Positions 1-64,000 of a stretch of 64,000 nucleotides of DNA are shown piece by piece. The stretch lies in assembly GCA_026417415.1 (NCBI GenBank), contig JAOADG010000008.1:310001-374000 (forward strand), in the 5' to 3' direction. The notes below the pieces were generated by a model, which saw only the letters and a program-made list of their open reading frames with translations, was not told where the DNA came from and did no database searches. The position numbers were made by a program, and so were the translations under genes. Each line of letters begins with the position of its first letter. The stretch's first letter is position 1. This DNA is from a bacterium (GTDB taxonomy: Bacteria > Electryoneota > JAOADG01).

Positions 1-1
1 T

Positions 2-1381
2 TTAAGAAATAAACCTACCTATTCTATGAAATAAATCATCGCAATAACTTTCTGCCAAATCTTTCGTTGTCGCTTCTGCAAAAACCCGTATTATAGGTTC
101 AGTATTGCTTCCACGAATTTGGACCCAACCATGTTCGCGAAACTGTTTTAATCCATCCAATCTATCCCATAGTTCATAAGGTCTTTCATTTGCGAATGCT
201 TCTAAAAATTGATGAATGCCGCCGTATTTTTCCAAAATATTTGAATCCAAATGAATGGAGCGTTTTATCAGTTCATATCTTGGGATTTCTTTTAGGATTT
301 GGCTCAGAGGACCTCGTTGAGCAATCGCGGATAAAATAAGTGCTATTCCAACCAAACTATCTCTACCCGGATGGCAAGATGGAACCATTACACCACCATT
401 GCCTTCACCACCACATACAGCATTCACTTCAAGCATTTTTTCTGCTACATTTGCTTCACCCACTTTTGTGCGGTATACCGGTACTTGGTAACGTTTCGCA
501 ATCTCTTCCACTGCCATTGTAGTGGAGATATTCACCACCACAGGTCCTTTCATAACTCGTAAAACCTGATCAATAGCTATAACCAAGGTAGTTTCTTCAC
601 CTAAAGGTGTACCGTCAGACCCTACAATAGCAAGCCGATCACCATCCGGATCAAAAGCAAAACCGATGTCTGAATGTGAACGAATTACCTCTTCGCCTAA
701 GGCAATGAGTACATCTGGTGTAGGTTCTAATTTTCGTTGAAAGTTTCCGTCAGCATCCATCCCTAAAGAATTATCACTCATTTGAACATTCAGTTTTTCT
801 AATAGACGTGGAATGCATTTACCTGCAACGCCATTTCCACCATCGCAGGAAACTTTCAATCTAGCATGACGAATAGCATCTACATCAACCCCCGGGGTTT
901 TTAGCACACGTTCAATATGGGCATCAACTATATCAAGCGGTGATGGTATTGTAGTTCCCAATTGACGCCATTCAGAATAATGAAAGGTACGATTGGAAAC
1001 GATTTGGTGTAGCATACGTCCTTCGCTCTCTAAAAGAAATCTTCCATCTTTGCGGAAAAATTTTAAGGCGTTCCATTCGGCTGGGTTATGTGATGCTGTG
1101 ATGGCAATACCACCATCCGCATGCAGTTCCTCAATTCCAATAGCAATCGTTGGAGTAGCAGCAATACCTAAATCGTAAACTTGACAACCGCAAGATTCCA
1201 AAGTACCGAACACCACTTTTCTGATTGCTTCTCTTGTAGGACGGGGATCACCACCTACAACCACTTTTGCGCCTTTTGGAAGCTGAGATGCAAAAGCACT
1301 GACCCAATGAACAATCACTTCAGGAGTTAGGTCAATTCCCACAATACCGCGAACACCAGACACGGATACCATTAACGGCAT
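2..1381 (-). CDS. glmM: Phosphoglucosamine mutase / phosphomannomutase family
   Basis: Alpha-D-phosphohexomutase of 459 aa that should interconvert hexose 6- and 1-phosphates, most likely glucosamine-P for UDP-GlcNAc and cell-wall synthesis in the cytoplasm. Visible motifs in order: the phosphoserine loop TASHNP with catalytic Ser97, the Mg-binding DPDGDR loop at 244-249, the sugar-binding GGEGNGG at 324-330 and the phosphate-binding RGSNTEP at 423-429. The GGEGNGG form resembles archaeal-type phosphoglucosamine/phosphomannomutases more than E. coli GlmM, so mannose or glucose specificity is possible. The start has a GGAGAG ribosome site about 6 nt upstream. The stop codon is the second base of the window, so the gene is complete. 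The permease gene lies 61 bp upstream on the same strand. Confidence 0.85.
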   Translation of the reverse strand: MPLMVSVSGVRGIVGIDLTPEVIVHWVSAFASQLPKGAKVVVGGDPRPTREAIRKVVFGTLESCGCQVYDLGIAATPTIAIGIEELHADGGIAITASHNPAEWNALKFFRKDGRFLLESEGRMLHQIVSNRTFHYSEWRQLGTTIPSPLDIVDAHIERVLKTPGVDVDAIRHARLKVSCDGGNGVAGKCIPRLLEKLNVQMSDNSLGMDADGNFQRKLEPTPDVLIALGEEVIRSHSDIGFAFDPDGDRLAIVGSDGTPLGEETTLVIAIDQVLRVMKGPVVVNISTTMAVEEIAKRYQVPVYRTKVGEANVAEKMLEVNAVCGGEGNGGVMVPSCHPGRDSLVGIALILSAIAQRGPLSQILKEIPRYELIKRSIHLDSNILEKYGGIHQFLEAFANERPYELWDRLDGLKQFREHGWVQIRGSNTEPIIRVFAEATTKDLAESYCDDLFHRIGRFIS

Positions 1382-1442
1382 AAATACTCTCCAAAGGAAT
1401 TAAAAAAATAAAGAGATTGATAATCTCTGACAAGATAACAGT

Positions 1443-2486
1443 TTATTGCCTTTTTCTAAAAAAGTTTGAGCGTATATCTATGAATAGTCCATAAAGTAGT
1501 AGAATAAGCAAAAATGCACCAAAAAAATGATGGAGGTAAGAATATTCGTCTGCGGATGATGTGTAGGTAGGTAAAGAGATTTCAAACCGATGAAAAAATA
1601 CATCTACCAATAATCCAAATAGTAGAGAAACAAACATGATAGATAAAACTTGAATTAGCATGCCTTTAGTCCCTAAAATGGATTTGAGTGCAGCAATATT
1701 TACGATATTGGTAGCAGGTCCTACAAGAAGAAACAGTAAAACTGCGCCGGGCGAAATCCCGGAAACTAATAAGGATGCTGCAAGAGGAGTACTGGACGTG
1801 GAACAAACATAAAGTGGAACTCCTATAGTTAAAGCAAATAGATATTGAAAGAATTGACTGGTAACATTTTGTAAAGAGGAAGGTGGAAAATAATAGGAAA
1901 TTAGTGCTGCAATGATCATTCCAGGGATTAAATATCGCGAAAGATCAACAGGTAGTGTATGAAAAGCATAACGAAATCCTGATTTCCAATCTCTTTTTTT
2001 TGTTACAGGTTCTTGTGAACAGCAGCAATTTGTTGTACAATTTGAAGGTACAGAAGTAGCAACCCATTTAGGTGTGAACTGCGTATTTTCTTTGGGTTGC
2101 AACAAACCCGAAAAAATGCCTGTGCAAATAGCAGCAAAGGGGCGAATGATAGCCCAGAAGGGTCCTAATAAAGCATAAGACAAAGCAATAGAGTCGACGC
2201 TGGTTTCTGGTGTTGAGATTAGAAAACCACTAACAGGTCCTCTACCAGCACCTTTATCACGAATTGCTTTTGCAACAGGAATTACAGAGCAAGAACACAG
2301 CGGAAGTGGAACACCAATGAGGACTGCACGGATAATAGAAAATAGTCCATTTCCTTTTAAATGTTTAGTTAACATTTCTTTAGAAAATAAGACATGTAGA
2401 ACACCTGCAATGACGAAACCAAAAATCAACCAAATTGCAGATTCAACCAAAATGTTCCAAAAAGATAAAAGCAACGAATGAAGCAT
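1443..2486 (-). CDS. Permease, ArsP_1/DUF318 family (SO_0444-like Cu/Zn efflux)
   Basis: Polytopic inner-membrane protein of 347 aa with about 8-10 hydrophobic segments arranged as two related halves. The first half carries PLPLCSCSVIP (61-70 region) and the second GVPLYVCSTSSTP (222-234) followed by GPATN (256-260); these paired Cys/Pro motifs mark the DUF318 (ArsP_1) permeases, some of which export Cu, Zn or methylated arsenic. A Cys-rich loop at 150-156 (five Cys counting C150, C154, C155, C156 and a nearby C121) lies in the central hydrophilic segment and could bind metal. The gene diverges from the fusion protein at 2526 with under 40 bp between them. Substrate is not certain from sequence. 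Confidence 0.75.
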   Translation of the reverse strand: MLHSLLLSFWNILVESAIWLIFGFVIAGVLHVLFSKEMLTKHLKGNGLFSIIRAVLIGVPLPLCSCSVIPVAKAIRDKGAGRGPVSGFLISTPETSVDSIALSYALLGPFWAIIRPFAAICTGIFSGLLQPKENTQFTPKWVATSVPSNCTTNCCCSQEPVTKKRDWKSGFRYAFHTLPVDLSRYLIPGMIIAALISYYFPPSSLQNVTSQFFQYLFALTIGVPLYVCSTSSTPLAASLLVSGISPGAVLLFLLVGPATNIVNIAALKSILGTKGMLIQVLSIMFVSLLFGLLVDVFFHRFEISLPTYTSSADEYSYLHHFFGAFLLILLLYGLFIDIRSNFFRKRQ

Positions 2487-2525
2487 GTTTCAACCGAAAT
2501 TGGTTTTAGAGAAATAGTACGAACA

Positions 2526-4397
2526 ATGAAAAATAGATATCAAGGCATTGTGCATCTTCTACTTATTAACCTGCTGTTTTTGATAGTTAGTATCAATTCT
2601 CCAATGAGTGCAATTGCCCAAAAGCAACCGTCATTGATTGTATTGACCGATGTTGATTCAATTGATTTCGGAAAATTAGTCGCTGGTCCTGCTTACCGAA
2701 GGCAAATCGAGTTAAAGAATTTGGGTAATGAGACCATCCATTTAGAAGAATGGCAATCCAATTGCCCTTGTCTATCTATTGAAGGTTTGCCTTCAGAGAT
2801 AGAACCTCAGAATACAGCGCTGATAACATTGGTACTCAAAACGGAACCCATTGATCGAGGATATTATGGCTCATCGCTTTTTATCCTTTCCGATGATCCG
2901 ATTCGACCTATCTTGAAAATACCAATAAAAGTAATCTGGACGGATGCTCTTGGGAACATCAAACCATCTGAACAAGAAATGAAAGAATTTTTAAGTGGGG
3001 CAAGCCAAGATTACGTTCCACCGACCAATATTACGATAGACACCCTTCGAAAACATCAAGCCATTGATCTATTGGCCAATCCAAAATTTGATAGTTTACT
3101 AAAAACGCTACCGCAACAGGTTCGTGATCAATGGATTGCTGCAATTCAATCCATCTCAAAAGGACAAGAAAGAATTGATTCTCCTTTAACCATACAAGAA
3201 CCGCTCATTTTACCAAGTGGTGAAATCAATTGGAAAAGTGGCGAGCTAACTCCAAGAATGTTTGATAGCATCTATACAGTGATGCAGGGCTTAGAGTGGA
3301 TACCACCAGAAGTTGAAGAGAGTGAATGGGTGCAGCAAGTATCCTCGCCTATCATTGTAGAGTTTTTTCATTCGTACACATGCCGTGAATGTAAAAAGGC
3401 AAAGGAGATCATTGAGCCCACAATCCTACGATATGGCGGAAGAGTAAGATTAAAATACTATTCCACAGATAGCGATTCTGGTTTAGCAAGGTTAATTGAA
3501 TTTCAAAAATTAAGAAAAGTGAAAGCAAAACCATTTCTTCTTATCGTTGGACCGTATTCATTCACTAAATTAGAAGAATTGGATACTTTAGCAAATGCAA
3601 TTGATTCTATCTTAGTGACCCGTGAAACGGGGATTGTTCCTTACCGAACCAACGGTGAAGTACTAAAAAACACTTTTACCAACCTTTCTTTTTGGACTTT
3701 GATTTCTGCAGGATTGCTTGATGGAATAAACCCGTGTGCTTTTTCAACTATTATCTTTTTCCTTTCATTTCTTACCTACATCGGAAGCAATCGGAGACAG
3801 ATCTTAACCGTAGGAATATCGTTTTGTTTGGCGGTATTTTGTACCTATCTATTGCTGGGGATTGGTGCATTTGGAATACTGACTCAGTTAAAAACGTTTC
3901 AATTGATTTCAGAAATTATCTATTGGATAACCGCAGTTTTATTAGGATTGCTTATTCTCTTGACAATACGAGATTTATGGACATGGTTAAATGGTGCACC
4001 ACCAAGTGACGCTATTTTACAATTACCAAATGGACTTAAGAAAAAAATTCATCAAGTGATAAAAGAAAATCTTACAACCAAGGGATTGTTTATTGGTGCA
4101 GTTTTAATTGGTTTTTTAGTTTCTTTATTTGAATCCATTTGTACGGGACAAGTTTATTTACCAACGATAGTCATCTTATTAAATGATCCATTGCTTTCTA
4201 GTCAAGCGTGGCTCTATCTCATTTTGTACAACCTGATGTTTATTGTTCCGTTACTGATTGTTTTTGTACTAGCTTACAATGGAGTTTCATCTCAACGGTT
4301 TTCAGTGTGGGTACGTGATCATTATGGTTGGGTAAAATTTGCACTCTTACTGCTGTTTTGTATGCTGTTCGTGATCATGATAGGAGAAATTCTATAA
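2526..4397 (+). CDS. DUF1573 - thioredoxin-like - CcdA/DsbD transmembrane fusion protein
   Basis: Protein of 623 aa. Residues 1-31 are a signal peptide, 40-137 a DUF1573 Ig-like domain with a C80-P-C82 pair, 270-365 a thioredoxin-like fold with a CREC redox motif (C286, C289), and 385-623 a CcdA/DsbD-type membrane domain with one Cys in each half (C404 in GINPCAF, C539 in ESICTG). By analogy with DsbD it should carry electrons from cytosolic thioredoxin across the inner membrane to the periplasmic redox domain. I chose ATG 2526 because it begins directly at the signal peptide; an upstream ATG at 2478 would add 16 aa and overlap the divergent permease. It is coupled by TAATG to the subtilase. 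The partner protein is unknown. Confidence 0.75.
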   Translation: MKNRYQGIVHLLLINLLFLIVSINSPMSAIAQKQPSLIVLTDVDSIDFGKLVAGPAYRRQIELKNLGNETIHLEEWQSNCPCLSIEGLPSEIEPQNTALITLVLKTEPIDRGYYGSSLFILSDDPIRPILKIPIKVIWTDALGNIKPSEQEMKEFLSGASQDYVPPTNITIDTLRKHQAIDLLANPKFDSLLKTLPQQVRDQWIAAIQSISKGQERIDSPLTIQEPLILPSGEINWKSGELTPRMFDSIYTVMQGLEWIPPEVEESEWVQQVSSPIIVEFFHSYTCRECKKAKEIIEPTILRYGGRVRLKYYSTDSDSGLARLIEFQKLRKVKAKPFLLIVGPYSFTKLEELDTLANAIDSILVTRETGIVPYRTNGEVLKNTFTNLSFWTLISAGLLDGINPCAFSTIIFFLSFLTYIGSNRRQILTVGISFCLAVFCTYLLLGIGAFGILTQLKTFQLISEIIYWITAVLLGLLILLTIRDLWTWLNGAPPSDAILQLPNGLKKKIHQVIKENLTTKGLFIGAVLIGFLVSLFESICTGQVYLPTIVILLNDPLLSSQAWLYLILYNLMFIVPLLIVFVLAYNGVSSQRFSVWVRDHYGWVKFALLLLFCMLFVIMIGEIL

Positions 4398-6136
4398 TGA
4401 AGAAAATGCTTTGGATTTCTTGTTGGTTCATTTTCGTCATCTCTCTTTTTTCAAAAGATCTTCCCCATGAAATGCAGCAACAACGATATTGGATTTTTTT
4501 TCATGAACCAATTTTAACTTTAGAACAAATGCGACAACAGTTGCAAGAAGCAGAAAAGAAATTATCACCACGAGCTCAACAACGTCGTCAAAGAGTTAGA
4601 ACATTAGGTAATTTAGCAGATCCCAACGATTTACCACTACCACAAATGTATTTAGATTCACTGAAATCTTATGGAATAGTCCTTTATCGTCAAGCCAAAT
4701 CCATTCGTGCAGTTTCTGTATATGCTACACAACAACAAATCAACTGGTTGCGAATGCGTCCATGGATTCGTGACATTAAAAAAGTTGCGGTCGGTTATCC
4801 TGAGGAAATTTCACAAACGTTCCCAAATCCAGCGTTCCCTTTATTGGAAAATCGTCCCTACAATACCGATGAAACCAATTGGACTGAGGCAGATTATGGA
4901 TATTCTTATCGGCAATTGGCAAACATCAATTTACCTCCTGTACACCAACGTGGTTATACTGGAAGAGGGGTATTGGTAGGGATGTTGGATGCTGGGTTTA
5001 ACCGCTTAACCCCTGCGTATGGTTATTATCGGCATCGGATATTTGATAGTTTACAAATTGTAGCCACTTATGATTTTGTAAACAATGATACCAACGTAAC
5101 CAATCATGGTGATCAAGGAGACGGAAGACACGGGACACAAACTTTGAGCTGTATCGCGGGATATTATTTAGGTTCATACATCGGTGCAGCGCCTCATGTC
5201 TCAGTTGCATTAGCAAAAACAGAAAACACACAATATGAAAGAAGAATAGAAGAAGACAATTGGATTGCAGGGTTAGAATGGTTAGATAGTTTAGGATGCG
5301 ATATCGTATCCAGTTCCGTTTCTTACCGATACTTTGAGGATGATTCAGTTGGTTATCCTTATCGTTTACGAGATGGAAATACTGCACGAGTCACGATTGC
5401 TGCTGACCTAATGGCACAAAGAGGATTATTAGTAGCAAATTCCATGGGAAATCGTGGAGGAACCATTGAGCCATGGATGAGTGTCCCAGCAGATGGTGAC
5501 ACGGTGTTATCCGTAGGTGCGGTCAATTACGATTCAACCTATGCTGCTTTTTCAAGTCAAGGTCCTACCTATGATGGACGTATCAAACCTGAAGTGGTTG
5601 CACCGGGTGTTATGGTTGCAGTCGCAGCAACCTTTTCTGATACCTTAATTATTTATGGTTCTGGGACGAGTTTTGCTACTCCTATTATTGCAGGAGCATG
5701 TGCAACTTTACTGTCAGCAAATCCAAATCTTGCACCAATGGATTTGATTAGATTATTACGTCAGTCGGCACATCAAAGCACCAATCCAGATACTTTTTTA
5801 GGATGGGGGATACCGAACATCAATCGTGCGCTTGATTCTGCTTTAGCACTCACCTCAGTACGAAAAGTGAAGGAATGCTTGAAAGAAGCCAACCTACAAT
5901 CTTTTGAGATTGTATCTCATCCAAATCCATTTAACCCTACTGTCACTTTGTATTTTCTACCGACGCACGAAACAAGAGAACTTTTAGTATTTGATGTTCA
6001 AGGAAGAGAAGTGGACCGCATTCAGGTATTCCCAAATGTTTCACAAATTAATTATACACCGAAAAACTTACCCAGTGGAAACTATTTCGTGCGTTTCCCG
6101 AACTCTCAAGTTAGAAAAATTACCTATCTTAGATAA
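4397..6136 (+). CDS. Secreted subtilisin-like serine protease (S8) with type IX-like C-terminal sorting domain
   Basis: Protein of 579 aa. A signal peptide (about 1-19) is followed by an inhibitor-like propeptide and the S8 catalytic domain with Asp198 (GMLDAG), His245 (GRHGT), oxyanion Asn352 (MGNRG) and Ser425 (GTSFATP). Residues 507-579 begin NPFNP and end KITYLR with a central GREV and LPSGNYFVRF, the look of a type A sorting/FlgD-Ig domain used by the type IX secretion system, so export to the surface is likely. The start overlaps the preceding stop by one base (TAATG) with a TAGGAG site 10 nt upstream; an in-frame start 69 bp earlier lies inside the previous gene and would precede the signal peptide. 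Confidence 0.85.
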   Translation: MKKMLWISCWFIFVISLFSKDLPHEMQQQRYWIFFHEPILTLEQMRQQLQEAEKKLSPRAQQRRQRVRTLGNLADPNDLPLPQMYLDSLKSYGIVLYRQAKSIRAVSVYATQQQINWLRMRPWIRDIKKVAVGYPEEISQTFPNPAFPLLENRPYNTDETNWTEADYGYSYRQLANINLPPVHQRGYTGRGVLVGMLDAGFNRLTPAYGYYRHRIFDSLQIVATYDFVNNDTNVTNHGDQGDGRHGTQTLSCIAGYYLGSYIGAAPHVSVALAKTENTQYERRIEEDNWIAGLEWLDSLGCDIVSSSVSYRYFEDDSVGYPYRLRDGNTARVTIAADLMAQRGLLVANSMGNRGGTIEPWMSVPADGDTVLSVGAVNYDSTYAAFSSQGPTYDGRIKPEVVAPGVMVAVAATFSDTLIIYGSGTSFATPIIAGACATLLSANPNLAPMDLIRLLRQSAHQSTNPDTFLGWGIPNINRALDSALALTSVRKVKECLKEANLQSFEIVSHPNPFNPTVTLYFLPTHETRELLVFDVQGREVDRIQVFPNVSQINYTPKNLPSGNYFVRFPNSQVRKITYLR

Positions 6137-6140
6137 ATCC

Positions 6141-7262
6141 CTATTTCAAATATTCACCAACACTTGATTGGGTAAGTTCTGTATAGGTGGGCAACCCAGT
6201 GAAAAGGATTTTTTCAGAAGGATGAGCAAGATTGTAAGCATGGGTTAATTGGATCACGGCAGACAAATGACGTCCGCAACGTACCTCTAAGGGGATACCG
6301 TTTTGATCATAGGGTACTTTTAATAATCCGGTGGCAACTGCTTTGAAATATGCTGCATCAATGCCTTTTGTTATCATCTCATGTGTCGTTCTACCACGTA
6401 ACCGACCTTGAGCAACATTAGCGGTTTCAATTAAAAAGGGTACGGTTTCGGTATGATCACCCAATTCTCGATGGGTAAGACCACGTAACTTTTTCGGTGA
6501 AGGTTCAAAACTATAATGTAAATCTTCCATTTCTAATTCTAACAAAGCTTCCGAAGCAATTTCCAAACCTTTTTCATGTGCGACCAAGGCATTGATGACA
6601 GGGTATTCCAAAGAAGCTTCATGCAAATCAATCGTCAAGCCAATTTTTTCATCACGAATCAATTTCGTTATACCGGCAGCCACACGCTCAGTAAACAGTC
6701 CACACGAATCACCCGGAAAACAACGATTAAGATTCCGTAAATCTTTGACCGATAATAGTTGACCACTCGGTTTGTGGGGTTGAACGTCAGGAGTTGGCCA
6801 TTGATCCAGAGGATTAGTCAAACGTGAACCAAATTGGATTTTCATTTGATTCCCATTCGGTAGAGGTATCGTATAAAATGCAGGATGACCTTCACCCGGC
6901 TCAGTGGCAGTAAAACCCGATGCATTTGCACGTGGAATGATAAATACACGTCCTTTTTCTACTTGGATTGTGTTCAAAGCGATTAAAGATGAAACAAAAG
7001 AGGCAGGTTCATCCGGATGTGTACCTCCTAAAATCAAAATGGCTCCACCACTTTCACTGCCTTCTAAAATAAAAACATCTGTGTCCCCACGACTTCCTTT
7101 TAACCAACTAGCCCAATCAGAAAGCATATGGCGTTTTCCAAAAACCTTTTCCACTGGAATTGGATGGTGTTGTCTTTGCAAATAAAGTGGGTATCCGCCC
7201 AATGCAGTGAATAAAAGACAAACAATCAAATAGATCAATCCAATAAGGGTCTCACGTTTCAT
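6141..7262 (-). CDS. Membrane-anchored succinylglutamate desuccinylase/aspartoacylase-family zinc deacylase (M14-like)
   Basis: Protein of 373 aa with one N-terminal hydrophobic anchor (about 6-27) and an AstE/AspA-type catalytic domain. Likely zinc ligands are H82 and E85 in GGTHPDE and H214 in DLHEA; LNRCFPG (178-184) and E279 in LIETAN fit the substrate-binding Arg and catalytic Glu of the family. Family members remove acyl groups from N-acyl amino acids or cut small carboxypeptidase substrates. The anchor suggests it works at the membrane, perhaps on the periplasmic side. Its ATG overlaps the stop of the 60-aa gene (ATGA), so it is co-translated with the permease pair. It meets the subtilase tail to tail with only 4 bp between stops. 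Substrate unknown. Confidence 0.75.
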   Translation of the reverse strand: MKRETLIGLIYLIVCLLFTALGGYPLYLQRQHHPIPVEKVFGKRHMLSDWASWLKGSRGDTDVFILEGSESGGAILILGGTHPDEPASFVSSLIALNTIQVEKGRVFIIPRANASGFTATEPGEGHPAFYTIPLPNGNQMKIQFGSRLTNPLDQWPTPDVQPHKPSGQLLSVKDLRNLNRCFPGDSCGLFTERVAAGITKLIRDEKIGLTIDLHEASLEYPVINALVAHEKGLEIASEALLELEMEDLHYSFEPSPKKLRGLTHRELGDHTETVPFLIETANVAQGRLRGRTTHEMITKGIDAAYFKAVATGLLKVPYDQNGIPLEVRCGRHLSAVIQLTHAYNLAHPSEKILFTGLPTYTELTQSSVGEYLK

Positions 7263-7441
7263 TTGATACCCAGTAATCGCAAGAGAAGTGGGATTAAAAT
7301 AAAAGCTGACAGCATTTGTTCATACGGGATTCTGCTTAACGAAGCATTAGCCGTTGGGGTCTTTCTGAACAGTGACCAAAATGCTCCAATAGCTAAAAGA
7401 AGTGTAATCCCATAATACACCCAATAAAGCAAGGAATTCAT
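7259..7441 (-). CDS. 60-aa two-helix membrane protein between permease and deacylase
   Basis: Hypothetical protein of 60 aa with two hydrophobic segments (about 4-24 and 46-58) joined by a short polar stretch with basic residues at 26-27 and 37. I do not recognise a family. The start ATG at 7441 overlaps the stop of the DctM-type gene (ATGA), and its own stop overlaps the start of the deacylase (again ATGA), so it is sandwiched by two translational couplings. That arrangement is the main evidence that it is a real gene. A longer reading starting at 7501 would run inside the permease gene and is less likely. It could be a small subunit replacing the DctQ component missing from this locus; that is inference. 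Confidence 0.6.
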   Translation of the reverse strand: MNSLLYWVYYGITLLLAIGAFWSLFRKTPTANASLSRIPYEQMLSAFILIPLLLRLLGIK

Positions 7442-8715
7442 TGCACCATTCCCAATAACTGTGAAACAAAACCTGCATTCCAAAGTACCAATAACCCCCA
7501 AACCAACCCAATTGCAATGTAAGGTAATGCAGGTCTAATTAGGGCTAAATAATTTTTTTCACCTACTACTTCAGCCGCAAAGGTTCCTGCTAAAGCAGTT
7601 GGTGGCATCATATCCCCTAAACCTGCGAAAAGGGATAGGGCTGCACCAACCACAATTTCATTTTTTCCAAGCATTGCTAACAATATCGGTACTCCTAAAA
7701 CGGTTGCAGAACCGAATGCGGACAATGCACCGAAGAATGGCATGACGATTGCTGCACCAATTGGAAGTAAAGGCAAAGGGAGCAACAATGTGGAAACCAC
7801 CAAATCACCTCGTGCACCGATCAAAGCCAGTGTTTGAAGAAATACACCGATGCCGACTAAAATCGCAATGACGGGCAAGCTTGAACGATATGCAAGTTGA
7901 AATGTTTCAAGCCGTTTAGAAGAAGGAATAAAAGGGATACTCAATAAAGTACCAAATAGAAAAACAGCAGGAACTCCGATGTCATGAATGAAGTTGGGGA
8001 ATAATCTAATGACTAAAATATAAACGGATACCATCAAAAGAGGGAACAAAGAAAGCCATTGTGAAAACGTAAAACGATCTTTCGTGTCCGTATGCAAGAG
8101 TGTTCCATAAGTTTTTTTATACCGTAATAATGGACCATAAGCCATTCCAAAAGCGGTAATCAAGGCAGGTGGAAGTGTTAACATCAACAAAGATTTTTCA
8201 AAGCCAATAAAAGGCATATCCACACCATTGGCTAACATCATTACAGGCAAATTGATAGGAGGTGCAATCATTCCGAAAATGGCAAGCAAGGCGATTAAAG
8301 CACCAGTTTTTTTAACTGTCAATCCACGTTCAATAAAAAGTGGCGCTGCTAATGCACCAGTGGTTAAAACTGCAGCAGATGAAAGACCAGTCATTGCGCC
8401 CGGTAACATTAGAAAAAAAACCATAGCCAATAAAAATGCAGCAGGGGATTTTGCTGTGTAGTGTAAAAGTAAATTTCTTAAAAAACCAAGCGTTCCCGAC
8501 TGTTCAAGTGATTTAAGAAACAACAATGCAGTACAAACAATTAAAATAGGATCAAAAAATACAAACATCCCTTCAACCCAATCTCGGAAAGCCAAGCCGT
8601 AGCCACCAATGAAAGTACCGAGGACTCCAGATAAGAATAGAGCGATACCCCGTGGCAATTTGAGCCAAAAGGTTAGCAATCCAAAAATTGCCAACATTAG
8701 AAGTAATGCAATCAT
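7438..8715 (-). CDS. TRAP-type large permease (DctM-like), without DctP/DctQ
   Basis: Polytopic inner-membrane protein of 425 aa with about 11-12 hydrophobic segments, the usual length of the DctM/SiaM large subunit. It carries duplicated small-residue/proline loops such as GAMTGLSSAA and GMIAPPINLP in the first half and GDMMPPTALAG in the second, as seen in DctM and the wider ion-transporter superfamily. Canonical TRAP systems also need a four-helix DctQ and a periplasmic DctP; neither is in this operon. It sits 4 bp after the polyprenyl synthase and overlaps the 60-aa gene. The neighbouring N-acyl-amino-acid-type deacylase suggests an acyl-amino acid or dicarboxylate substrate, which is inference. 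Confidence 0.75.
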   Translation of the reverse strand: MIALLLMLAIFGLLTFWLKLPRGIALFLSGVLGTFIGGYGLAFRDWVEGMFVFFDPILIVCTALLFLKSLEQSGTLGFLRNLLLHYTAKSPAAFLLAMVFFLMLPGAMTGLSSAAVLTTGALAAPLFIERGLTVKKTGALIALLAIFGMIAPPINLPVMMLANGVDMPFIGFEKSLLMLTLPPALITAFGMAYGPLLRYKKTYGTLLHTDTKDRFTFSQWLSLFPLLMVSVYILVIRLFPNFIHDIGVPAVFLFGTLLSIPFIPSSKRLETFQLAYRSSLPVIAILVGIGVFLQTLALIGARGDLVVSTLLLPLPLLPIGAAIVMPFFGALSAFGSATVLGVPILLAMLGKNEIVVGAALSLFAGLGDMMPPTALAGTFAAEVVGEKNYLALIRPALPYIAIGLVWGLLVLWNAGFVSQLLGMVQ

Positions 8716-8719
8716 AAGT

Positions 8720-9814
8720 TTAGAAAGTGCGGTGTATTAAAAATTCTGCCCAAGCTTCCATTAATTGGCGGTACTCAGTTTCTGGAAGTTGATTTAACAA
8801 AGGAACAGCTTCCTGAATATATTTTTTTGCTTTTTGGATCGTATAATCCAAAGCTCCACAATGAATAAAAAACTCTGTGACTTTTCTAATTTCATCATAA
8901 GTAGCATCAGATTTTCCTAAAACACGTTCCATCCATTGCTTTTCAGCTGGATTGGCTTGTGAATAGGCGTAACTAACGATCGTGGTATGTTTACCTTCAC
9001 GTAGATCGCTTCCAACAGGTTTCCCTAAAACCTTTTCATCCCCTACGATTCCTAGTACGTCATCTTGCAGTTGAAACGCAATCCCGCATAGAGAACAAAA
9101 CCTACCCAAAGATTGCACGTAAGGATGCTCTGGCTCGAAACGATTTAGTCCTATCATTGCTCCAGCTTCTGCACAAAATTGATATAAAGCACCCGTTTTA
9201 CGCCACAACATATCCAGTACTTGTTCTTCGCTGACTTCATAAACGGGTAAATGTGAATATTGCACGTCAAGCAATTCCCCTTCAACCAGTGTATTCAATA
9301 CAAAGGTATCTAAGATATTGATGAGTCGAATGACCAAATCAGGTGAGACCCCACGTTCCGTAGCCAATTCGGTCATCATTGATATACCCCAACCATGCTG
9401 AACGTCACCTGCAAGAATTGCTACAGAAATCCCATAATGTTCTGCGTTGCTAGGTGATAAAGGATGTTTAGAACGTTGTAGCGAGAGCTTTCGGAACTGT
9501 TCATGGACGGTATCTTGACCACGACGAGTGCCGTCCCGATCAATAATATCATCATGGACCAATGTCCACGTATGAAAAACTTCTACTGCGGCTGCAGCAG
9601 GTAAAGCACGAAGTTCATCACAACCTACCGCACCGCAAGAAAAAAGTAAAATGGCAGGTCTAAGACGCTTACCTCCATATTTAATATAAGAAGTGACGGC
9701 TTCGCGTATATCTAATGGTGCAAAACGATTGAGATATTTCTCTTGTAATAGATACTCGTTTGTCCAACGACTGCGTTCTTCAAGGCGTTGGAAAAACAAG
9801 TCAAAATTTGCCAT
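8720..9814 (-). CDS. Polyprenyl synthetase (geranylgeranyl/longer-chain diphosphate synthase)
   Basis: Cytosolic trans-prenyltransferase of 364 aa that adds isopentenyl diphosphate to an allylic primer. The first Asp-rich motif DDIID is at 88-92 after the GGKRLRP substrate loop (47-53), and the second, DDVLGIVGD, at 251-259 with GSDLREGKHT behind it. Residues before the first motif are small and mixed, so chain length (FPP, GGPP or quinone side chain) cannot be read safely. At 364 aa it is longer than IspA (about 300) because of N-terminal and mid-protein extensions. It is the second gene of the lpdA operon, 12 bp after lpdA and 4 bp before the DctM-like gene. Confidence 0.88.
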   Translation of the reverse strand: MANFDLFFQRLEERSRWTNEYLLQEKYLNRFAPLDIREAVTSYIKYGGKRLRPAILLFSCGAVGCDELRALPAAAAVEVFHTWTLVHDDIIDRDGTRRGQDTVHEQFRKLSLQRSKHPLSPSNAEHYGISVAILAGDVQHGWGISMMTELATERGVSPDLVIRLINILDTFVLNTLVEGELLDVQYSHLPVYEVSEEQVLDMLWRKTGALYQFCAEAGAMIGLNRFEPEHPYVQSLGRFCSLCGIAFQLQDDVLGIVGDEKVLGKPVGSDLREGKHTTIVSYAYSQANPAEKQWMERVLGKSDATYDEIRKVTEFFIHCGALDYTIQKAKKYIQEAVPLLNQLPETEYRQLMEAWAEFLIHRTF

Positions 9815-9826
9815 AAATCACCTAAT

Positions 9827-11221
9827 TCAAATGTTTATTGCAAGACCGTACGCTGCTCCTGCCGCTTCTTTAATTGCCTCTGAGAGTGTAGGATGACTAT
9901 GTATCGTATGATGAATAAAATGTCCTGTTGCCTCTGCTGTTTTGGCAATACTTAATTCACCAATCAACTCACCTGCATCTGAACCCAACAAATGAGCACC
10001 TAATAGTTCACCATACTTTTCTTCAAAAATCAGTTTTACTAAACCCTCAGTTTCACCAGCAGCACGTGCTTTACCATTGGCACTAAAGGGATACTTTCCA
10101 ACTTTGTAACTAATTCCACGTTCTTTAACTTGCTCTTCTGTTAAACCAATGCTGGCAAATTGAGGTTGGCAATAAGTCACTGCAGGAATTAGTTCGTAAT
10201 TGACTGGGTGTGGATTTAGAGCGGCCATATGTTCAACTGCATGGATACCTTCTGTACTTGCAGCGTGAGCCAACCAAGGTGCTCCAATGCAGTCACCAAT
10301 TGCATAAATGTTTTCCACAGAAGTTTGATAATCCGAATTCACTCGAATAGAACCTTTTTCAACTTGAATTCCAAGTGCTTCTAATCCCAGATTTTCCACA
10401 TTTCCGGTAACACCGATGGCTAACAAAGCCAATTCGGCTCGAACGGAATCTTCTTTATCGCCACTAACCCATTGTACAATAACTTCATCACCATCCACTT
10501 GGATATTTTTGACCATTGAATTCACACGTACATCAATCCCTTGCTTTAGAAAACTTTTGGTTAACAGTTCACCTAATTCAGCATCTCCTGAAGGAACTAA
10601 ACGGGGTAGCATTTCAAGTTGAGTAACTTTGGTTCCAAAAGCATTGTAGAAATAAGCAAATTCAGAACCAATGGCTCCACCACCAATAATAACCATGGAT
10701 TTAGGTTGTTGTGGCAATGACATCGCTTCGTGACTACCGATAATTTTCTTGTGATCCAATCGTATATTTGGGAGTTCTTTTGTGCGGGCACCGGTTGCTA
10801 ATAGGATAAATCGGCTACTGTAAGAATTGGTTTTTCCCTCCGTACTTGTTACGGTAACTTCGTTTTTTCCACTTACGACACCACGACCTGAAAGATGTTC
10901 TAATTTATTTTTTTTAAATAGAAATTGAACTCCACGCATTGAGATATCTGCTACTTTACGTGATCGCTGAATGATTGCATTCCAATCGTAATGAATATTT
11001 TCTGCAGATAGCCCATAGTCCTTAAGATGTTTCAAATGTTGATACATTTCTGCCGATTTCAAAAGAGCTTTGGTCGGGATACAACCCCAATTAAGACAAA
11101 TCCCACCTAAATGTTTTTCTTCTACGACGGCAGTTTTAAGTCCCAATTGACTTGCACGAATGGCTGCTTCATAACCACCCGGTCCTGCACCAATCACAAT
11201 CAAGTCATATTGATAAGACAT
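9827..11221 (-). CDS. lpdA: Dihydrolipoyl dehydrogenase (E3)
   Basis: FAD flavoprotein of 464 aa that reoxidises dihydrolipoamide of the 2-oxoacid dehydrogenase complexes or the glycine cleavage system. Seen: FAD Rossmann motif GAGPGG (11-16), redox disulfide C42 and C47 in GGICLNWGCIPTK, NAD-binding GGGAIGSEFA near 180, and the C-terminal catalytic H443-P with E448. Length is standard. A strong AAAGGAG site precedes the ATG. It heads the minus-strand operon and is divergent from the glutathione peroxidase gene, so about 100 bp must hold both promoters. No E1 or E2 gene is nearby, so the partner complex must be encoded elsewhere. Confidence 0.95.
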   Translation of the reverse strand: MSYQYDLIVIGAGPGGYEAAIRASQLGLKTAVVEEKHLGGICLNWGCIPTKALLKSAEMYQHLKHLKDYGLSAENIHYDWNAIIQRSRKVADISMRGVQFLFKKNKLEHLSGRGVVSGKNEVTVTSTEGKTNSYSSRFILLATGARTKELPNIRLDHKKIIGSHEAMSLPQQPKSMVIIGGGAIGSEFAYFYNAFGTKVTQLEMLPRLVPSGDAELGELLTKSFLKQGIDVRVNSMVKNIQVDGDEVIVQWVSGDKEDSVRAELALLAIGVTGNVENLGLEALGIQVEKGSIRVNSDYQTSVENIYAIGDCIGAPWLAHAASTEGIHAVEHMAALNPHPVNYELIPAVTYCQPQFASIGLTEEQVKERGISYKVGKYPFSANGKARAAGETEGLVKLIFEEKYGELLGAHLLGSDAGELIGELSIAKTAEATGHFIHHTIHSHPTLSEAIKEAAGAAYGLAINI

Positions 11222-11322
11222 GGATATTCTCCTTTAATTTTTACAATCTTCAAAAATAGAAGGATTATTGCGATTAAGCAAACATGACAAGAAATACGTA
11301 TCTACTTGCAAAAGGGGAAAAA

Positions 11323-11883
11323 ATGAAACCAATTCAAATTCTTTTACTTTTCTTATTAGTAGTTCATGTTTTGTCTTTTGCTACAGAAAGGAGATTAACA
11401 TCAATGAATGAATTACAAAGAATACCTTTTCAAACCATTCAAGGGGAAACTACTTCATTAGAAGATTTCAAAGGAAAAGTGGTATTGATCGTTAATGTGG
11501 CAAGTAAATGTGGATATACTCCACAATACGAAGGCCTTGAAAAAATTTATCGTAAATACAAAGAAAAAGGATTCACGATCCTTGGTTTTCCAGCCAACAA
11601 CTTTGGACAACAGGAACCCGGTTCCAATGAAGAAATTATCCAATTTTGTAAAACAAAATACGATGTTACCTTTCCTATGATGGCAAAAATTTCAGTAAAA
11701 GGGACGGATATCCATCCTTTGTATAAATATTTAACAGAAAATACTCCATTTGCTGGAGAGATTAAATGGAATTTCAATAAGTTCCTAATTGATCAAGAAG
11801 GGAATGTGGTCGCAAGGTTTGATAGTAAGGTACGTCCGGAAGATAAAGAGCTGATTACAGAAATAGAAAAACTTTTTAAGTAA
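11323..11883 (+). CDS. Secreted glutathione/thiol peroxidase family protein
   Basis: Protein of 186 aa with a signal peptide (1-20) and a GPx-type thioredoxin fold that should reduce peroxides using thiols. Catalytic residues are C63 (NVASKCGYT; Cys where mammalian enzymes have selenocysteine), Q97 (FGQQEPG) and W149 (IKWNFNKFL). Bacterial Cys-GPx proteins usually take electrons from thioredoxin, so the name glutathione peroxidase may mislead. ATG 11323 is preferred because AAGGGG lies 6-11 nt upstream and it begins the signal peptide; an upstream in-frame ATG at 11284 has no such support. The secretory signal suggests a periplasmic role, next to the periplasmic HtrA protease. Confidence 0.85.
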   Translation: MKPIQILLLFLLVVHVLSFATERRLTSMNELQRIPFQTIQGETTSLEDFKGKVVLIVNVASKCGYTPQYEGLEKIYRKYKEKGFTILGFPANNFGQQEPGSNEEIIQFCKTKYDVTFPMMAKISVKGTDIHPLYKYLTENTPFAGEIKWNFNKFLIDQEGNVVARFDSKVRPEDKELITEIEKLFK

Positions 11884-11904
11884 TCAATAGGGAACTTTTT
11901 TAAA

Positions 11905-11934
11905 TTGAAAAGCGTGTAAATCACACCATATAAT
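11905..11934 (+). promoter_or_regulatory. Sigma-70-like promoter for htrA
   Basis: TTGAAA at 11905-11910 and a perfect TATAAT at 11929-11934 are separated by 18 bp. A start near 11941 would leave a 5' leader of about 19 nt containing the AAGGA ribosome site at 11952-11956. By eye it is the best promoter match in the window. Confidence 0.5.
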
Positions 11935-11959
11935 AGGAGCGGAAAAACCCTAAGGAACT

Positions 11960-13456
11960 ATGGAACACAACAGTAATTATCCAAGCAAATCAAAACGATG
12001 GATTGCAATGTTCAGTATTGCAATGACCTTAGGATTCATAATTGGTATTCTTTTTACAGCAGGAAAAGGGTGGAATACATCTGCAAGTGCGTCAATACCT
12101 TCTTATGCCAGTAACAATTACGAATCCCCTTTTGTTGCAATCGCTGAACGTCTTAAACCTTCTGTAGTCAACATCCAAGTAGAAAAAAAGGGTGTGACAG
12201 ATGATGTTATGCGATTTCATCAATTTAGAGATTTCTTTCCTTTTTTTGATGATGAAATTTTTCCAGAAACACCACGTCGAAGAACACCAAGACAAGTATC
12301 TAGTGGAAGTGGTTTTATTGTAGGAAAAAATGGATTAATTCTCACAAACAATCATGTGGTAGAAGGATCAGACAAGATTAAAGTCAAGTTTGCTGAAGGA
12401 AAAGAAAAAACTGCTGAAATTATTGGAACTGATCCGGATACTGACATTGCTTTAATTAAAGTCAACGAAACTTTTTCAGATGAGCTGGTGGTAAAATGGA
12501 GTGATAGTGATAAATTGAGAGTAGGCGAATGGGCAATTGCTATTGGAAATCCTTTTGGATTGGATTGGACCGTTACGGTCGGTGTTATAAGTGCATTGGG
12601 ACGTTCTAATTTGCCGATCGCAGGGGGTGGTCCTACCTTCCAAGATTTCATTCAGACCGATGCGTCTATCAATTTCGGAAATTCTGGCGGACCTTTATTG
12701 AACATCCGTGGCGAAGTGATTGGTATCAACAGTGCGGTAAACACTCAAGGACAAGGTATTGGATTTGCAATTCCATCAAACATGGCACAAAAAGTTATTG
12801 CTCAGTTACAAACCAAAGGAAAGGTACAACGTGGATATATGGGTTTAGTTCCTGCACAATTGGATGATGCAAAAAGAGCTGCACTTTCAGCACCTTCTGA
12901 TTTGAAAGGTATTTTTGTAGATAATGTCCAAGAAAATACTCCTGCAGATAAAGCTGGTTTAAGAGCAGGGGATATCATTATGAGTGTGAACGGAAAAACG
13001 TTTACCGACCCTACGCAGTTTCGATTATGGATTGCTGATCACAGTCCGGGAGAAACCTTAGAAGTAAAAGTTTGGAGAGATGGAAAAGTTAGAGAATATG
13101 AAATAACATTAGGTGATAGAAGTACTTATTTAGCAGAAAGTCGTGGAGCGATTCGATCAAAATCCATTGAAAAGAACTGGTTAGGTATCGAAGTTGCCTC
13201 ACTGGAATCCAACCGTGCAAGAAGGTTCCAAATCGATGCTGATTATGGGGTAGTAGTGGTAAACATTGAAGAGGATTCTCCAGCTGATAATGTATTAAAT
13301 ATTGGGGATGTGATTTTAGAAGTAAACAAAAGAAGAATAGAAACCATTGACGATTGGAACGAAGTCAGGCAAGAATTTGCAGACAGAGCGGATCCCATTT
13401 TATTCCGAATTCAACGTGGATCACAAAAAACATTCGTTACTGTAACACCCAAATAA
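11960..13456 (+). CDS. htrA: HtrA/DegP-type periplasmic serine protease, two PDZ domains
   Basis: Protein of 498 aa: one N-terminal membrane segment or uncleaved signal (12-34), a trypsin-like protease domain with the triad H132 (TNNHVV), D162 (TDIALIKV) and S242 (NFGNSGGPL), then PDZ1 (about 270-370) and PDZ2 (about 395-490). It degrades or chaperones misfolded envelope proteins. An acidic/basic linker at 85-112 corresponds to the variable LA-loop region. The gene stands alone between a clear promoter and a clear terminator, so it is probably monocistronic, as expected for a stress-controlled protease; no specific stress operator is recognised. Confidence 0.93.
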   Translation: MEHNSNYPSKSKRWIAMFSIAMTLGFIIGILFTAGKGWNTSASASIPSYASNNYESPFVAIAERLKPSVVNIQVEKKGVTDDVMRFHQFRDFFPFFDDEIFPETPRRRTPRQVSSGSGFIVGKNGLILTNNHVVEGSDKIKVKFAEGKEKTAEIIGTDPDTDIALIKVNETFSDELVVKWSDSDKLRVGEWAIAIGNPFGLDWTVTVGVISALGRSNLPIAGGGPTFQDFIQTDASINFGNSGGPLLNIRGEVIGINSAVNTQGQGIGFAIPSNMAQKVIAQLQTKGKVQRGYMGLVPAQLDDAKRAALSAPSDLKGIFVDNVQENTPADKAGLRAGDIIMSVNGKTFTDPTQFRLWIADHSPGETLEVKVWRDGKVREYEITLGDRSTYLAESRGAIRSKSIEKNWLGIEVASLESNRARRFQIDADYGVVVVNIEEDSPADNVLNIGDVILEVNKRRIETIDDWNEVRQEFADRADPILFRIQRGSQKTFVTVTPK

Positions 13457-13476
13457 TTCTATTCGTTTTGAATAAG

Positions 13477-13510
13477 AAACGCCGATTGCTATCGGCGTTT
13501 TTTATTTTTG
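13477..13510 (+). terminator. Rho-independent terminator after htrA
   Basis: A 10-bp perfect stem (13477-13486 with 13491-13500) closes a TGCT tetraloop and runs into a T-rich tract at 13498-13509, 20 bp after the htrA stop. Confidence 0.85.
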
Positions 13511-13550
13511 AAGATTTCAAACTATATTTGAAAAACTCTTGGAGTAGAGC

Positions 13551-14099
13551 ATGCCCAAAGTCACTCGAGAAAAAGTTTTAGAAATCTGGCCCGAAATCAA
13601 TTGGATACAATCGGAAGAATTACGTGAAAAAACACTTCAGGCATGGCAATATGCGATTGAAAACAGTGTCTTATCCCCTGAGGATTTAGAGAGAATACCT
13701 TTTTCATTACTCATCAAACCTCATTATCAAGTATCCTTTATGAACCATAAAAGAACTTGTGTACATCTTGCAGTGGAAATGGCAAAAATCATGAAAAAGA
13801 ATTTTCATGATCAGTTGCCGATCAATATGGATATATTGATTGCAGGTGCTATTCTTATTGATGTTGGAAAATTGATTGAATACGATTTAAACGAAGATGG
13901 TAGTTTAACAACTTCAAAAGCAGGAAAGGTACTTAGGCATCCATTTAGTGGTGTAGCAATTGCAGATCGTTTCGGATTACCTCCTGAAGTTTTGCACATT
14001 ATCGCTACCCATGCCAAAGAAGGGGATGGTGGATACAGAACAGTCGAATCGATTATTGTTCACCATGCTGATTTTGTTAGTTTTGAACCTTTTAAGTAA
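13551..14099 (+). CDS. HD-domain-like protein with altered HD dyad
   Basis: Cytosolic protein of 182 aa with the layout of an HDIG/HD phosphohydrolase: H66/H72 in NHKRTCVH, then ILIDVGK at 101-107 where the family normally has LxHDxGK, then H130, H154 in IATHAKEG and HHAD at 171-174. The dyad His is Ile103, so one metal ligand is missing while Asp104 and the other ligand positions remain. Family members hydrolyse nucleotides or cyclic nucleotides; this one may bind without catalysis or use a single metal. The start follows a GGAG site. No partner gene is close: htrA has its own terminator upstream and about 130 bp separate it from the aminotransferase. Confidence 0.65.
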   Translation: MPKVTREKVLEIWPEINWIQSEELREKTLQAWQYAIENSVLSPEDLERIPFSLLIKPHYQVSFMNHKRTCVHLAVEMAKIMKKNFHDQLPINMDILIAGAILIDVGKLIEYDLNEDGSLTTSKAGKVLRHPFSGVAIADRFGLPPEVLHIIATHAKEGDGGYRTVESIIVHHADFVSFEPFK

Positions 14100-14227
14100 T
14101 GTATGCATTTTTTCATTTCTTGATTTCAAGAATTAGAACCATTACTTTATAGTCACAAAACGTTTTTTCTACAGTACTGCAAAAATTTCTTCCTGCATCT
14201 TGTAGTACCGAAATTCATGAGGTAATT

Positions 14228-15415
14228 TTGTTACATCAGCCTGCGCTTCGTGTCAATGCGATTACTCCTGCTCTCACACTCAACACTGTCGCAAGAACAG
14301 AGCAATTGATCGCCCAAGGAAAAAAAATTTACTCACTTTCAGTTGGCGAACCGGATTTCAATACTCCTTTAAAAATCCAACAAGCCGGAAAATGGGCAAT
14401 AGAACACGGAATTACCAAATACACATCATCACAAGGAACAAAAGAGCTCAGAAAAGCAATTTCAGAAAAATTAAAAGCCATTCAAAAGTTAGAGTACCTA
14501 CCCAATCAAATCTTAGTTGGGAACGGTGCGAAGCAGATTATTTCTATGCTTATTTTGGCTACCATCAATCCTGGTGATGAAGTAATCATTCCATCTCCAT
14601 ACTTTTTGTCCTATCCTGAGATTGTCAAATTAGCAGGTGGCGTTCCTGTGTTTGTAGATACAAGAATTGAAAACCGATTTTTGATCACAGCAGAGGAGTT
14701 AAAAAATGCAATCACAGAAAAGACCAAAATGGTCATTCTGTGTACGCCATCCAACCCAACTTCCACTGTTTACAGAAAAGAGGAATTAGAAAGTTTAATT
14801 CCCATTTTATCCGAAAAAAAATGTTGGATTCTATCGGATGAAGTGTACGAGCATCTACTTTTTGATGGTTTAACACAAGTATCTCCAGCCCATTTTCCCG
14901 AGTTGTATCCACAAACTTTGTATATCAGTAGTTTTTCTAAAACCTATGCGATGTGTGGGTGGAGGTTGGGATATTGTGCAGGCGATGAAAGGGTTATTCA
15001 AGCAGCTTGTACTCTGCAAGGACATTTAGTGTCCTCACCCAATTCCATTTCACAATATGCAGGAATTGAGGCATTGCGAAATACAATGGAAGAAGTAGAA
15101 GAAATGCGAAAATCGTACCAGCAAAGGCGCGATTTAATGTATTCTATAGTTAGCCAGTGGGAAAACTGTAAAGTACCTAAACCAGAAGGTGCGTTTTATT
15201 GTTTCGTTCAAATTGATCAATGTTGGAAAAATGGAAACTATCCTGGTTCTATAGAAGTAGCAAATCAATTGTTGGAGCAAGAATATGTTGCTGTGCTTGC
15301 TGGAAAACCGTTTGGAAATGACAATTGCATCCGATTGAGTTTTGCTACTGACGAAGCAACTATTATTGAAGGTTGCAATCGAATAGGTTCATATTTACAG
15401 AAAGTTCAATCCTAA
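14228..15415 (+). CDS. Pyridoxal-phosphate aminotransferase, class I/II (aspartate-type), TTG start
   Basis: Cytosolic fold-type-I aminotransferase of 395 aa resembling aspartate/aromatic aminotransferases of the Thermus-Bacillus type. Seen: SVGEPDF (38-44), TPSNPT (173-178), the cofactor Asp in SDEVYE (203-208), the Schiff-base Lys238 in SFSKTYAM and a downstream Arg in GWRLGY. It should move the amino group of aspartate or a related amino acid to 2-oxoglutarate. The start is TTG at 14228 with GAGGT at 14219-14223, 4-5 nt upstream; no in-frame ATG lies nearby. It is 31 bp upstream of a second aminotransferase. Exact substrate cannot be assigned. Confidence 0.85.
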   Translation: MLHQPALRVNAITPALTLNTVARTEQLIAQGKKIYSLSVGEPDFNTPLKIQQAGKWAIEHGITKYTSSQGTKELRKAISEKLKAIQKLEYLPNQILVGNGAKQIISMLILATINPGDEVIIPSPYFLSYPEIVKLAGGVPVFVDTRIENRFLITAEELKNAITEKTKMVILCTPSNPTSTVYRKEELESLIPILSEKKCWILSDEVYEHLLFDGLTQVSPAHFPELYPQTLYISSFSKTYAMCGWRLGYCAGDERVIQAACTLQGHLVSSPNSISQYAGIEALRNTMEEVEEMRKSYQQRRDLMYSIVSQWENCKVPKPEGAFYCFVQIDQCWKNGNYPGSIEVANQLLEQEYVAVLAGKPFGNDNCIRLSFATDEATIIEGCNRIGSYLQKVQS

Positions 15416-15446
15416 ATTTCATTGAAAAAATTGGAGGCATTTTCGA

Positions 15447-16676
15447 ATGTCTATTTCTTTTATAGCAAAGCAAATTGCACCCTCACCGACACTTGCATTA
15501 AATGAAGAAGCAAGAATTCTTCGTGAAAAAGGAGAAGCGGTTATCCATTTAGGCGCAGGTGAACCAAAAAATAAAGCCCCCATTGCTGCGATTTTAAGTT
15601 CTGCTGCAAAATTAACGGAAGGGGATGTAAAATACACTCCTACTGAAGGGATACCTTCTTTAAGAAAGGCAATTGTTCGTTACACAGAGGAAAATTATGA
15701 CAAACTTGTTGCACCAGAAAATATCTTGGTTTCTGGTGGTGCCAAACAAGCTCTGTTTAATTTGCTTTATACCCTTTTAAACGAAAAAGATGAAGTGATC
15801 GTTTTAGCTCCTTATTGGGTATCCTATCCAGAAATGATCAAAATGGTAAAAGGTGTACCTGTAGTTGTAAAACCTGAGGATGGAACTTTTCATCCCAGAA
15901 TGGAAGACATCCGTAGGTATGTTACTTCTTACACCAAAGCCATCATCGTGAATAGTCCTAATAATCCTTCAGGTGAAGTTTTTCGTGATGAGTTTATCCA
16001 AGAAATTGTGGAATTTTGTGAAAGTAAAGGGATTTATCTCATCATGGATGACATTTATCATAAACTTGTTTTTGATGGGGTAGTTCCGGCGTCCTGTTAC
16101 AAGTTTATGAGAAAAGATTTAGAAAACTCAACCATCATATCAATTAACGGTGTTTCAAAACTCTATGGAATGACTGGTTTTCGAGTTGGGTGGGTGATTG
16201 CACCAAGAAAACTGATCGAAGTTATGATTAACGTTCAAGCACAAACCACTTCATGCACTTCAATCATCTTGCAAGCAGCGGCGGAAGGAGCATTGAATGG
16301 TGTACAAAGCGTAATTCAACAATTGCGGTATATGCTTGAGAACAATCGTAATGTTATGGTTCGAGAATTAAAAGCATTCAATGGTGTCCATATTATTCCA
16401 CCGAAAGGAACTTATTATTGTTTACCTGATTTTAGGGCTTATCTAAGTGATGCTTTTCCAAATTCAACGGCATTGTCCAAATTCCTTTTACAGAAGGCAC
16501 TGGTGGTGACTGTCCCAGGAAATGAATTCGGAATGGATGGATACTTAAGGTTAAGTTACTGTGGAACGATTAAAGAGATTAAAGAAGGAATTGAACGAAT
16601 CAAATGGGCACTTGATCCTAACTCACCGAACGAAATTTATATTGGAGAACGAAAATTGGTAAGGGATTGGTTATGA
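15447..16676 (+). CDS. Pyridoxal-phosphate aminotransferase, class I/II (second copy)
   Basis: Fold-type-I aminotransferase of 409 aa, related to but clearly diverged from the enzyme encoded 31 bp upstream. Motifs: LGAGEP (35-40), NSPNNPSG (169-176), MDDIYH (200-205) and Schiff-base Lys238 in INGVSKLYGMTGFR. GGAGG at 15432-15436 precedes the start. Its stop overlaps the pckA start (ATGA), which ties amino-acid deamination to PEP carboxykinase in one transcript and suggests amino-acid catabolism feeding gluconeogenesis; that link is inference. Specificity is unknown (aspartate-, alanine- or branched-chain-like are all possible). Confidence 0.85.
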   Translation: MSISFIAKQIAPSPTLALNEEARILREKGEAVIHLGAGEPKNKAPIAAILSSAAKLTEGDVKYTPTEGIPSLRKAIVRYTEENYDKLVAPENILVSGGAKQALFNLLYTLLNEKDEVIVLAPYWVSYPEMIKMVKGVPVVVKPEDGTFHPRMEDIRRYVTSYTKAIIVNSPNNPSGEVFRDEFIQEIVEFCESKGIYLIMDDIYHKLVFDGVVPASCYKFMRKDLENSTIISINGVSKLYGMTGFRVGWVIAPRKLIEVMINVQAQTTSCTSIILQAAAEGALNGVQSVIQQLRYMLENNRNVMVRELKAFNGVHIIPPKGTYYCLPDFRAYLSDAFPNSTALSKFLLQKALVVTVPGNEFGMDGYLRLSYCGTIKEIKEGIERIKWALDPNSPNEIYIGERKLVRDWL

Positions 16677-18316
16677 ACAACATTCTAAATATCGTCACTC
16701 CTGCAGAAAAAGAAGCGCAAGCATTAAAATCCGATTATGGCTTAAAGTATTTGGGCCTAACCAATTTAAGAAAAGTTTATTGGAATTTACCTGTAGAAGC
16801 ATTGTACGAAGAAGTTATTTTTCGTTCTGAGGCGACCATCACAAGAGGTGGTCCTATCATTGCTAATACCGGCAAACATACAGCACGTGCGGCAAACGAC
16901 AAATTTATTGTTCGCGAACCGACTACAGAAATGAATATCTGGTGGGGTGAATACAATCGTCCCTATAGTCCTGAAAAATTCAATGAATTATTTGCAAGGT
17001 TACAAGGTTTTTTACAAGGGCGTGATTTATTCGTCCAAGATTGTTACGCAGGTGCTGATCCTGAATATCGTTTACCAGTTCGAATTGTTACCGAATTGGC
17101 TTGGCATAGTCATTTTGCTAGAAATATGTTCATTACTCCGACCACTTTAGAAGAATATCGTCGGTTTGTACCTGAATTTACAATTCTTGCAGTTCCATCA
17201 TTTCAAGGTGTACCACAGATAGATTCGACCAATACAGGTACTTTTATCATTTTAAACTTTGAACAAAAACTCTGTATCATTGGTACAAGTGCTTATGCTG
17301 GTGAAATTAAAAAATCTGTTTTTACCATTATGAACTATTTGCTTCCTTTGCAAAATGTGATGCCGATGCATTGTTCTGCTAATACCAAACATGATGGTAC
17401 CGAACCAGCGCTGTTTTTTGGTTTATCTGGAACAGGAAAAACGACGTTATCTGCAGATCCCAAACGTTCTTTAATCGGTGATGATGAACACGGGTGGAGT
17501 GACAATGGGATCTTTAATTTTGAAAATGGATGTTACGCAAAGGTTATTCAATTGTCTCCCACTGCAGAGCCAGAAATATACGCTTGTACTTCAAAGTTTG
17601 GTACCATTTTAGAAAATGTTATCTTTGATAAGGTGACCAGAAAAATTGATTTGGATGATGATACGATTACAGAAAATACCCGTGCATCCTATCCTTTAGA
17701 ATTTATTGCCAATTCAGTACCATCAAAAATGGCAGGACATCCAAAAAATATTATTCTACTAACCTGCGATGCGTCGGGTGTAATGCCGCCAATAGCCAAA
17801 TTAACCCCTGAACAAACGTTGTACCATTTTATCTCTGGTTATACTTCTAAAATTGCAGGAACCGAGATTGGATTGGGAAAAGAACCAGAGATAACGTTTA
17901 GCACCTGTTTTGGTGGACCATTTATGGTTCATCATCCAGCGAAGTATGCTGAACTTTTACGTAGAAAAATTGAAAAATATAAAGTAAATTGTTGGTTAGT
18001 TAACACCGGTTGGGTTGGAGGCGGATTCAATGTGGGACATCGTATCAGCATCCGATATACACGTGCATTATTGAATGCTGCATTGGATGGTACACTCAAT
18101 CAAGTAGATTACTATCAAGATCCAGTGTTCGGTTTTATGGTACCAAAAAGTTGTCCCGATGTACCTGAAAAGGTATTGTATCCTGCTGAAGAATGGAATA
18201 ATAAAGAAGAATATAATCAAAAATATCGGTCACTCGCTTCACGATTTATTGAGAATTTCAAAAAATTTGCAGATGGTACACCAAAAGAAATCATTGAGGC
18301 AGGGCCTAAAATTTAA
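16673..18316 (+). CDS. pckA: Phosphoenolpyruvate carboxykinase (ATP)
   Basis: Cytosolic enzyme of 547 aa converting oxaloacetate and ATP to PEP, CO2 and ADP. The kinase-1a P-loop GLSGTGKTT is at 250-258 and the metal-binding GDDEHGWSD at 269-277; the 520-550 aa length and the order of motifs are those of ATP-dependent PEPCK. I start at ATG 16673, which overlaps the preceding stop (ATGA) and has an AAGGG site at 16661-16665; a TTG two codons earlier is in frame but unneeded. Together with the aminotransferases it indicates gluconeogenic growth on amino acids or TCA intermediates, though the reaction can run in reverse. Confidence 0.95.
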   Translation: MNNILNIVTPAEKEAQALKSDYGLKYLGLTNLRKVYWNLPVEALYEEVIFRSEATITRGGPIIANTGKHTARAANDKFIVREPTTEMNIWWGEYNRPYSPEKFNELFARLQGFLQGRDLFVQDCYAGADPEYRLPVRIVTELAWHSHFARNMFITPTTLEEYRRFVPEFTILAVPSFQGVPQIDSTNTGTFIILNFEQKLCIIGTSAYAGEIKKSVFTIMNYLLPLQNVMPMHCSANTKHDGTEPALFFGLSGTGKTTLSADPKRSLIGDDEHGWSDNGIFNFENGCYAKVIQLSPTAEPEIYACTSKFGTILENVIFDKVTRKIDLDDDTITENTRASYPLEFIANSVPSKMAGHPKNIILLTCDASGVMPPIAKLTPEQTLYHFISGYTSKIAGTEIGLGKEPEITFSTCFGGPFMVHHPAKYAELLRRKIEKYKVNCWLVNTGWVGGGFNVGHRISIRYTRALLNAALDGTLNQVDYYQDPVFGFMVPKSCPDVPEKVLYPAEEWNNKEEYNQKYRSLASRFIENFKKFADGTPKEIIEAGPKI

Positions 18317-18359
18317 TTTGTAAACCCCATATTCTAAGCAATCAACGTAGAGGGAAAAG

Positions 18360-20360
18360 ATGAAGCAATCTCTTCATGCGAGTCTTATTAGCATACTTAT
18401 TGGTGTAATCATTGTGATAGGTTGCTCTGGAAAAAAATCTTCCGTTCCAGAAGTTCCGATTATGGCAGTATCAACCGTAAAAATCAATACTCCCCCAGGT
18501 GCTTTACCGGATGTTCCCGCAGAATTAGGGGGGAATGGTTTTGAAGCCATTGCTGAAAAGTTGGGTTGGCAAACCAATACCAACTATCCTTTGGTTGGAG
18601 ATACCAATGCAATCAAAGGGGGAATCATTCGTTTATCTATGACTGAATTTCCATCTAACCTTCGGCATGAAGGTAAAGATGCTAATACTGTACTCAATTC
18701 GTTAATTCAAGGAATGTTGTATGAATCCTTATTAGGTTTACATTCCATGACCATGGATTGGACACCCGGATTGGCATCCCATTGGAAGATTTCAGATGAT
18801 AAAATGACTTTTTGGTTTCGAATTAATCCCAATGCAAGATGGCAAGATGGCTCGAGAGTGACTACCGAAGATGTCATTCAAACATGGAAACTACTGGTTG
18901 ATCCAGGTATCTTAGCACCATATACCAATGAATTATACAACAAATATGATGAACCTATCGCTGAATCACCCTACATTTTAAGAGTACATACCAAAGAGTT
19001 GAATTGGCGGCATTTTCTTTATTTTGCGGTCTCCATGGCAGTTCTACCTGCAAAAGAACTGAATGAACTGAAGGGTCCTTTTTATCACGATATTAAAAAC
19101 AAACCCGGAAAAGACACCATTTCAACCAAAGGAAAAGATTACATTACTAAATACCAATTCAAAACCTTCATGGGATCAGGACCTTATATCATCCGACCAG
19201 AAGATATAGTAAAAGATCAATCGTTAACCATTACCAGAAGAACCGATTATTGGGATAAAGACAATCCATTAGGTCGTGGAACGGGGAATTTTGATAAAAT
19301 CAAATTTATTGTAGTTGCTGATGAACGATTAACTTTTGAAAAGTTTAAGAAAGGTGAAATTGATATATATTACATTTCCCGCGCACAATGGTGGAAAGAA
19401 GAATTTGATTTCGATCAAGTGAAGAGGGGATTAATTCAAAAGCGAAAAGTATTTAATTTTGAACCACAAGGGATCAATGGCTTTGCGATGAATATGAGAA
19501 AAGAACCATTCAATGATAAAAGAGTAAGACAAGCCATAGCACATCTATTCAATCGTAAGAAACTCATTGAAAAACTTTTCTATAACGAATACTTACCATT
19601 GTACAGTTATTTCCCATCCAGTGTTTACGAAAATCCAAACAATCCAAAATTTGAATATGATCCAGAAAAAGCAGCTCAATTATTAAAAGAAGCTGGATGG
19701 ACCACAAAAAACAGTGAGGGGATTTTGGTTAAAAACGGCAAACCGTTTGTATTAAACCTATCGTTTGTAAAAGGTCAAGAAAGGTATTTGACGGTTATTC
19801 AAGAAGATTTCAAAGCTGCTGGAATCAAACTTGAACTAAAAGAATCTACTCCAGCAACCATGTTCAAAATGGTCAACGAAAGAAAATTTGAAATCCATTT
19901 CCAAAGTTGGAGTGGGTTACAATTTCCTAACCCAGAATCCTCTATGCATTCAAAAACTGCAGATCCCGATAATACTACCAACTTACCTGGAATCAAGAAT
20001 AAACGAATTGATCAATTGTGTGAAGAGTATAACAAAACCTTTGATATGAAAAAACGTATTGCCCAAATTCGTGAAATAGATTCAATTGCTACTTCAGAAA
20101 TCGGCTATGCACTTGGATGGTATGCACCTTACAATCGTTTTGCTTATTGGAATAAATTTGGTATGCCTAAAGGAATTCTTTCAAGAACTGGTGATTACTT
20201 ATCAGCAATTTCTTTGTGGTGGTATGATCCCAAAAAAGATGCATTGTTGAAAGAAGCGATTAAGGATCCAAAGAAACAATTGGAAGTAGGCGAAACAGAA
20301 AATAGATATTGGATTGAATGGCAAAAAGAACACGGGGATAAGTTATTAGGAAAATTTTAA
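18360..20360 (+). CDS. yejA: Yej-type peptide ABC transporter, lipoprotein substrate-binding subunit
   Basis: Extracytoplasmic solute-binding protein of 666 aa (SBP_bac_5 family). The signal ends in a lipobox with Cys22 (VIGC), so it should be tethered to the membrane. The size and mature sequence (TPGLASHW, WQDGSRVTTEDV, a long two-lobe fold) match oligopeptide-binding proteins, and the permeases downstream are YejB/YejE-like, which favours a YejA-type role in taking up larger peptides or microcin-C-like compounds. It is first of five consecutive transporter genes with 5-22 bp gaps or overlaps. The lysine-rich tail is typical of this AT-rich genome. Confidence 0.85.
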   Translation: MKQSLHASLISILIGVIIVIGCSGKKSSVPEVPIMAVSTVKINTPPGALPDVPAELGGNGFEAIAEKLGWQTNTNYPLVGDTNAIKGGIIRLSMTEFPSNLRHEGKDANTVLNSLIQGMLYESLLGLHSMTMDWTPGLASHWKISDDKMTFWFRINPNARWQDGSRVTTEDVIQTWKLLVDPGILAPYTNELYNKYDEPIAESPYILRVHTKELNWRHFLYFAVSMAVLPAKELNELKGPFYHDIKNKPGKDTISTKGKDYITKYQFKTFMGSGPYIIRPEDIVKDQSLTITRRTDYWDKDNPLGRGTGNFDKIKFIVVADERLTFEKFKKGEIDIYYISRAQWWKEEFDFDQVKRGLIQKRKVFNFEPQGINGFAMNMRKEPFNDKRVRQAIAHLFNRKKLIEKLFYNEYLPLYSYFPSSVYENPNNPKFEYDPEKAAQLLKEAGWTTKNSEGILVKNGKPFVLNLSFVKGQERYLTVIQEDFKAAGIKLELKESTPATMFKMVNERKFEIHFQSWSGLQFPNPESSMHSKTADPDNTTNLPGIKNKRIDQLCEEYNKTFDMKKRIAQIREIDSIATSEIGYALGWYAPYNRFAYWNKFGMPKGILSRTGDYLSAISLWWYDPKKDALLKEAIKDPKKQLEVGETENRYWIEWQKEHGDKLLGKF

Positions 20361-20382
20361 TTTAGTTTACTGAGAGTTCACT

Positions 20383-21432
20383 ATGTCAAGCATGACACAA
20401 TATTTTATTCGTCGTTTTCTACTAATCATTCCCACATTTCTTGGAATTACTATGATTAGTTTTTTCATAATGCAGATCGTACCCGGTGGACCGCTTGAGC
20501 AAGAAATTATGAAACTAAAAATGGGAATGGCAGCATCTGGTGAAATTGGCGAAGGTGCTGGAACTTCAAGTAAAGGTGATATTCAAATTCCTGAAGAAGC
20601 ACTCAACGAAATGAAAAAGTTTTATGGTTTTGATAAACCAATCCCAGTACGATATCTCAATTGGTTGGGCAACATTTTACAATTTGATTTAGGTAGAAGT
20701 TATCGTTATGGTGAACCTGTTTGGGATGTGATTAAATCTAGGTTTCCAGTATCCATTTATTTTGGTTTAATTGGGTTCATTTTATCCTATAGCATTTGTG
20801 TTCCATTAGGTGTCTTCAAAGCAGTCAAACACGGTTCAACTTTTGATTTTGTTACTTCCGTGTTGGTGTTTTTAGGATATTCTACCCCCGGATGGGCTCT
20901 CGGTGCGATTTTATTGGTATTATTTGGAGGTGGAAGTTTTTGGGATGTTTTCCCACTCGGTGGGTTTAGAAGCGAAGGGTGGGAATATCTACCGTTTTGG
21001 GAAAAAGTTTGGGACCAAGTGTATCATACCATTTTACCAGTAACATCCTATATGATAGGTGGATTTGCAACTTTAACCGTTATTACGAAAAACGGTTTAA
21101 TGGAACAACTTGGACAAGATTACGTCCGTACAGCTTTTGCAAAAGGGCTAACTGAAAAAAGAGTAATCTTTTTACATGCACTCAGAAATAGTTTAATCCC
21201 CGTAGCAACAGGATTAGGACATTTTCTTAGTATCATCTTAGCTGGCAGTTATTTAATTGAGTACACCTTTAACATCAATGGGTTTGGCCTTCTTGGGTTT
21301 ACAAGTGTGGTGAATCGTGATTATCCAATTGTGTTAGGGGTTATGGTAATTTCAAGTTTACTAGGTTTATTAGGAAACATTATATCGGATATTTTATACG
21401 CTATTATTGATCCAAGAATTCGATTCCGGTAA
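20383..21432 (+). CDS. yejB: Yej-type peptide ABC transporter permease
   Basis: Inner-membrane permease of 349 aa. The N-terminal segment (YFIRRFLLIIPTFLGIT) and the six-helix BPD_transp_1 domain are typical of DppB/OppB, and the loop between helix 1 and the permease domain contains the PGGPLEQE and YGFDKPIPVRY motifs seen in YejB. An EAA-type loop (near RTAFAKGL) that contacts the ATPases lies at about 245-260. It has a GAGAG site upstream and sits 22 bp after the lipoprotein gene and 5 bp before the second permease. Confidence 0.88.
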   Translation: MSSMTQYFIRRFLLIIPTFLGITMISFFIMQIVPGGPLEQEIMKLKMGMAASGEIGEGAGTSSKGDIQIPEEALNEMKKFYGFDKPIPVRYLNWLGNILQFDLGRSYRYGEPVWDVIKSRFPVSIYFGLIGFILSYSICVPLGVFKAVKHGSTFDFVTSVLVFLGYSTPGWALGAILLVLFGGGSFWDVFPLGGFRSEGWEYLPFWEKVWDQVYHTILPVTSYMIGGFATLTVITKNGLMEQLGQDYVRTAFAKGLTEKRVIFLHALRNSLIPVATGLGHFLSIILAGSYLIEYTFNINGFGLLGFTSVVNRDYPIVLGVMVISSLLGLLGNIISDILYAIIDPRIRFR

Positions 21433-21437
21433 TCATT

Positions 21438-22544
21438 ATGAGTAATCAACCAATAGAGACAAATCAGCAAACACTTCCGCAAGAAGAGATTGCAAAAGGG
21501 CAAGAGATTGCATCCATATCCTTGTTGAAAAAGCGTATCAGAAAATTTAAAACTCTTAAACGGGGGTATTATAGTTTTCTGATTATCGTTTCAATGTACG
21601 TCTTAAGTTTCTTCTTGATGTTTTTAGTGAACAATCGAGCACTGATTGTGAAATACAATGGAAATTACTATTTCCCTGTATTCAAGTATCATGCTGTTGA
21701 AGAGTTTGGCCAAAGTGGTTATGGTGAAGCTCGGTATCGTGAATTGAAAAAGCAATTTGCTGAAGAAAAAAAAGGGAATTGGGTATTGATGCCTCCTTAT
21801 CCTTATGGTCCAATTGAAAGTTTGTTGGAAGAGTTAGAAGGGACTCCACCACACCCACCCTCTAAGGAACATTGGATGGGGACCGACGATCGTGGTAGAG
21901 ATGTTTTTGCACGATTGGCTTATGGTTTTCGAATTTCTATTTCATTTGCGATTATCTTGGTACTAATTGAATATTCCATCGGTGTTTCTATCGGAGCGAT
22001 GTTGGGATACTATGGTGGAAAAATTGATCTGTTTGGGCAACGTTTCATTGAATTGTGGTCTGCTGTACCCGGCTTATATACTTTAATCATTCTTACTTCA
22101 ATTTTCCGTCCAAATTTTGCCATGTTGGTCATTTTCATTGCCATTTTTGGATGGATGGGGATTACTTATTATATCCGTGGCGAGTTCTATCGTGAAAAAG
22201 CTAAAGATTATGTATCTGCTGCAATTGCAATGGGTGCATCCGACCGAAAAATCATCTTTAGACATATTTTACCAAATGCTTTGACGCCTGTGATTAGTTT
22301 CGGGCCCTTTGCAGTTGTGGGCGGGATTGGTTCATTGGTTGCATTAGATTATTTAGGTTTTGGATTGCCACCACCAACACCCAGTTGGGGACAAATGGCA
22401 CAAGTGGGATTACAAAACATTTCCAAATGGTGGTTGGTATTATTCCCGTTAGGAGCTTTATTTGTGACCTTATTGTTAGTAGTGTTTATTGGTGAAGCCA
22501 TTCGAAATGCATTTGATCCAAGAGAATATTCGAGATTAAGATGA
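21438..22544 (+). CDS. yejE: Yej-type peptide ABC transporter permease with large periplasmic loop
   Basis: Inner-membrane permease of 368 aa. After TM1 (about 45-65) there is a roughly 75-residue extracytoplasmic insert with YNGNYYFPVFK and later MPPYPYGPI, followed by HWMGTDDRGRDVFARL and the six-helix permease domain. That insert is the hallmark of YejE as opposed to OppC/DppC. The EAA loop is near residues 255-275 (SAAIAMGASDRKI). The stop overlaps the next gene's start by 4 bp (ATGA). The first 35 residues are polar and Gln/Glu-rich and presumably cytosolic. Confidence 0.88.
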   Translation: MSNQPIETNQQTLPQEEIAKGQEIASISLLKKRIRKFKTLKRGYYSFLIIVSMYVLSFFLMFLVNNRALIVKYNGNYYFPVFKYHAVEEFGQSGYGEARYRELKKQFAEEKKGNWVLMPPYPYGPIESLLEELEGTPPHPPSKEHWMGTDDRGRDVFARLAYGFRISISFAIILVLIEYSIGVSIGAMLGYYGGKIDLFGQRFIELWSAVPGLYTLIILTSIFRPNFAMLVIFIAIFGWMGITYYIRGEFYREKAKDYVSAAIAMGASDRKIIFRHILPNALTPVISFGPFAVVGGIGSLVALDYLGFGLPPPTPSWGQMAQVGLQNISKWWLVLFPLGALFVTLLLVVFIGEAIRNAFDPREYSRLR

Positions 22545-23581
22545 ACGACAAAAACAGCAATCCAAATGTTTTAATTGACATTAGAAATTTAAAAACCTTC
22601 TTTTACATTGAAAAGCAAGCAGCACCTGCAGTTGGTGGTGTTAGTTTTCAAATTTTAGAAGGGGAAGTATTTGGGTTAGTGGGAGAATCGGGTTCCGGCA
22701 AAAGTGTTACTGCACAAAGCATCATGCGATTAATTCCAGATCCACCCGGTAAAATCGTGGAAGGTGAAATTTTATTACGTGGTGTAGATATATTAAAACT
22801 TCCACTGACGGAGATGAGAAAAATCCGTGGTAAAGAAATTGGAATGATCTTTCAAGAGCCAATGACCTCTTTGAATCCTGTTTTTACTATTGGTTTTCAA
22901 TTGCGTGAAATCGTATTAACCCACGAGAAAGTGTCTAAAGAAGAAGCCAATCGCCGTGCTGCAGAAATGTTAGAAATGGTGGGTATTCCGGATGCATCAA
23001 AGAGATTAAACGATTATCCTCACCAATTTTCTGGCGGAATGCGACAGAGAGTCATGATTGCTATGGCATTAGCCAATAACCCTTCCCTCTTAATTGCAGA
23101 TGAACCTACTACAGCATTGGATGTTACTATTCAAGCACAAATTTTGGAACTAATGCTTGAAGTAAAAGCCAAAAGAAAAGATGCTGCCATTTTATTGATT
23201 ACTCATGATTTAGCTGTGATTGCTGAAACTTGTCAACGTGTAGCAGTAATGTATGGTGGAATGATACAAGAAATCGCTCCAGTGTTTGAACTATTTGAAA
23301 ATCCTGCTCATCCATATACGCGTGGTTTAATTGCATCGTTACCATCCAAATCACAACAACCAAGACAAAAACTTAGAACCATTCCCGGTATTGTTCCATC
23401 CATTTTTGAACTACCGAAAGGTTGTAAATTCTGTACACGTTGTGAAGTAAAAATACCAATCTGTGAACAAGTAGAACCTCCGTTAATTCAAATTGCAGAA
23501 GGGCACTATTCAAGGTGTCATTTAAATCAACCAGGTAAGGATTTCCAGTTCAAAACAGACCTGATGGGAGTTCAAGTATGA
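22541..23581 (+). CDS. Peptide ABC transporter ATP-binding protein (OppD/YejF N-half type)
   Basis: Cytosolic ABC ATPase of 346 aa: Walker [10 protein letters not shown] (48-56), Q-loop FQEPMTS (104-110), signature FSGGM (163-167), Walker [13 protein letters not shown] (183-194) and the C-terminal oligopeptide-transporter extension with a Cys cluster (KGCKFCTRC and a later C, about 290-330) that in relatives can hold an Fe-S cluster. E. coli YejF fuses both ATPase halves in one chain; here they are two genes overlapping by 4 bp, the arrangement of Opp/Dpp systems. Confidence 0.92.
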
Positions 23582-24582
23582 GTCAAATGCTCCTATCCGT
23601 AAATGATCTTCATGTACATTTTCCAGTGTTTGGTGGAATTTTTTATAGAAAACTCGCTGAAATAAAAGCAGTAGATGGAGTTTCTTTTGAAATTCGTAAA
23701 GGAGAAACTTTAGGATTAGTCGGTGAGTCCGGTTGTGGAAAATCCACAGTGGGTAGAGCAATAATCAACGTTTTACGGTTTATTGCACCTGATGTTCATC
23801 TTAAAGGGGAAATTATTCTTCACTTAGAAGATCAACAAAAAATCAATCTATTAAATTTAGATAAAAAGAGTATGCGACCTTATCGTCGCAAAGTACAAAT
23901 GGTTTTTCAAGATCCCTACAGTTCGTTAAACCCTAGATTAACGATTAAACAAATCATTGAAGAACCCCTTGAAATCCACAACCCAGATATGAGCGAATCA
24001 GAGCGTGATGATCGGGTAGCATGGTTGCTAAGTAAAGTAGGTTTAAGACCTGAGCAAGCAAGAAGATATCCACATGAGTTTTCTGGTGGTCAACGCCAAA
24101 GAATCGGTGTTGCAAGATCTTTAGCAACTAATCCCGATTTAATCATTGCAGATGAACCGGTTTCTGCATTGGATGTCTCCATTCAAGCACAGGTACTCAA
24201 CTTGCTCTTAGAACTACAAGAAGAATTTCATCTCACCTATTTGTTTATAGCCCATGACTTATCGGTTGTCCATCATATTAGCAATCGCATTGCTGTGATG
24301 TACTTAGGGAATATTGTAGAAATTGGACCTTCAGAAATTGTCTTTTATGATCCTAAGCACCCTTACACAAAAGCATTAATTTCAGCGGTACCACGACCTG
24401 AACCTCAACGAACAAGGCCTAAACGGCAAGTGTTAGTAGGAGATGTACCTACACCATTGGCAAAACCATCTGGTTGTGGTTTTAGAACCAGATGTCCCAT
24501 TGCAAAACCTGAGTGTGCCAAATCCGTTCCACAATTTGTAGATAAAGGGGATGATCATTTCGTAGCCTGTCCTTATGTATAG
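23578..24582 (+). CDS. Peptide ABC transporter ATP-binding protein (OppF/YejF C-half type)
   Basis: Cytosolic ABC ATPase of 334 aa, last gene of the transporter operon. Walker [10 protein letters not shown] (49-57), Q-loop [10 protein letters not shown] (110-119), signature FSGGQ (168-172), Walker [12 protein letters not shown] (189-199) and a C-terminal CGFRTRCP Cys motif. It should pair with the preceding ATPase to power import. It ends 18 bp from the stop of a convergent hypothetical gene, with no obvious terminator hairpin between them. Confidence 0.92.
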
Positions 24583-24600
24583 AACGGACTAATTGATGGA

Positions 24601-24963
24601 TTAAGCGGATTGTATGCGAATATATTCGTGAAATCCAATCACTTGTTCATGTTTGGTAAGTTTTTGAAGTGTTTGTTCATCGCCTACAAGAATGATGCTA
24701 TCCCACTCCGCTAAAATCCAACGTATAGAGATAAAACGAGGTTCATATTTTTTCACTGCGTTAATAAATTTTTGTAAGCCCGGTGAGATATTCCGTTGTC
24801 TAACAGGATTACGGGAGGCACCAATCAACTGATCAGACCAAATTTCATAATTGGTAGAAACTTTCCCATGCACTTTAGGATGCACACGGTAGAGATATTG
24901 GGATTGACGTTTTATGATGGGGTAAACTTCGGAAAATAGTGAAGGTTGAACGTAATTGGACAT
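24601..24963 (-). CDS. Hypothetical protein, 120 aa
   Basis: Soluble, basic protein of 120 aa that I do not recognise. No signal peptide, membrane segment or metal motif is visible. The C-terminal third alternates hydrophobic strands (FISIRWILAEWDSIILVG) in a way that suggests a small alpha/beta fold. ATG 24963 is chosen because TAGGAGA lies about 11 nt upstream on the minus strand; a longer reading to 25053 would run through the inverted repeat at 25003-25033. It is transcribed divergently from the SUI1-family gene and converges on the transporter operon. Confidence 0.6.
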   Translation of the reverse strand: MSNYVQPSLFSEVYPIIKRQSQYLYRVHPKVHGKVSTNYEIWSDQLIGASRNPVRQRNISPGLQKFINAVKKYEPRFISIRWILAEWDSIILVGDEQTLQKLTKHEQVIGFHEYIRIQSA

Positions 24964-25002
24964 TCTACAGCTTCTCCTATCTTTAGATTTAACATGAGAG
25001 AG

Positions 25003-25033
25003 AGAGACAGACCTAAAGTTTAGGCCTGTCTCT
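25003..25033. repeat. 15-bp near-perfect inverted repeat in the divergent intergenic region
   Basis: Arms 25003-25017 and 25019-25033 match at 14 of 15 positions around a single central base. There is no T-run on either side in either direction, so it does not look like an intrinsic terminator. It lies between divergent genes and could be an operator, a leader hairpin or a small palindromic element. Confidence 0.6.
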
Positions 25034-25054
25034 GTCCAATAATGGAGGTGCAAT

Positions 25055-25087
25055 ATGAAATTGCAAATAAAATTTAAGCAGGATTGA
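25055..25087 (+). CDS. Possible 10-residue leader peptide upstream of the SUI1-family gene
   Basis: A strong GGAGGT site at 25044-25049 is followed 5 nt later by ATG and ten sense codons (M-K-L-Q-I-K-F-K-Q-D) before a TGA. It lies right after the inverted repeat and 54 bp before the SUI1-family start. The ribosome site is better than most in the window, which is the only evidence for translation; it could be chance. Confidence 0.25.
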   Translation: MKLQIKFKQD

Positions 25088-25141
25088 ATCGAATTTCAAT
25101 AGGAAAGAAAGAATGGACACATTATTTCATAGGAGACAATT

Positions 25142-25597
25142 ATGAAAAAGAAAATTTCGAAAAATGCTGCAAATGAAGATAAAATCGTGTATTCAAGCAA
25201 CTCTTCTACTCCTGATGAAAATCCGTTTTCTGTCTTAAAATCTTTTTTTCCAGAACATACTCTCGGAAGCGATACAAACAATGATCCAGTAGAAACATCA
25301 ATCATTGAACCAGAACAGAAAAACGATATTTTTTTAAGTTTAAAAGAAAAAACCATCTATATTAGTAAATCAAAATCTAATCGTTCAGGGAAAACGGTTA
25401 CCATTTTGAAATGGAAAGATGCCAACGAACCCAACCTATCACAACTAGCACGCTTGATTAAAACTAAATTAGGTTGTGGAGGTGGTGTAGAAAACGATGA
25501 ACATCAAAATAAGCCGATGATTGTTCTCCAAGGAGATTTACGTGAAAGGGTAAAATCACTATTGGAATCGCATCATATTAAAATCAAATTATCATAA
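25142..25597 (+). CDS. SUI1/eIF1-family (YciH-like) translation factor homologue
   Basis: Protein of 151 aa. The first 80 residues are polar and probably disordered; residues about 90-151 form a SUI1 domain, with SGKTVTILKW, the LxRxIKTKLGCGGGVE block and IVLQGDLRERVKSLL matching the bacterial YciH/eIF1 pattern. Bacterial members are thought to affect start-codon fidelity, but their role is not settled. The long N-terminal extension is unusual relative to YciH (about 108 aa). The start has a TAGGAGA site 6 nt upstream. gyrB follows after 100 bp of very AT-rich DNA. Confidence 0.75.
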   Translation: MKKKISKNAANEDKIVYSSNSSTPDENPFSVLKSFFPEHTLGSDTNNDPVETSIIEPEQKNDIFLSLKEKTIYISKSKSNRSGKTVTILKWKDANEPNLSQLARLIKTKLGCGGGVENDEHQNKPMIVLQGDLRERVKSLLESHHIKIKLS

Positions 25598-25682
25598 TTA
25601 AATAATAATTATATTGCAAATAAATAGTTGTATAAAATTAGTATTTTTCATAACTTATAATAATAAATTCAATTGAAAATGA

Positions 25683-27662
<1,980 letters not shown>

Positions 27663-27679
27663 TGAAGTGGAGTATGAGA

Positions 27680-28468
27680 ATGCAGTTACCAAAATTAGAA
27701 ACAGTTAAACTCAAAGTCCAAGAAAGCATTTTAGAAATCGTTTTAAGCCGTCCTGAGGTAATGAATAGTTTTAATGATCAGATGGGAAAAGAACTCCTAT
27801 CTGCACTCCAATTGGGAAAAAAAGAGAATGAAATACGAACGATCATCATCACAGGAGAAGGAAAAGCGTTTTGTGCAGGCGAAGATCTCAAATCATTGAC
27901 TCAAACACAAGCACCATTAGGAAATATTCTACGAAATCGTTACAATCCAATGATTACATTGATGCGTGAAATTGAAAAACCAATCATTGCAAAAGTCAAT
28001 GGTGTCGCTGCAGGAGCAGGTGTATCATTAGCAATGGCATCAGATTTTCGTATTGCAGCAGAACATGCAAAATTTATAATGGCATTTATAAAAGTTGGGC
28101 TCGTACCGGATAGTGGTGCACATTGGTTTTTACCGAAGATGATTGGAATGGCACGGGCGTTTGAGTGGATGGCTACAGGAGATACCATTGATGCAAAGAA
28201 AGCGCTGGAATGGGGAATCGTAAATCAAGTTGTACCTTATGAACAATTAGATGAAACCGTTTTAAAGTGGGCAAAAGCGTTTGCGAGTGGGCCTACGAAA
28301 GCATATGGATACATTAAAAGGGGACTTATGAAAGCACTTGATTCTAATCTGCATGAAACTTTGGAGTACGAGGCCTATCTTCAGGAATTAGCAGGAAATA
28401 CTGAAGATCATAAAAATGCTGTGAACGCGTTTATAGAAAAACGTGAACCCACATTTCAAGGAAATTAA
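27680..28468 (+). CDS. Enoyl-CoA hydratase/isomerase, PaaG-like (1,2-epoxyphenylacetyl-CoA isomerase type)
   Basis: Crotonase-fold enzyme of 263 aa. Oxyanion-hole segments are FCAGEDLK (64-71) and GVAAGAGVSLAMASDFRIA (108-126). The catalytic segment GLVPDSGAHWFLPKMIG (140-156) has Asp144 and the PDSGxxWxLP pattern typical of PaaG, which isomerises ring 1,2-epoxyphenylacetyl-CoA to oxepin-CoA and also acts on enoyl-CoAs. ATG 27680 is preferred: GGAG at 27669-27672 is 7 nt upstream, whereas ATG 27662 (overlapping the gyrB stop) has no ribosome site. A PaaA-like gene lies 0.6 kb downstream, which supports a ring-cleavage connection, but other 2-enoyl-CoA substrates remain possible. Confidence 0.8.
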   Translation: MQLPKLETVKLKVQESILEIVLSRPEVMNSFNDQMGKELLSALQLGKKENEIRTIIITGEGKAFCAGEDLKSLTQTQAPLGNILRNRYNPMITLMREIEKPIIAKVNGVAAGAGVSLAMASDFRIAAEHAKFIMAFIKVGLVPDSGAHWFLPKMIGMARAFEWMATGDTIDAKKALEWGIVNQVVPYEQLDETVLKWAKAFASGPTKAYGYIKRGLMKALDSNLHETLEYEAYLQELAGNTEDHKNAVNAFIEKREPTFQGN

Positions 28469-28480
28469 CTCGAGAAAACA

Positions 28481-28768
28481 ATGAATATTGCAATTCGCAC
28501 TCTAATTTATCGTGATGGAAAAAATATCATAGCACATACACCTGAATTGAATTTGTCTTCATGGGGTTCCACGAAAGATGAAGCAATGAAAAATTTGAGA
28601 GAAGCCGTTCAATTGTATTGTGAAGCTGCTAAAGAAGAAAATGAACTAATGCAAGTACTCGAAGATGCAGGTTACGGATGTGACCAAATAACAAATGTCT
28701 GGCATCCACCTGAACTAATTGAACTACAAGAGATAGAGGTAGAAATCCATGAAGACAACAACAATTAG
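28481..28768 (+). CDS. hicB: HicB-family antitoxin-like protein
   Basis: Protein of 95 aa with the partial RNase-H-like fold of HicB: a strand with DGKNIIAHTPELN, LSSWGSTKDEAMKNLREAVQLYCEAA and an acidic tail (about 70-95). HicB antitoxins neutralise HicA, a small mRNA interferase, and autoregulate; no ribbon-helix-helix or HTH DNA-binding domain is seen in this copy. It overlaps the HicA-like gene by 20 bp, as expected for a toxin-antitoxin pair, here in the order antitoxin-toxin. It sits 12 bp after the PaaG-like gene. Confidence 0.75.
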   Translation: MNIAIRTLIYRDGKNIIAHTPELNLSSWGSTKDEAMKNLREAVQLYCEAAKEENELMQVLEDAGYGCDQITNVWHPPELIELQEIEVEIHEDNNN

Positions 28769-29075
28769 TGGAAAATTAGTAGTTCGTGCATTAGAATTAA
28801 ATGGATATGTTCAAAAAAAAGTAAAAGGCAATCACATTCTTATGACAGGATATAAAGGGGGTAATTATCTGGTAATACAAGCCAATGGAGAGATACCTTC
28901 TTTTCATCTTATGAATGTTTTATCAATGTCCGGAATTCCGAGAAAGGTATTTTTTCAATCGCTTGCTAAAGTAAAATCCAAAATGGAACGATCAGAATCA
29001 CTTTTTACAACAATTTTTTCCAAGAAAAACAAGGAGCAAGTACCAGAAAAGAAACGACCAAAAAGTTTAAACTAA
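28749..29075 (+). CDS. hicA: HicA-family mRNA-interferase-like toxin
   Basis: Protein of 108 aa. Residues 5-65 match the double-stranded RNA-binding-like HicA fold: SGKLVVRALELNGYVQ, then KGNHILM with the probable catalytic His29, then LVIQANGEIPSFHLMNVLSMSGI. HicA toxins are usually 60-85 aa; this one has a further 40 basic residues ending KKRPKSLN. GxH has Asn before His where Ser is common. AGAGGT lies upstream inside hicB, so the two are co-translated. Whether it is an active toxin or a domesticated regulator cannot be read from sequence. Confidence 0.7.
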   Translation: MKTTTISGKLVVRALELNGYVQKKVKGNHILMTGYKGGNYLVIQANGEIPSFHLMNVLSMSGIPRKVFFQSLAKVKSKMERSESLFTTIFSKKNKEQVPEKKRPKSLN

Positions 29076-29092
29076 ATGAATAGGGGGAAATC

Positions 29093-29902
29093 ATGATTGA
29101 ACGTGTAACTAAGGAACCACTTCGTGTTCGCGAAGAAAGAATGCTTGCAAAGCTCGAAAGCAACGAGCCCATTGAGACGCCTGATGAAATGTCTGATGAA
29201 TATTACCAACATCTTTGCAATTTATTATTTATGCAAGCAGACAGTGAGTTGGCTGGGGGGTTCGGATATATGCCTTGGATTGCAAAAGCACCAACCATTA
29301 CCGAAAAATACAACGTATCCATTATTGTCAAAGATGAAATTAGGCATGCCTACGCTTGTTACAACTTATTAGAAAAATTGGGTGTACCTGTGGAAGATTA
29401 CATAAAACAAAACGACTTTATGTTAAGAGATTTTGAACACAAAGATTTAGGTACACAACGGTTAGCAAGCGATAAGCGAGTAAATATTTTTTACTATCCT
29501 ATAAATACTTGGGCTGATTTTGTGATGTTCAATTTTTGTATGGATCGTGGTGCAGGGCATCAACTGGAAGATGTGAAACATTGTAGTTATGGGCCTTGGG
29601 CTAGAACCATTGAAGGGATCTTTCGCGAAGAGATGATGCATGTAGGTCACGGAGAAATGTGGGTCGAAAAATTTGCCAAACAATCCCCAGAAACTAAAGA
29701 AGAAATCCAAATCGCTTTGAATACATGGTATCCAAGGACGATGAATATCTTTGGCAAAAGCAATTCTAAGAAGAATGCTGAATACCGAAAATTCAAATTA
29801 AAGTTACGTGATAATGGTGAGGTCCGTGAAACCTACAAGCAGGAAGTGAAAGTATTGGTAGAGGATTACGGTTTAGAACTTCCTGATTGGAAAGAACAGT
29901 AA
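29093..29902 (+). CDS. PaaA-like diiron oxygenase subunit (phenylacetyl-CoA epoxidase family)
   Basis: Ferritin-like protein of 269 aa aligning from memory with PaaA, the catalytic subunit of 1,2-phenylacetyl-CoA epoxidase. All six carboxylate/His ligand positions are present: E52 (DSELAGG), E82 and H85 (KDEIRHAY), D151 (FCMDRGAG), E180 and H183 (REEMMH). APT (67-69) and YGPWAR (166-171) are further PaaA-type blocks. A strong AGGGGG site precedes the ATG and a terminator hairpin follows the stop. The PaaG-like gene is upstream, but paaB, C, D and E are not here, so it is either one part of a scattered pathway or an orphan diiron enzyme with another CoA substrate. Confidence 0.8.
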   Translation: MIERVTKEPLRVREERMLAKLESNEPIETPDEMSDEYYQHLCNLLFMQADSELAGGFGYMPWIAKAPTITEKYNVSIIVKDEIRHAYACYNLLEKLGVPVEDYIKQNDFMLRDFEHKDLGTQRLASDKRVNIFYYPINTWADFVMFNFCMDRGAGHQLEDVKHCSYGPWARTIEGIFREEMMHVGHGEMWVEKFAKQSPETKEEIQIALNTWYPRTMNIFGKSNSKKNAEYRKFKLKLRDNGEVRETYKQEVKVLVEDYGLELPDWKEQ

Positions 29903-29938
29903 CAAAAAAATATGGGGTGCTTATTGAAAGCACCCCAT
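29903..29938. terminator. Intrinsic terminator between convergent paaA-like and DUF1015 genes
   Basis: An 11-bp perfect stem (29912-29922 with 29928-29938) around a 5-nt loop. In the minus direction it is followed by a T-run (A-run at 29904-29910 on the plus strand), so it best serves the DUF1015 gene; it may also stop plus-strand transcription. Confidence 0.75.
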
Positions 29939-29955
29939 TAATTGGAACCATTTCT

Positions 29956-31260
29956 TTATTTTCCAATTTCCATTTTCATCATAATCAATCCACTCAGCAA
30001 TTTAGGAAAAAAATCGGTGGACTTTTGCGGCATTTTTTCACCTTGTTCTGCTACTGCACGAACTTCATGTGCAGAAGTTGGATTTAGTAAAAACACTGCT
30101 TGATACTTTCCTTGTTCTCGCTTGTCAAGCGCAGCATTCGGATCTCTACCATAATCCACATTCGTTTGGGCTTCTAACTTCTTTTCATCAATTCCAAGAA
30201 GTTTATCTAAAAGTAGAGTATGCAAGATGGAAACATCCAACAGTTTCCATACTCTTGATTTATCTTTAGGTCCCAACTCATCCATAATATTTTCATCAAG
30301 TAACGATAGTAAAAAGTATCCATCTTTTCCTTGTAAAGAGACACCGAAATGATGACCTTTTTGTTTCATTCGCTCAAATAGTTCGGTACGGGTTGAAATG
30401 GGAGTTACTGAAAACCATTGCTTACTTTTCTCTAATAAACCTGATGCATCAAAGCCGTTTACATCACGTATTAAACGATGAGTAGGAAGAATCGTAAGTC
30501 CTGGTTCATCTAAGTTAATAAAAGTCATCATACGGTGGGTAAAGGTTTCTACTCCAATTGGCTTCCAACCCTTTTGTTTACATTCATTCATATAAGTAAG
30601 AGCAGTTTCAAAACGGTGATGACCATCAGCAATGAACAACAGTTTATCTTCAAGTCCTTGAGTTATACCTTGTATTAAAGATGGATCACTAATCTCCCAA
30701 ACTCGGTGAATACAACTGAAATCATCTTTCGTTTCAAGTATTGGTTGCTCTTTACGACCCATTTCAAGTAAGTTAGAGATGCTAAGAGATGGATCACTAT
30801 ACAACATAAAAATGTGTCCTTCGTTTGCTTCATCTGCACGCATAAGTTTCAGACGATCGGCTTTTGGTCCTGCTAAAGTTTGTTCATGGGCTTTGACCAA
30901 ATCTTTCCCTTTTTCTAAATCAAGTAATCCCACAAAACCATGTCTTACATACGTCTTTCCATCAACTATATATTCTTGATCATAAGCATAAAGTGCAGGT
31001 CTTTCACGGCGGATTAGAATACCTTCATTGTACCATTGCTTAAACAGTTGACCAGCAGTTTCATATCCATTATCTGGGGGAAGTGTAGGATCATCAACAG
31101 GTTTAATAACGCGTGCGATGTTGTAAGGTGAACGTTTGAGATATTCTTCTCGCAATTCAGGTCCAATTTTATCATAGGGTTGAGTCACGACTTTTGATAA
31201 GTCACCAATTTTATTCAAATTGTAATGAACTGCTCGAAAAGGAACTATTTTTGTTGTCAT
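29956..31260 (-). CDS. DUF1015 family protein
   Basis: Cytosolic protein of 434 aa matching DUF1015 over its length: it begins with PFRAVHYN, has QPYDKIG at 27-33 and the signature ADGHHRFETAL near 215-225. DUF1015 is distantly related to ParB-like/SerK nucleotide-dependent kinases, but its function in bacteria is not established; in many genomes it neighbours serine or one-carbon genes. None are visible here. A CGGAG site precedes the start, and hairpin terminators flank the gene on both sides, so it is probably expressed alone. Confidence 0.8.
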   Translation of the reverse strand: MTTKIVPFRAVHYNLNKIGDLSKVVTQPYDKIGPELREEYLKRSPYNIARVIKPVDDPTLPPDNGYETAGQLFKQWYNEGILIRRERPALYAYDQEYIVDGKTYVRHGFVGLLDLEKGKDLVKAHEQTLAGPKADRLKLMRADEANEGHIFMLYSDPSLSISNLLEMGRKEQPILETKDDFSCIHRVWEISDPSLIQGITQGLEDKLLFIADGHHRFETALTYMNECKQKGWKPIGVETFTHRMMTFINLDEPGLTILPTHRLIRDVNGFDASGLLEKSKQWFSVTPISTRTELFERMKQKGHHFGVSLQGKDGYFLLSLLDENIMDELGPKDKSRVWKLLDVSILHTLLLDKLLGIDEKKLEAQTNVDYGRDPNAALDKREQGKYQAVFLLNPTSAHEVRAVAEQGEKMPQKSTDFFPKLLSGLIMMKMEIGK

Positions 31261-31354
31261 ACATTACTCCGAATTTTGATAGGATAAACATAAAAGGAAG
31301 AGGTTTGTAGCAATTGCTGAATAATTCAATATAGAATCGCGATGTTCATTTCAC

Positions 31355-31390
31355 AAAAAGAAACAAGCACCACAATCGTGGTGCTTGTTT
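31355..31390 (-). terminator. Intrinsic terminator after the C25-family gene
   Basis: A 13-bp perfect stem (31361-31373 with 31378-31390) closes an AATC loop, and the minus-strand transcript then reads CTTTTTG, 22 bp past the stop of the large gene. Confidence 0.8.
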
Positions 31391-31411
31391 CTACAATGAA
31401 CTGATTAAATT

Positions 31412-34400
31412 TTACTGTGAATTTTTTACTGGTTCAGGTCGGTATTCACCAATTCCAAGTGGAATAAAACGATAAAGAATAGGTCCATTTAAAGTTTGGT
31501 TAAATTTCTGAATCTGCAAATCGTTTTCGGTTGGTAGAATACGCACAATCGGTTCACTTTGTAAGTCAACATTTTCTGCAAGAATTGCGGTAACTCGATA
31601 ATACAAAGCTGGGAAATTATTTGTTTGCGTCTCTAACCAAGTGGTCAATGTAGAAGGTATAGCATCCACCAAGTTGGTACCGTTCAGAGTATCAGGATTA
31701 AAATGTCCTGTAGTACTACGATAGATACCATACCAATTATAGGTACCACCAGGAGCTTGCCAATTCAAGCGATAACCAGAACCTTCACGAGTAATGGTCA
31801 AATTGGTAGGTGCTTGTGGTGGATTAATTCCGTTGCCTTGTAAGGTAAAATTGTATGGATTTTCATCACTATCTGTATTCCCAAAACTTAATGTGCCAGT
31901 ATGAACACCATGGGTTGTTGGAGTGAAACGAACTACAAAAGTCGTACTGCTATTTGCATTGATTGTAGTATTGGGTTGAGTGATTACACTAAACGCACCT
32001 GTGGTGGAAACAGGTGGATTATCCGTCAATTGCAACGGTCCCGTTCCCAAATTTTGTATGGTAAATGTAACATCAGTAGTTTGACCTACCAATCGTGAAC
32101 CAAAATCCACCAAACCTGTATTGTCAGGGACATTAACTCCATTGACTTGTACATTCACTTCTGGGATTTGATTTGTGACATTCAAAGTCACCGGTACTGT
32201 ATATGGTGTGTTCGCCGCATTCCCAGAAAATACATATGAACCAACCAATTGAGTACCATTTGCAAATGATCCAGTTCGCCAAGTCACCGAGAATTGAATT
32301 GCACTATTGGAAGGAATTGAAAAGGTAGTTTGACTGGGTTCTGCCCATCTTGCTGAATGTCTAAATCGAATGGCGTGATTTACGGGTATAGGTACATCCA
32401 CATATACATTAATGTATTGTGTTGTACTCCCTTGAACTCCAACAGTAGTGTATTGATCATTGACAACGTTTTGGCCATATTGCATAATAATTGTACCATC
32501 TGAATAAAGAATCACTTGAGCACTTATATTCGTTGAAGATTGTCCCCACCTTTGAACATTATTCCAAGAAAAAATTGCACGGTTGTTTGGTGCATCCATA
32601 AGAACTCTTGTATTTCCAGAACCCGTTACATTCAAATCATCATAAAAAACGGCAAGTAGCGTTTGGAAACGAGTATCCGGCAATGCTGGGCTGTTGTAAT
32701 AGTTCGCAGTGGTTGAATTAAATGTAATCCAACCATTCGTGCACATCCATACTTGCGAATAATTATTTCCATAAAATGGAAAACTAAACGGCAAAGTAAA
32801 TGGTCCGGTGGTTGCATCATCACCGGTAGGTCCTGCTGTTCCAGAAGCAGTATTTACCCAAGAATAAACAGGTCCACCAACATCATTGCTGGTTTGATAA
32901 CCAAAACCACCTGTTCCTGTATTTGCCGTTAATGTTCCTGTAAATGCAGCATTTCCAGTATTTTGAAGAGTTACTGTTTGGATAAAAGAATCACCCGGGG
33001 CTAATGATCGTGTTAACGGGTTAGGTAAAAAATTCAAAATGGGACGATCAAAAATTACAAAGGGACCATCCGAATCATCTACAAATTGACCGTTAGTTGA
33101 ACTGATACGAATTCTTGCATTATTCGTAAGTGGATTTGTGACCAGCCAGTTTTCAGAACCATCATTTGCAGTATTTTCAAACAAACGTTCCCAAGTTCCA
33201 GTAGGATAATTACGATTGAGATCAATATGAACATTGGGCACATTGGGTATTCCTCGCCAGCGGATTGTGTAACTCGTACTCACTGCTAAAGAATCACCGC
33301 CATTAGGAGAAATTACGCGTAACAACGTATCTGATTGAGTAGTCGTGAATAAAATCGCTCGGTTAACATTTGTTCCGTTGGATATCGGACTTGAACCCGA
33401 AGTGTACTGATTGTAATAAGAATACTCGATAGCACGGGTGTATGTCTGATCTGCGATCCCAATTGTCGCATAATCGGTATCGTTAATATCACCAGTTACG
33501 TTATTAAAAGTACGGTATTGGAACAGTATCTTTGAATCACCTGTGGGAGTTGGATGATAAATAGGATCATAAATAATGATTTGAAATTCGTTCGGTTGAT
33601 TTCCACCAAAAGTAGTAACACAATTCCACGTTAAAATATATCTACGATTAGACGAATCGTAATATCCGTAAACCCCATGTGTAGAAGTACTAAACATTAG
33701 ATCATCCCAAAATACAGCAAGGATATTACGTGGTCCTTCATTAGCAGGCAAATGCCAGTTGCGAAAGTTGTTGTAATAGGGTTGCCATCCAAATGCTGCC
33801 CATCCGTTGGAACATACAGTCAACTGATTATAGGTCTGACCATAATAAACTGCAGTAAAAGGTAAATTGACTTGGATGTTTGCATCTTGATTTTCTCCAC
33901 CATCATTCAAATTTAAACGATTTGCAGTTTGAACAATATCTACCCAACTAAAAATCGGGGCTTGGGAGTAAGCAACATCCGTATTGTCATAAGCGTAGTA
34001 CCCATAAGAATCTGGACCAGTTGGATCTGTAGTAGAACGTGTACCTACAGGTAGAGTAAAGGTGACCGTATCACGCATGGAACCGTTAACAATAGCAACA
34101 CGAAATTGAACATTTGTTCCCGGAACAATAGTTGTACTAGCGCTCACATTCCAACGATTGTTGGCATCATTGACCACTTGTGTACCGACAGGCATGGTTG
34201 GAAAACTGACGGTAGGATTAGAAATCGTGATTCCAGGATAAAAGCAAGATAAAGTAGCATTCACTGTCCCACTGGTAGAAAGACCGCCGTTGTTAATTAA
34301 CTGAGTTGATAATTGGACAGAACCTCCTGGATTCAAACTGCTTGCGCCATTCAATACATAGTTTACAAAATTGACCTTGATAGATCGAATAGGTAACAGA

Positions 34401-36805
34401 ACAGAAAGCGATCGATTCCCTTGTGAAGTCGTTAAATCTAATCGAAGTGCAATCGTATCTTGATCATTAAGTCCTGCTAAAGCCTGTACACGAAAACGAT
34501 CACCAGATTGAGAAGCTCCGCTATTGATGTTTGACCAATTGGAATTCCCTAATAAAACAACGATACGTGGATCTTCAGAAACCAGTGTACCGCTTATATT
34601 CGTTGCAGTTGCAGTTCCCCTATTGAGTAAGGTAACCGTAAATTCAACGGTTTCTCCGGGATTTGTTTGGCCATTGCTGTTCCCGACAGTCCCATTCACA
34701 TTATCGTCATCAATCGCAGAGATAGATTGAACCGTTAAATCTGAGGCATTTTGTGTAATTGAAACATTTTGAACGATTGGAAAGTAATTCTGATAGGATT
34801 TCAAGTTACTTATAGTAACCAACATAGTCCCGGTGGTTTGATTGGTTAAGTACAAAACAGCACGACCTGCGTTATCCGTTACTGCGCGATAATACGTTTC
34901 AGTTGTACCAGAGGCATTTTTCTTCCAAGCAGTAACCAATACTTCGTTAACAGGAACGGTACCTTGGGTAACGGTTATTTCTAAGCGGTTGATTCCTAAA
35001 CCTAAAGTGGAAGGAATATTAGCCGTTAAAGTTTGTGGTACACCAGACCATAAGTTCGCTGTCGGATCACCCATCAAATTATTCCAATATGAAAAATTGC
35101 TAACGTTTGCTGATTGACCGATAATGTAATTTCGCCATAATTGATATTTTCCGGACCATAACATCGGTCCCGGTTGATGAAGCGCTTGAATTCCGTATCC
35201 GTAATAAATTCCAGTTGCCACAACATTATTGTAATTGGGGTGTGTACTTGAAGTTGCTGTAGCAACAGAAGCAATAGCACCTGTTGGTGCTGACGGTGAA
35301 CCTAATCGAACCAAAGATTCGTTTAAACCGGTTCCAGAAGTCCAATTTCCTGTAGCGCAAGTGATACTAAAACTAACAAAAGGACGATTGTAATTGGTTA
35401 ATGAGCTGACATTTGACTCCGATATTTCACCTATCCACGCTGCTCGATGTGCCCAATTTACTGCACCGTTTCCCAATCGCTGATTGATTAAAGCAGTACT
35501 CACTGCACCATTATGTTCATCATAATAAACTTCTGTAACACCATGCATGAGCATCATATCGTTACAAAAACGGATGGCAGGACGATTAGAAAGCACACCT
35601 TGAGCAACACCTGCATAACCCCAACCACGTTTGAACCATGTAGTATCTGTCATGTCCGGAGTTTTTTCATAGTTGACGGAACGGTTTACAATGGTTTGGA
35701 GTTGAGTTGCATTGGCAACAGAAAATCTGCCTAATGTGATATCACCAAGAATATCACCACCTGCTAACTGTGTATAATTGTGATCAGTGTAATTACTGGA
35801 ATTCCCTGCTGGTATTGCAAAGTCGCCTGAAGTACCATGATCCCCAACGATAATCACATATTCTAAAGGAGGATTCCAAGTATTGTAAGCATTTTGGATT
35901 ACACTCAGTACATCACTTGAACTCGATCCTGCACCTGAAGGTGGTAAAATGGTTGTTGGGCGGCCACTTTGAGTTTTCCAATCTGCAAAAGGTTGTATAA
36001 TGTTCATTACCGTTGTGGATGTGCGAGAAATAATTAGAATAGAACCTGGTTTAGCAGTTTGGCTTTCTAATACCAAATCATCTGCTCCAAGGATGTCCCG
36101 ATAAAAGGCAGCAAAACTCGGAACAGGACGAGTAGGACCAATCAATTCATTTTCACCAACACCACCTATGGGTAAAATCTCTACTTCTACCTCTTCATAG
36201 ACCCGAACTACACGTGTGACTGGATTGTATTGAACGGGTTGTAAAGCTAACACTGCAATACGTGCATCACGAAGAATAGCCGGTTCACTCACAGTAGTAA
36301 TTGATTCAGGATACCATCCATCATGATTGTAGCATTCAATATTTATAGTAAATGGAAATTCTTTGTAGCCCCGTTCTTTTTCTTTAAACTCAGGAAAAGG
36401 CTGTTGGGGTAAAACATCCATTCCTTCATAATCTTTATAAACCGCGCGATGAACAAGAACTTTGATATTCCCTTGATTTGGAAGTCGTACAGCGCGTTTT
36501 ATAGAAGGTAGATTGGGATCACCAACACTCCATATTCTCGATTCACCATCAATGGTCACAAATGTCCATTCGCGTTTATCTGCTAAAACTTGTTCAAAAC
36601 GAACTTGAGGATTTAGAAATTGAATCCGAAGATGACCGATTCCTAAAACTTCTGAGTGTACTTGTACCGAATTCTCAACGCGAAGACCTTGGTCAATATC
36701 GTCTTCAGTTGTCCAATTTCTTAACGTTGCAAAGGTTGGGAAAACAGGAACAAAAGAAAGAAAAACAAAAAGAAGGCGTGCAAAAAGCGCTTGTATGGTT
36801 TTCAT
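31412..36805 (-). CDS. Gingipain-like C25 cysteine peptidase with long beta-sandwich tail
   Basis: Secreted protein of 1797 aa: signal peptide 1-26, a C25 propeptide (about 50-215), and a catalytic domain (about 250-610) with PPLEYVIIVGDHG, a probable catalytic His453 (NWAHRAAW) and Cys483 (SITCATGNW). After it come CARDB/NEW3-like domains (700-925), a beta-sandwich domain at about 934-1153, a second copy at about 1299-1484 (both share an N-G-W stretch then LLAVFxDDL), a choice-of-anchor-D domain (1549-1657) and a fibronectin-III-like domain (1660-1760). It ends without a recognisable type IX sorting domain, unlike the subtilase at 4397. ATG 36805 has AGGAG upstream and starts at the signal; the in-frame start at 36841 has neither. 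Confidence 0.8.
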   Translation of the reverse strand: MKTIQALFARLLFVFLSFVPVFPTFATLRNWTTEDDIDQGLRVENSVQVHSEVLGIGHLRIQFLNPQVRFEQVLADKREWTFVTIDGESRIWSVGDPNLPSIKRAVRLPNQGNIKVLVHRAVYKDYEGMDVLPQQPFPEFKEKERGYKEFPFTINIECYNHDGWYPESITTVSEPAILRDARIAVLALQPVQYNPVTRVVRVYEEVEVEILPIGGVGENELIGPTRPVPSFAAFYRDILGADDLVLESQTAKPGSILIISRTSTTVMNIIQPFADWKTQSGRPTTILPPSGAGSSSSDVLSVIQNAYNTWNPPLEYVIIVGDHGTSGDFAIPAGNSSNYTDHNYTQLAGGDILGDITLGRFSVANATQLQTIVNRSVNYEKTPDMTDTTWFKRGWGYAGVAQGVLSNRPAIRFCNDMMLMHGVTEVYYDEHNGAVSTALINQRLGNGAVNWAHRAAWIGEISESNVSSLTNYNRPFVSFSITCATGNWTSGTGLNESLVRLGSPSAPTGAIASVATATSSTHPNYNNVVATGIYYGYGIQALHQPGPMLWSGKYQLWRNYIIGQSANVSNFSYWNNLMGDPTANLWSGVPQTLTANIPSTLGLGINRLEITVTQGTVPVNEVLVTAWKKNASGTTETYYRAVTDNAGRAVLYLTNQTTGTMLVTISNLKSYQNYFPIVQNVSITQNASDLTVQSISAIDDDNVNGTVGNSNGQTNPGETVEFTVTLLNRGTATATNISGTLVSEDPRIVVLLGNSNWSNINSGASQSGDRFRVQALAGLNDQDTIALRLDLTTSQGNRSLSVLLPIRSIKVNFVNYVLNGASSLNPGGSVQLSTQLINNGGLSTSGTVNATLSCFYPGITISNPTVSFPTMPVGTQVVNDANNRWNVSASTTIVPGTNVQFRVAIVNGSMRDTVTFTLPVGTRSTTDPTGPDSYGYYAYDNTDVAYSQAPIFSWVDIVQTANRLNLNDGGENQDANIQVNLPFTAVYYGQTYNQLTVCSNGWAAFGWQPYYNNFRNWHLPANEGPRNILAVFWDDLMFSTSTHGVYGYYDSSNRRYILTWNCVTTFGGNQPNEFQIIIYDPIYHPTPTGDSKILFQYRTFNNVTGDINDTDYATIGIADQTYTRAIEYSYYNQYTSGSSPISNGTNVNRAILFTTTQSDTLLRVISPNGGDSLAVSTSYTIRWRGIPNVPNVHIDLNRNYPTGTWERLFENTANDGSENWLVTNPLTNNARIRISSTNGQFVDDSDGPFVIFDRPILNFLPNPLTRSLAPGDSFIQTVTLQNTGNAAFTGTLTANTGTGGFGYQTSNDVGGPVYSWVNTASGTAGPTGDDATTGPFTLPFSFPFYGNNYSQVWMCTNGWITFNSTTANYYNSPALPDTRFQTLLAVFYDDLNVTGSGNTRVLMDAPNNRAIFSWNNVQRWGQSSTNISAQVILYSDGTIIMQYGQNVVNDQYTTVGVQGSTTQYINVYVDVPIPVNHAIRFRHSARWAEPSQTTFSIPSNSAIQFSVTWRTGSFANGTQLVGSYVFSGNAANTPYTVPVTLNVTNQIPEVNVQVNGVNVPDNTGLVDFGSRLVGQTTDVTFTIQNLGTGPLQLTDNPPVSTTGAFSVITQPNTTINANSSTTFVVRFTPTTHGVHTGTLSFGNTDSDENPYNFTLQGNGINPPQAPTNLTITREGSGYRLNWQAPGGTYNWYGIYRSTTGHFNPDTLNGTNLVDAIPSTLTTWLETQTNNFPALYYRVTAILAENVDLQSEPIVRILPTENDLQIQKFNQTLNGPILYRFIPLGIGEYRPEPVKNSQ

Positions 36806-36847
36806 AGTAACTCCTAAGCATCTCCAGCATGAAAAAACCATAAAGAA

Positions 36848-36875
36848 ATTATAAAATTTTTTGACCTCGTTGCAA
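36848..36875 (-). promoter_or_regulatory. Sigma-70-like promoter for the C25 gene
   Basis: On the minus strand TTGCAA (36875-36870) and TATAAT (36853-36848) are 16 bp apart, placing a start near 36841 and a leader of about 36 nt before the ATG at 36805. Confidence 0.4.
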
Positions 36876-36944
36876 ATTGCTTAGAAAAACCACTATTTAA
36901 TAAAATTGCTAAATATCAAGTGTTAAAAATACTAACCTAAAATT

Positions 36945-37781
36945 TTAAACCTTTTTTGGTTTCCAACTGCCTTTTTCTGTTAAGCGGTTGCAAAATTCAA
37001 TCCAATCTTCTGGGGATAACTCTTGAGGTCTTTTTCTTAAATCAATACCACATTGGTCGTAGTGTGGGGGTAATGGGGGACGGATGCTATTCAAGGTATT
37101 GCGAAGCATTTTTCGTCGCTGATTGTATGCGGTCCGTATCAACACATTGAGCAATTCCCAATTTAAAATTTTTATTTTTGGTGCATGAAAAGAAATTTTA
37201 ATTACAGAAGAGTGTACTTTTGGTGCTGGAATAAATGCTTTTGGTGCTAAATGAAACATTCGTTCCAAATCGCTAAACATTTGAAGAAACGTAGATAAAA
37301 TTCCATATTCACTACTGTTCGGTTTGGATAATGCTCGATCAGCCACTTCTTTCTGTAACATTACTACCATTCCAAGCAACTGGGGAGCACGCTGATCTTC
37401 TGTACTTTTACGAACGTAATCAAGCGCTTGAAAAAGGATTTTACTGGTTAGGTGATAAGGTAAATTTCCAAATACCACAAAGGGACCTGAAACTTCTAAA
37501 GACCAATCCATTTTAGTAATATCATCATTTCTTAGCACAAAACCGGGATGCCCTTCAAAGGTTCGCCATAGTTTATCGCACCAACGCTGATCCAACTCTA
37601 CAGCAATTACCCGTCTTGCACGTTTTAGCAAATGTTTAGTTAATCGCCCATCACCGGCTCCAATTTCAAGTACTTCTAAATTATGTAGATCGCCCCAACA
37701 CTCTGCAATACGTTTTGCATCCCAATCATACCGTAAAAAGTTTTGTCCAAGGGATTTTTTTAGATTAGTAGTGGAATTCAT
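36945..37781 (-). CDS. rsmA: 16S rRNA dimethyladenosine transferase
   Basis: S-adenosylmethionine-dependent methyltransferase of 278 aa that dimethylates two adjacent adenosines near the 3' end of 16S rRNA during 30S maturation. Seen: the N-terminal KKSLGQNFL (8-16), SAM motif I EIGAGDGRL (39-47), the acidic VELD of motif II and catalytic motif IV NLPY (106-109), then the C-terminal helical domain with YNQRRKMLRNTL. Length is standard. Its start overlaps the kinase gene by 17 bp, so it is the last gene of a glycosyltransferase-kinase-rsmA operon. Confidence 0.95.
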   Translation of the reverse strand: MNSTTNLKKSLGQNFLRYDWDAKRIAECWGDLHNLEVLEIGAGDGRLTKHLLKRARRVIAVELDQRWCDKLWRTFEGHPGFVLRNDDITKMDWSLEVSGPFVVFGNLPYHLTSKILFQALDYVRKSTEDQRAPQLLGMVVMLQKEVADRALSKPNSSEYGILSTFLQMFSDLERMFHLAPKAFIPAPKVHSSVIKISFHAPKIKILNWELLNVLIRTAYNQRRKMLRNTLNSIRPPLPPHYDQCGIDLRKRPQELSPEDWIEFCNRLTEKGSWKPKKV

Positions 37782-38679
37782 GATTTTTCAACAAACGTTC
37801 AGCTAATCGAACTGCACCTAAAACTGGAGAAAACATTGGTGACTTGATTTCAAAAGTGCCATAGTGATAAAGTTCATTTAAAAGTTCATTTCTCAAAAAG
37901 GTATCGTTTTCTATCAAACCACCAATCAATACTACATCTCGAACTTTTTCTGGTCCTCCTAACATTTTTTGAAGCGCAATCAAATGATTACCTAAATGTG
38001 ATGCAGCCAAACGAACCAATTTCCGAGCAACAACATCTTCATTAAAGATAGATAATACAATGGGAGCGAGTTCAGCAAATTTCGTAGCAGTCCAATTGGG
38101 TGAATACACAATTTGAAGGATCTGTTCTTCGTTTGTAAGTGCAAGTTTTTCTAAAAGTACATCTTTTAACAAGGTCCCTTCACCGCGACCATCATAAGCA
38201 AGGAGTACACACCGAAGTGCTTCTCTACCTAACCAGACACCTGACCCTTCATCACCCAATTGCCAACCCCATCCACCAACACGAACGGGTTCATTTTTAT
38301 CTTTCGTAATCCCATAGGCAATTGAACCTGTTCCTGCAATGAGAATCATTCCACTTTCGCCATCAAAGGCACCATACAAAGCGATCAAAGCGTCTGTTTC
38401 AACTTTACAAGGAATCCGTAATATATTGCTTAACTCCCGTTGTAGGGTGAAACGATCTTGTGCATTTCCTGCTCCTGCTAAACCGATGATGATTAAAGAT
38501 GGACATACTTGATGTTTTGTCAAAATCGGTTCAATAATATTGAATAAATGCTGAATTGTTTTTTCCATTCCTAAAAGTTTTAAATTCCCCGGCCCTGCAG
38601 TGCACGAATCTAAAATTTCTCCTTGCGAATAAAGTATTGCACGGGTAGATGTTCCGCCTGCATCAATTCCTATTATCAT
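37765..38679 (-). CDS. BadF/BadG/BcrA/BcrD-type ATPase, N-acetylglucosamine-kinase-like
   Basis: ASKHA-fold kinase of 304 aa. The phosphate-1 loop GIDAGGTSTR is at 4-13, GLAGAGN at 66-72, the adenosine-side AGTGSIAYG at 115-123, and GGWGWQLGDEGSG at 135-147, the block characteristic of GlcNAc kinase/glucosamine kinase. It should phosphorylate an amino sugar in the cytosol, perhaps for recycling of cell-wall or glycan sugars. It overlaps the glycosyltransferase stop by 4 bp and rsmA by 17 bp. Relation to the radical benzoyl-CoA reductase activases of the same fold is only structural. Confidence 0.82.
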   Translation of the reverse strand: MIIGIDAGGTSTRAILYSQGEILDSCTAGPGNLKLLGMEKTIQHLFNIIEPILTKHQVCPSLIIIGLAGAGNAQDRFTLQRELSNILRIPCKVETDALIALYGAFDGESGMILIAGTGSIAYGITKDKNEPVRVGGWGWQLGDEGSGVWLGREALRCVLLAYDGRGEGTLLKDVLLEKLALTNEEQILQIVYSPNWTATKFAELAPIVLSIFNEDVVARKLVRLAASHLGNHLIALQKMLGGPEKVRDVVLIGGLIENDTFLRNELLNELYHYGTFEIKSPMFSPVLGAVRLAERLLKNHEFHY

Positions 38680-40196
38680 TCAAATTTTTCCTGTTGTCCG
38701 TACATTCGGTTGATAAACTTTCTTCGTATTAACGCACGTTGGCGTGCTTCAGTTTTTGACCAGATTTTCAAACTATGATGGCGTAGAGCATCTGTATTGT
38801 CCGGATGCCGACGATAATGATACAAAACTTCTTGAATTCGGTGAACACGATACTTTTCACTGCATTTTAATATCATATCATAATCTTCACCATAACTACC
38901 AAAACTCATTTCATCAAAACCACCAAATTCCAGAAGTACACTTTTTCTCCAAATTCTTGCTGCACCAGCACCATCTCTACGTAAAATATTGTTACGATTG
39001 TATTGTGAATGTGTGATTATTCCAAACTCAGGCATCACGTTTCCATCTTCATCCACTAAATCGTAATAACTAATGGCAACACCAATGGTACGATCTTGAT
39101 TCAAAGCATGCACAGCAAGTTCTAAAGTTCTTTCCGAATACAAATCGTCACTATCTAATTGAGCAAGATAAATTCCTTTAGAAGCAAATAAACCATCGTT
39201 TAATGCTTCTCCAATTACATTACTGCTACGTTGCAAAAGTCGTATGCGTGGATCTTTTTGGATATACTCTTTTACTACAGAAACAGTATTGTCAGTAGAA
39301 GCATTGTCAACAACCATAATTTCAAATTGTTGAAAAGTTCCTTGTTGAACCGATTCAATGGCTTTACCAATCAATTTAGCACGATTATACACTGGTATTA
39401 CCACACTTACAATAGGTTCATTGGGCTGTAAAGGAGCATCGGGTGGACATTCTTGAATAAAAAAGTTTTCTTCCAACCATGCGCCACGACGTTTTAGTGA
39501 ATCATAGAAAACGTTTTCAATTTCTTGTTCTTCTTCACGATGTAAGAAAAGGTAAGAAAATCCACCCAATTTCCCTTGGCCGGGAAAATACAATTTTGCT
39601 GCACGTGCTTTTTCTTCTTCAGTCATCTGGGGTTCTTCTAATTTCTGCTGAACAAGTACTTTGGGGATATGAAGGGTTCTAAAATGTTCACCTAATCTTA
39701 ATCGTAAATCATAAAGAGGACAAAAGCGAAGACCACTACGAATGTAACCCACATATTGAAGGGCTTGTCGTGCAATCCAGGTACAGGGACCACGATCTTC
39801 TCGCTCGGTAATATCGCCGCGGTCTTCAATCAAATGGACGATGGTACTTTCGTTTTGTTCAATTTTTTCGTAATCAGTGAAACACCAACCTACATCTGGG
39901 CGGTTGTTCATTGCACGATAGATTGTACTCAGTGTATGAGGATACAAGATACAATTGGATGGAATTAAACCGATCAATTTTGCGGTACAATTTTTGAAAA
40001 ACTTTAGTAAAATATCACCTGCGGTTTCACCTTCTATTGTTTCAAGAGTGTGAAATGGAAAATCTATTGAATGGTTTTCTATAGTAGAAGGTAGGAACAA
40101 TCGGAACGAAATATCGGATTGTTGCTTTAACGAACGAATTAGTTCTATAAGATTTCCCGGTGCTGGAAGTACCAATAGGTCTAATGCAGGTTCCAT
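38676..40196 (-). CDS. Two-domain family-2 glycosyltransferase
   Basis: Protein of 506 aa. The C-terminal half (about 262-490) is a clear GT2 domain: SVVIPVYNR (264-272), VVDNASTDN (295-303), the metal-binding DSDD (348-351) and a GEDYDMIL acceptor-site block near 435. The first 250 residues look like a decayed GT-A domain: LIPSNCILYP (77-86), an aspartate-containing WCFTDYEKIE (104-113) and an Arg-Gly-Pro segment, without a full nucleotide-binding motif. It probably transfers a sugar to a glycan or glycolipid. It is the promoter-proximal gene of the minus operon and diverges from the patatin gene across 53 bp. Confidence 0.82.
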   Translation of the reverse strand: MEPALDLLVLPAPGNLIELIRSLKQQSDISFRLFLPSTIENHSIDFPFHTLETIEGETAGDILLKFFKNCTAKLIGLIPSNCILYPHTLSTIYRAMNNRPDVGWCFTDYEKIEQNESTIVHLIEDRGDITEREDRGPCTWIARQALQYVGYIRSGLRFCPLYDLRLRLGEHFRTLHIPKVLVQQKLEEPQMTEEEKARAAKLYFPGQGKLGGFSYLFLHREEEQEIENVFYDSLKRRGAWLEENFFIQECPPDAPLQPNEPIVSVVIPVYNRAKLIGKAIESVQQGTFQQFEIMVVDNASTDNTVSVVKEYIQKDPRIRLLQRSSNVIGEALNDGLFASKGIYLAQLDSDDLYSERTLELAVHALNQDRTIGVAISYYDLVDEDGNVMPEFGIITHSQYNRNNILRRDGAGAARIWRKSVLLEFGGFDEMSFGSYGEDYDMILKCSEKYRVHRIQEVLYHYRRHPDNTDALRHHSLKIWSKTEARQRALIRRKFINRMYGQQEKFE

Positions 40197-40249
40197 AACT
40201 ACCTCGTTTGATGTTGCGTGAAAAGGTTTAGCAATCTATTTTACAAGAA

Positions 40250-42670
40250 ATGAATCATATAAAAAAATGTAAAATAAAAAGTAATCTATTTTTCCCCAAT
40301 CTTCTTCTATGGTGGGCGTTTTTCTTTTTTATTCCTTTCTTGAATACAATCAAAGCGCAAGTTGTTGTATTCAATAGAAAGTTGGATACTTTCAGTACTT
40401 CAGAACAATCCTTCATCTTAGTTCTTTCAGGGGGTGGAGCCAGAGGGTTTGCACATATAGGAATTTTAAGAGCATTAGAAAAACAAGAAATCATTCCTGA
40501 TCTGATTGTAGGCAGTTCTATGGGTGCAGTTGTAGGTGCGCTGTTTGCTTCTGGATACAATACCTATGAAATTGAAACCCTGATGAAAAAAGTGGACTGG
40601 ACAGAGCTGTTTACCGACAAACCCTCAAGAAAATCAATGTTTTTAAGCAAACGTGAGTTTGAAGAGCAAGGGCTTTTGACTTTGCGTTTTGGTTCTGGTG
40701 GTCGTCCCATTGTGCCGACTAGTTTTACCTCAGGACATCGTTTGTATGCTCAGTTAAGAAAATTATTTGAAAATGCACCTTTTCAACCAAACCCAAGTTT
40801 CGATTCTTTAAAATTCCCACTCAGAATTGTCTGTTCTGACATTATCACAGGTAAACAAGTAGTATTTAGTCAAGGTGATCTTGCAATTGCTTGTAGAGCA
40901 ACGGTAAGTTATCCACTTTTTTTTGAACCTGTTCCTTTAGACGGAATGCTACTTGCAGATGGTGGTATCTCGGAAAATATCCCTGTAACCGTTGCTAAAA
41001 CTATTGCAGATAATCAAATCGTTATTGCAATTGACTGTACTGCACCCAACGAACAATTTCAGAAACCTCAAGCACCTTGGGAGGTTGCTGATCGTGTAAC
41101 CACGATATTGCAACAAGAAAAAAATCAACAAAGTCGTCAACAAGCGGATATCCTTGTTACTCCGCAATTGCATCAATTTACCTCTACATCGTTCGTCAAC
41201 TTAGATTCGATAATTTATTGCGGTGAACAAGCAGGAAATGAATTGACTCATCAACTTGGAAATGTCGGAAAAAAATTGGGCAATAAGAAAAGTAAGGGAG
41301 TTGTAATTTACGGCATACCTTTAGATGTTAAGGATTTAAATGAATTAGAAAAACCTGCACAGGACGAAGATGAAGTTAGAAGAAGAATAAGCCAATATTA
41401 TAGTTCCAATGGTTGGGTAAGTGGTTATATTCGATCAGTCGATCGCACCGATTCTTTAACCATTTATTCAATTCAACCCCCAATTATTAAAGAAATTTTA
41501 TTAGAAGGTAGCAAATTGAAATGGAGTACAATTTCTTTAGGTGAAACTGGACTAAAAATAGGCGATTATCTTTCTATTGCAGATTTAGATAAAACCGTGG
41601 ATTATCTTTATGGTAGTGCTATGTTTGATTTTGTGTATCCAGTAAGGGAGGCAGTTCCTGGAGGGATTCGTTTAAGGTTTATTGTTTCTGAAAGATCGCT
41701 ACCGATTATGAAAATTGGTGCGGGATATGATTTGCACCGCGGTGGTAGTGGTCTAATACAAATTTTATATGACAATTTGTTTGGTATTACTACTCATGGT
41801 TCGTTAAAATTTTTGTTTGGAGAAAAAGATGTACAAACCTCTGCAAAATTCAATGCAGACCGTTTGTATAAAAACATTGGTGCTGCTGACTTTGAATTAA
41901 ATGCTACAAAAACGGAGTGGCAAAATTTTAAGCGTACTCAATTACCACACGTAATTTATAGTCGTTATGGCATTAGTTTTTCCGTTGGCCAGTCGGTCAG
42001 AAGATATAGTATTGTTTCCTTCGGACTAAGATATCAACAAATTCAAGTAGAACAAGATTATATCAAACATTTATACAAAGTTACTCCTTTATTTTTCCGT
42101 TGGACCTTGGATACCGAAGACCAACCACCTTTCCCAAAAGAGGGATCATTAATTACCTTGTTACTTGAATCTGATCAAGGAAAGTGGTCCAATGCAAAGT
42201 ACAATCGTGCATTCTTTAATTACAACGTAGTATCCTTATCTACCAATAGATTTACAATGGGACATCAAATTTTAGGAGGTTTTAACAGCAAGAATTCACC
42301 CAGATCAGAATGGTTTAGAATAGGTGGTCCTTGGGATTTTTGGGGATTGAAAACAGGAGAACTTGAAGCAAGAAACATGACTTTAGTAGCCATGAATGCT
42401 CGGTATGATTTAATTTCACGTTTGATTGCAGAAACCTATCTTGAAGCCAGGACCAATATTACTTGGGTTTCACAGAACGATTGGGATTGGAGAAACAATC
42501 AACGGATTGTAGGTTGGGGTGTAGGTTTAGCACTTTCTACTTGGATTGGTCCTATGAGAGGGGTAATTAGTTGGGCGGGTGAAACAATCTCTAAAGCAAC
42601 CCCAACTTTTTCTGTTTCATTAGGCAGTTCTATACCAAATCCTATTCGTCCAAAAATGGTATTTTACTAA
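40250..42670 (+). CDS. Patatin-like phospholipase with POTRA and outer-membrane barrel (PlpD-type)
   Basis: Protein of 806 aa: signal peptide ending near residue 36, patatin domain at about 54-330 with oxyanion GGGARG (61-66), nucleophile Ser90 in GSSMG and catalytic Asp237 in DGG, then a POTRA-like segment (about 400-475) and a C-terminal BamA/surface-antigen-like beta barrel. This order is that of type Vd (PlpD) autotransporters, where the barrel displays or releases a phospholipase A. Aromatic repeats and the motif GGPWDFWG near 695 fit a barrel. The metallophosphatase-like gene follows 1 bp later. Confidence 0.85.
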   Translation: MNHIKKCKIKSNLFFPNLLLWWAFFFFIPFLNTIKAQVVVFNRKLDTFSTSEQSFILVLSGGGARGFAHIGILRALEKQEIIPDLIVGSSMGAVVGALFASGYNTYEIETLMKKVDWTELFTDKPSRKSMFLSKREFEEQGLLTLRFGSGGRPIVPTSFTSGHRLYAQLRKLFENAPFQPNPSFDSLKFPLRIVCSDIITGKQVVFSQGDLAIACRATVSYPLFFEPVPLDGMLLADGGISENIPVTVAKTIADNQIVIAIDCTAPNEQFQKPQAPWEVADRVTTILQQEKNQQSRQQADILVTPQLHQFTSTSFVNLDSIIYCGEQAGNELTHQLGNVGKKLGNKKSKGVVIYGIPLDVKDLNELEKPAQDEDEVRRRISQYYSSNGWVSGYIRSVDRTDSLTIYSIQPPIIKEILLEGSKLKWSTISLGETGLKIGDYLSIADLDKTVDYLYGSAMFDFVYPVREAVPGGIRLRFIVSERSLPIMKIGAGYDLHRGGSGLIQILYDNLFGITTHGSLKFLFGEKDVQTSAKFNADRLYKNIGAADFELNATKTEWQNFKRTQLPHVIYSRYGISFSVGQSVRRYSIVSFGLRYQQIQVEQDYIKHLYKVTPLFFRWTLDTEDQPPFPKEGSLITLLLESDQGKWSNAKYNRAFFNYNVVSLSTNRFTMGHQILGGFNSKNSPRSEWFRIGGPWDFWGLKTGELEARNMTLVAMNARYDLISRLIAETYLEARTNITWVSQNDWDWRNNQRIVGWGVGLALSTWIGPMRGVISWAGETISKATPTFSVSLGSSIPNPIRPKMVFY

Positions 42671-42671
42671 T

Positions 42672-43607
42672 ATGAAATATATAATCATTTTATTGCTTCT
42701 GCTTCTAATTGTCTCAACTATTTTTGCTTCAATACCGGACAATGTTTGGATACACTATTCGGGAAATCTTAGGGGAATGCTAGATCCCTGTGGATGTAAG
42801 ATTCCTGCAGGTGGAATTGCACAACGAATCGGCGAAATAGAACAATATCAAGCGTTGACACATCACGAAGCACACTTTTGGGTAGATGCTGGAGAATGGA
42901 TGGACCTATTTGATCCTATCAATGGTGATAAAAAAACCATTTGTTTGCTCAATGCTATTCATTATGGGCCCATTGTAGCAGTGAATGTATCCATTAGAGA
43001 TTTTTTAAGAGAAACTACTTTGCTTGATACATTAACAAAAATGAAATCAATTCCATTGATCTCTGCCAATTTACGCGACACCTATCAAAAACCACTGTTT
43101 CCACCTTATCGCCTAATTGATACCATCATTCAAAAAAAGCGAGTTAAAATTGGAATTATTGGTTTAACTGATCCTATCAACAATAAATCAATTACGAAAA
43201 AGAATGGATTGATTGCTTTGGATTGGACACTTATCTTGAAAGATATAAGGAAAGAATTAAAGCAACTTGGATGTGAAGATCTTATTCTTTTAACCGATGC
43301 ACAAATTCCAAGATTGGATTCTTTACTACAAAATGAGCGTCCTTTTTCTTTAATTGTTTCATCTTCTCCCAGTTGGCGTGCGGGTGAGATTCATCTTAAA
43401 AACTATGGTCCTGTGGTTGCACCTGAGGTACAAGGAAAAAATTGGGAAGCTGTAAAATCAAATTCTACCAACAAAAGTGGGTGGGAGTTGTTCACAAGGC
43501 CATTGGTACAACCGGTGAAAAAAAATCAAATGGTTGAAAAGTTAGTGGAAGATTGTAAAAAAACAATTATGGATCCGTTCAATCCACTGAACGTACTCAC
43601 TAAATAG
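42672..43607 (+). CDS. Secreted UshA-like/metallophosphatase-related protein
   Basis: Protein of 311 aa with a strong N-terminal hydrophobic signal (1-20). After it comes YSGNLRGMLDPCGCKIPAGG (about 29-48), then ISANL (about 133-137) and KIGIIGLTDP, an order found in a group of periplasmic 5'-nucleotidase/UshA-like proteins that carry a CGC motif near the N-terminus. Classical metal ligands (DxH, GNHE) are not obvious: the NH segments are weak, so catalysis is unproven. It starts 1 bp after the patatin-family stop, so the two are co-expressed, and the nucleoside-salvage genes follow. Confidence 0.55.
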   Translation: MKYIIILLLLLLIVSTIFASIPDNVWIHYSGNLRGMLDPCGCKIPAGGIAQRIGEIEQYQALTHHEAHFWVDAGEWMDLFDPINGDKKTICLLNAIHYGPIVAVNVSIRDFLRETTLLDTLTKMKSIPLISANLRDTYQKPLFPPYRLIDTIIQKKRVKIGIIGLTDPINNKSITKKNGLIALDWTLILKDIRKELKQLGCEDLILLTDAQIPRLDSLLQNERPFSLIVSSSPSWRAGEIHLKNYGPVVAPEVQGKNWEAVKSNSTNKSGWELFTRPLVQPVKKNQMVEKLVEDCKKTIMDPFNPLNVLTK

Positions 43608-43621
43608 AAAAGTGGAATAAA

Positions 43622-44041
43622 ATGAAAAAAGAACAAATTCTCTTTTATTTAACAAAAGCTGCAGAAGTTTTAGAAAAAGCCAATGCAAACTATTCACACT
43701 TTCCTGTAGGTAGTGTAGTCCTATTAGAAAGTGGTGATATGTATGTCGGAGCAAATGTTGAAAGTAGTAGTTATGGTTTATCTATTTGTGCTGAACGTGT
43801 TGCCTTGACCAGTGCATTAACTGCATCAAGAAAAAAAATTGTTTACATCTTTGTGATTGCAGATTGTGAAGTACCTGTTCCACCTTGTGGTGCTTGCCGT
43901 CAACTGTTGTATGATTATGCAAAGGACGCTAAGGTAATCTATTCCAACTTAACATTTGAGTACATTGAAACTACTGTAAAAGATTTGCTACCCAACGCTT
44001 TTCATAGTGATATGCTAAATCAAAGTCAGAGTAGAAAATGA
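43622..44041 (+). CDS. cdd: Cytidine deaminase
   Basis: Homotetrameric-type zinc enzyme of 139 aa that deaminates cytidine and deoxycytidine to uridine nucleosides. Zinc ligands are C56 (CAERVAL, with catalytic Glu58), C89 and C92 (PPCGACRQ); substrate-side FPVGSVV and NVESSSYG are at 27-33 and 45-52. Its length matches the short tetrameric class. The stop overlaps the udk start by 4 bp; it opens the salvage block cdd-udk-tdk-punA. Confidence 0.95.
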   Translation: MKKEQILFYLTKAAEVLEKANANYSHFPVGSVVLLESGDMYVGANVESSSYGLSICAERVALTSALTASRKKIVYIFVIADCEVPVPPCGACRQLLYDYAKDAKVIYSNLTFEYIETTVKDLLPNAFHSDMLNQSQSRK

Positions 44042-44676
44042 AAAAAAGAGGGATTTTAATTGGGGTTGCTGGAGGTACAGGTAGCGGAAAAACATTAATC
44101 GCACAAAGAATTATAGAACAATTGGGCTCAAATGAAGTTGTGGTAATCCAGCAAGATTCCTATTACAAAGATCTTTCCCATTTACCATTTGAACAGAGAA
44201 AAAAATACAATTTTGATCACCCTTCAGCATTTGATAAAGATGCATTGTTACGTGATTTAAATGCTTTACTCAATAACCAAACCATACAGTTACCTATATA
44301 CAATTATGTAACTCACACACGTGAACCTTATACCGTACCAGTCGGACCACACACGGTTATTGTACTCGATGGTATCTTGGTTTTAGAAGACCCTGAATTA
44401 AGAGCATTGATGGATATTAAAGTTTATGTGGATACCGATGCTGATATTCGGCTGGCAAGAAGAATTCGAAGAGATATTTTAGAACGCGGGAGAGACATAG
44501 AAAGTGTTTTAACGCAATATGAAAACACTGTGCGGGTGATGCATTTGCAATTCATTGAACCATCCAAAAGATATGCTGATGTGATCATTCCTGAAGGTGG
44601 ATACAATACGGTAGCAATTGATTTATTGGTTACCAAAATACGAGACATATTGCAACAAAGACGGATTTCCTTATGA
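44038..44676 (+). CDS. udk: Uridine kinase
   Basis: P-loop kinase of 212 aa that phosphorylates uridine or cytidine to the monophosphate with ATP or GTP. P-loop GGTGSGKT is at 12-19; DSYYKDL near 40 and NFDHPSAFD near 60 are the conserved nucleoside-site motifs, and RRIRRDILERGRD near 138-150 is the lid. It overlaps cdd and tdk by 4 bp each, so uridine made by Cdd can go straight to UMP. Confidence 0.95.
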   Translation: MKKRGILIGVAGGTGSGKTLIAQRIIEQLGSNEVVVIQQDSYYKDLSHLPFEQRKKYNFDHPSAFDKDALLRDLNALLNNQTIQLPIYNYVTHTREPYTVPVGPHTVIVLDGILVLEDPELRALMDIKVYVDTDADIRLARRIRRDILERGRDIESVLTQYENTVRVMHLQFIEPSKRYADVIIPEGGYNTVAIDLLVTKIRDILQQRRISL

Positions 44677-45275
44677 ATATTATTAAAAACGATAGTGGTT
44701 GGTTGGAACTGATTGTAGGACCGATGTTTTCTGGGAAGACAGAAGAGTTAATCCGTAGAGTGAGGCGTGCTGCTATTGCTGGACAAAGTGTTATGGTTTT
44801 TAAACCTGCGATCGATAAACGATATGATGAAATAAAAATAGTTTCTCATTCTGAAATCCATTTTCCATCCCAACCGATTCAAAATGCTTCTGATATTTTA
44901 ACTTATACTCAAAACATTCAAGTCATTGGAATAGATGAAGGTCAGTTCCTTGGGAACCCATTGATTGATGTTGTGAATGCATTATTGGAACAACACAAAA
45001 GAGTGATCATCGCTGGTTTGGATTTGGATTATCGTGGAATTCCTTTTGAACCTATTCCTTTTTTAATGGCAATGGCTGAATATGTAGATAAATTTTTAGC
45101 AATCTGTGTTCGGTGTGGAAATCCTGCAAGTCGTACCCAACGATTGGTTGCTGGAGGTGCACGGGTAATCGTAGGGGCAGCTGAACTTTATGAAGCAAGA
45201 TGTAGAAATTGTTGGACCAATCCAGATGAAATCGTACCACCAGATATAGAACAGAAAAGAATAGATTTGCTTTGA
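44673..45275 (+). CDS. tdk: Thymidine kinase (type II)
   Basis: Type II thymidine kinase of 200 aa converting thymidine or deoxyuridine to the monophosphate. P-loop GPMFSGKT (16-23), catalytic Asp-Glu in IDEGQF (87-92), and a four-Cys zinc site C145, C148, C177 and C180 with the lasso loop between. It overlaps udk by 4 bp and punA starts 7 bp after its stop. Confidence 0.95.
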   Translation: MNIIKNDSGWLELIVGPMFSGKTEELIRRVRRAAIAGQSVMVFKPAIDKRYDEIKIVSHSEIHFPSQPIQNASDILTYTQNIQVIGIDEGQFLGNPLIDVVNALLEQHKRVIIAGLDLDYRGIPFEPIPFLMAMAEYVDKFLAICVRCGNPASRTQRLVAGGARVIVGAAELYEARCRNCWTNPDEIVPPDIEQKRIDLL

Positions 45276-45282
45276 GGATAGT

Positions 45283-46131
45283 ATGGATATACCTGTACAT
45301 CAAGACATCAAACCAATCATAGAAGTGATACAAAGTGAGTATCACACGAAAAATAAAACAGAGATACCGAAATATGAAATAGGAATCATATTGGGGTCTG
45401 GTTTAGGCATTTTATCAGAAAAGATAATTAACCCCACAGTGATAGAAACCAAACACTTACCAAACTATCCAATTTCTACTGTAGCAGGACATGCTGGAAA
45501 AATTGTACTCGGTGAATTATCTCAAAGAAAAGTTATTGTCTTTTCAGGGAGAATCCATTACTATGAAGGATACACACCACAGCAAGTGGTTTTACCAGTC
45601 AGAATAATGAAGGCATTAGGTGTAAAAGGAATGATTGTAACCAATGCTGCAGGTGGTGTACGTGAAGATTTACGGCCCGGCACATTTATGCGTATAACGG
45701 ATCATATCAATTTGATGGGGATGAATCCGTTACGAGGGCTACATCAAAATGAATTAGGACCACGATTTCCAGATTTAACCTCTGCCTATACACCAGAATG
45801 GGGTGAAGTAGCAGACCAAGTGGCTAAGAAGCAAAACATCCCACTCAAAAAAGGAATTTTAGGTGCATTGAGTGGACCTACCTATGAAACTCCTGCTGAA
45901 GTCCGAATGTGGAGAATTTTAGGTGTATCTGCTGTTTGTATGAGCACTGTGCCAGAAGTGATTGTTGCTGCTGCGATGAATCTAAAAGTGTTAGGGATTA
46001 GTTGTATTACCAACGTTGCGGCAGGTTTATCTAATAAACCATTGGATCATTCGGAAGTGACTGAAATTGCAAATCAAGTGCGTGAGCCATTCATTCAATT
46101 AATTACAGCCATCCTGACGGAATTAGAGTGA
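45283..46131 (+). CDS. punA: Purine-nucleoside phosphorylase, trimeric class I
   Basis: Enzyme of 282 aa that phosphorolyses inosine or guanosine to the free base and ribose 1-phosphate. The phosphate-site GSGLG (38-42), AGHAGK (68-73) and SGRIHYYEG (88-96) and the purine-site SGPTYETPAEV and CMSTVPE blocks are typical of the trimeric mammalian-like class (not DeoD). It completes a pyrimidine- and purine-salvage block; no pyrimidine phosphorylase is in the window. The stop overlaps the start of the propeller gene by 4 bp. Confidence 0.93.
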   Translation: MDIPVHQDIKPIIEVIQSEYHTKNKTEIPKYEIGIILGSGLGILSEKIINPTVIETKHLPNYPISTVAGHAGKIVLGELSQRKVIVFSGRIHYYEGYTPQQVVLPVRIMKALGVKGMIVTNAAGGVREDLRPGTFMRITDHINLMGMNPLRGLHQNELGPRFPDLTSAYTPEWGEVADQVAKKQNIPLKKGILGALSGPTYETPAEVRMWRILGVSAVCMSTVPEVIVAAAMNLKVLGISCITNVAAGLSNKPLDHSEVTEIANQVREPFIQLITAILTELE

Positions 46132-47651
46132 ATCACTCCTACAAAATATTTTTCTGGATTAGTGTGATTTTCTTTCTAATTCCAGTTGTGTATTCACAAA
46201 AATATGAACCACATGTTTGGGAAACCCATCGTTACACAGGAAAAATTCGTTCCATTCAATTTACCAAAACCAAAGTGTATGTCTTTTGTGATTATGGCAT
46301 TTACCCATATGACCGTTTCTTTCGGAAATGGCTTTCTCCGATTACTAAGAATCCCGTTTTTGGAGACGAATTCCTGACTATACAACCAAACGATAAACCG
46401 ACATTAATTGACAATTTTACCTTAGGTCTGTTCACAAATACGAAGTACTATGAATACAATAATACTTGGGATTATTGGTTGGAACGATTACCTCCCAACG
46501 TGATACAAGGACCTGACTCAATTGATTTAAAGGAAGAGGAGATTACCCATTGGATTCCGCCTTTCGGTTGGACCATTATGCCAGATAAAAAAATTGTTGC
46601 ACCTTTTCACAGTTGGTTCAATGTCCGTTTTGCGGTTACCGATGAGAGAGGTGATACTTGGTGGAATATAGAAAAATTGGGTCTTGCTGTAGGAAATACC
46701 ATTACCAAAAAAATTACTTTTGAACGATTAGGACCTAGTGAAAATTCAATCCAATCTATGAGTATTGATCAAAAAAATCTATTCATTGGTGGCACCAGTC
46801 GTGGTCTTTCTCGTTTTGATAGGAATACAGGTCAATGGAATTGGTATGAACCTTTACAAAGTGGATTTGAATTTACTAGCGGTGATATTCGTGCTATACA
46901 AATCAAGTCAAACGATGTCCTTGTGTTGGCAACTGCACATGGGGTAGTCATTGCAAATGGTGATGATACAAGAAACTGGAGAAATTTTAATCAAACGGAT
47001 GGTTTATCATCAAATGATGTGAAAGATATTTTAGTCGTTGAAAATACAATCTATGTTGCAACGGGTAGTGGTTTAGATGCAATAACAAAAGACAACAAAA
47101 TAAAAAAACTTTTCAGTATCTTTTCTTACCCAATTTCTGTATATCAATTGACAAGATGTGAAACCATTGTTTTTGCTGCTACTTCCATCGGAATAGCAAT
47201 GATTCAAACGGTTGGAAACCATATTGCCTTTATTGAAGGTCCAAGTGAATTTAATTCCAATCATTGGACTTTTGTTCAATCCTTTAACAATGAATTATGG
47301 TGTATCAATACTGAGGGTTTGGCTTATTACGATAGAAACACAGATCAATGGACATGTTGGAGTAAGTTTCATCAATTGGACGGTGCACAATTAACTTCAC
47401 TTCAAGTACATCCTGCATACATTTGGATTGGTTCTAACCGAGGTCTATATCGTTTAGATCGTAACCATGTCAATAATACATCTTCAAGTCCGCGTTTTTC
47501 GCCACGCATTCATCATTATACTCAAGAAAACGATGGTTTAATTTCCAATCAAATATACGACTTAGAAAGAGATGCCGATACTTTGTGGATAGGGACCAAT
47601 CAAGGGTTGACTGTATTCAGATTCCAAATGAATGGAAAAATTCAGGAATAA
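46128..47651 (+). CDS. Secreted/periplasmic two-component-regulator-type beta-propeller protein
   Basis: Protein of 507 aa with a signal peptide (1-23). Beyond that it is made of propeller blades of the Reg_prop type: recurring L-F-I-G-G-T-S-R-G-L-S-R-F-D, V-Y-V-A-T-G-S-G-L-D-A-I and T-L-W-I-G-T-N-Q-G-L-T-V-F stretches about 40-50 residues apart. In Bacteroidetes such domains sense polysaccharides ahead of a histidine kinase, but here there is no kinase domain or membrane anchor after the propeller. It overlaps punA by 4 bp. I infer a surface or periplasmic binding role; ligand unknown. Confidence 0.65.
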   Translation: MNHSYKIFFWISVIFFLIPVVYSQKYEPHVWETHRYTGKIRSIQFTKTKVYVFCDYGIYPYDRFFRKWLSPITKNPVFGDEFLTIQPNDKPTLIDNFTLGLFTNTKYYEYNNTWDYWLERLPPNVIQGPDSIDLKEEEITHWIPPFGWTIMPDKKIVAPFHSWFNVRFAVTDERGDTWWNIEKLGLAVGNTITKKITFERLGPSENSIQSMSIDQKNLFIGGTSRGLSRFDRNTGQWNWYEPLQSGFEFTSGDIRAIQIKSNDVLVLATAHGVVIANGDDTRNWRNFNQTDGLSSNDVKDILVVENTIYVATGSGLDAITKDNKIKKLFSIFSYPISVYQLTRCETIVFAATSIGIAMIQTVGNHIAFIEGPSEFNSNHWTFVQSFNNELWCINTEGLAYYDRNTDQWTCWSKFHQLDGAQLTSLQVHPAYIWIGSNRGLYRLDRNHVNNTSSSPRFSPRIHHYTQENDGLISNQIYDLERDADTLWIGTNQGLTVFRFQMNGKIQE

Positions 47652-47652
47652 G

Positions 47653-48648
47653 ATGAAACTAATCTTCATCGGATTCATCATTCTTTTCCTTTTCTACTCT
47701 GCACAAGCCAATTCTTTTATTCAAAATTCTGATAAACTAAAACAAATGATTGATTATGTGATTGAGCAGAAATATGAAGAATCCTTTCAAATTGCTATTC
47801 AATTTGAAAAACAATCCTACAAACTTGAAGCATGGACCTCGCGAGCCATTATTTACCATGCTTTAATGATTGACTATGAATCATATGAACAAGCTAACTT
47901 TTTTTTTCAGGCCTGCGATTCTGCAATGTACTATGCTCATACATTTGAAAAAAACTTAGCAAATCAAGCGTACGCACTATTCGCAAAAGGATTAATAGAA
48001 GGTCTTAAATCCAATATTTTACGGAGACAAGGAGATTTTTTAAAAGCCATAACCTCTGCATTGAACATGAAAAAATATCTTACTGAATGCATCCAATTGG
48101 ATCCCAATTTGATTGATGCATATGTAGGATTAGGCAATTTTGATTATTGGTCATCAAAAGCATTGACTTATCTCCCTTTTCTAATTGATCATCGGGAAAG
48201 AGGGATTGCACGTTTAATAGAAGCGGAAAAAAAATCACTTCTACATCCAGTTATTGCCTCAACAGCTCTAATATGGATCTACATGGATAAAAAAGAATAT
48301 TCCATTGCACTAAAACGTGCTGAAGAATTATTGGTTAAGTATCCAAATGCGAGATCATTAATGTGGGCTGCTGGTGAATCGTCTTATCAAATGAAGAATT
48401 GGGAGAAAGGTATATATTATTATGAAATGATTTTACAAAGTGTAAAATCTTCTGCGGGGCAAAAAAATCATTACAATGAATTGGGATGTTATCACCGTTT
48501 AATCGAAATGTACCGAATGATCAACAATAAAGAAAAAGCAAAACTCTATATTAAACTGGCGAAATCACTCAAGTTATCGGATGAAGTGAAAGAAAGGAAA
48601 AAGAAAGATATCAGTGACATAGAAAAATGGGAAAAAGAATTAAAATAG
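47653..48648 (+). CDS. Exported TPR-like repeat protein
   Basis: Protein of 331 aa with a signal peptide (1-19) and helical tetratricopeptide-like repeats in the second half (for example DPNLIDAYVGLGNFDYW and a blade with PNARSLMWAAGESSYQMKNWEKGIYYYE). No enzyme motif is visible. I start at ATG 47653, 1 bp after the propeller stop, because an AGGAA site lies upstream and the signal peptide begins there; an upstream in-frame start at 47632 would overlap by 20 bp. It probably mediates protein contacts in the envelope; partners unknown. Confidence 0.65.
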   Translation: MKLIFIGFIILFLFYSAQANSFIQNSDKLKQMIDYVIEQKYEESFQIAIQFEKQSYKLEAWTSRAIIYHALMIDYESYEQANFFFQACDSAMYYAHTFEKNLANQAYALFAKGLIEGLKSNILRRQGDFLKAITSALNMKKYLTECIQLDPNLIDAYVGLGNFDYWSSKALTYLPFLIDHRERGIARLIEAEKKSLLHPVIASTALIWIYMDKKEYSIALKRAEELLVKYPNARSLMWAAGESSYQMKNWEKGIYYYEMILQSVKSSAGQKNHYNELGCYHRLIEMYRMINNKEKAKLYIKLAKSLKLSDEVKERKKKDISDIEKWEKELK

Positions 48649-50189
48649 ATACACACTTGGATCATTTCATTACCCAAGAAGAACGTGAACTCATTCATAT
48701 GATTCAGGAAGTTGCAGAGTCTACAAGAACCCAAGTGAGAATAGTCGGTGGATTTGTACGTGATCGTCTGATGCAAAAATTTTTCAATACTCAAATTGTA
48801 TATAAACCTGAAATAGATTTTGTGACCGATACTTCTGCGATTGATTTAGCAAAACGAGTTTCAAAAATTTTAAATGATTCCATTATGTACCAATATGGAC
48901 ATTTCGGAACTGCAAGAGTTGAATGGAAAAATTGGCAACTTGAATTTGCACAAGCAAGAAAAGAATCATATTCAATTGATTCGAGGAATCCAATTGTTAC
49001 GCCAGCAACATTTGAAGAAGATTTAGCACGGCGTGATTTCACGGTTAATGCATTAGCATGGGGTATTACACAAAAGAGTTATGGAGAATTGTACGATTTG
49101 TTTAATGGTGTAAAAGATTTGCAAAACCGAACGTTACGAACTCCATTAGATCCAGTAAAAACGTTTTCTGATGATCCTTTACGACTGATGCGTGCAGTCC
49201 GTTTTGCAGCAAAATTATCTTTTGAAATTGAACCAACAACGTTAGAAGGAATGAAACAATCGGCAGAAAGAATTCAAATAGTACATCAAGAAAGAATTAC
49301 TGAAGAATTTTTACAACTAATGAAGTCACCTAAACCATCTTTAGGTTTACAGATTTTATTTCAAACAGGTATTTTGCATTTTATCATTCCAGAATTGGTC
49401 GAACTAAAAGGGGTTGATCAAAAAGGTCAACACGGTCATAAAGATGTATGGGAGCACACCTTAAAAGTATTGGAGAATGCTTCAGAGATGACGGATGACA
49501 TCACGATACGACTTGCTGCCTTATTTCATGATATAGCAAAACCTAAAACCAAAAAATACATTCCTGAGCAAGGGTGGACATTTTATGGACACGAAATTCT
49601 TGGTGCCAAAATGATAACCCGAATTTTTCAAAGATTAAAGATTCCGACACATATTACCAAAAAAGTTAGTCAAATGACTGCTTTACATATGAGACCTGTT
49701 GCTTTAGTTCAAGAAGGAGTGACTGATAGTGCTGTGAGAAGGTTAAGAGTAAATGCTGGAGAAGATCTAGAAAAATTATTGATTTTATGTAGAGCAGATA
49801 TCACCAGTAAAAATCCTCAAAAGGTTAAAACCTATTTAGAAAATTATCAACACATGAAAGCAAGAATCGAGTTAGTAGAAAAAAGAGATAAACTGCAAGC
49901 ATTTCAGTCTCCTATCCGTGGAAATGAAATTGCTGAAATCTTTCAAATCCCATTTGGACCGAAAATTGGACAAATTAAAGCTGCGATTGAAAATGCGATT
50001 TTAGATGGAATCATACCGAACGAGTATGATGCTGCAAAAAATTGGCTAATGCAAAACAAAGATTGGTTGATGAAATTACCAGAAAAGCAGTTAAAAAAAA
50101 GGAGTTTAGAAGATTTGACCGAAGAGCAACTCCAGCGCGCTTTACAAAATAAAAAAGATTGTGAGGAAATTGACAATGGAAACTCCTAA
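48627..50189 (+). CDS. cca: CCA tRNA nucleotidyltransferase with HD domain
   Basis: Class II nucleotidyltransferase of 520 aa. Catalytic head: VGGFVRDRL (40-48) with acidic E62 and D64 in EIDFVTD; RRDFTVNALAW (135-145) and RLMRAVRFAA (186-195) are the neck and tRNA-binding motifs. An HD domain follows with LFHDIAKP (299-306). It adds or repairs the CCA end of tRNA; the HD domain may give phosphohydrolase activity. Poly(A) polymerase is the alternative in genomes with two paralogues. The C-terminal 80 residues after the HD domain are basic and helical. It overlaps the TPR gene by 22 bp. Confidence 0.88.
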   Translation: MGKRIKIDTHLDHFITQEERELIHMIQEVAESTRTQVRIVGGFVRDRLMQKFFNTQIVYKPEIDFVTDTSAIDLAKRVSKILNDSIMYQYGHFGTARVEWKNWQLEFAQARKESYSIDSRNPIVTPATFEEDLARRDFTVNALAWGITQKSYGELYDLFNGVKDLQNRTLRTPLDPVKTFSDDPLRLMRAVRFAAKLSFEIEPTTLEGMKQSAERIQIVHQERITEEFLQLMKSPKPSLGLQILFQTGILHFIIPELVELKGVDQKGQHGHKDVWEHTLKVLENASEMTDDITIRLAALFHDIAKPKTKKYIPEQGWTFYGHEILGAKMITRIFQRLKIPTHITKKVSQMTALHMRPVALVQEGVTDSAVRRLRVNAGEDLEKLLILCRADITSKNPQKVKTYLENYQHMKARIELVEKRDKLQAFQSPIRGNEIAEIFQIPFGPKIGQIKAAIENAILDGIIPNEYDAAKNWLMQNKDWLMKLPEKQLKKRSLEDLTEEQLQRALQNKKDCEEIDNGNS

Positions 50190-50919
50190 TGAACCAATTG
50201 AACAAGTACACCATGAACCACCTGTTGTCAATAACATTCCAAAACCTAACCTTTTCCAAAAAATCATTTGGGTATTTTCCAATCCTTATGAATTAGGAAA
50301 ACACTTAAAATTCCAACCCCAATGGTTGTTGCCAGTAATTCTCAACATGTTGTTGATCATTCCATTACAAATCATATTGTATCCGCAAACTGAAATGAAG
50401 ATGGAAGAGGAAATCAGAAAAAGTTTTGAGAATTCAAAGGTACAAGTTAGCGATGATCAACAAGAAAAAATCATAGAGACCTCTAAAACAGTTGCAAAAT
50501 TCACCACTCCTTTATTGAGTGCAATGAGTGTACCTCTGATTGCTGTAATAACTACTTGGATTTGGATGTTTGTTGGAAATTTATTAATTGGTGGGGAAGC
50601 AAAATTTCGTGAATTGTTTGCTGTGATTACTTGGACGATGCTGATAGTAAATTTTGGCGGTTGGATTAAAGCACCTATCGTAATTGTACAAAATACTGTA
50701 GAAGTATATTTAGGACCAGCTGTATTTTTATCAAATGATGCATCTAAATTTCTTAAAACATTTTTAGCCGGATTAGATTTTTTCTACCTTTGGCAAGCCA
50801 TTGCAGAAGGTATCGCGATAGCAGCCATCTACCAATGGTCAAAAACAAAAGGAGTTGTGTTAAGTTTATTGATTTTTATAATTGCTATGTTGGTGATCGC
50901 AAGTTTGTCACTCTTCTAA
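50176..50919 (+). CDS. YIP1-family membrane protein
   Basis: Inner-membrane protein of 247 aa with a Pro/Glu-rich N-terminal tail and about five hydrophobic segments arranged as in YIP1 (PF04893): WLLPVILNMLLIIPLQIIL, then SAMSVPLIAVITTWIWMFVGNLL, then a block with FRELFAVITWTML. Bacterial YIP1 proteins have no settled function. ATG 50176 has GAGGA 9 nt upstream and follows inside the end of cca; a GTG at 50161 is in frame but less well placed. It is followed by 140 bp without a gene before the efflux operon. Confidence 0.7.
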   Translation: METPNEPIEQVHHEPPVVNNIPKPNLFQKIIWVFSNPYELGKHLKFQPQWLLPVILNMLLIIPLQIILYPQTEMKMEEEIRKSFENSKVQVSDDQQEKIIETSKTVAKFTTPLLSAMSVPLIAVITTWIWMFVGNLLIGGEAKFRELFAVITWTMLIVNFGGWIKAPIVIVQNTVEVYLGPAVFLSNDASKFLKTFLAGLDFFYLWQAIAEGIAIAAIYQWSKTKGVVLSLLIFIIAMLVIASLSLF

Positions 50920-51060
50920 TTGTCCATTCACCTTGACTCAAACGTTCTGCATTAAACGAAATCCACGATTATTTCGTCTAATATAAGTACACTTACTCAC
51001 ACAATAGGACTGCAACTTTTCCATTAAAAGATGGAACTAATTTAGTAAATAGGAATGATT

Positions 51061-52389
51061 ATGAAACGAAGATACATACAAAATTTTCAAGTTATGCTTT
51101 TCATTCTTTTTTTTCATTTTCTTTTTTTTACGACGGCAAATTCAAGTAATCACCAAATGCTCACAAGTGACACTCCAATTACAGTCGATCAGTTAATTGA
51201 AAAAGCACTTCAAGTCAATCCGACCTACCGTTCAGTTTGGGAAGAGCAGACGTTGGTGAAGTACACTTTGTATCGTGCATTAGGACAATATTTGCCATCT
51301 TTTGATCTTTCGTCTTCATACCGTTTAACTGATGACTTCACAAATCACAGAAGATACGGTACAAGTACTCACGGAATAGGTATTTCTTATACCATTTGGG
51401 ACGGTGGATCTAGATACGGTACCTTGCGAAATGCAAAATTGGCCATTCAAACATCTCCTTGGATTTTGACTCGTTCACAACAACAAATTGCTTTTGAAGT
51501 ACGTCAAGCATACCATGATGCATTGGCTACGTTTGAATTGACAAAAGCTGCAAGAAGCGCTGTAGAATTGAGAAAGGAACTGCTTAAACTTGCAGAAACT
51601 AAACAAGCGTTAGGTTCGGCCACAGAACTAGATGTACTTTCCACAAAAGTTCAATTAGGAACTGCAGAGAATGCACTTCTTGCAACCTATCAGGACTCAA
51701 TTTTAGCAAGACAAAAATTAAACCAAGTTGTTGGTATTGCATTAACTAGCAATTATCCTTTAGCACCAGTTTCCGATACAATCATGAATTTGTTATCAGT
51801 AGATACTTTGGTTGAGATAGCAAAGAAAAATTCACCAGCAGCTCGAATTTCATCATCTGAATTAGAACGTTCACGAAACAATTTGCGTGCTGCCTATGCG
51901 ACATGGTTTCCAACATTAACTTTAGATTACTCAATCAGTTATTCAGAACAGGGTTCAGGTATTCAAAAATGGACTTTAACACCAGAAAATGGTTCGTCTA
52001 TTACTGCTATCTCATTACGTTATCCATTATTTACAGGTTTTCAGAGGACAGAAATCAGAGAAAAATCTAAAGTTGACCAAAGGAAAACAAAGTGGGAATT
52101 TACAAAGAACGTGTTGGAAATTGAAAAAAATGTCCGTGAAAGTTATGCACGATTAGAACAAGCACTGGCACAGATTCGAATTGCAGAAGGGAATTTAGCA
52201 TTAGCCAAAAGTCAACGATTGTTACAGCAAGAACGATATCGCGTAGGAGCTGCAACTTTACTTGAAGTACAAACTGCACAAAATGAAGAGTTGAATGCTG
52301 AAATTGAATTGATCAAAAAAAGGTTAACAGCCAGAACTGCTAAAGCATTGTTAGAACTATCTGTCGGCGAATCAATTGTATCAAAATAG
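51061..52389 (+). CDS. TolC-family outer-membrane efflux protein
   Basis: Protein of 442 aa with an N-terminal signal (about 1-28) and the duplicated coiled-coil repeats of the outer-membrane efflux protein family; NNLRAAYATWFPTLTL and the paired SYARLEQALAQIRIAEGNLALAKSQRLLQQERYRVG blocks mark the two halves. It should form a trimeric channel for the tripartite pump encoded downstream. ATG 51061 has AGGA 7 nt upstream; ATG 51055 is too close to it. The last gene segment ends 9 bp before the adaptor's apparent ACG start. Confidence 0.9.
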   Translation: MKRRYIQNFQVMLFILFFHFLFFTTANSSNHQMLTSDTPITVDQLIEKALQVNPTYRSVWEEQTLVKYTLYRALGQYLPSFDLSSSYRLTDDFTNHRRYGTSTHGIGISYTIWDGGSRYGTLRNAKLAIQTSPWILTRSQQQIAFEVRQAYHDALATFELTKAARSAVELRKELLKLAETKQALGSATELDVLSTKVQLGTAENALLATYQDSILARQKLNQVVGIALTSNYPLAPVSDTIMNLLSVDTLVEIAKKNSPAARISSSELERSRNNLRAAYATWFPTLTLDYSISYSEQGSGIQKWTLTPENGSSITAISLRYPLFTGFQRTEIREKSKVDQRKTKWEFTKNVLEIEKNVRESYARLEQALAQIRIAEGNLALAKSQRLLQQERYRVGAATLLEVQTAQNEELNAEIELIKKRLTARTAKALLELSVGESIVSK

Positions 52390-52398
52390 GAGGTTACT

Positions 52399-53649
52399 AC
52401 GAAACGAAAAAAACTAATATGGATCATTTTAGGAACCATTATTGCAATCGGATTGATTGCAGCAAATTTTTTAAGACAACATCGCCGTGGAGTTGAAGTA
52501 AAATGGGCAATTGCAAAAGAAGGTACGATTGTTGAAACAGTTTCAGGTAGTGGTAGAATTCAAAGTGAAGTGGGTGTAAAGGTATCCGCACAAGTAGCTG
52601 GTAAAATCGTAAAGTTGTATGGAAAAGAGGGTGAGCGTGTTAAAAGAGGAGATATTTTAGTTCAACTCGATCGAGAAATCTACCAAGCAGGCGTTGAACG
52701 TGCGCAATCCAATTTAGAAAGTGCAAACGCACAGTATGAGAAAACCAAAGCAGAAGTGCTACGTTTACGTGAATTGGCGAACAAGAAATTGATTAGTACC
52801 AGTGAATTAGAAGCCGGTGAAGCATTGTTACTCCAAAACACCAGTGCAGTGGAACAAGCCAAAGCGATGCTTAAAGAAAGCAAGGACATGCTTTCAAAAA
52901 CCACCATTGTTGCCCCAGTAGATGGAGTGATTACTGAAATACGAAAGAAAGAAGGTGAACTAACCTTAGGAGCACAGTTTCAAGAAGATGTTATTTTAGT
53001 GATTAGTGACTTGGGAAAAATGGCAGTTGAATGTGACATTGATGAAAGTGATGTTGTCAAAGTTGCTATTGGAGATTGTACACGTGTACTGGTAGATGCT
53101 TTTCCGGATTGTGTACTCATTGGAAGGGTTACCGAAATTGCTCATTCAGCCCAGATCATTGCACGTGGAACACAAGATCAAGTGACTAATTTTACGGTGA
53201 AAGTACGTTTAGAAAACCCGCTGAATGGTTTACGTCCTGGGATGAGTGCTACCGTAGATATTGTTACCGATCTTCTAGAAAATGCGATTATTGTTCCTAT
53301 CCAAGCCATTACAGTAAGGCAAGAGACCTTGGAAAAAATGGATATTGAGCAAACCGGTGAGATTACTACACAAGCACAAAAACGGTTGTCAGATCGCTTA
53401 AAACGTGAAAAATTACCTGAAATCGTGTTTCGTTTGGAAAATGGAAAAGCACGAAAAGTTCCCGTATCTACAGGTATCGCTTCAAATTTAGACATTCAAG
53501 TAAAGAATAGCATTTCTGTTGGAGACACAATCATTACAGGTCCTTATCGTTTAATTTCTAAAGATCTAAAAGATGGTGATTATGTTTATCCAGAAGACAT
53601 TAAGAAAAAAGAAAAAGAGAGATTAAAGCGTTTGAAGGAGAACAGATAA
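52399..53649 (+). CDS. MacA/HlyD-type efflux adaptor, apparent ACG start
   Basis: Periplasmic adaptor with a hairpin/barrel-sandwich fold of the RND/MacA type: a biotinyl-lipoyl half near VSAQVAGKIVKLYGKEGERVKRGDILVQLD, a coiled coil (about 90-165), a second lipoyl half (TTIVAPVDGVITEI) and C-terminal beta domains with GLRPGMSATVDIV. No ATG, GTG or TTG lies near the ribosome site; the frame is open from ACG at 52399, exactly 5 nt after AGGAGG (52388-52393), and from there encodes Lys-Arg-Lys-Lys plus a hydrophobic anchor. The first TTG in frame is 52453, inside that anchor. So the true start is probably ACG, or the base is miscalled. Partner genes are TolC-like and the MacB ATPase/permeases. 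Confidence 0.8.
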   Translation, partial: TKRKKLIWIILGTIIAIGLIAANFLRQHRRGVEVKWAIAKEGTIVETVSGSGRIQSEVGVKVSAQVAGKIVKLYGKEGERVKRGDILVQLDREIYQAGVERAQSNLESANAQYEKTKAEVLRLRELANKKLISTSELEAGEALLLQNTSAVEQAKAMLKESKDMLSKTTIVAPVDGVITEIRKKEGELTLGAQFQEDVILVISDLGKMAVECDIDESDVVKVAIGDCTRVLVDAFPDCVLIGRVTEIAHSAQIIARGTQDQVTNFTVKVRLENPLNGLRPGMSATVDIVTDLLENAIIVPIQAITVRQETLEKMDIEQTGEITTQAQKRLSDRLKREKLPEIVFRLENGKARKVPVSTGIASNLDIQVKNSISVGDTIITGPYRLISKDLKDGDYVYPEDIKKKEKERLKRLKENR

Positions 53650-53652
53650 AAT

Positions 53653-54369
53653 ATGCCAAACTTCATCATTGAAATGAGACAAATCACAAAAAACTACTAT
53701 TTAGGACAAAATGTTGTACAAGCATTAAGAGGAGTTGATTTCCAGGTAAAAGCAGGAGAATATGTAGCCATTATGGGTCCTTCTGGTTCAGGAAAATCCA
53801 CACTGATGAATTTAATTGGTTGTTTGGATACTCCTTCTTCTGGGGAATACTATTTGGACGGTGTTGATGTTTCAAAAATGTCTGATGATGAATTGGCAGA
53901 AATTCGAAATAAAAAAATTGGATTCGTATTTCAAACGTTTAATCTTTTACCACGTGCAGATGCTCTACACAATGTGGAACTGCCATTGATTTATGCAGGA
54001 GTATCTGCAAGTGAAAGAAAGCAACGTGCAATAGAAATTCTAAATCGCGTTGGATTAGGGGATCGAATCCATCATAAACCGAATGAATTATCCGGCGGAC
54101 AAAGACAAAGAGTCGCTATTGCGAGAGCACTGATTAACAATCCCTCCATCATTTTAGCCGATGAACCCACAGGAAATCTTGATTCGAAAACCGGTGAAGA
54201 GATTATGCAACTTCTCGATCAACTTCACTCTGCAGGAAATACGATTGTTCTTGTTACACATGAAGATTTTATTGCGGCTTATGCAAAACGAATCGTACGA
54301 CTCTTTGATGGACAAATAAGCAGTGATGATGTGTTATCTAAAAGACAATCCTCAATGATTTCAACATAA
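53653..54369 (+). CDS. MacB/LolD-type ABC transporter ATP-binding protein
   Basis: ABC ATPase of 238 aa: Walker [10 protein letters not shown] (42-50), Q-loop FQTFNLLPR (93-101), signature LSGGQ (146-150), Walker [13 protein letters not shown] (166-177). Length and FQTFNLLP are typical of the LolD/MacB/FtsE group that works on extracytoplasmic substrates without import. It starts 3 bp after the adaptor stop and ends where the first permease begins. Confidence 0.93.
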
Positions 54370-55605
54370 ATGCATACTATTGAAAGAATTATATTTATCA
54401 TTCGTGAGAGTATTGACGCAGCAATTCGTACCTTACGGATGAATAAAACACGAACATTTTTAGCAACCATCGGAATCGTGATGGGAGTTACGACTGTATC
54501 AACGATGTTAGCAATCATCCAAGGTCTTAATCGAGCTTTTGCTGAACAATTCCGTTATGTGGGTTCTGCTGTTTTATACATTCAAAAATGGCCTTGGGTT
54601 GTAACTGATGATTGGTGGATTTATTGGAATCGTAAAGAGTTAACATACGAAAATTATCTATTTTTATCCGAACGTTCTGAGTTAGCAGAAGCGATTACTG
54701 TAATGAATGGTTTTCAACATCAGGTCCGTGGCATCTATGGAGCTTTGTCCGGTGTGACTATTCTTGGAGTGGATGAAAAATACTTACAAGTACGTGGTGG
54801 AGATATAGAGAGTGGAAGGTTCATTACCTTTGAAGATAATCGGAGTGCAAGAAGAGTTGCGGTGATTGGTCAAGACGTCAGAGAGGAATTGTTTGGTTTA
54901 TTCGATCCTATAGGACGTGAAATAAAAATTGGCAACATACCCTTTACAATCATTGGATTATTAGAAAAACAAGGAAAATCGTTTGGTTATTCTTTAGATA
55001 AAATAGTTCTAGTTCCATACCACTCTTCGCACCGATTTGTAGGGAAGCGTCCCGGAATAACAATCGCTGCAAGTGCTTATGAGAATACCAATTTAGATGA
55101 TTTAGAAAGTGAATTGACCGGTTTAATGAGAATATCAAGAAAACTCAAGCCACAACAAGAAAATGATTTTTCTATCAATCGTCAAACTGCATTGGAACAA
55201 TTTTATACAAGTATCACAAGCGGTGTTTATACTGCAGGGACACTGATTGCAGCAATTTCTTTATTGGTAGGTGGTATTGGAATCATGAACATCATGTTGG
55301 TTTCGGTAACCGAGAGAACAAATGAAATTGGAATTCGGAAAGCGATTGGTGCAAAAAGAAACTACATTTTATTGCAATTTTTACTTGAAGCTTCACTACT
55401 GTGTGCAATTGGGGGAATATTTGGATTAGGAATTTCGTATGTGATTAGTGCATTAATCAAAAGTGTTCTTCCCACATCAATTCCTTTTTGGTTAGCATTC
55501 GGTTCTATTCTTTTTTCATCTATTGTCGGAATTGTGTTTGGTTTCTATCCGGCTGCGCGTGCTTCCAAGTTAAATCCCATAGATGCATTACGATATGAGG
55601 GTTGA
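54370..55605 (+). CDS. MacB-type permease 1
   Basis: Protein of 411 aa: TM1 (about 28-50) after the [15 protein letters not shown] motif, a MacB_PCD periplasmic domain (about 55-245) and three further TM segments ending with [15 protein letters not shown]. Half-transporter of the MacB/FtsX family; it should couple ATP hydrolysis by the preceding protein to efflux through the adaptor and TolC. It abuts the ATPase gene and its stop overlaps or abuts the next permease. Confidence 0.9.
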
Positions 55606-55607
55606 TG

Positions 55608-56831
55608 ATGCTCTTTCAAGAGATGTTAACTCAATCCCTTCTTTCTATTGGTTCTCATAAATTAAGAAGCACTCTAACCTTGTTGGGTGTAATCATCGGT
55701 GTTACTGCAATTATTGCGATGATGGCTTTTATCAATGGGCTACAGAAAAAAATTACAGAAGACATTACAGCACTATCGGGTGGTGTATTTCAAATTCAAA
55801 GGTACGATATACGAATTGGATTTTCACATATTAATCCTCCACGTACTCGACCACCAATAAGGTGGGAATACGTTCGGTTTTTAAGAGAATTGCCTTCAGT
55901 TGCCAATGTTGGTGCAGAAGCATGGGTCTGGGGAAAAACGGTGGTAACTGAACGTGTACAAACCAATCCAAATGTCAATATAGCGGGTGGAACGGTAGAA
56001 TTTGCAGTTAACAACGGTTACGTAATTCAAAAGGGTAGATTTTTTACTGAAGAAGAAATTGAAGGTAGAAGAAATGTTGCAGTTCTTGGAAGTAAATTGG
56101 CTGCTAAATTGTTCAGAAATCAAGAAGCTTTAGGTCAATGGATAAGAATTCAAGGAAGACCATTTCAAGTGATTGGTGTGTTTGAAGAAAGGGGTGCTTT
56201 ATTTGAAGGGGATGAAAAAAATAATCTTGCAGCAATTCCATTGTCCGTTTTTGAACAGATTTGGACTTTAACGCAAGGTGTACATATTACAGTTCAAGCG
56301 CGAGATCCATCATTATTTGAGCAAGCGATGGAAGATGCAAGAGTAATGATGCGATCGCTTCGCAATTTAAAACCACAAGAACCAGATAACTTTGCAATTT
56401 GGAATAATCAACAGATCTTGGATACATTCAACAATTTAACCAAATGGGTGAAGATAGCTGCAATTGGCATTACAGCAATTTCGTTACTGGTTGCTGGAGT
56501 TGGAATAATGAATATTATGTTAGTCACGGTGACAGAAAGAACAAGAGAAATTGGAATAAGAAAAGCTGTTGGAAGTAAAAAAGTCAATATACTGATGCAA
56601 TTTCTTTTAGAAGCGGTCGTATTATCTCAAGTAGGAGCGATAGTAGGTTTGATATTTGGAATAAGCATTCCATTATTAGTCAATTTACTATTTCAGTTTC
56701 CTGTTTCAATTCCGTTATGGACAGTTTTTTTAGCATTTTTGTTTTGTAGTATTGTAGGAATCATATTTGGTATATGGCCTGCTATGAAAGCAGCCAATTT
56801 GGATCCAATTGATGCATTACGATATGAATGA
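55608..56831 (+). CDS. MacB-type permease 2
   Basis: Protein of 408 aa with the same four-TM/periplasmic layout as permease 1: HKLRSTLTLLGVIIGVTA near the N-terminus, a MacB_PCD domain, and [26 protein letters not shown] before the last helices, ending [11 protein letters not shown]. Sequence is clearly diverged from permease 1, which suggests a heterodimer and not a simple duplication. I choose ATG 55608 because GAGGG is 6 nt upstream; ATG 55605 is closer to it. Confidence 0.88.
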   Translation: MLFQEMLTQSLLSIGSHKLRSTLTLLGVIIGVTAIIAMMAFINGLQKKITEDITALSGGVFQIQRYDIRIGFSHINPPRTRPPIRWEYVRFLRELPSVANVGAEAWVWGKTVVTERVQTNPNVNIAGGTVEFAVNNGYVIQKGRFFTEEEIEGRRNVAVLGSKLAAKLFRNQEALGQWIRIQGRPFQVIGVFEERGALFEGDEKNNLAAIPLSVFEQIWTLTQGVHITVQARDPSLFEQAMEDARVMMRSLRNLKPQEPDNFAIWNNQQILDTFNNLTKWVKIAAIGITAISLLVAGVGIMNIMLVTVTERTREIGIRKAVGSKKVNILMQFLLEAVVLSQVGAIVGLIFGISIPLLVNLLFQFPVSIPLWTVFLAFLFCSIVGIIFGIWPAMKAANLDPIDALRYE

Positions 56832-56896
56832 GTATATTTTCAGTAACATTAGATTGACATTTACCGGTTACATTCAAGTTTGAAAAAGTGAGACCT

Positions 56897-57778
56897 ATGT
56901 ATCGTTCAGTTACACGAGCAGATTTGGACGGAATTGTCTGTACGGTATTATTAAAGCAAATATTCGAAATCCACTCAGTATTTTTTACAGAGGCGTTTCC
57001 TCTCCAAAATGGTCAGGTTGAAATTTTTTCAAATGACATTATAACCAATTTACCCTATCATCAAAATTGCTGGATGTGGTTTGATCATCACGCTTCCAAT
57101 GAGCCGAACTTTGAATATCGTGGCTCTTGGAAAGTTGCACCATCAGCTGCTCGAGTGGTTTTTGATTATTTTCAAGACCCACGTTTTCAGCGTTTTCAAG
57201 ATATGGTGTTGCAAACGGATAGAATTGATAGCGCATACCTTACCTCAGATGAAATCGCCAATCCATCGGGTTACTTTTTAATTGAACTGACCATTCATCC
57301 TAAAAATCCTGAGGATGAACCATATTGGCTTAAGTTAATCCAATGGCTTTCTGAAAGTGCTTCAGCAGAATACGTGTTGAATCAAAGTGAAGGTAAAATG
57401 CGTGCCGAGAACGTTTTACGAGAGCTTGAAGAGTATAAGACATTATTAAGTATTCATTCAAAACTTGATCAGAACATCGTGATTACTGATTTTCGAACTA
57501 TTCAAAAACTACCTACTGAAAATAGATTTTTAGTGTACGGACTGTATCCAACTGCTGAAATTTCAGTTAAATTGGCAAACGTCCAAACTAAACAAGGAGA
57601 AATGGTGAAAATTTCTTTAGGACGTTCCATTGTTAATCGTTCATCCAATACAAATTTAGGGTTGATTCTTGCGGAGTTCGGTGGTGGTGGACATTCAGCA
57701 GCTGGTTCTGTTCATGTAAAACCACAAGATGCAGATATGGTATTACAATCCATTTTAGAGAAATTATCCACTTCGTAA
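56897..57778 (+). CDS. DHH-family phosphoesterase
   Basis: Cytosolic phosphoesterase of 293 aa. Motif I is TRADLDGIVC (6-15), motif III is DHHASNEP (63-70), and GGGGHSAAG near 270 is the DHHA1-type substrate loop. RADLDG at motif I is the form found in the exopolyphosphatase-like subgroup; oligoribonuclease/pAp-phosphatase relatives usually have xHxDxD. So short polyphosphate or nucleotide oligomers are the likely substrates. ATG 56897 is preferred to a GTG at 56888. clpP follows 27 bp downstream. Confidence 0.85.
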   Translation: MYRSVTRADLDGIVCTVLLKQIFEIHSVFFTEAFPLQNGQVEIFSNDIITNLPYHQNCWMWFDHHASNEPNFEYRGSWKVAPSAARVVFDYFQDPRFQRFQDMVLQTDRIDSAYLTSDEIANPSGYFLIELTIHPKNPEDEPYWLKLIQWLSESASAEYVLNQSEGKMRAENVLRELEEYKTLLSIHSKLDQNIVITDFRTIQKLPTENRFLVYGLYPTAEISVKLANVQTKQGEMVKISLGRSIVNRSSNTNLGLILAEFGGGGHSAAGSVHVKPQDADMVLQSILEKLSTS

Positions 57779-57805
57779 TATATTGGAAAGAAAAAAGGGA
57801 AATCT

Positions 57806-58414
57806 ATGTTTTTCACACCTATAGTTATTGAACAATCAGGAAGAGGTGAACGTGCTTACGATATTTTTAGCCGTTTGCTTAAAGAAAGAATAGTTTTTTT
57901 AGGTACGCCTATTGATGATCAAGTAGCATCGTTGATCATTGCACAGTTATTGTTTTTAGAGGCAGAAGATCCGGAGAAAGAAATTGCCTTATACATTAAT
58001 TCACCGGGTGGTTTGGTAACTGCCGGTATGGCAATTTATGATACGATGCAATATATCCGTGCCCCAGTGAGTACCATTTGTACTGGAATGGCTGCTTCTA
58101 TGGCTGCCTTAATTCTTGCTGCTGGTGAAAAGGGCAAAAGATATGCATTGCCCAATAGTAGAGTGATGATCCATCAACCGTCTGGAGGTGCAAGAGGTCA
58201 AGCTTCTGATATTTTAATTGAAGCCGATGAAATTCGAAGAATTAAAGAACAACTCAATGCTATCCTTTCTAAGCACACGGGCCAACCTATCGAAAAAATT
58301 GCTTTAGATACTGATCGTAACAATTATATGAGCCCTGAAGAAGCATTGAATTATGGCATCATTGATGAGATCATTACAAAGCAGGTTATTCAAAAAGCAG
58401 ACAAAAGTGGGTAA
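57806..58414 (+). CDS. clpP: ATP-dependent Clp protease proteolytic subunit, Asn at the catalytic-Asp position
   Basis: Protein of 202 aa that aligns without gaps to Staphylococcus/Bacillus ClpP as I recall them. Ser98 (GMAASMA) and His123 (MIHQPSGG) are the nucleophile and base; residue 172, normally Asp in TDRDN, is Asn here (DTDRNNYMS, 168-176). Processing site and oligomerisation sensor motifs look normal. A ClpP with Asn172 could still work, as recalled for Listeria ClpP1, or could depend on a second ClpP. clpX is not adjacent. A GAAAGAAAAAAGGGA stretch gives a GGGA ribosome site, and a strong terminator follows. Confidence 0.92.
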
Positions 58415-58429
58415 TTGTATAGGAAACAA

Positions 58430-58463
58430 AAGGGGCACCAAAAAGTGCCCCTTATTTTTCTTT
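58430..58463 (+). terminator. Intrinsic terminator between convergent clpP and icd
   Basis: A 9-bp perfect GC-rich stem (58430-58438 with 58445-58453) around a CAAAAA loop is followed by ATTTTTCTTT on the plus strand; an A-run before it gives some activity in the minus direction too. It ends inside the last codons of icd. Confidence 0.85.
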
Positions 58464-59721
58464 ACATTGCTTGAATATTTTTAATAATTGCATCTCCGAA
58501 AGCAGAAGTACCAACTTTGATGGCGCCTTCCATCAACCGGTGTAGATCATAAGTGACAATCTTTTGTTCTATGGTTTTTGCTATTCCGTAATTGATTGCA
58601 TCAGCAACCTCTTTCCAACCTAAGTATTCAAACATCATTACACCTGCTAAAATAACTGCACTTGGATTGATGACGTCTTTATCAGCATACTTTGGAGCAG
58701 TTCCATGGGTGGCTTCAAAGAGCGCATGAAAATCACCTATATTTGCTCCCGGAGCAACACCAAGACCACCTATTTGGGCAGCTGCCGCATCGGAAAGATA
58801 GTCACCATTTAAATTAGGTGTAGCGACCACAGAATATTCATCTGGACGTAAAAGAATTTGTTGAAACATACTATCTGCAATTCTATCTTTGATGATGACT
58901 TTTCCTTCTGGGCATTTTCCATCGTACTTTGACCACAAATCATCTTCACTAATCACTTCATTTGCAAATTCTTGACGTGCCAATTCATAGCCCCAATCAC
59001 GAAATGCTCCTTCAGTAAATTTCATAATATTTCCTTTATGCATTAATGTTACTGAAGGCAGTTTGTTTTTAATAGCATACTTAATCGCCATTCTAACCAA
59101 CTGTTTTGTACCAGTTTCACTAATTGGTTTCACACCAATTCCAGAATCGGGGCGTACTTTTTTACCCATTACTTGAGTTAAAAATTCCCAAACTTTTTGT
59201 GCTTCAGGGGTACCACGTTGCCATTCAATACCTGCATACACATCTTCAGTATTTTCGCGGAAAATAATGATATTCATCAGTTCAGGATGTCGAACTGGTG
59301 AAGGAATTCCCGGTATCCAGCGAACAGGTCGTACACAGGCATAAAGATTCAATAGCTGTCGCAAGGTTACATTGAGAGAACGAATTCCACCACCTACTGG
59401 AGTTGTTAAAGGTCCTTTGATAGCAACGTGGTGTTCAGTAATGGCTTTTAATGTATCTTCTGGAAGCCATGTATTGTTTCCATAAAAATTGACTGCTTCT
59501 TCACCTGCATAAATTTTAAACCAAGCGATTTTCCGTTTTCCGCCATATGCTTTTTCTACTGCAGCATCAAATACTCGAACCGAAGCTTTCCAGATATCTC
59601 TTCCAGTACCATCGCCGGCGATAAAAGGAATAATCGGATGATCAGGAACGATCATTTGTCCATTTTCATAACGAATGGGTTCACCACTGGTTGGGGGAGT
59701 GACTTTTTCATAGTTTGACAT
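58462..59721 (-). CDS. icd: Isocitrate dehydrogenase (NADP+)
   Basis: TCA enzyme of 419 aa making 2-oxoglutarate and NADPH. Substrate residues S115, N117, R121 and R131 lie in [22 protein letters not shown], and the coenzyme determinants K344 and Y345 in HGTAPKYAD are at the same numbers as in E. coli NADP-IDH, so NADP specificity is expected. The phosphorylatable Ser115 position matches E. coli Ser113, but no IDH kinase gene is seen. It follows the aconitase gene by 20 bp on the same strand, catalysing the next step. Confidence 0.95.
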
Positions 59722-59741
59722 AGTTTCCTCTTAATTAAAAG

Positions 59742-61691
59742 TTAGCTTGAATGAATGACTCCTTTTTGCTTCACGTAACTTAATGTACCACCAGCTAATA
59801 ATATATCTAACTGACGTTGTGAAGTAATCGGCAATTTCACAAGGTAATGTTGATTTTTTGTTAAATTCACGACGGTTAAAGGGGAATCCAATTGAATCGA
59901 GCTTACATCAATATGCAATTCATCCCCTTGCTCGATCAAATCATAATCCTTCTCATTGACAAAAAAGAGTGGTAAGATTCCAAAATTAATTAAATTGGCA
60001 AGGTGTATTCTAGCAAAAGATTTAACCAGAACAGCTTTTACACCTAAATACATTGGTGCTAAAGCAGCATGCTCTCGAGATGAACCTTGACCGTAATTAT
60101 TTCCACCTACCACAAATCCACCACCTGCTTCTTTTGCACGTTTTGCAAAAGTGGGATCCACAATTTCAAAAACGTATTCTGAAATTTTGGGTATGTTTGA
60201 ACGTAAAGGCAAGACCTTAGCACCAGCGGGCATGATATGATCCGTGGTGATATTATCCCCTACTTTAAGCAAAACACTTCCATTTAATTCTTTGCCTAAA
60301 GGTTCTCGTGTGGGTAATGGTTGAATGTTTGGACCACGACGAATAGAAACATTTTCTGCTTCATCTTCTTTTGCAGGAGCAATGATATTGCTATCATCAA
60401 TAAAGAATTCTTCAGGAAAAGAAAATTGAATTTTACCAAAATTCAAATCTCGAGGATCCGTTATTTCACCTGCTATTGCAGTAGCAACCGCAACTTCAGG
60501 GCTACAAAGATAGGCAAATGCAAATTTTGTTCCTGTACGTCCTTCAAAATTACGGTTAAATGTTCTTACAGTTACACCCCCCGTTGGAGGTGCAAAACCC
60601 ATTCCGATACAAGCTCCACAGGCGCTCTCCATAATACGGAAACCAGATTGAACAATCGGTGCAATACCACCATTCAAGATTAATTGATTGAGAATTTGTC
60701 TGGATCCTGGAAATAACGCCGCACTTACGCGTGGGTGAACGGTCTTACCCCGTAACATTTCTGAAACCGTCATTAGATCACGATAACTACTATTGGTACA
60801 ACTACCAATGGCTACCTGATCTGCAAGTTTGCCAGCCACTTCGCGTACTGGTTTGACATTGTCCGGACTATGGGGACATGCAATTAAACAATCCAAGGTA
60901 GATAAATCAATCTCAATGACTTCGTCATATTCAGCATCAGGATCAGGAGCATAGGGTTTCCATACATCAGCACGTTTTTGTCGTTTCAGAAATTCTAACG
61001 TAATTTCGTCTGAAGGAAAGATAGAAGAGGTTGCACCCAATTCTGCACCCATATTGGTAATGGTTGAACGTTCAGGTACTCCTAACGATAAAATTCCTTC
61101 ACCGACATATTCCATTACTTTGCCTACACCACCTTTAACTGTTAGACGTCTTAGGACTTCTAAAATGACATCTTTTGCACTAACGAAATCACGTAAAGTA
61201 CCAACCAAATGAACTTTAACCACTTTTGGCATGTTCAAACGAAACGGTTCACCGGCCATTGCTAATGCCACGTCTAAACCACCAGCACCAATTGCTAACA
61301 TTCCTATTCCACCGTTGGTCGGTGTATGACTATCAGAACCTAACAATGTACCACCGGGTCGTCCGAAACGTTCTAAATGAACTTGATGGCAGATCCCATT
61401 TCCCGGTTTAGAAAAATAAATTCCATATTTATAAGCAATATCTTGTAAGAAAGCATGATCATCTGCATTTTCAAATCCTGTCTGTAACATATTATGATCC
61501 ACATAACTTACAGACAGCTCTGTTTTTACACGTTTTAATCCCAGTGCTTCAAACTGTAAGTAAGCCATCGTACCTGTAGCATCTTGAGTTAGCGTTTGGT
61601 CAATGCGAATGGCGATAGGCGAACCGGGTTTTGTCCAATCACCCTCTATTAAATGATCACGAATGATTTTTTGAGTAAGATTAAGACCCAT
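59742..61691 (-). CDS. Aconitate hydratase (short, mitochondrial-type)
   Basis: Iron-sulfur enzyme of 649 aa converting citrate to isocitrate. The [4Fe-4S] ligands are C298 (IGSCTNSS), C358 and C361 (ESACGACIGMG); GSDSHTPTNGG (118-128) and GGNNYGQGSSREHAA in the swivelling domain are substrate motifs. At about 650 aa it belongs to the shorter aconitase class found in several non-proteobacterial phyla, not the 890-aa AcnA. ATG 61691 has GGAG 7 nt upstream; an in-frame start at 61733 adds 14 residues without support. A perfect TTGACA on the minus strand (61764-61759) with a poor TAACTT 17 bp further (61741-61736) is a possible promoter. Confidence 0.92.
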   Translation of the reverse strand: MGLNLTQKIIRDHLIEGDWTKPGSPIAIRIDQTLTQDATGTMAYLQFEALGLKRVKTELSVSYVDHNMLQTGFENADDHAFLQDIAYKYGIYFSKPGNGICHQVHLERFGRPGGTLLGSDSHTPTNGGIGMLAIGAGGLDVALAMAGEPFRLNMPKVVKVHLVGTLRDFVSAKDVILEVLRRLTVKGGVGKVMEYVGEGILSLGVPERSTITNMGAELGATSSIFPSDEITLEFLKRQKRADVWKPYAPDPDAEYDEVIEIDLSTLDCLIACPHSPDNVKPVREVAGKLADQVAIGSCTNSSYRDLMTVSEMLRGKTVHPRVSAALFPGSRQILNQLILNGGIAPIVQSGFRIMESACGACIGMGFAPPTGGVTVRTFNRNFEGRTGTKFAFAYLCSPEVAVATAIAGEITDPRDLNFGKIQFSFPEEFFIDDSNIIAPAKEDEAENVSIRRGPNIQPLPTREPLGKELNGSVLLKVGDNITTDHIMPAGAKVLPLRSNIPKISEYVFEIVDPTFAKRAKEAGGGFVVGGNNYGQGSSREHAALAPMYLGVKAVLVKSFARIHLANLINFGILPLFFVNEKDYDLIEQGDELHIDVSSIQLDSPLTVVNLTKNQHYLVKLPITSQRQLDILLAGGTLSYVKQKGVIHSS

Positions 61692-62150
61692 TGAAAACTC
61701 CATTTTGTAAGAAATGGTAATTGAAGAGGTCAAATAAGTTAAAAATGAAAGAAAGAATTGTCAAATGCTTCATTTCTTTCGCTATAAGCAGAACCATTGA
61801 AATCAAATAAAAAGGAACGTTTTAGAAAGGGTTCTTGAAAATTTGACTTTTATACTTTCTTATACTTAATTTAAGAAACTTCTTTTTGAAGATTTTCACG
61901 TCTTTCTGATTAAGACCAAGTTTATTCGTTCTATCAAACATAAAAACCGATAGGTTCCCATCAATATCTTGGGTAGATAACTTACATACTTGCGGTTTTA
62001 CTGTGATTATACTCAATGATCATGGAAAATATCCTTCAATACAATTTGAGTTGCATTGTAGAACCAACATCGTTAATGTTAGGAATTCTTAATTGAATGG
62101 TAACTCTTTGGAAACAAAATTCCCTTCATTTATTTGCTAATGGGGTAGCG
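61692..62150. other. Intergenic region between divergent acn and TonB-receptor genes
   Basis: About 460 bases without a convincing gene. It must hold promoters for both directions. On the minus side a TTGACA lies at 61759-61764. A minus-strand reading of 64 codons (61822-62016) may be a cupin remnant. On the plus side a GGGGT ribosome-site-like stretch lies just before the receptor ATG at 62151; I see no clear -35/-10 pair for it and no RNA gene. Confidence 0.5.
61822..62016 (-). pseudogene. Possible remnant of a small cupin-domain gene
   Basis: An open stretch of 64 codons whose residues 11-34 (KLSTQDIDGNL, then FMFDRTNKLG) recall the first strand of bacterial cupin proteins just before their His-rich metal motif. 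The expected PPxHxH metal motif and the rest of the barrel are absent; the reading continues as a Lys-rich string and stops. It could be a decayed gene or coincidence. Confidence 0.2.
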
Positions 62151-64000
62151 ATGAAAAAACTGACCTTCCTCGTGTGTATGCTAATGTTAGCATTCACCAA
62201 CAACGTTTTTGGACAAGCAACAGGTAAGATTACTGGGAAAGTAATGACCACCGATGCAGGACCTGCTATGGGTGCTTCTGTGTTGGTCGTTGAATTAAAG
62301 AATGTAGGTGCTTCTACTGATTTAGAAGGTAACTATACCATTCTAAATATTCCACCGGGTACCTATACATTACGGTTTTCTTACATTGGTTATTCTGATG
62401 TAGTGGTAAAAGGTGTAGTAGTTACTTCAGGTTTGACTTTTCGACAAAATGCTACCCTCAAACCGGAAGGAATTCAACGTGAGGAAATCATTGTTACGGC
62501 TGAACGTCCGAAAATACAACTTGATGATGCTTCCGGTGGTGCAACCATTCGACAAGAAGATATTACACGAAGTGTTAGCAAAGACGTGGTCGGGATGATT
62601 TCGAAGCAAGCAGGTGTGAAGATTGGAAAAGAAGGTGAATTACACGTACGTGGTGGAAGAAAAGGTGAAGTAGCATTCTTAATTGATGGTGTAGATGTCC
62701 GTGATCCCATTTTAGCTACCAATACCAACATTAATCTTGATGCTGTCGCTGTTTCTGAAGTGAGTTTGCTTACGGATGGTTTTTCTCCTGAATATGGACA
62801 AGCATTATCTGGGATTATCAATGTCAGTTTTCGTGAAGGCGATGCTGATAAGTATTCTGCAAAAGTTGAATATTTGACAGACCAACCTTTTGGGAAAGCA
62901 TCTTTTGATACAGATAAAATGTTAATGTTTTTAAGTGGACCTGTCCCCGGTACCAAATCGTTAATGGTTAATCCACTCACATTCTTACTACAGGTGAATA
63001 GTATGTGGACCAATACCTATTTACCTTACAATGTAAAGCGGTCGTCAAATGATTATTTAGGAATTGGTCTAAATCTTCCGGAAAGACAACAGAATACTTA
63101 CGATATCACAGCAAAATTTGCCTATCAGTTACCTTCAAAAGAAGGCACAAAAGGGGGTGCAAAGAAGGTTTCGTTGACGTACACAGGTTTCTATCAAAAA
63201 TGGGACTTATATCCGTATGGTGAAGCCAATGTAAGTGGAAATTACGGTTATCGCTATAAGTACAATGTAGAAAATCGTCCTTGGGCTTGGTCTAAACGAA
63301 ATTCAGCAACAATTCAATTTGTTAACAACTTATCTTCCAAAACCAACTACAATTTAAGTTTTACTTATCAAAACAGCCATACTGAAGTACAACCCAGAAA
63401 TAAAAATCCCGGTCAATTTACCCTTAGAACGAAGGTAGAAGACCTTCCTTTTGCGGGAGGGTTGGATCTTGACGGAAACGGTTTCCCTGATGGTTTTGTT
63501 GATGCAAACAACAACAACATATATGATGGCGGTGGTGAGGGTTATACCGACTTAAATGAAAACGGACGGTGGGATAGAGGAGAGGATTGGATTGATCTGA
63601 ACCAAAACGGGGCTTATGATGCAGCAGAACCCTGGATAGATAGGCCTGATCCTGTAACAGGGCAAAATAATTTAGGGGTATATGATCCTTGGGATCCCTA
63701 TACGGATCTTAATCGAAACGGTCGCTGGGATGGTGCCGAACCTCAATTACCTTCACAAGATTGGAATCGAAACGGTCGTTGGGATGGTGAACGGTACCAA
63801 GATGCCAATGGGAATGGGCGCTTTGATCCTTGGGAACCTTATGAAGATACAAACGGAAACGGAATTTACGATCTTGGTGAACCCTTTACTGATTTAAACG
63901 GAAATGGTGTACACGATGACGGTGAAGGGTATGATGATATTAATTTTGATGGAAGGATGAATAGACGAGAATTAGTTTCTGCCAATCAAGATACCCAAGA
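62151..64000 (+). CDS. TonB-dependent receptor-like outer-membrane protein (3' end beyond window)
   Basis: The frame is open from ATG 62151 to the last base (616 codons). Signal peptide 1-21, carboxypeptidase-regulatory-like domain (about 24-103), a TonB-box-like EEIIVTAE (111-118), and a plug domain (about 128-230) with VRGGRKGEVAFLIDGVDVRDP and EYGQALSGIINV. Strands of a beta barrel follow from about 235. Residues 439-608 are an insertion rich in DxNxNGxxD loops. Such receptors import siderophores or glycans or act in surface-protein export. No SusD-like gene is seen before the edge. It starts a new plus-strand unit after a 460-bp gap. Confidence 0.85.
   Translation, partial: MKKLTFLVCMLMLAFTNNVFGQATGKITGKVMTTDAGPAMGASVLVVELKNVGASTDLEGNYTILNIPPGTYTLRFSYIGYSDVVVKGVVVTSGLTFRQNATLKPEGIQREEIIVTAERPKIQLDDASGGATIRQEDITRSVSKDVVGMISKQAGVKIGKEGELHVRGGRKGEVAFLIDGVDVRDPILATNTNINLDAVAVSEVSLLTDGFSPEYGQALSGIINVSFREGDADKYSAKVEYLTDQPFGKASFDTDKMLMFLSGPVPGTKSLMVNPLTFLLQVNSMWTNTYLPYNVKRSSNDYLGIGLNLPERQQNTYDITAKFAYQLPSKEGTKGGAKKVSLTYTGFYQKWDLYPYGEANVSGNYGYRYKYNVENRPWAWSKRNSATIQFVNNLSSKTNYNLSFTYQNSHTEVQPRNKNPGQFTLRTKVEDLPFAGGLDLDGNGFPDGFVDANNNNIYDGGGEGYTDLNENGRWDRGEDWIDLNQNGAYDAAEPWIDRPDPVTGQNNLGVYDPWDPYTDLNRNGRWDGAEPQLPSQDWNRNGRWDGERYQDANGNGRFDPWEPYEDTNGNGIYDLGEPFTDLNGNGVHDDGEGYDDINFDGRMNRRELVSANQDTQ
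63465..63975 (+). repeat. Array of about ten EF-hand-like DxNxNGxxD loops inside the receptor
   Basis: Residues about 439-608 of the receptor contain ten short acidic loops of the form D-x-[ND]-x-[ND]-G-x-x-D (for example DLNENGRWD, DANGNGRFD, DTNGNGIYD), spaced 10-25 residues apart with Trp/Tyr-Pro-rich links. Dockerin and thrombospondin-3 repeats use the same loop to bind calcium. At DNA level 63711-63734 and 63765-63788 match at 23 of 24 bases, showing recent duplication. Confidence 0.75.

Follow-up and report, generated by a model that had tools for sequence, protein, structure and literature searches.

A PaaG-like crotonase gene and a gene for a PaaA-like diiron protein lie close together in the 64,000-nucleotide stretch of bacterial DNA analysed here (the window), separated by two small overlapping genes. 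The arrangement raises the question of whether the two enzymes belong to a phenylacetate pathway whose parts are split over the genome, or whether they act as a stand-alone pair on some other CoA thioester. The features concerned are the following.

25142-25597: SUI1-like gene, upstream of gyrB
25698-27662: gyrB, directly 5' of the crotonase gene
27680..28468, + strand: PaaG-like crotonase, candidate ring-1,2-epoxide isomerase; ATG start; Pfam ECH_1 8e-67, above the cut-off
28481..28768, + strand: HicB-like protein of 95 aa with just the N-terminal HicB-type domain and no recognisable DNA-binding tail
28749..29075, + strand: HicA-like protein of 108 aa with a C-terminal extension; a KGNH stretch holds the conserved His
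29093..29902, + strand: stand-alone PaaA-type diiron protein (PF05138), candidate arylacetyl-CoA epoxidase
after the PaaA-like gene, opposite strand: DUF1015 gene

The first-pass annotation had the crotonase gene following gyrB at once and the HicB/HicA-like genes overlapping by 20 bp; both points hold, as gyrB ends at 27662 with the crotonase starting at 27680, and the overlap spans 28749-28768. An alternative TTG start for the crotonase at 27659 would overlap gyrB. The PaaA-like protein matches Pfam PaaA_PaaC (PF05138) above the cut-off (7.8e-41, 140.4 bits), and its top NCBIfam model is PaaA (TIGR02156), with 122.6 bits against an equivalog cut-off of 280. The top NCBIfam model for the crotonase is PaaG (TIGR02280), with 251.3 bits against a cut-off of 345.15. 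As both scores fall below the NCBIfam cut-offs, the two proteins are relatives of PaaG and PaaA rather than certified members. A search of viral contigs gave no match. The order crotonase-HicB-HicA-PaaA also occurs in a sister genus (genome G001, locus L010) and is thus not due to chance, with identities to the window proteins of 59% (crotonase), 52% (HicB), 38% (HicA) and 75% (PaaA-like). The comparison with related genomes that had been proposed therefore bears out the four-gene order but not the gyrB neighbour, which is absent from the sister genus; the link to gyrB is not conserved and looks coincidental. Also in the window, at 31412-36841 on the minus strand, is a gene for a 1809-aa protein that by eye resembles a secreted C25-type (gingipain-like) peptidase.

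The AF2 model of the PaaA-like protein (mean pLDDT 95.1) matches PaaA best (3pw8_C, Z 28.6, 1.7 A over 243 residues, 29% identity), followed by SSO1313 (Z 26.5), PaaC (25.2) and BoxB (22.3). The six ligand positions read earlier from the sequence (E52, E82, H85, D151, E180 and H183) align with the diiron ligands of E. coli PaaA given in PMC4498308 (E42, E72, H75, D126, E155 and H158), and they are invariant in all 83 relatives aligned; five of the six positions vary among the six PaaC rows. F133 is also kept in 83/83 and corresponds to E. coli F108, the residue that sets the orientation of the phenyl group (PMC4498308); the position of E. coli K103 is mostly kept (60/83). In the lysine bridge of PaaA, as described in the same source, K68 contacts E49, E72 and D126, with a suggested role in electron transfer. 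The E72 and D126 positions are retained in the stand-alone clade. At the E49 position (window Tyr59) all 83 relatives have Tyr, and at the K68 position (window Ile78) 80 have Ile and three Met; canonical PaaA proteins have Glu at E49 (9/9) and Lys at K68 (9/9). Judged from the aligned residues, the bridge is broken by the replacements E49 to Tyr59 and K68 to Ile78, so that the chemistry or the entry of electrons could differ. Retention of F133 together with loss of the bridge would fit a ring substrate whose turnover uses an altered route for electrons or protons.

Phylogeny likewise separates the protein from canonical PaaA. In a tree of 55 rows, the 37 stand-alone rows form one group (support 99/99), the eight canonical PaaA rows a second (100/100) and the six PaaC rows a third (100/100), and the rows outside these three groups are on long branches. 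The split between stand-alone and canonical proteins persists without PaaC and the long lone rows. The PaaA-like protein is a member of the PaaA-type family in a separate clade outside canonical PaaA, and is not PaaA itself. The tree placement called for at the outset thus confirms a PaaA-type protein while moving it out of the canonical PaaA clade, BoxB being compared by fold and profile only.

Among relatives of the host the gene is sparse, as seven of 61 genomes searched, the own genome included, have a match, and two of the seven (G045 and G056) are distant and carry canonical paa genes. The phylum mates G008, G013 and G038 encode the crotonase, the PaaA-like protein, a DUF1858 protein and a Rieske protein, with an aldehyde dehydrogenase (ALDH) slightly further on; the G038 contig (L011) is identical to L072. 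When named GTDB genomes were scanned with a five-sequence alignment, 101 places were confirmed, the best 80 of which (45-63% identity) were used, and among these matches the clade is found in many phyla. Of 51 genomes with the stand-alone gene (47 of the 80 named loci and four G genomes, many of them MAGs of uncertain completeness), PaaB is absent from 47 and a single PF05138 gene is present in 37, among them the complete Tumebacillus avium chromosome (L084, which is G102). Ten have extra PF05138 matches, mostly weaker, and no PaaB, and four (G095, G096, G098 and G100) also hold canonical PaaA, PaaB and PaaC. The firm stand-alone cases in this set are the own genome and the complete T. avium chromosome.

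Gene neighbourhoods were compared over 84 loci, comprising the window, L010, L012, L013 and the best 80 of the 101 places. HMMs made from operon members served to count the neighbouring genes that run in the same direction within 6.5 kb, and as many contigs end inside that range the counts are lower bounds. Among the 84 loci listed, a crotonase is encoded in at least 54, a PaaH-like 3-hydroxyacyl dehydrogenase (HADH) in at least 46, a short 3HCDH protein in at least 44 (the models for these two partly match the same ORFs), a DUF1858 protein in at least 35, an ALDH in at least 34, a thiolase in at least 24, an EthD protein in at least 18 and a PaaK-like protein in at least ten. PaaB, PaaD and PaaE were found within 6.5 kb in none of the 84 (PaaE by a one-sequence HMM); the PaaC model matched all 84, as it recognises the PaaA-like protein itself. 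By type, the crotonases are PaaG-like in 50 of the loci listed, PaaF-like in 46 and BadI-like in four, and in 45 of the 84 a PaaG-like crotonase gene ends upstream, no more than 600 bp from the PaaA-like gene. About four crotonase links would be expected by chance among 84 windows of about 13.8 kb, a rough figure that takes the own genome, with its seven crotonases in 2.21 Mb, as the baseline for all. PaaX is encoded in three of the 84, once above the cut-off (267.7 against 264.55) and twice just under it (254.7 and 254.0). Two PaaK-like proteins of relatives that were scored lie below the curated cut-off of 646.3 (600.0 and 519.5).

The layout EthD-ECH-ECH-PaaA-HADH-HADH2-thiolase-ALDH is recurrent in Bacteriovoracaceae, with close variants in Tumebacillus, Elusimicrobia and Ignavibacteria. 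Beside the operon of Tumebacillus lacus are genes for the PaaX above the cut-off, an amino-acid dehydrogenase and oxoacid dehydrogenase E1/E2, neighbours that suggest a route from phenylalanine via phenylpyruvate to phenylacetyl-CoA. Three or more pathway genes are present in 12/12 of the loci listed from Bdellovibrionota, 13/16 from Elusimicrobiota and 5/6 from Ignavibacteriota, in 2/9 from Bacillota and in 0/13 from Rokuibacteriota. No pathway gene is nearby in 17 of the 84 loci listed; in these, and in the four of 51 genomes that also carry canonical paaABC, the protein may have a different role. At L085, L086, L087 and L091 the upstream border of the Bacteriovoracaceae operons is a long gene, by eye an indolepyruvate oxidoreductase, together with an HPPD-like gene, suggesting an island for aromatic amino acid breakdown. 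A 549-aa gene in the Ignavibacteria operons was considered as BoxC and set aside, because by eye its start reads as that of an exported protein.

The own genome (G000; 2.21 Mb in 40 contigs, 100% complete) has a single match to PF05138, the PaaA/PaaC family, and thus neither a PaaC nor a second gene of that family by this search, although the same model does detect PaaC in G095, G096, G098 and G100. PaaB (PF06243) has no match, with three control genomes matching, and PaaK (TIGR02155) has none. The search first suggested for paaB, paaC and paaK therefore finds paaB, paaK and a second PaaA/PaaC-family gene all missing, and the genome contains no distant complete paa operon with a closer PaaA, the finding named as fatal to the phenylacetate interpretation. 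Homologues of the lower pathway (isomerase, ring hydrolase, ALDH, thiolase, hydratase and dehydrogenase) are present in five places. An EthD-crotonase-crotonase cluster is on contig C19, its second crotonase PaaF-like (341.3 bits against a cut-off of 371) and its first nearest to BadI/MenB, far under the cut-off. A HADH pair on contig C9 is 49% identical to the Tumebacillus PaaH-like protein, a thiolase on C29 shows 58% identity, and an ALDH on C27 is 52% identical to that of G008. All of these resemble operon members, from which we infer that these very copies would serve a phenylacetyl-CoA pathway. On contig C9 (L114 9230-9928) the PaaH-like gene is followed by one for a short protein in which just a 3HCDH C-terminal domain is recognised, and related operons show the same.

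Given the above, the locus is rather likely to represent a variant phenylacetyl-CoA route with a stand-alone PaaA-type epoxidase. The PaaA-like protein, as a diiron oxygenase of the carboxylate-bridged type, would convert phenylacetyl-CoA (or a close arylacetyl-CoA) to the epoxide with no need of PaaB and PaaC, and isomerisation to the oxepin would fall to its PaaG-like neighbour. Enzymes encoded elsewhere in the genome may then follow, with a BadI/MenB-like crotonase opening the ring, an HpaE/BADH-type aldehyde dehydrogenase oxidising the semialdehyde, and a PaaF-like hydratase, a PaaH-like dehydrogenase and a PcaF/PaaJ-like thiolase finishing beta-oxidation. Without PaaK, an oxoacid dehydrogenase or oxidoreductase could supply phenylacetyl-CoA by acting on phenylpyruvate. 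Of the two original readings, the split paa pathway stands as to parts scattered over five genome places but not as to the epoxidase, which has no PaaB and no second PaaA/PaaC protein beside it; the stand-alone diiron/crotonase pair stands as to the epoxidase, but the evidence favours a blend with a split phenylacetate pathway. Counted in favour of the variant route are the ligands and F133 in 83/83, the separate clade, the absence of PaaB, the single PF05138 gene, the pathway neighbours and the parts in the own genome; counted against it are the need of the E. coli enzyme for PaaA, PaaB, PaaC and PaaE (PMC9493321 and PMC4498308), the lost lysine bridge, the loci with no pathway gene nearby, the genomes that also carry canonical paaABC, the NCBIfam scores below cut-off, and an own genome lacking PaaK and an operon-type Rieske protein.

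Electrons for the epoxidase might come from an unlinked ferredoxin or reductase, or from a small Fe-S partner such as the DUF1858-type CxxC protein or Rieske protein of relatives. Small proteins resembling DUF1858/ScdA_N, below Pfam cut-offs, are encoded in 35 of the 84 loci listed, 31 of the 35 with a CxxC motif. In three of the four cases without it a Rieske gene is directly downstream (L012 10987-11325, L013 about 10303-11067 and L072 3546-3884), and a Rieske ferredoxin may possibly replace the CxxC protein as electron carrier. These three loci are from close relatives, so that they may reflect one event in one lineage and give only a hint. In the window neither a DUF1858 nor a Rieske gene is linked to the PaaA-like gene. 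The own genome has one DUF1858 homologue, with a CIGC motif, far away among unrelated genes (C38:613996) and probably generic; its matches to the operon-type Rieske protein are weak (24% and 22%), one of them by eye inside a SUF operon. No electron donor was identified for the window protein, and no reductase gene is linked to it.

The HicB/HicA-like pair probably has no catalytic role and is incidental, a co-transcribed toxin-antitoxin module or its remnant. The HicA-like protein scores 19.9 bits with Pfam HicA_toxin (cut-off 27), and the HicB-like protein 26.6 bits with DUF7387 (cut-off 27.9) and 16.8 with HicB_lk_antitox (cut-off 27), all below; weak PDB matches are to HicB 6g1c (E 0.0041) for the latter and to 1whz (E 0.04) for the former, whose His aligns with that of 1whz and is kept in the L010 copy. 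The identity of the pair is accepted despite the Pfam scores because gene order, overlap and the weak PDB matches agree. Like type II HicBA systems, it has overlapping genes, a HicA-type His and a HicB-type N-terminal domain, but its proteins lie below Pfam cut-offs, the HicB-like protein is without a recognised DNA-binding domain, and the pair interrupts two catabolic genes, an arrangement confined to two sister genera. Between the window and L010 the HicB- and HicA-like proteins have changed more rapidly than the enzymes, yet their position is kept. The suggestion of a toxin pair inserted between the diiron and crotonase genes fits, as only these two of the 84 loci listed carry it and it is missing from the other 82 (a weak HicA match in L066, E 0.069, was left out of the count). 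The HicB-like protein was considered as a stand-in for PaaB and dropped, being HicB-like and confined to two genera.

The alternative that survives best, though an unlikely one, is that the PaaA-like protein is a stand-alone diiron oxygenase for another CoA thioester (4-hydroxyphenylacetyl-CoA, indoleacetyl-CoA, benzoyl-CoA or a fatty acyl-CoA) whose product the crotonase processes. The swapped residues of the lysine bridge, an HpaD-like dioxygenase gene in one Acidobacteriota locus (L019), the four of 51 genomes with canonical paaABC and the indolepyruvate oxidoreductase (by eye) and HPPD-like genes bordering Bacteriovorax operons would suit it, but PaaX and PaaK-like genes occur in three and ten of the 84 loci listed, the usual upstream gene encodes a PaaG-type crotonase, and the phenyl-orienting Phe is kept in 83/83. 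For benzoyl-CoA the comparison is with BoxB (PDB 3PER/3PM5/3PF7), which is likewise a diiron epoxidase of a CoA-bound ring with a related fold (Z 22.3) and is not known to need PaaB/PaaC-type subunits; its chains, however, have 470-480 aa, the window protein scores 33.1 bits against the TIGR03225 cut-off of 499.1, and the context of a PaaG-type isomerase does not fit the box pathway. It is improbable that the protein is a non-catalytic or accessory PaaA paralogue, serving as scaffold or in iron handling while the pathway runs otherwise. PaaC does show that the fold can be structural (PMC4498308), and a linked reductase gene is lacking, but the six ligands are invariant in contrast to those of PaaC, and the gene is the sole PF05138 gene in 37/51 genomes. 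An ordinary PaaABCE epoxidase with its other subunits elsewhere or missing from the assembly has PaaA homology and fold on its side and is hardly tenable, being already contradicted by a 100% complete own genome and a complete T. avium chromosome without PaaB or a second PF05138 gene, by the distinct clade and active-site pair, and by the four genomes with PaaB, each of which has its own canonical PaaA beside it.

The variant route with a stand-alone epoxidase can be set against systems already known. Compared with PaaA of the PaaABCE 1,2-phenylacetyl-CoA epoxidase (E. coli, PDB 3PW8/3PVR), the window protein shares the fold, the six ligands, F108, mostly K103, a PaaG-type crotonase neighbour and the pathway context, but it has no PaaB/PaaC, is about 40 residues shorter than the 311-residue PDB chain, lacks the lysine bridge, belongs to a separate clade and stays at 122.6 bits against the equivalog cut-off of 280. 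SSO1313 of Sulfolobus solfataricus (PDB 4MUD, by its entry title) has the same PaaA-type fold, a Tyr at E49 and a hydrophobic residue at K68, but it is 24% identical and lies outside the stand-alone clade on a long branch of unsure placement; our literature search found no functional paper on it. In the literature, paaA, B, C and D are reported to occur together in 25/25 cases (PMC2653477), PaaA plus PaaC are used to mark the pathway in genomes (PMC13186573), and KSB1 clade I is reported to have PaaA, B and H while most other paa genes are missing (PMC9012183). The text of PMC13186573 makes no mention of Rokubacteria, Tumebacillus, Bdellovibri-, Ignavibacter-, Elusimicrob- or Bacteriovor-. In a literature search covering the main texts of open-access papers, no description or assay of the stand-alone clade was found.

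More tentatively, and perhaps too broadly, the clade may stand for another way, spread over many phyla, of building the aerobic phenylacetyl-CoA route, with a single-subunit epoxidase, a Tyr/Ile pocket, no PaaB/PaaC, and a DUF1858-type CxxC protein as electron source, replaced in one lineage by a Rieske ferredoxin. If the stand-alone epoxidase is real, surveys using PaaA and PaaC as markers would overlook the pathway in groups such as Rokubacteria, Elusimicrobia, Ignavibacteria, Bacteriovoracaceae and Tumebacillus, and the enzyme would offer a minimal system for studying the purpose of PaaB, of PaaC and of the lysine bridge. Strain names are given for T. avium and T. lacus, so a direct test in cultured bacteria looks feasible.

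Elsewhere in the family, the Rokubacteria genome G078 has six PF05138 matches and no PaaB. Its lone PaaA/PaaC-family proteins (L122 826-1644, minus strand; L122 4137-4850, plus strand; L125 832-1560, minus strand), two of which are encoded next to crotonase genes, lie outside the main clades on long branches.
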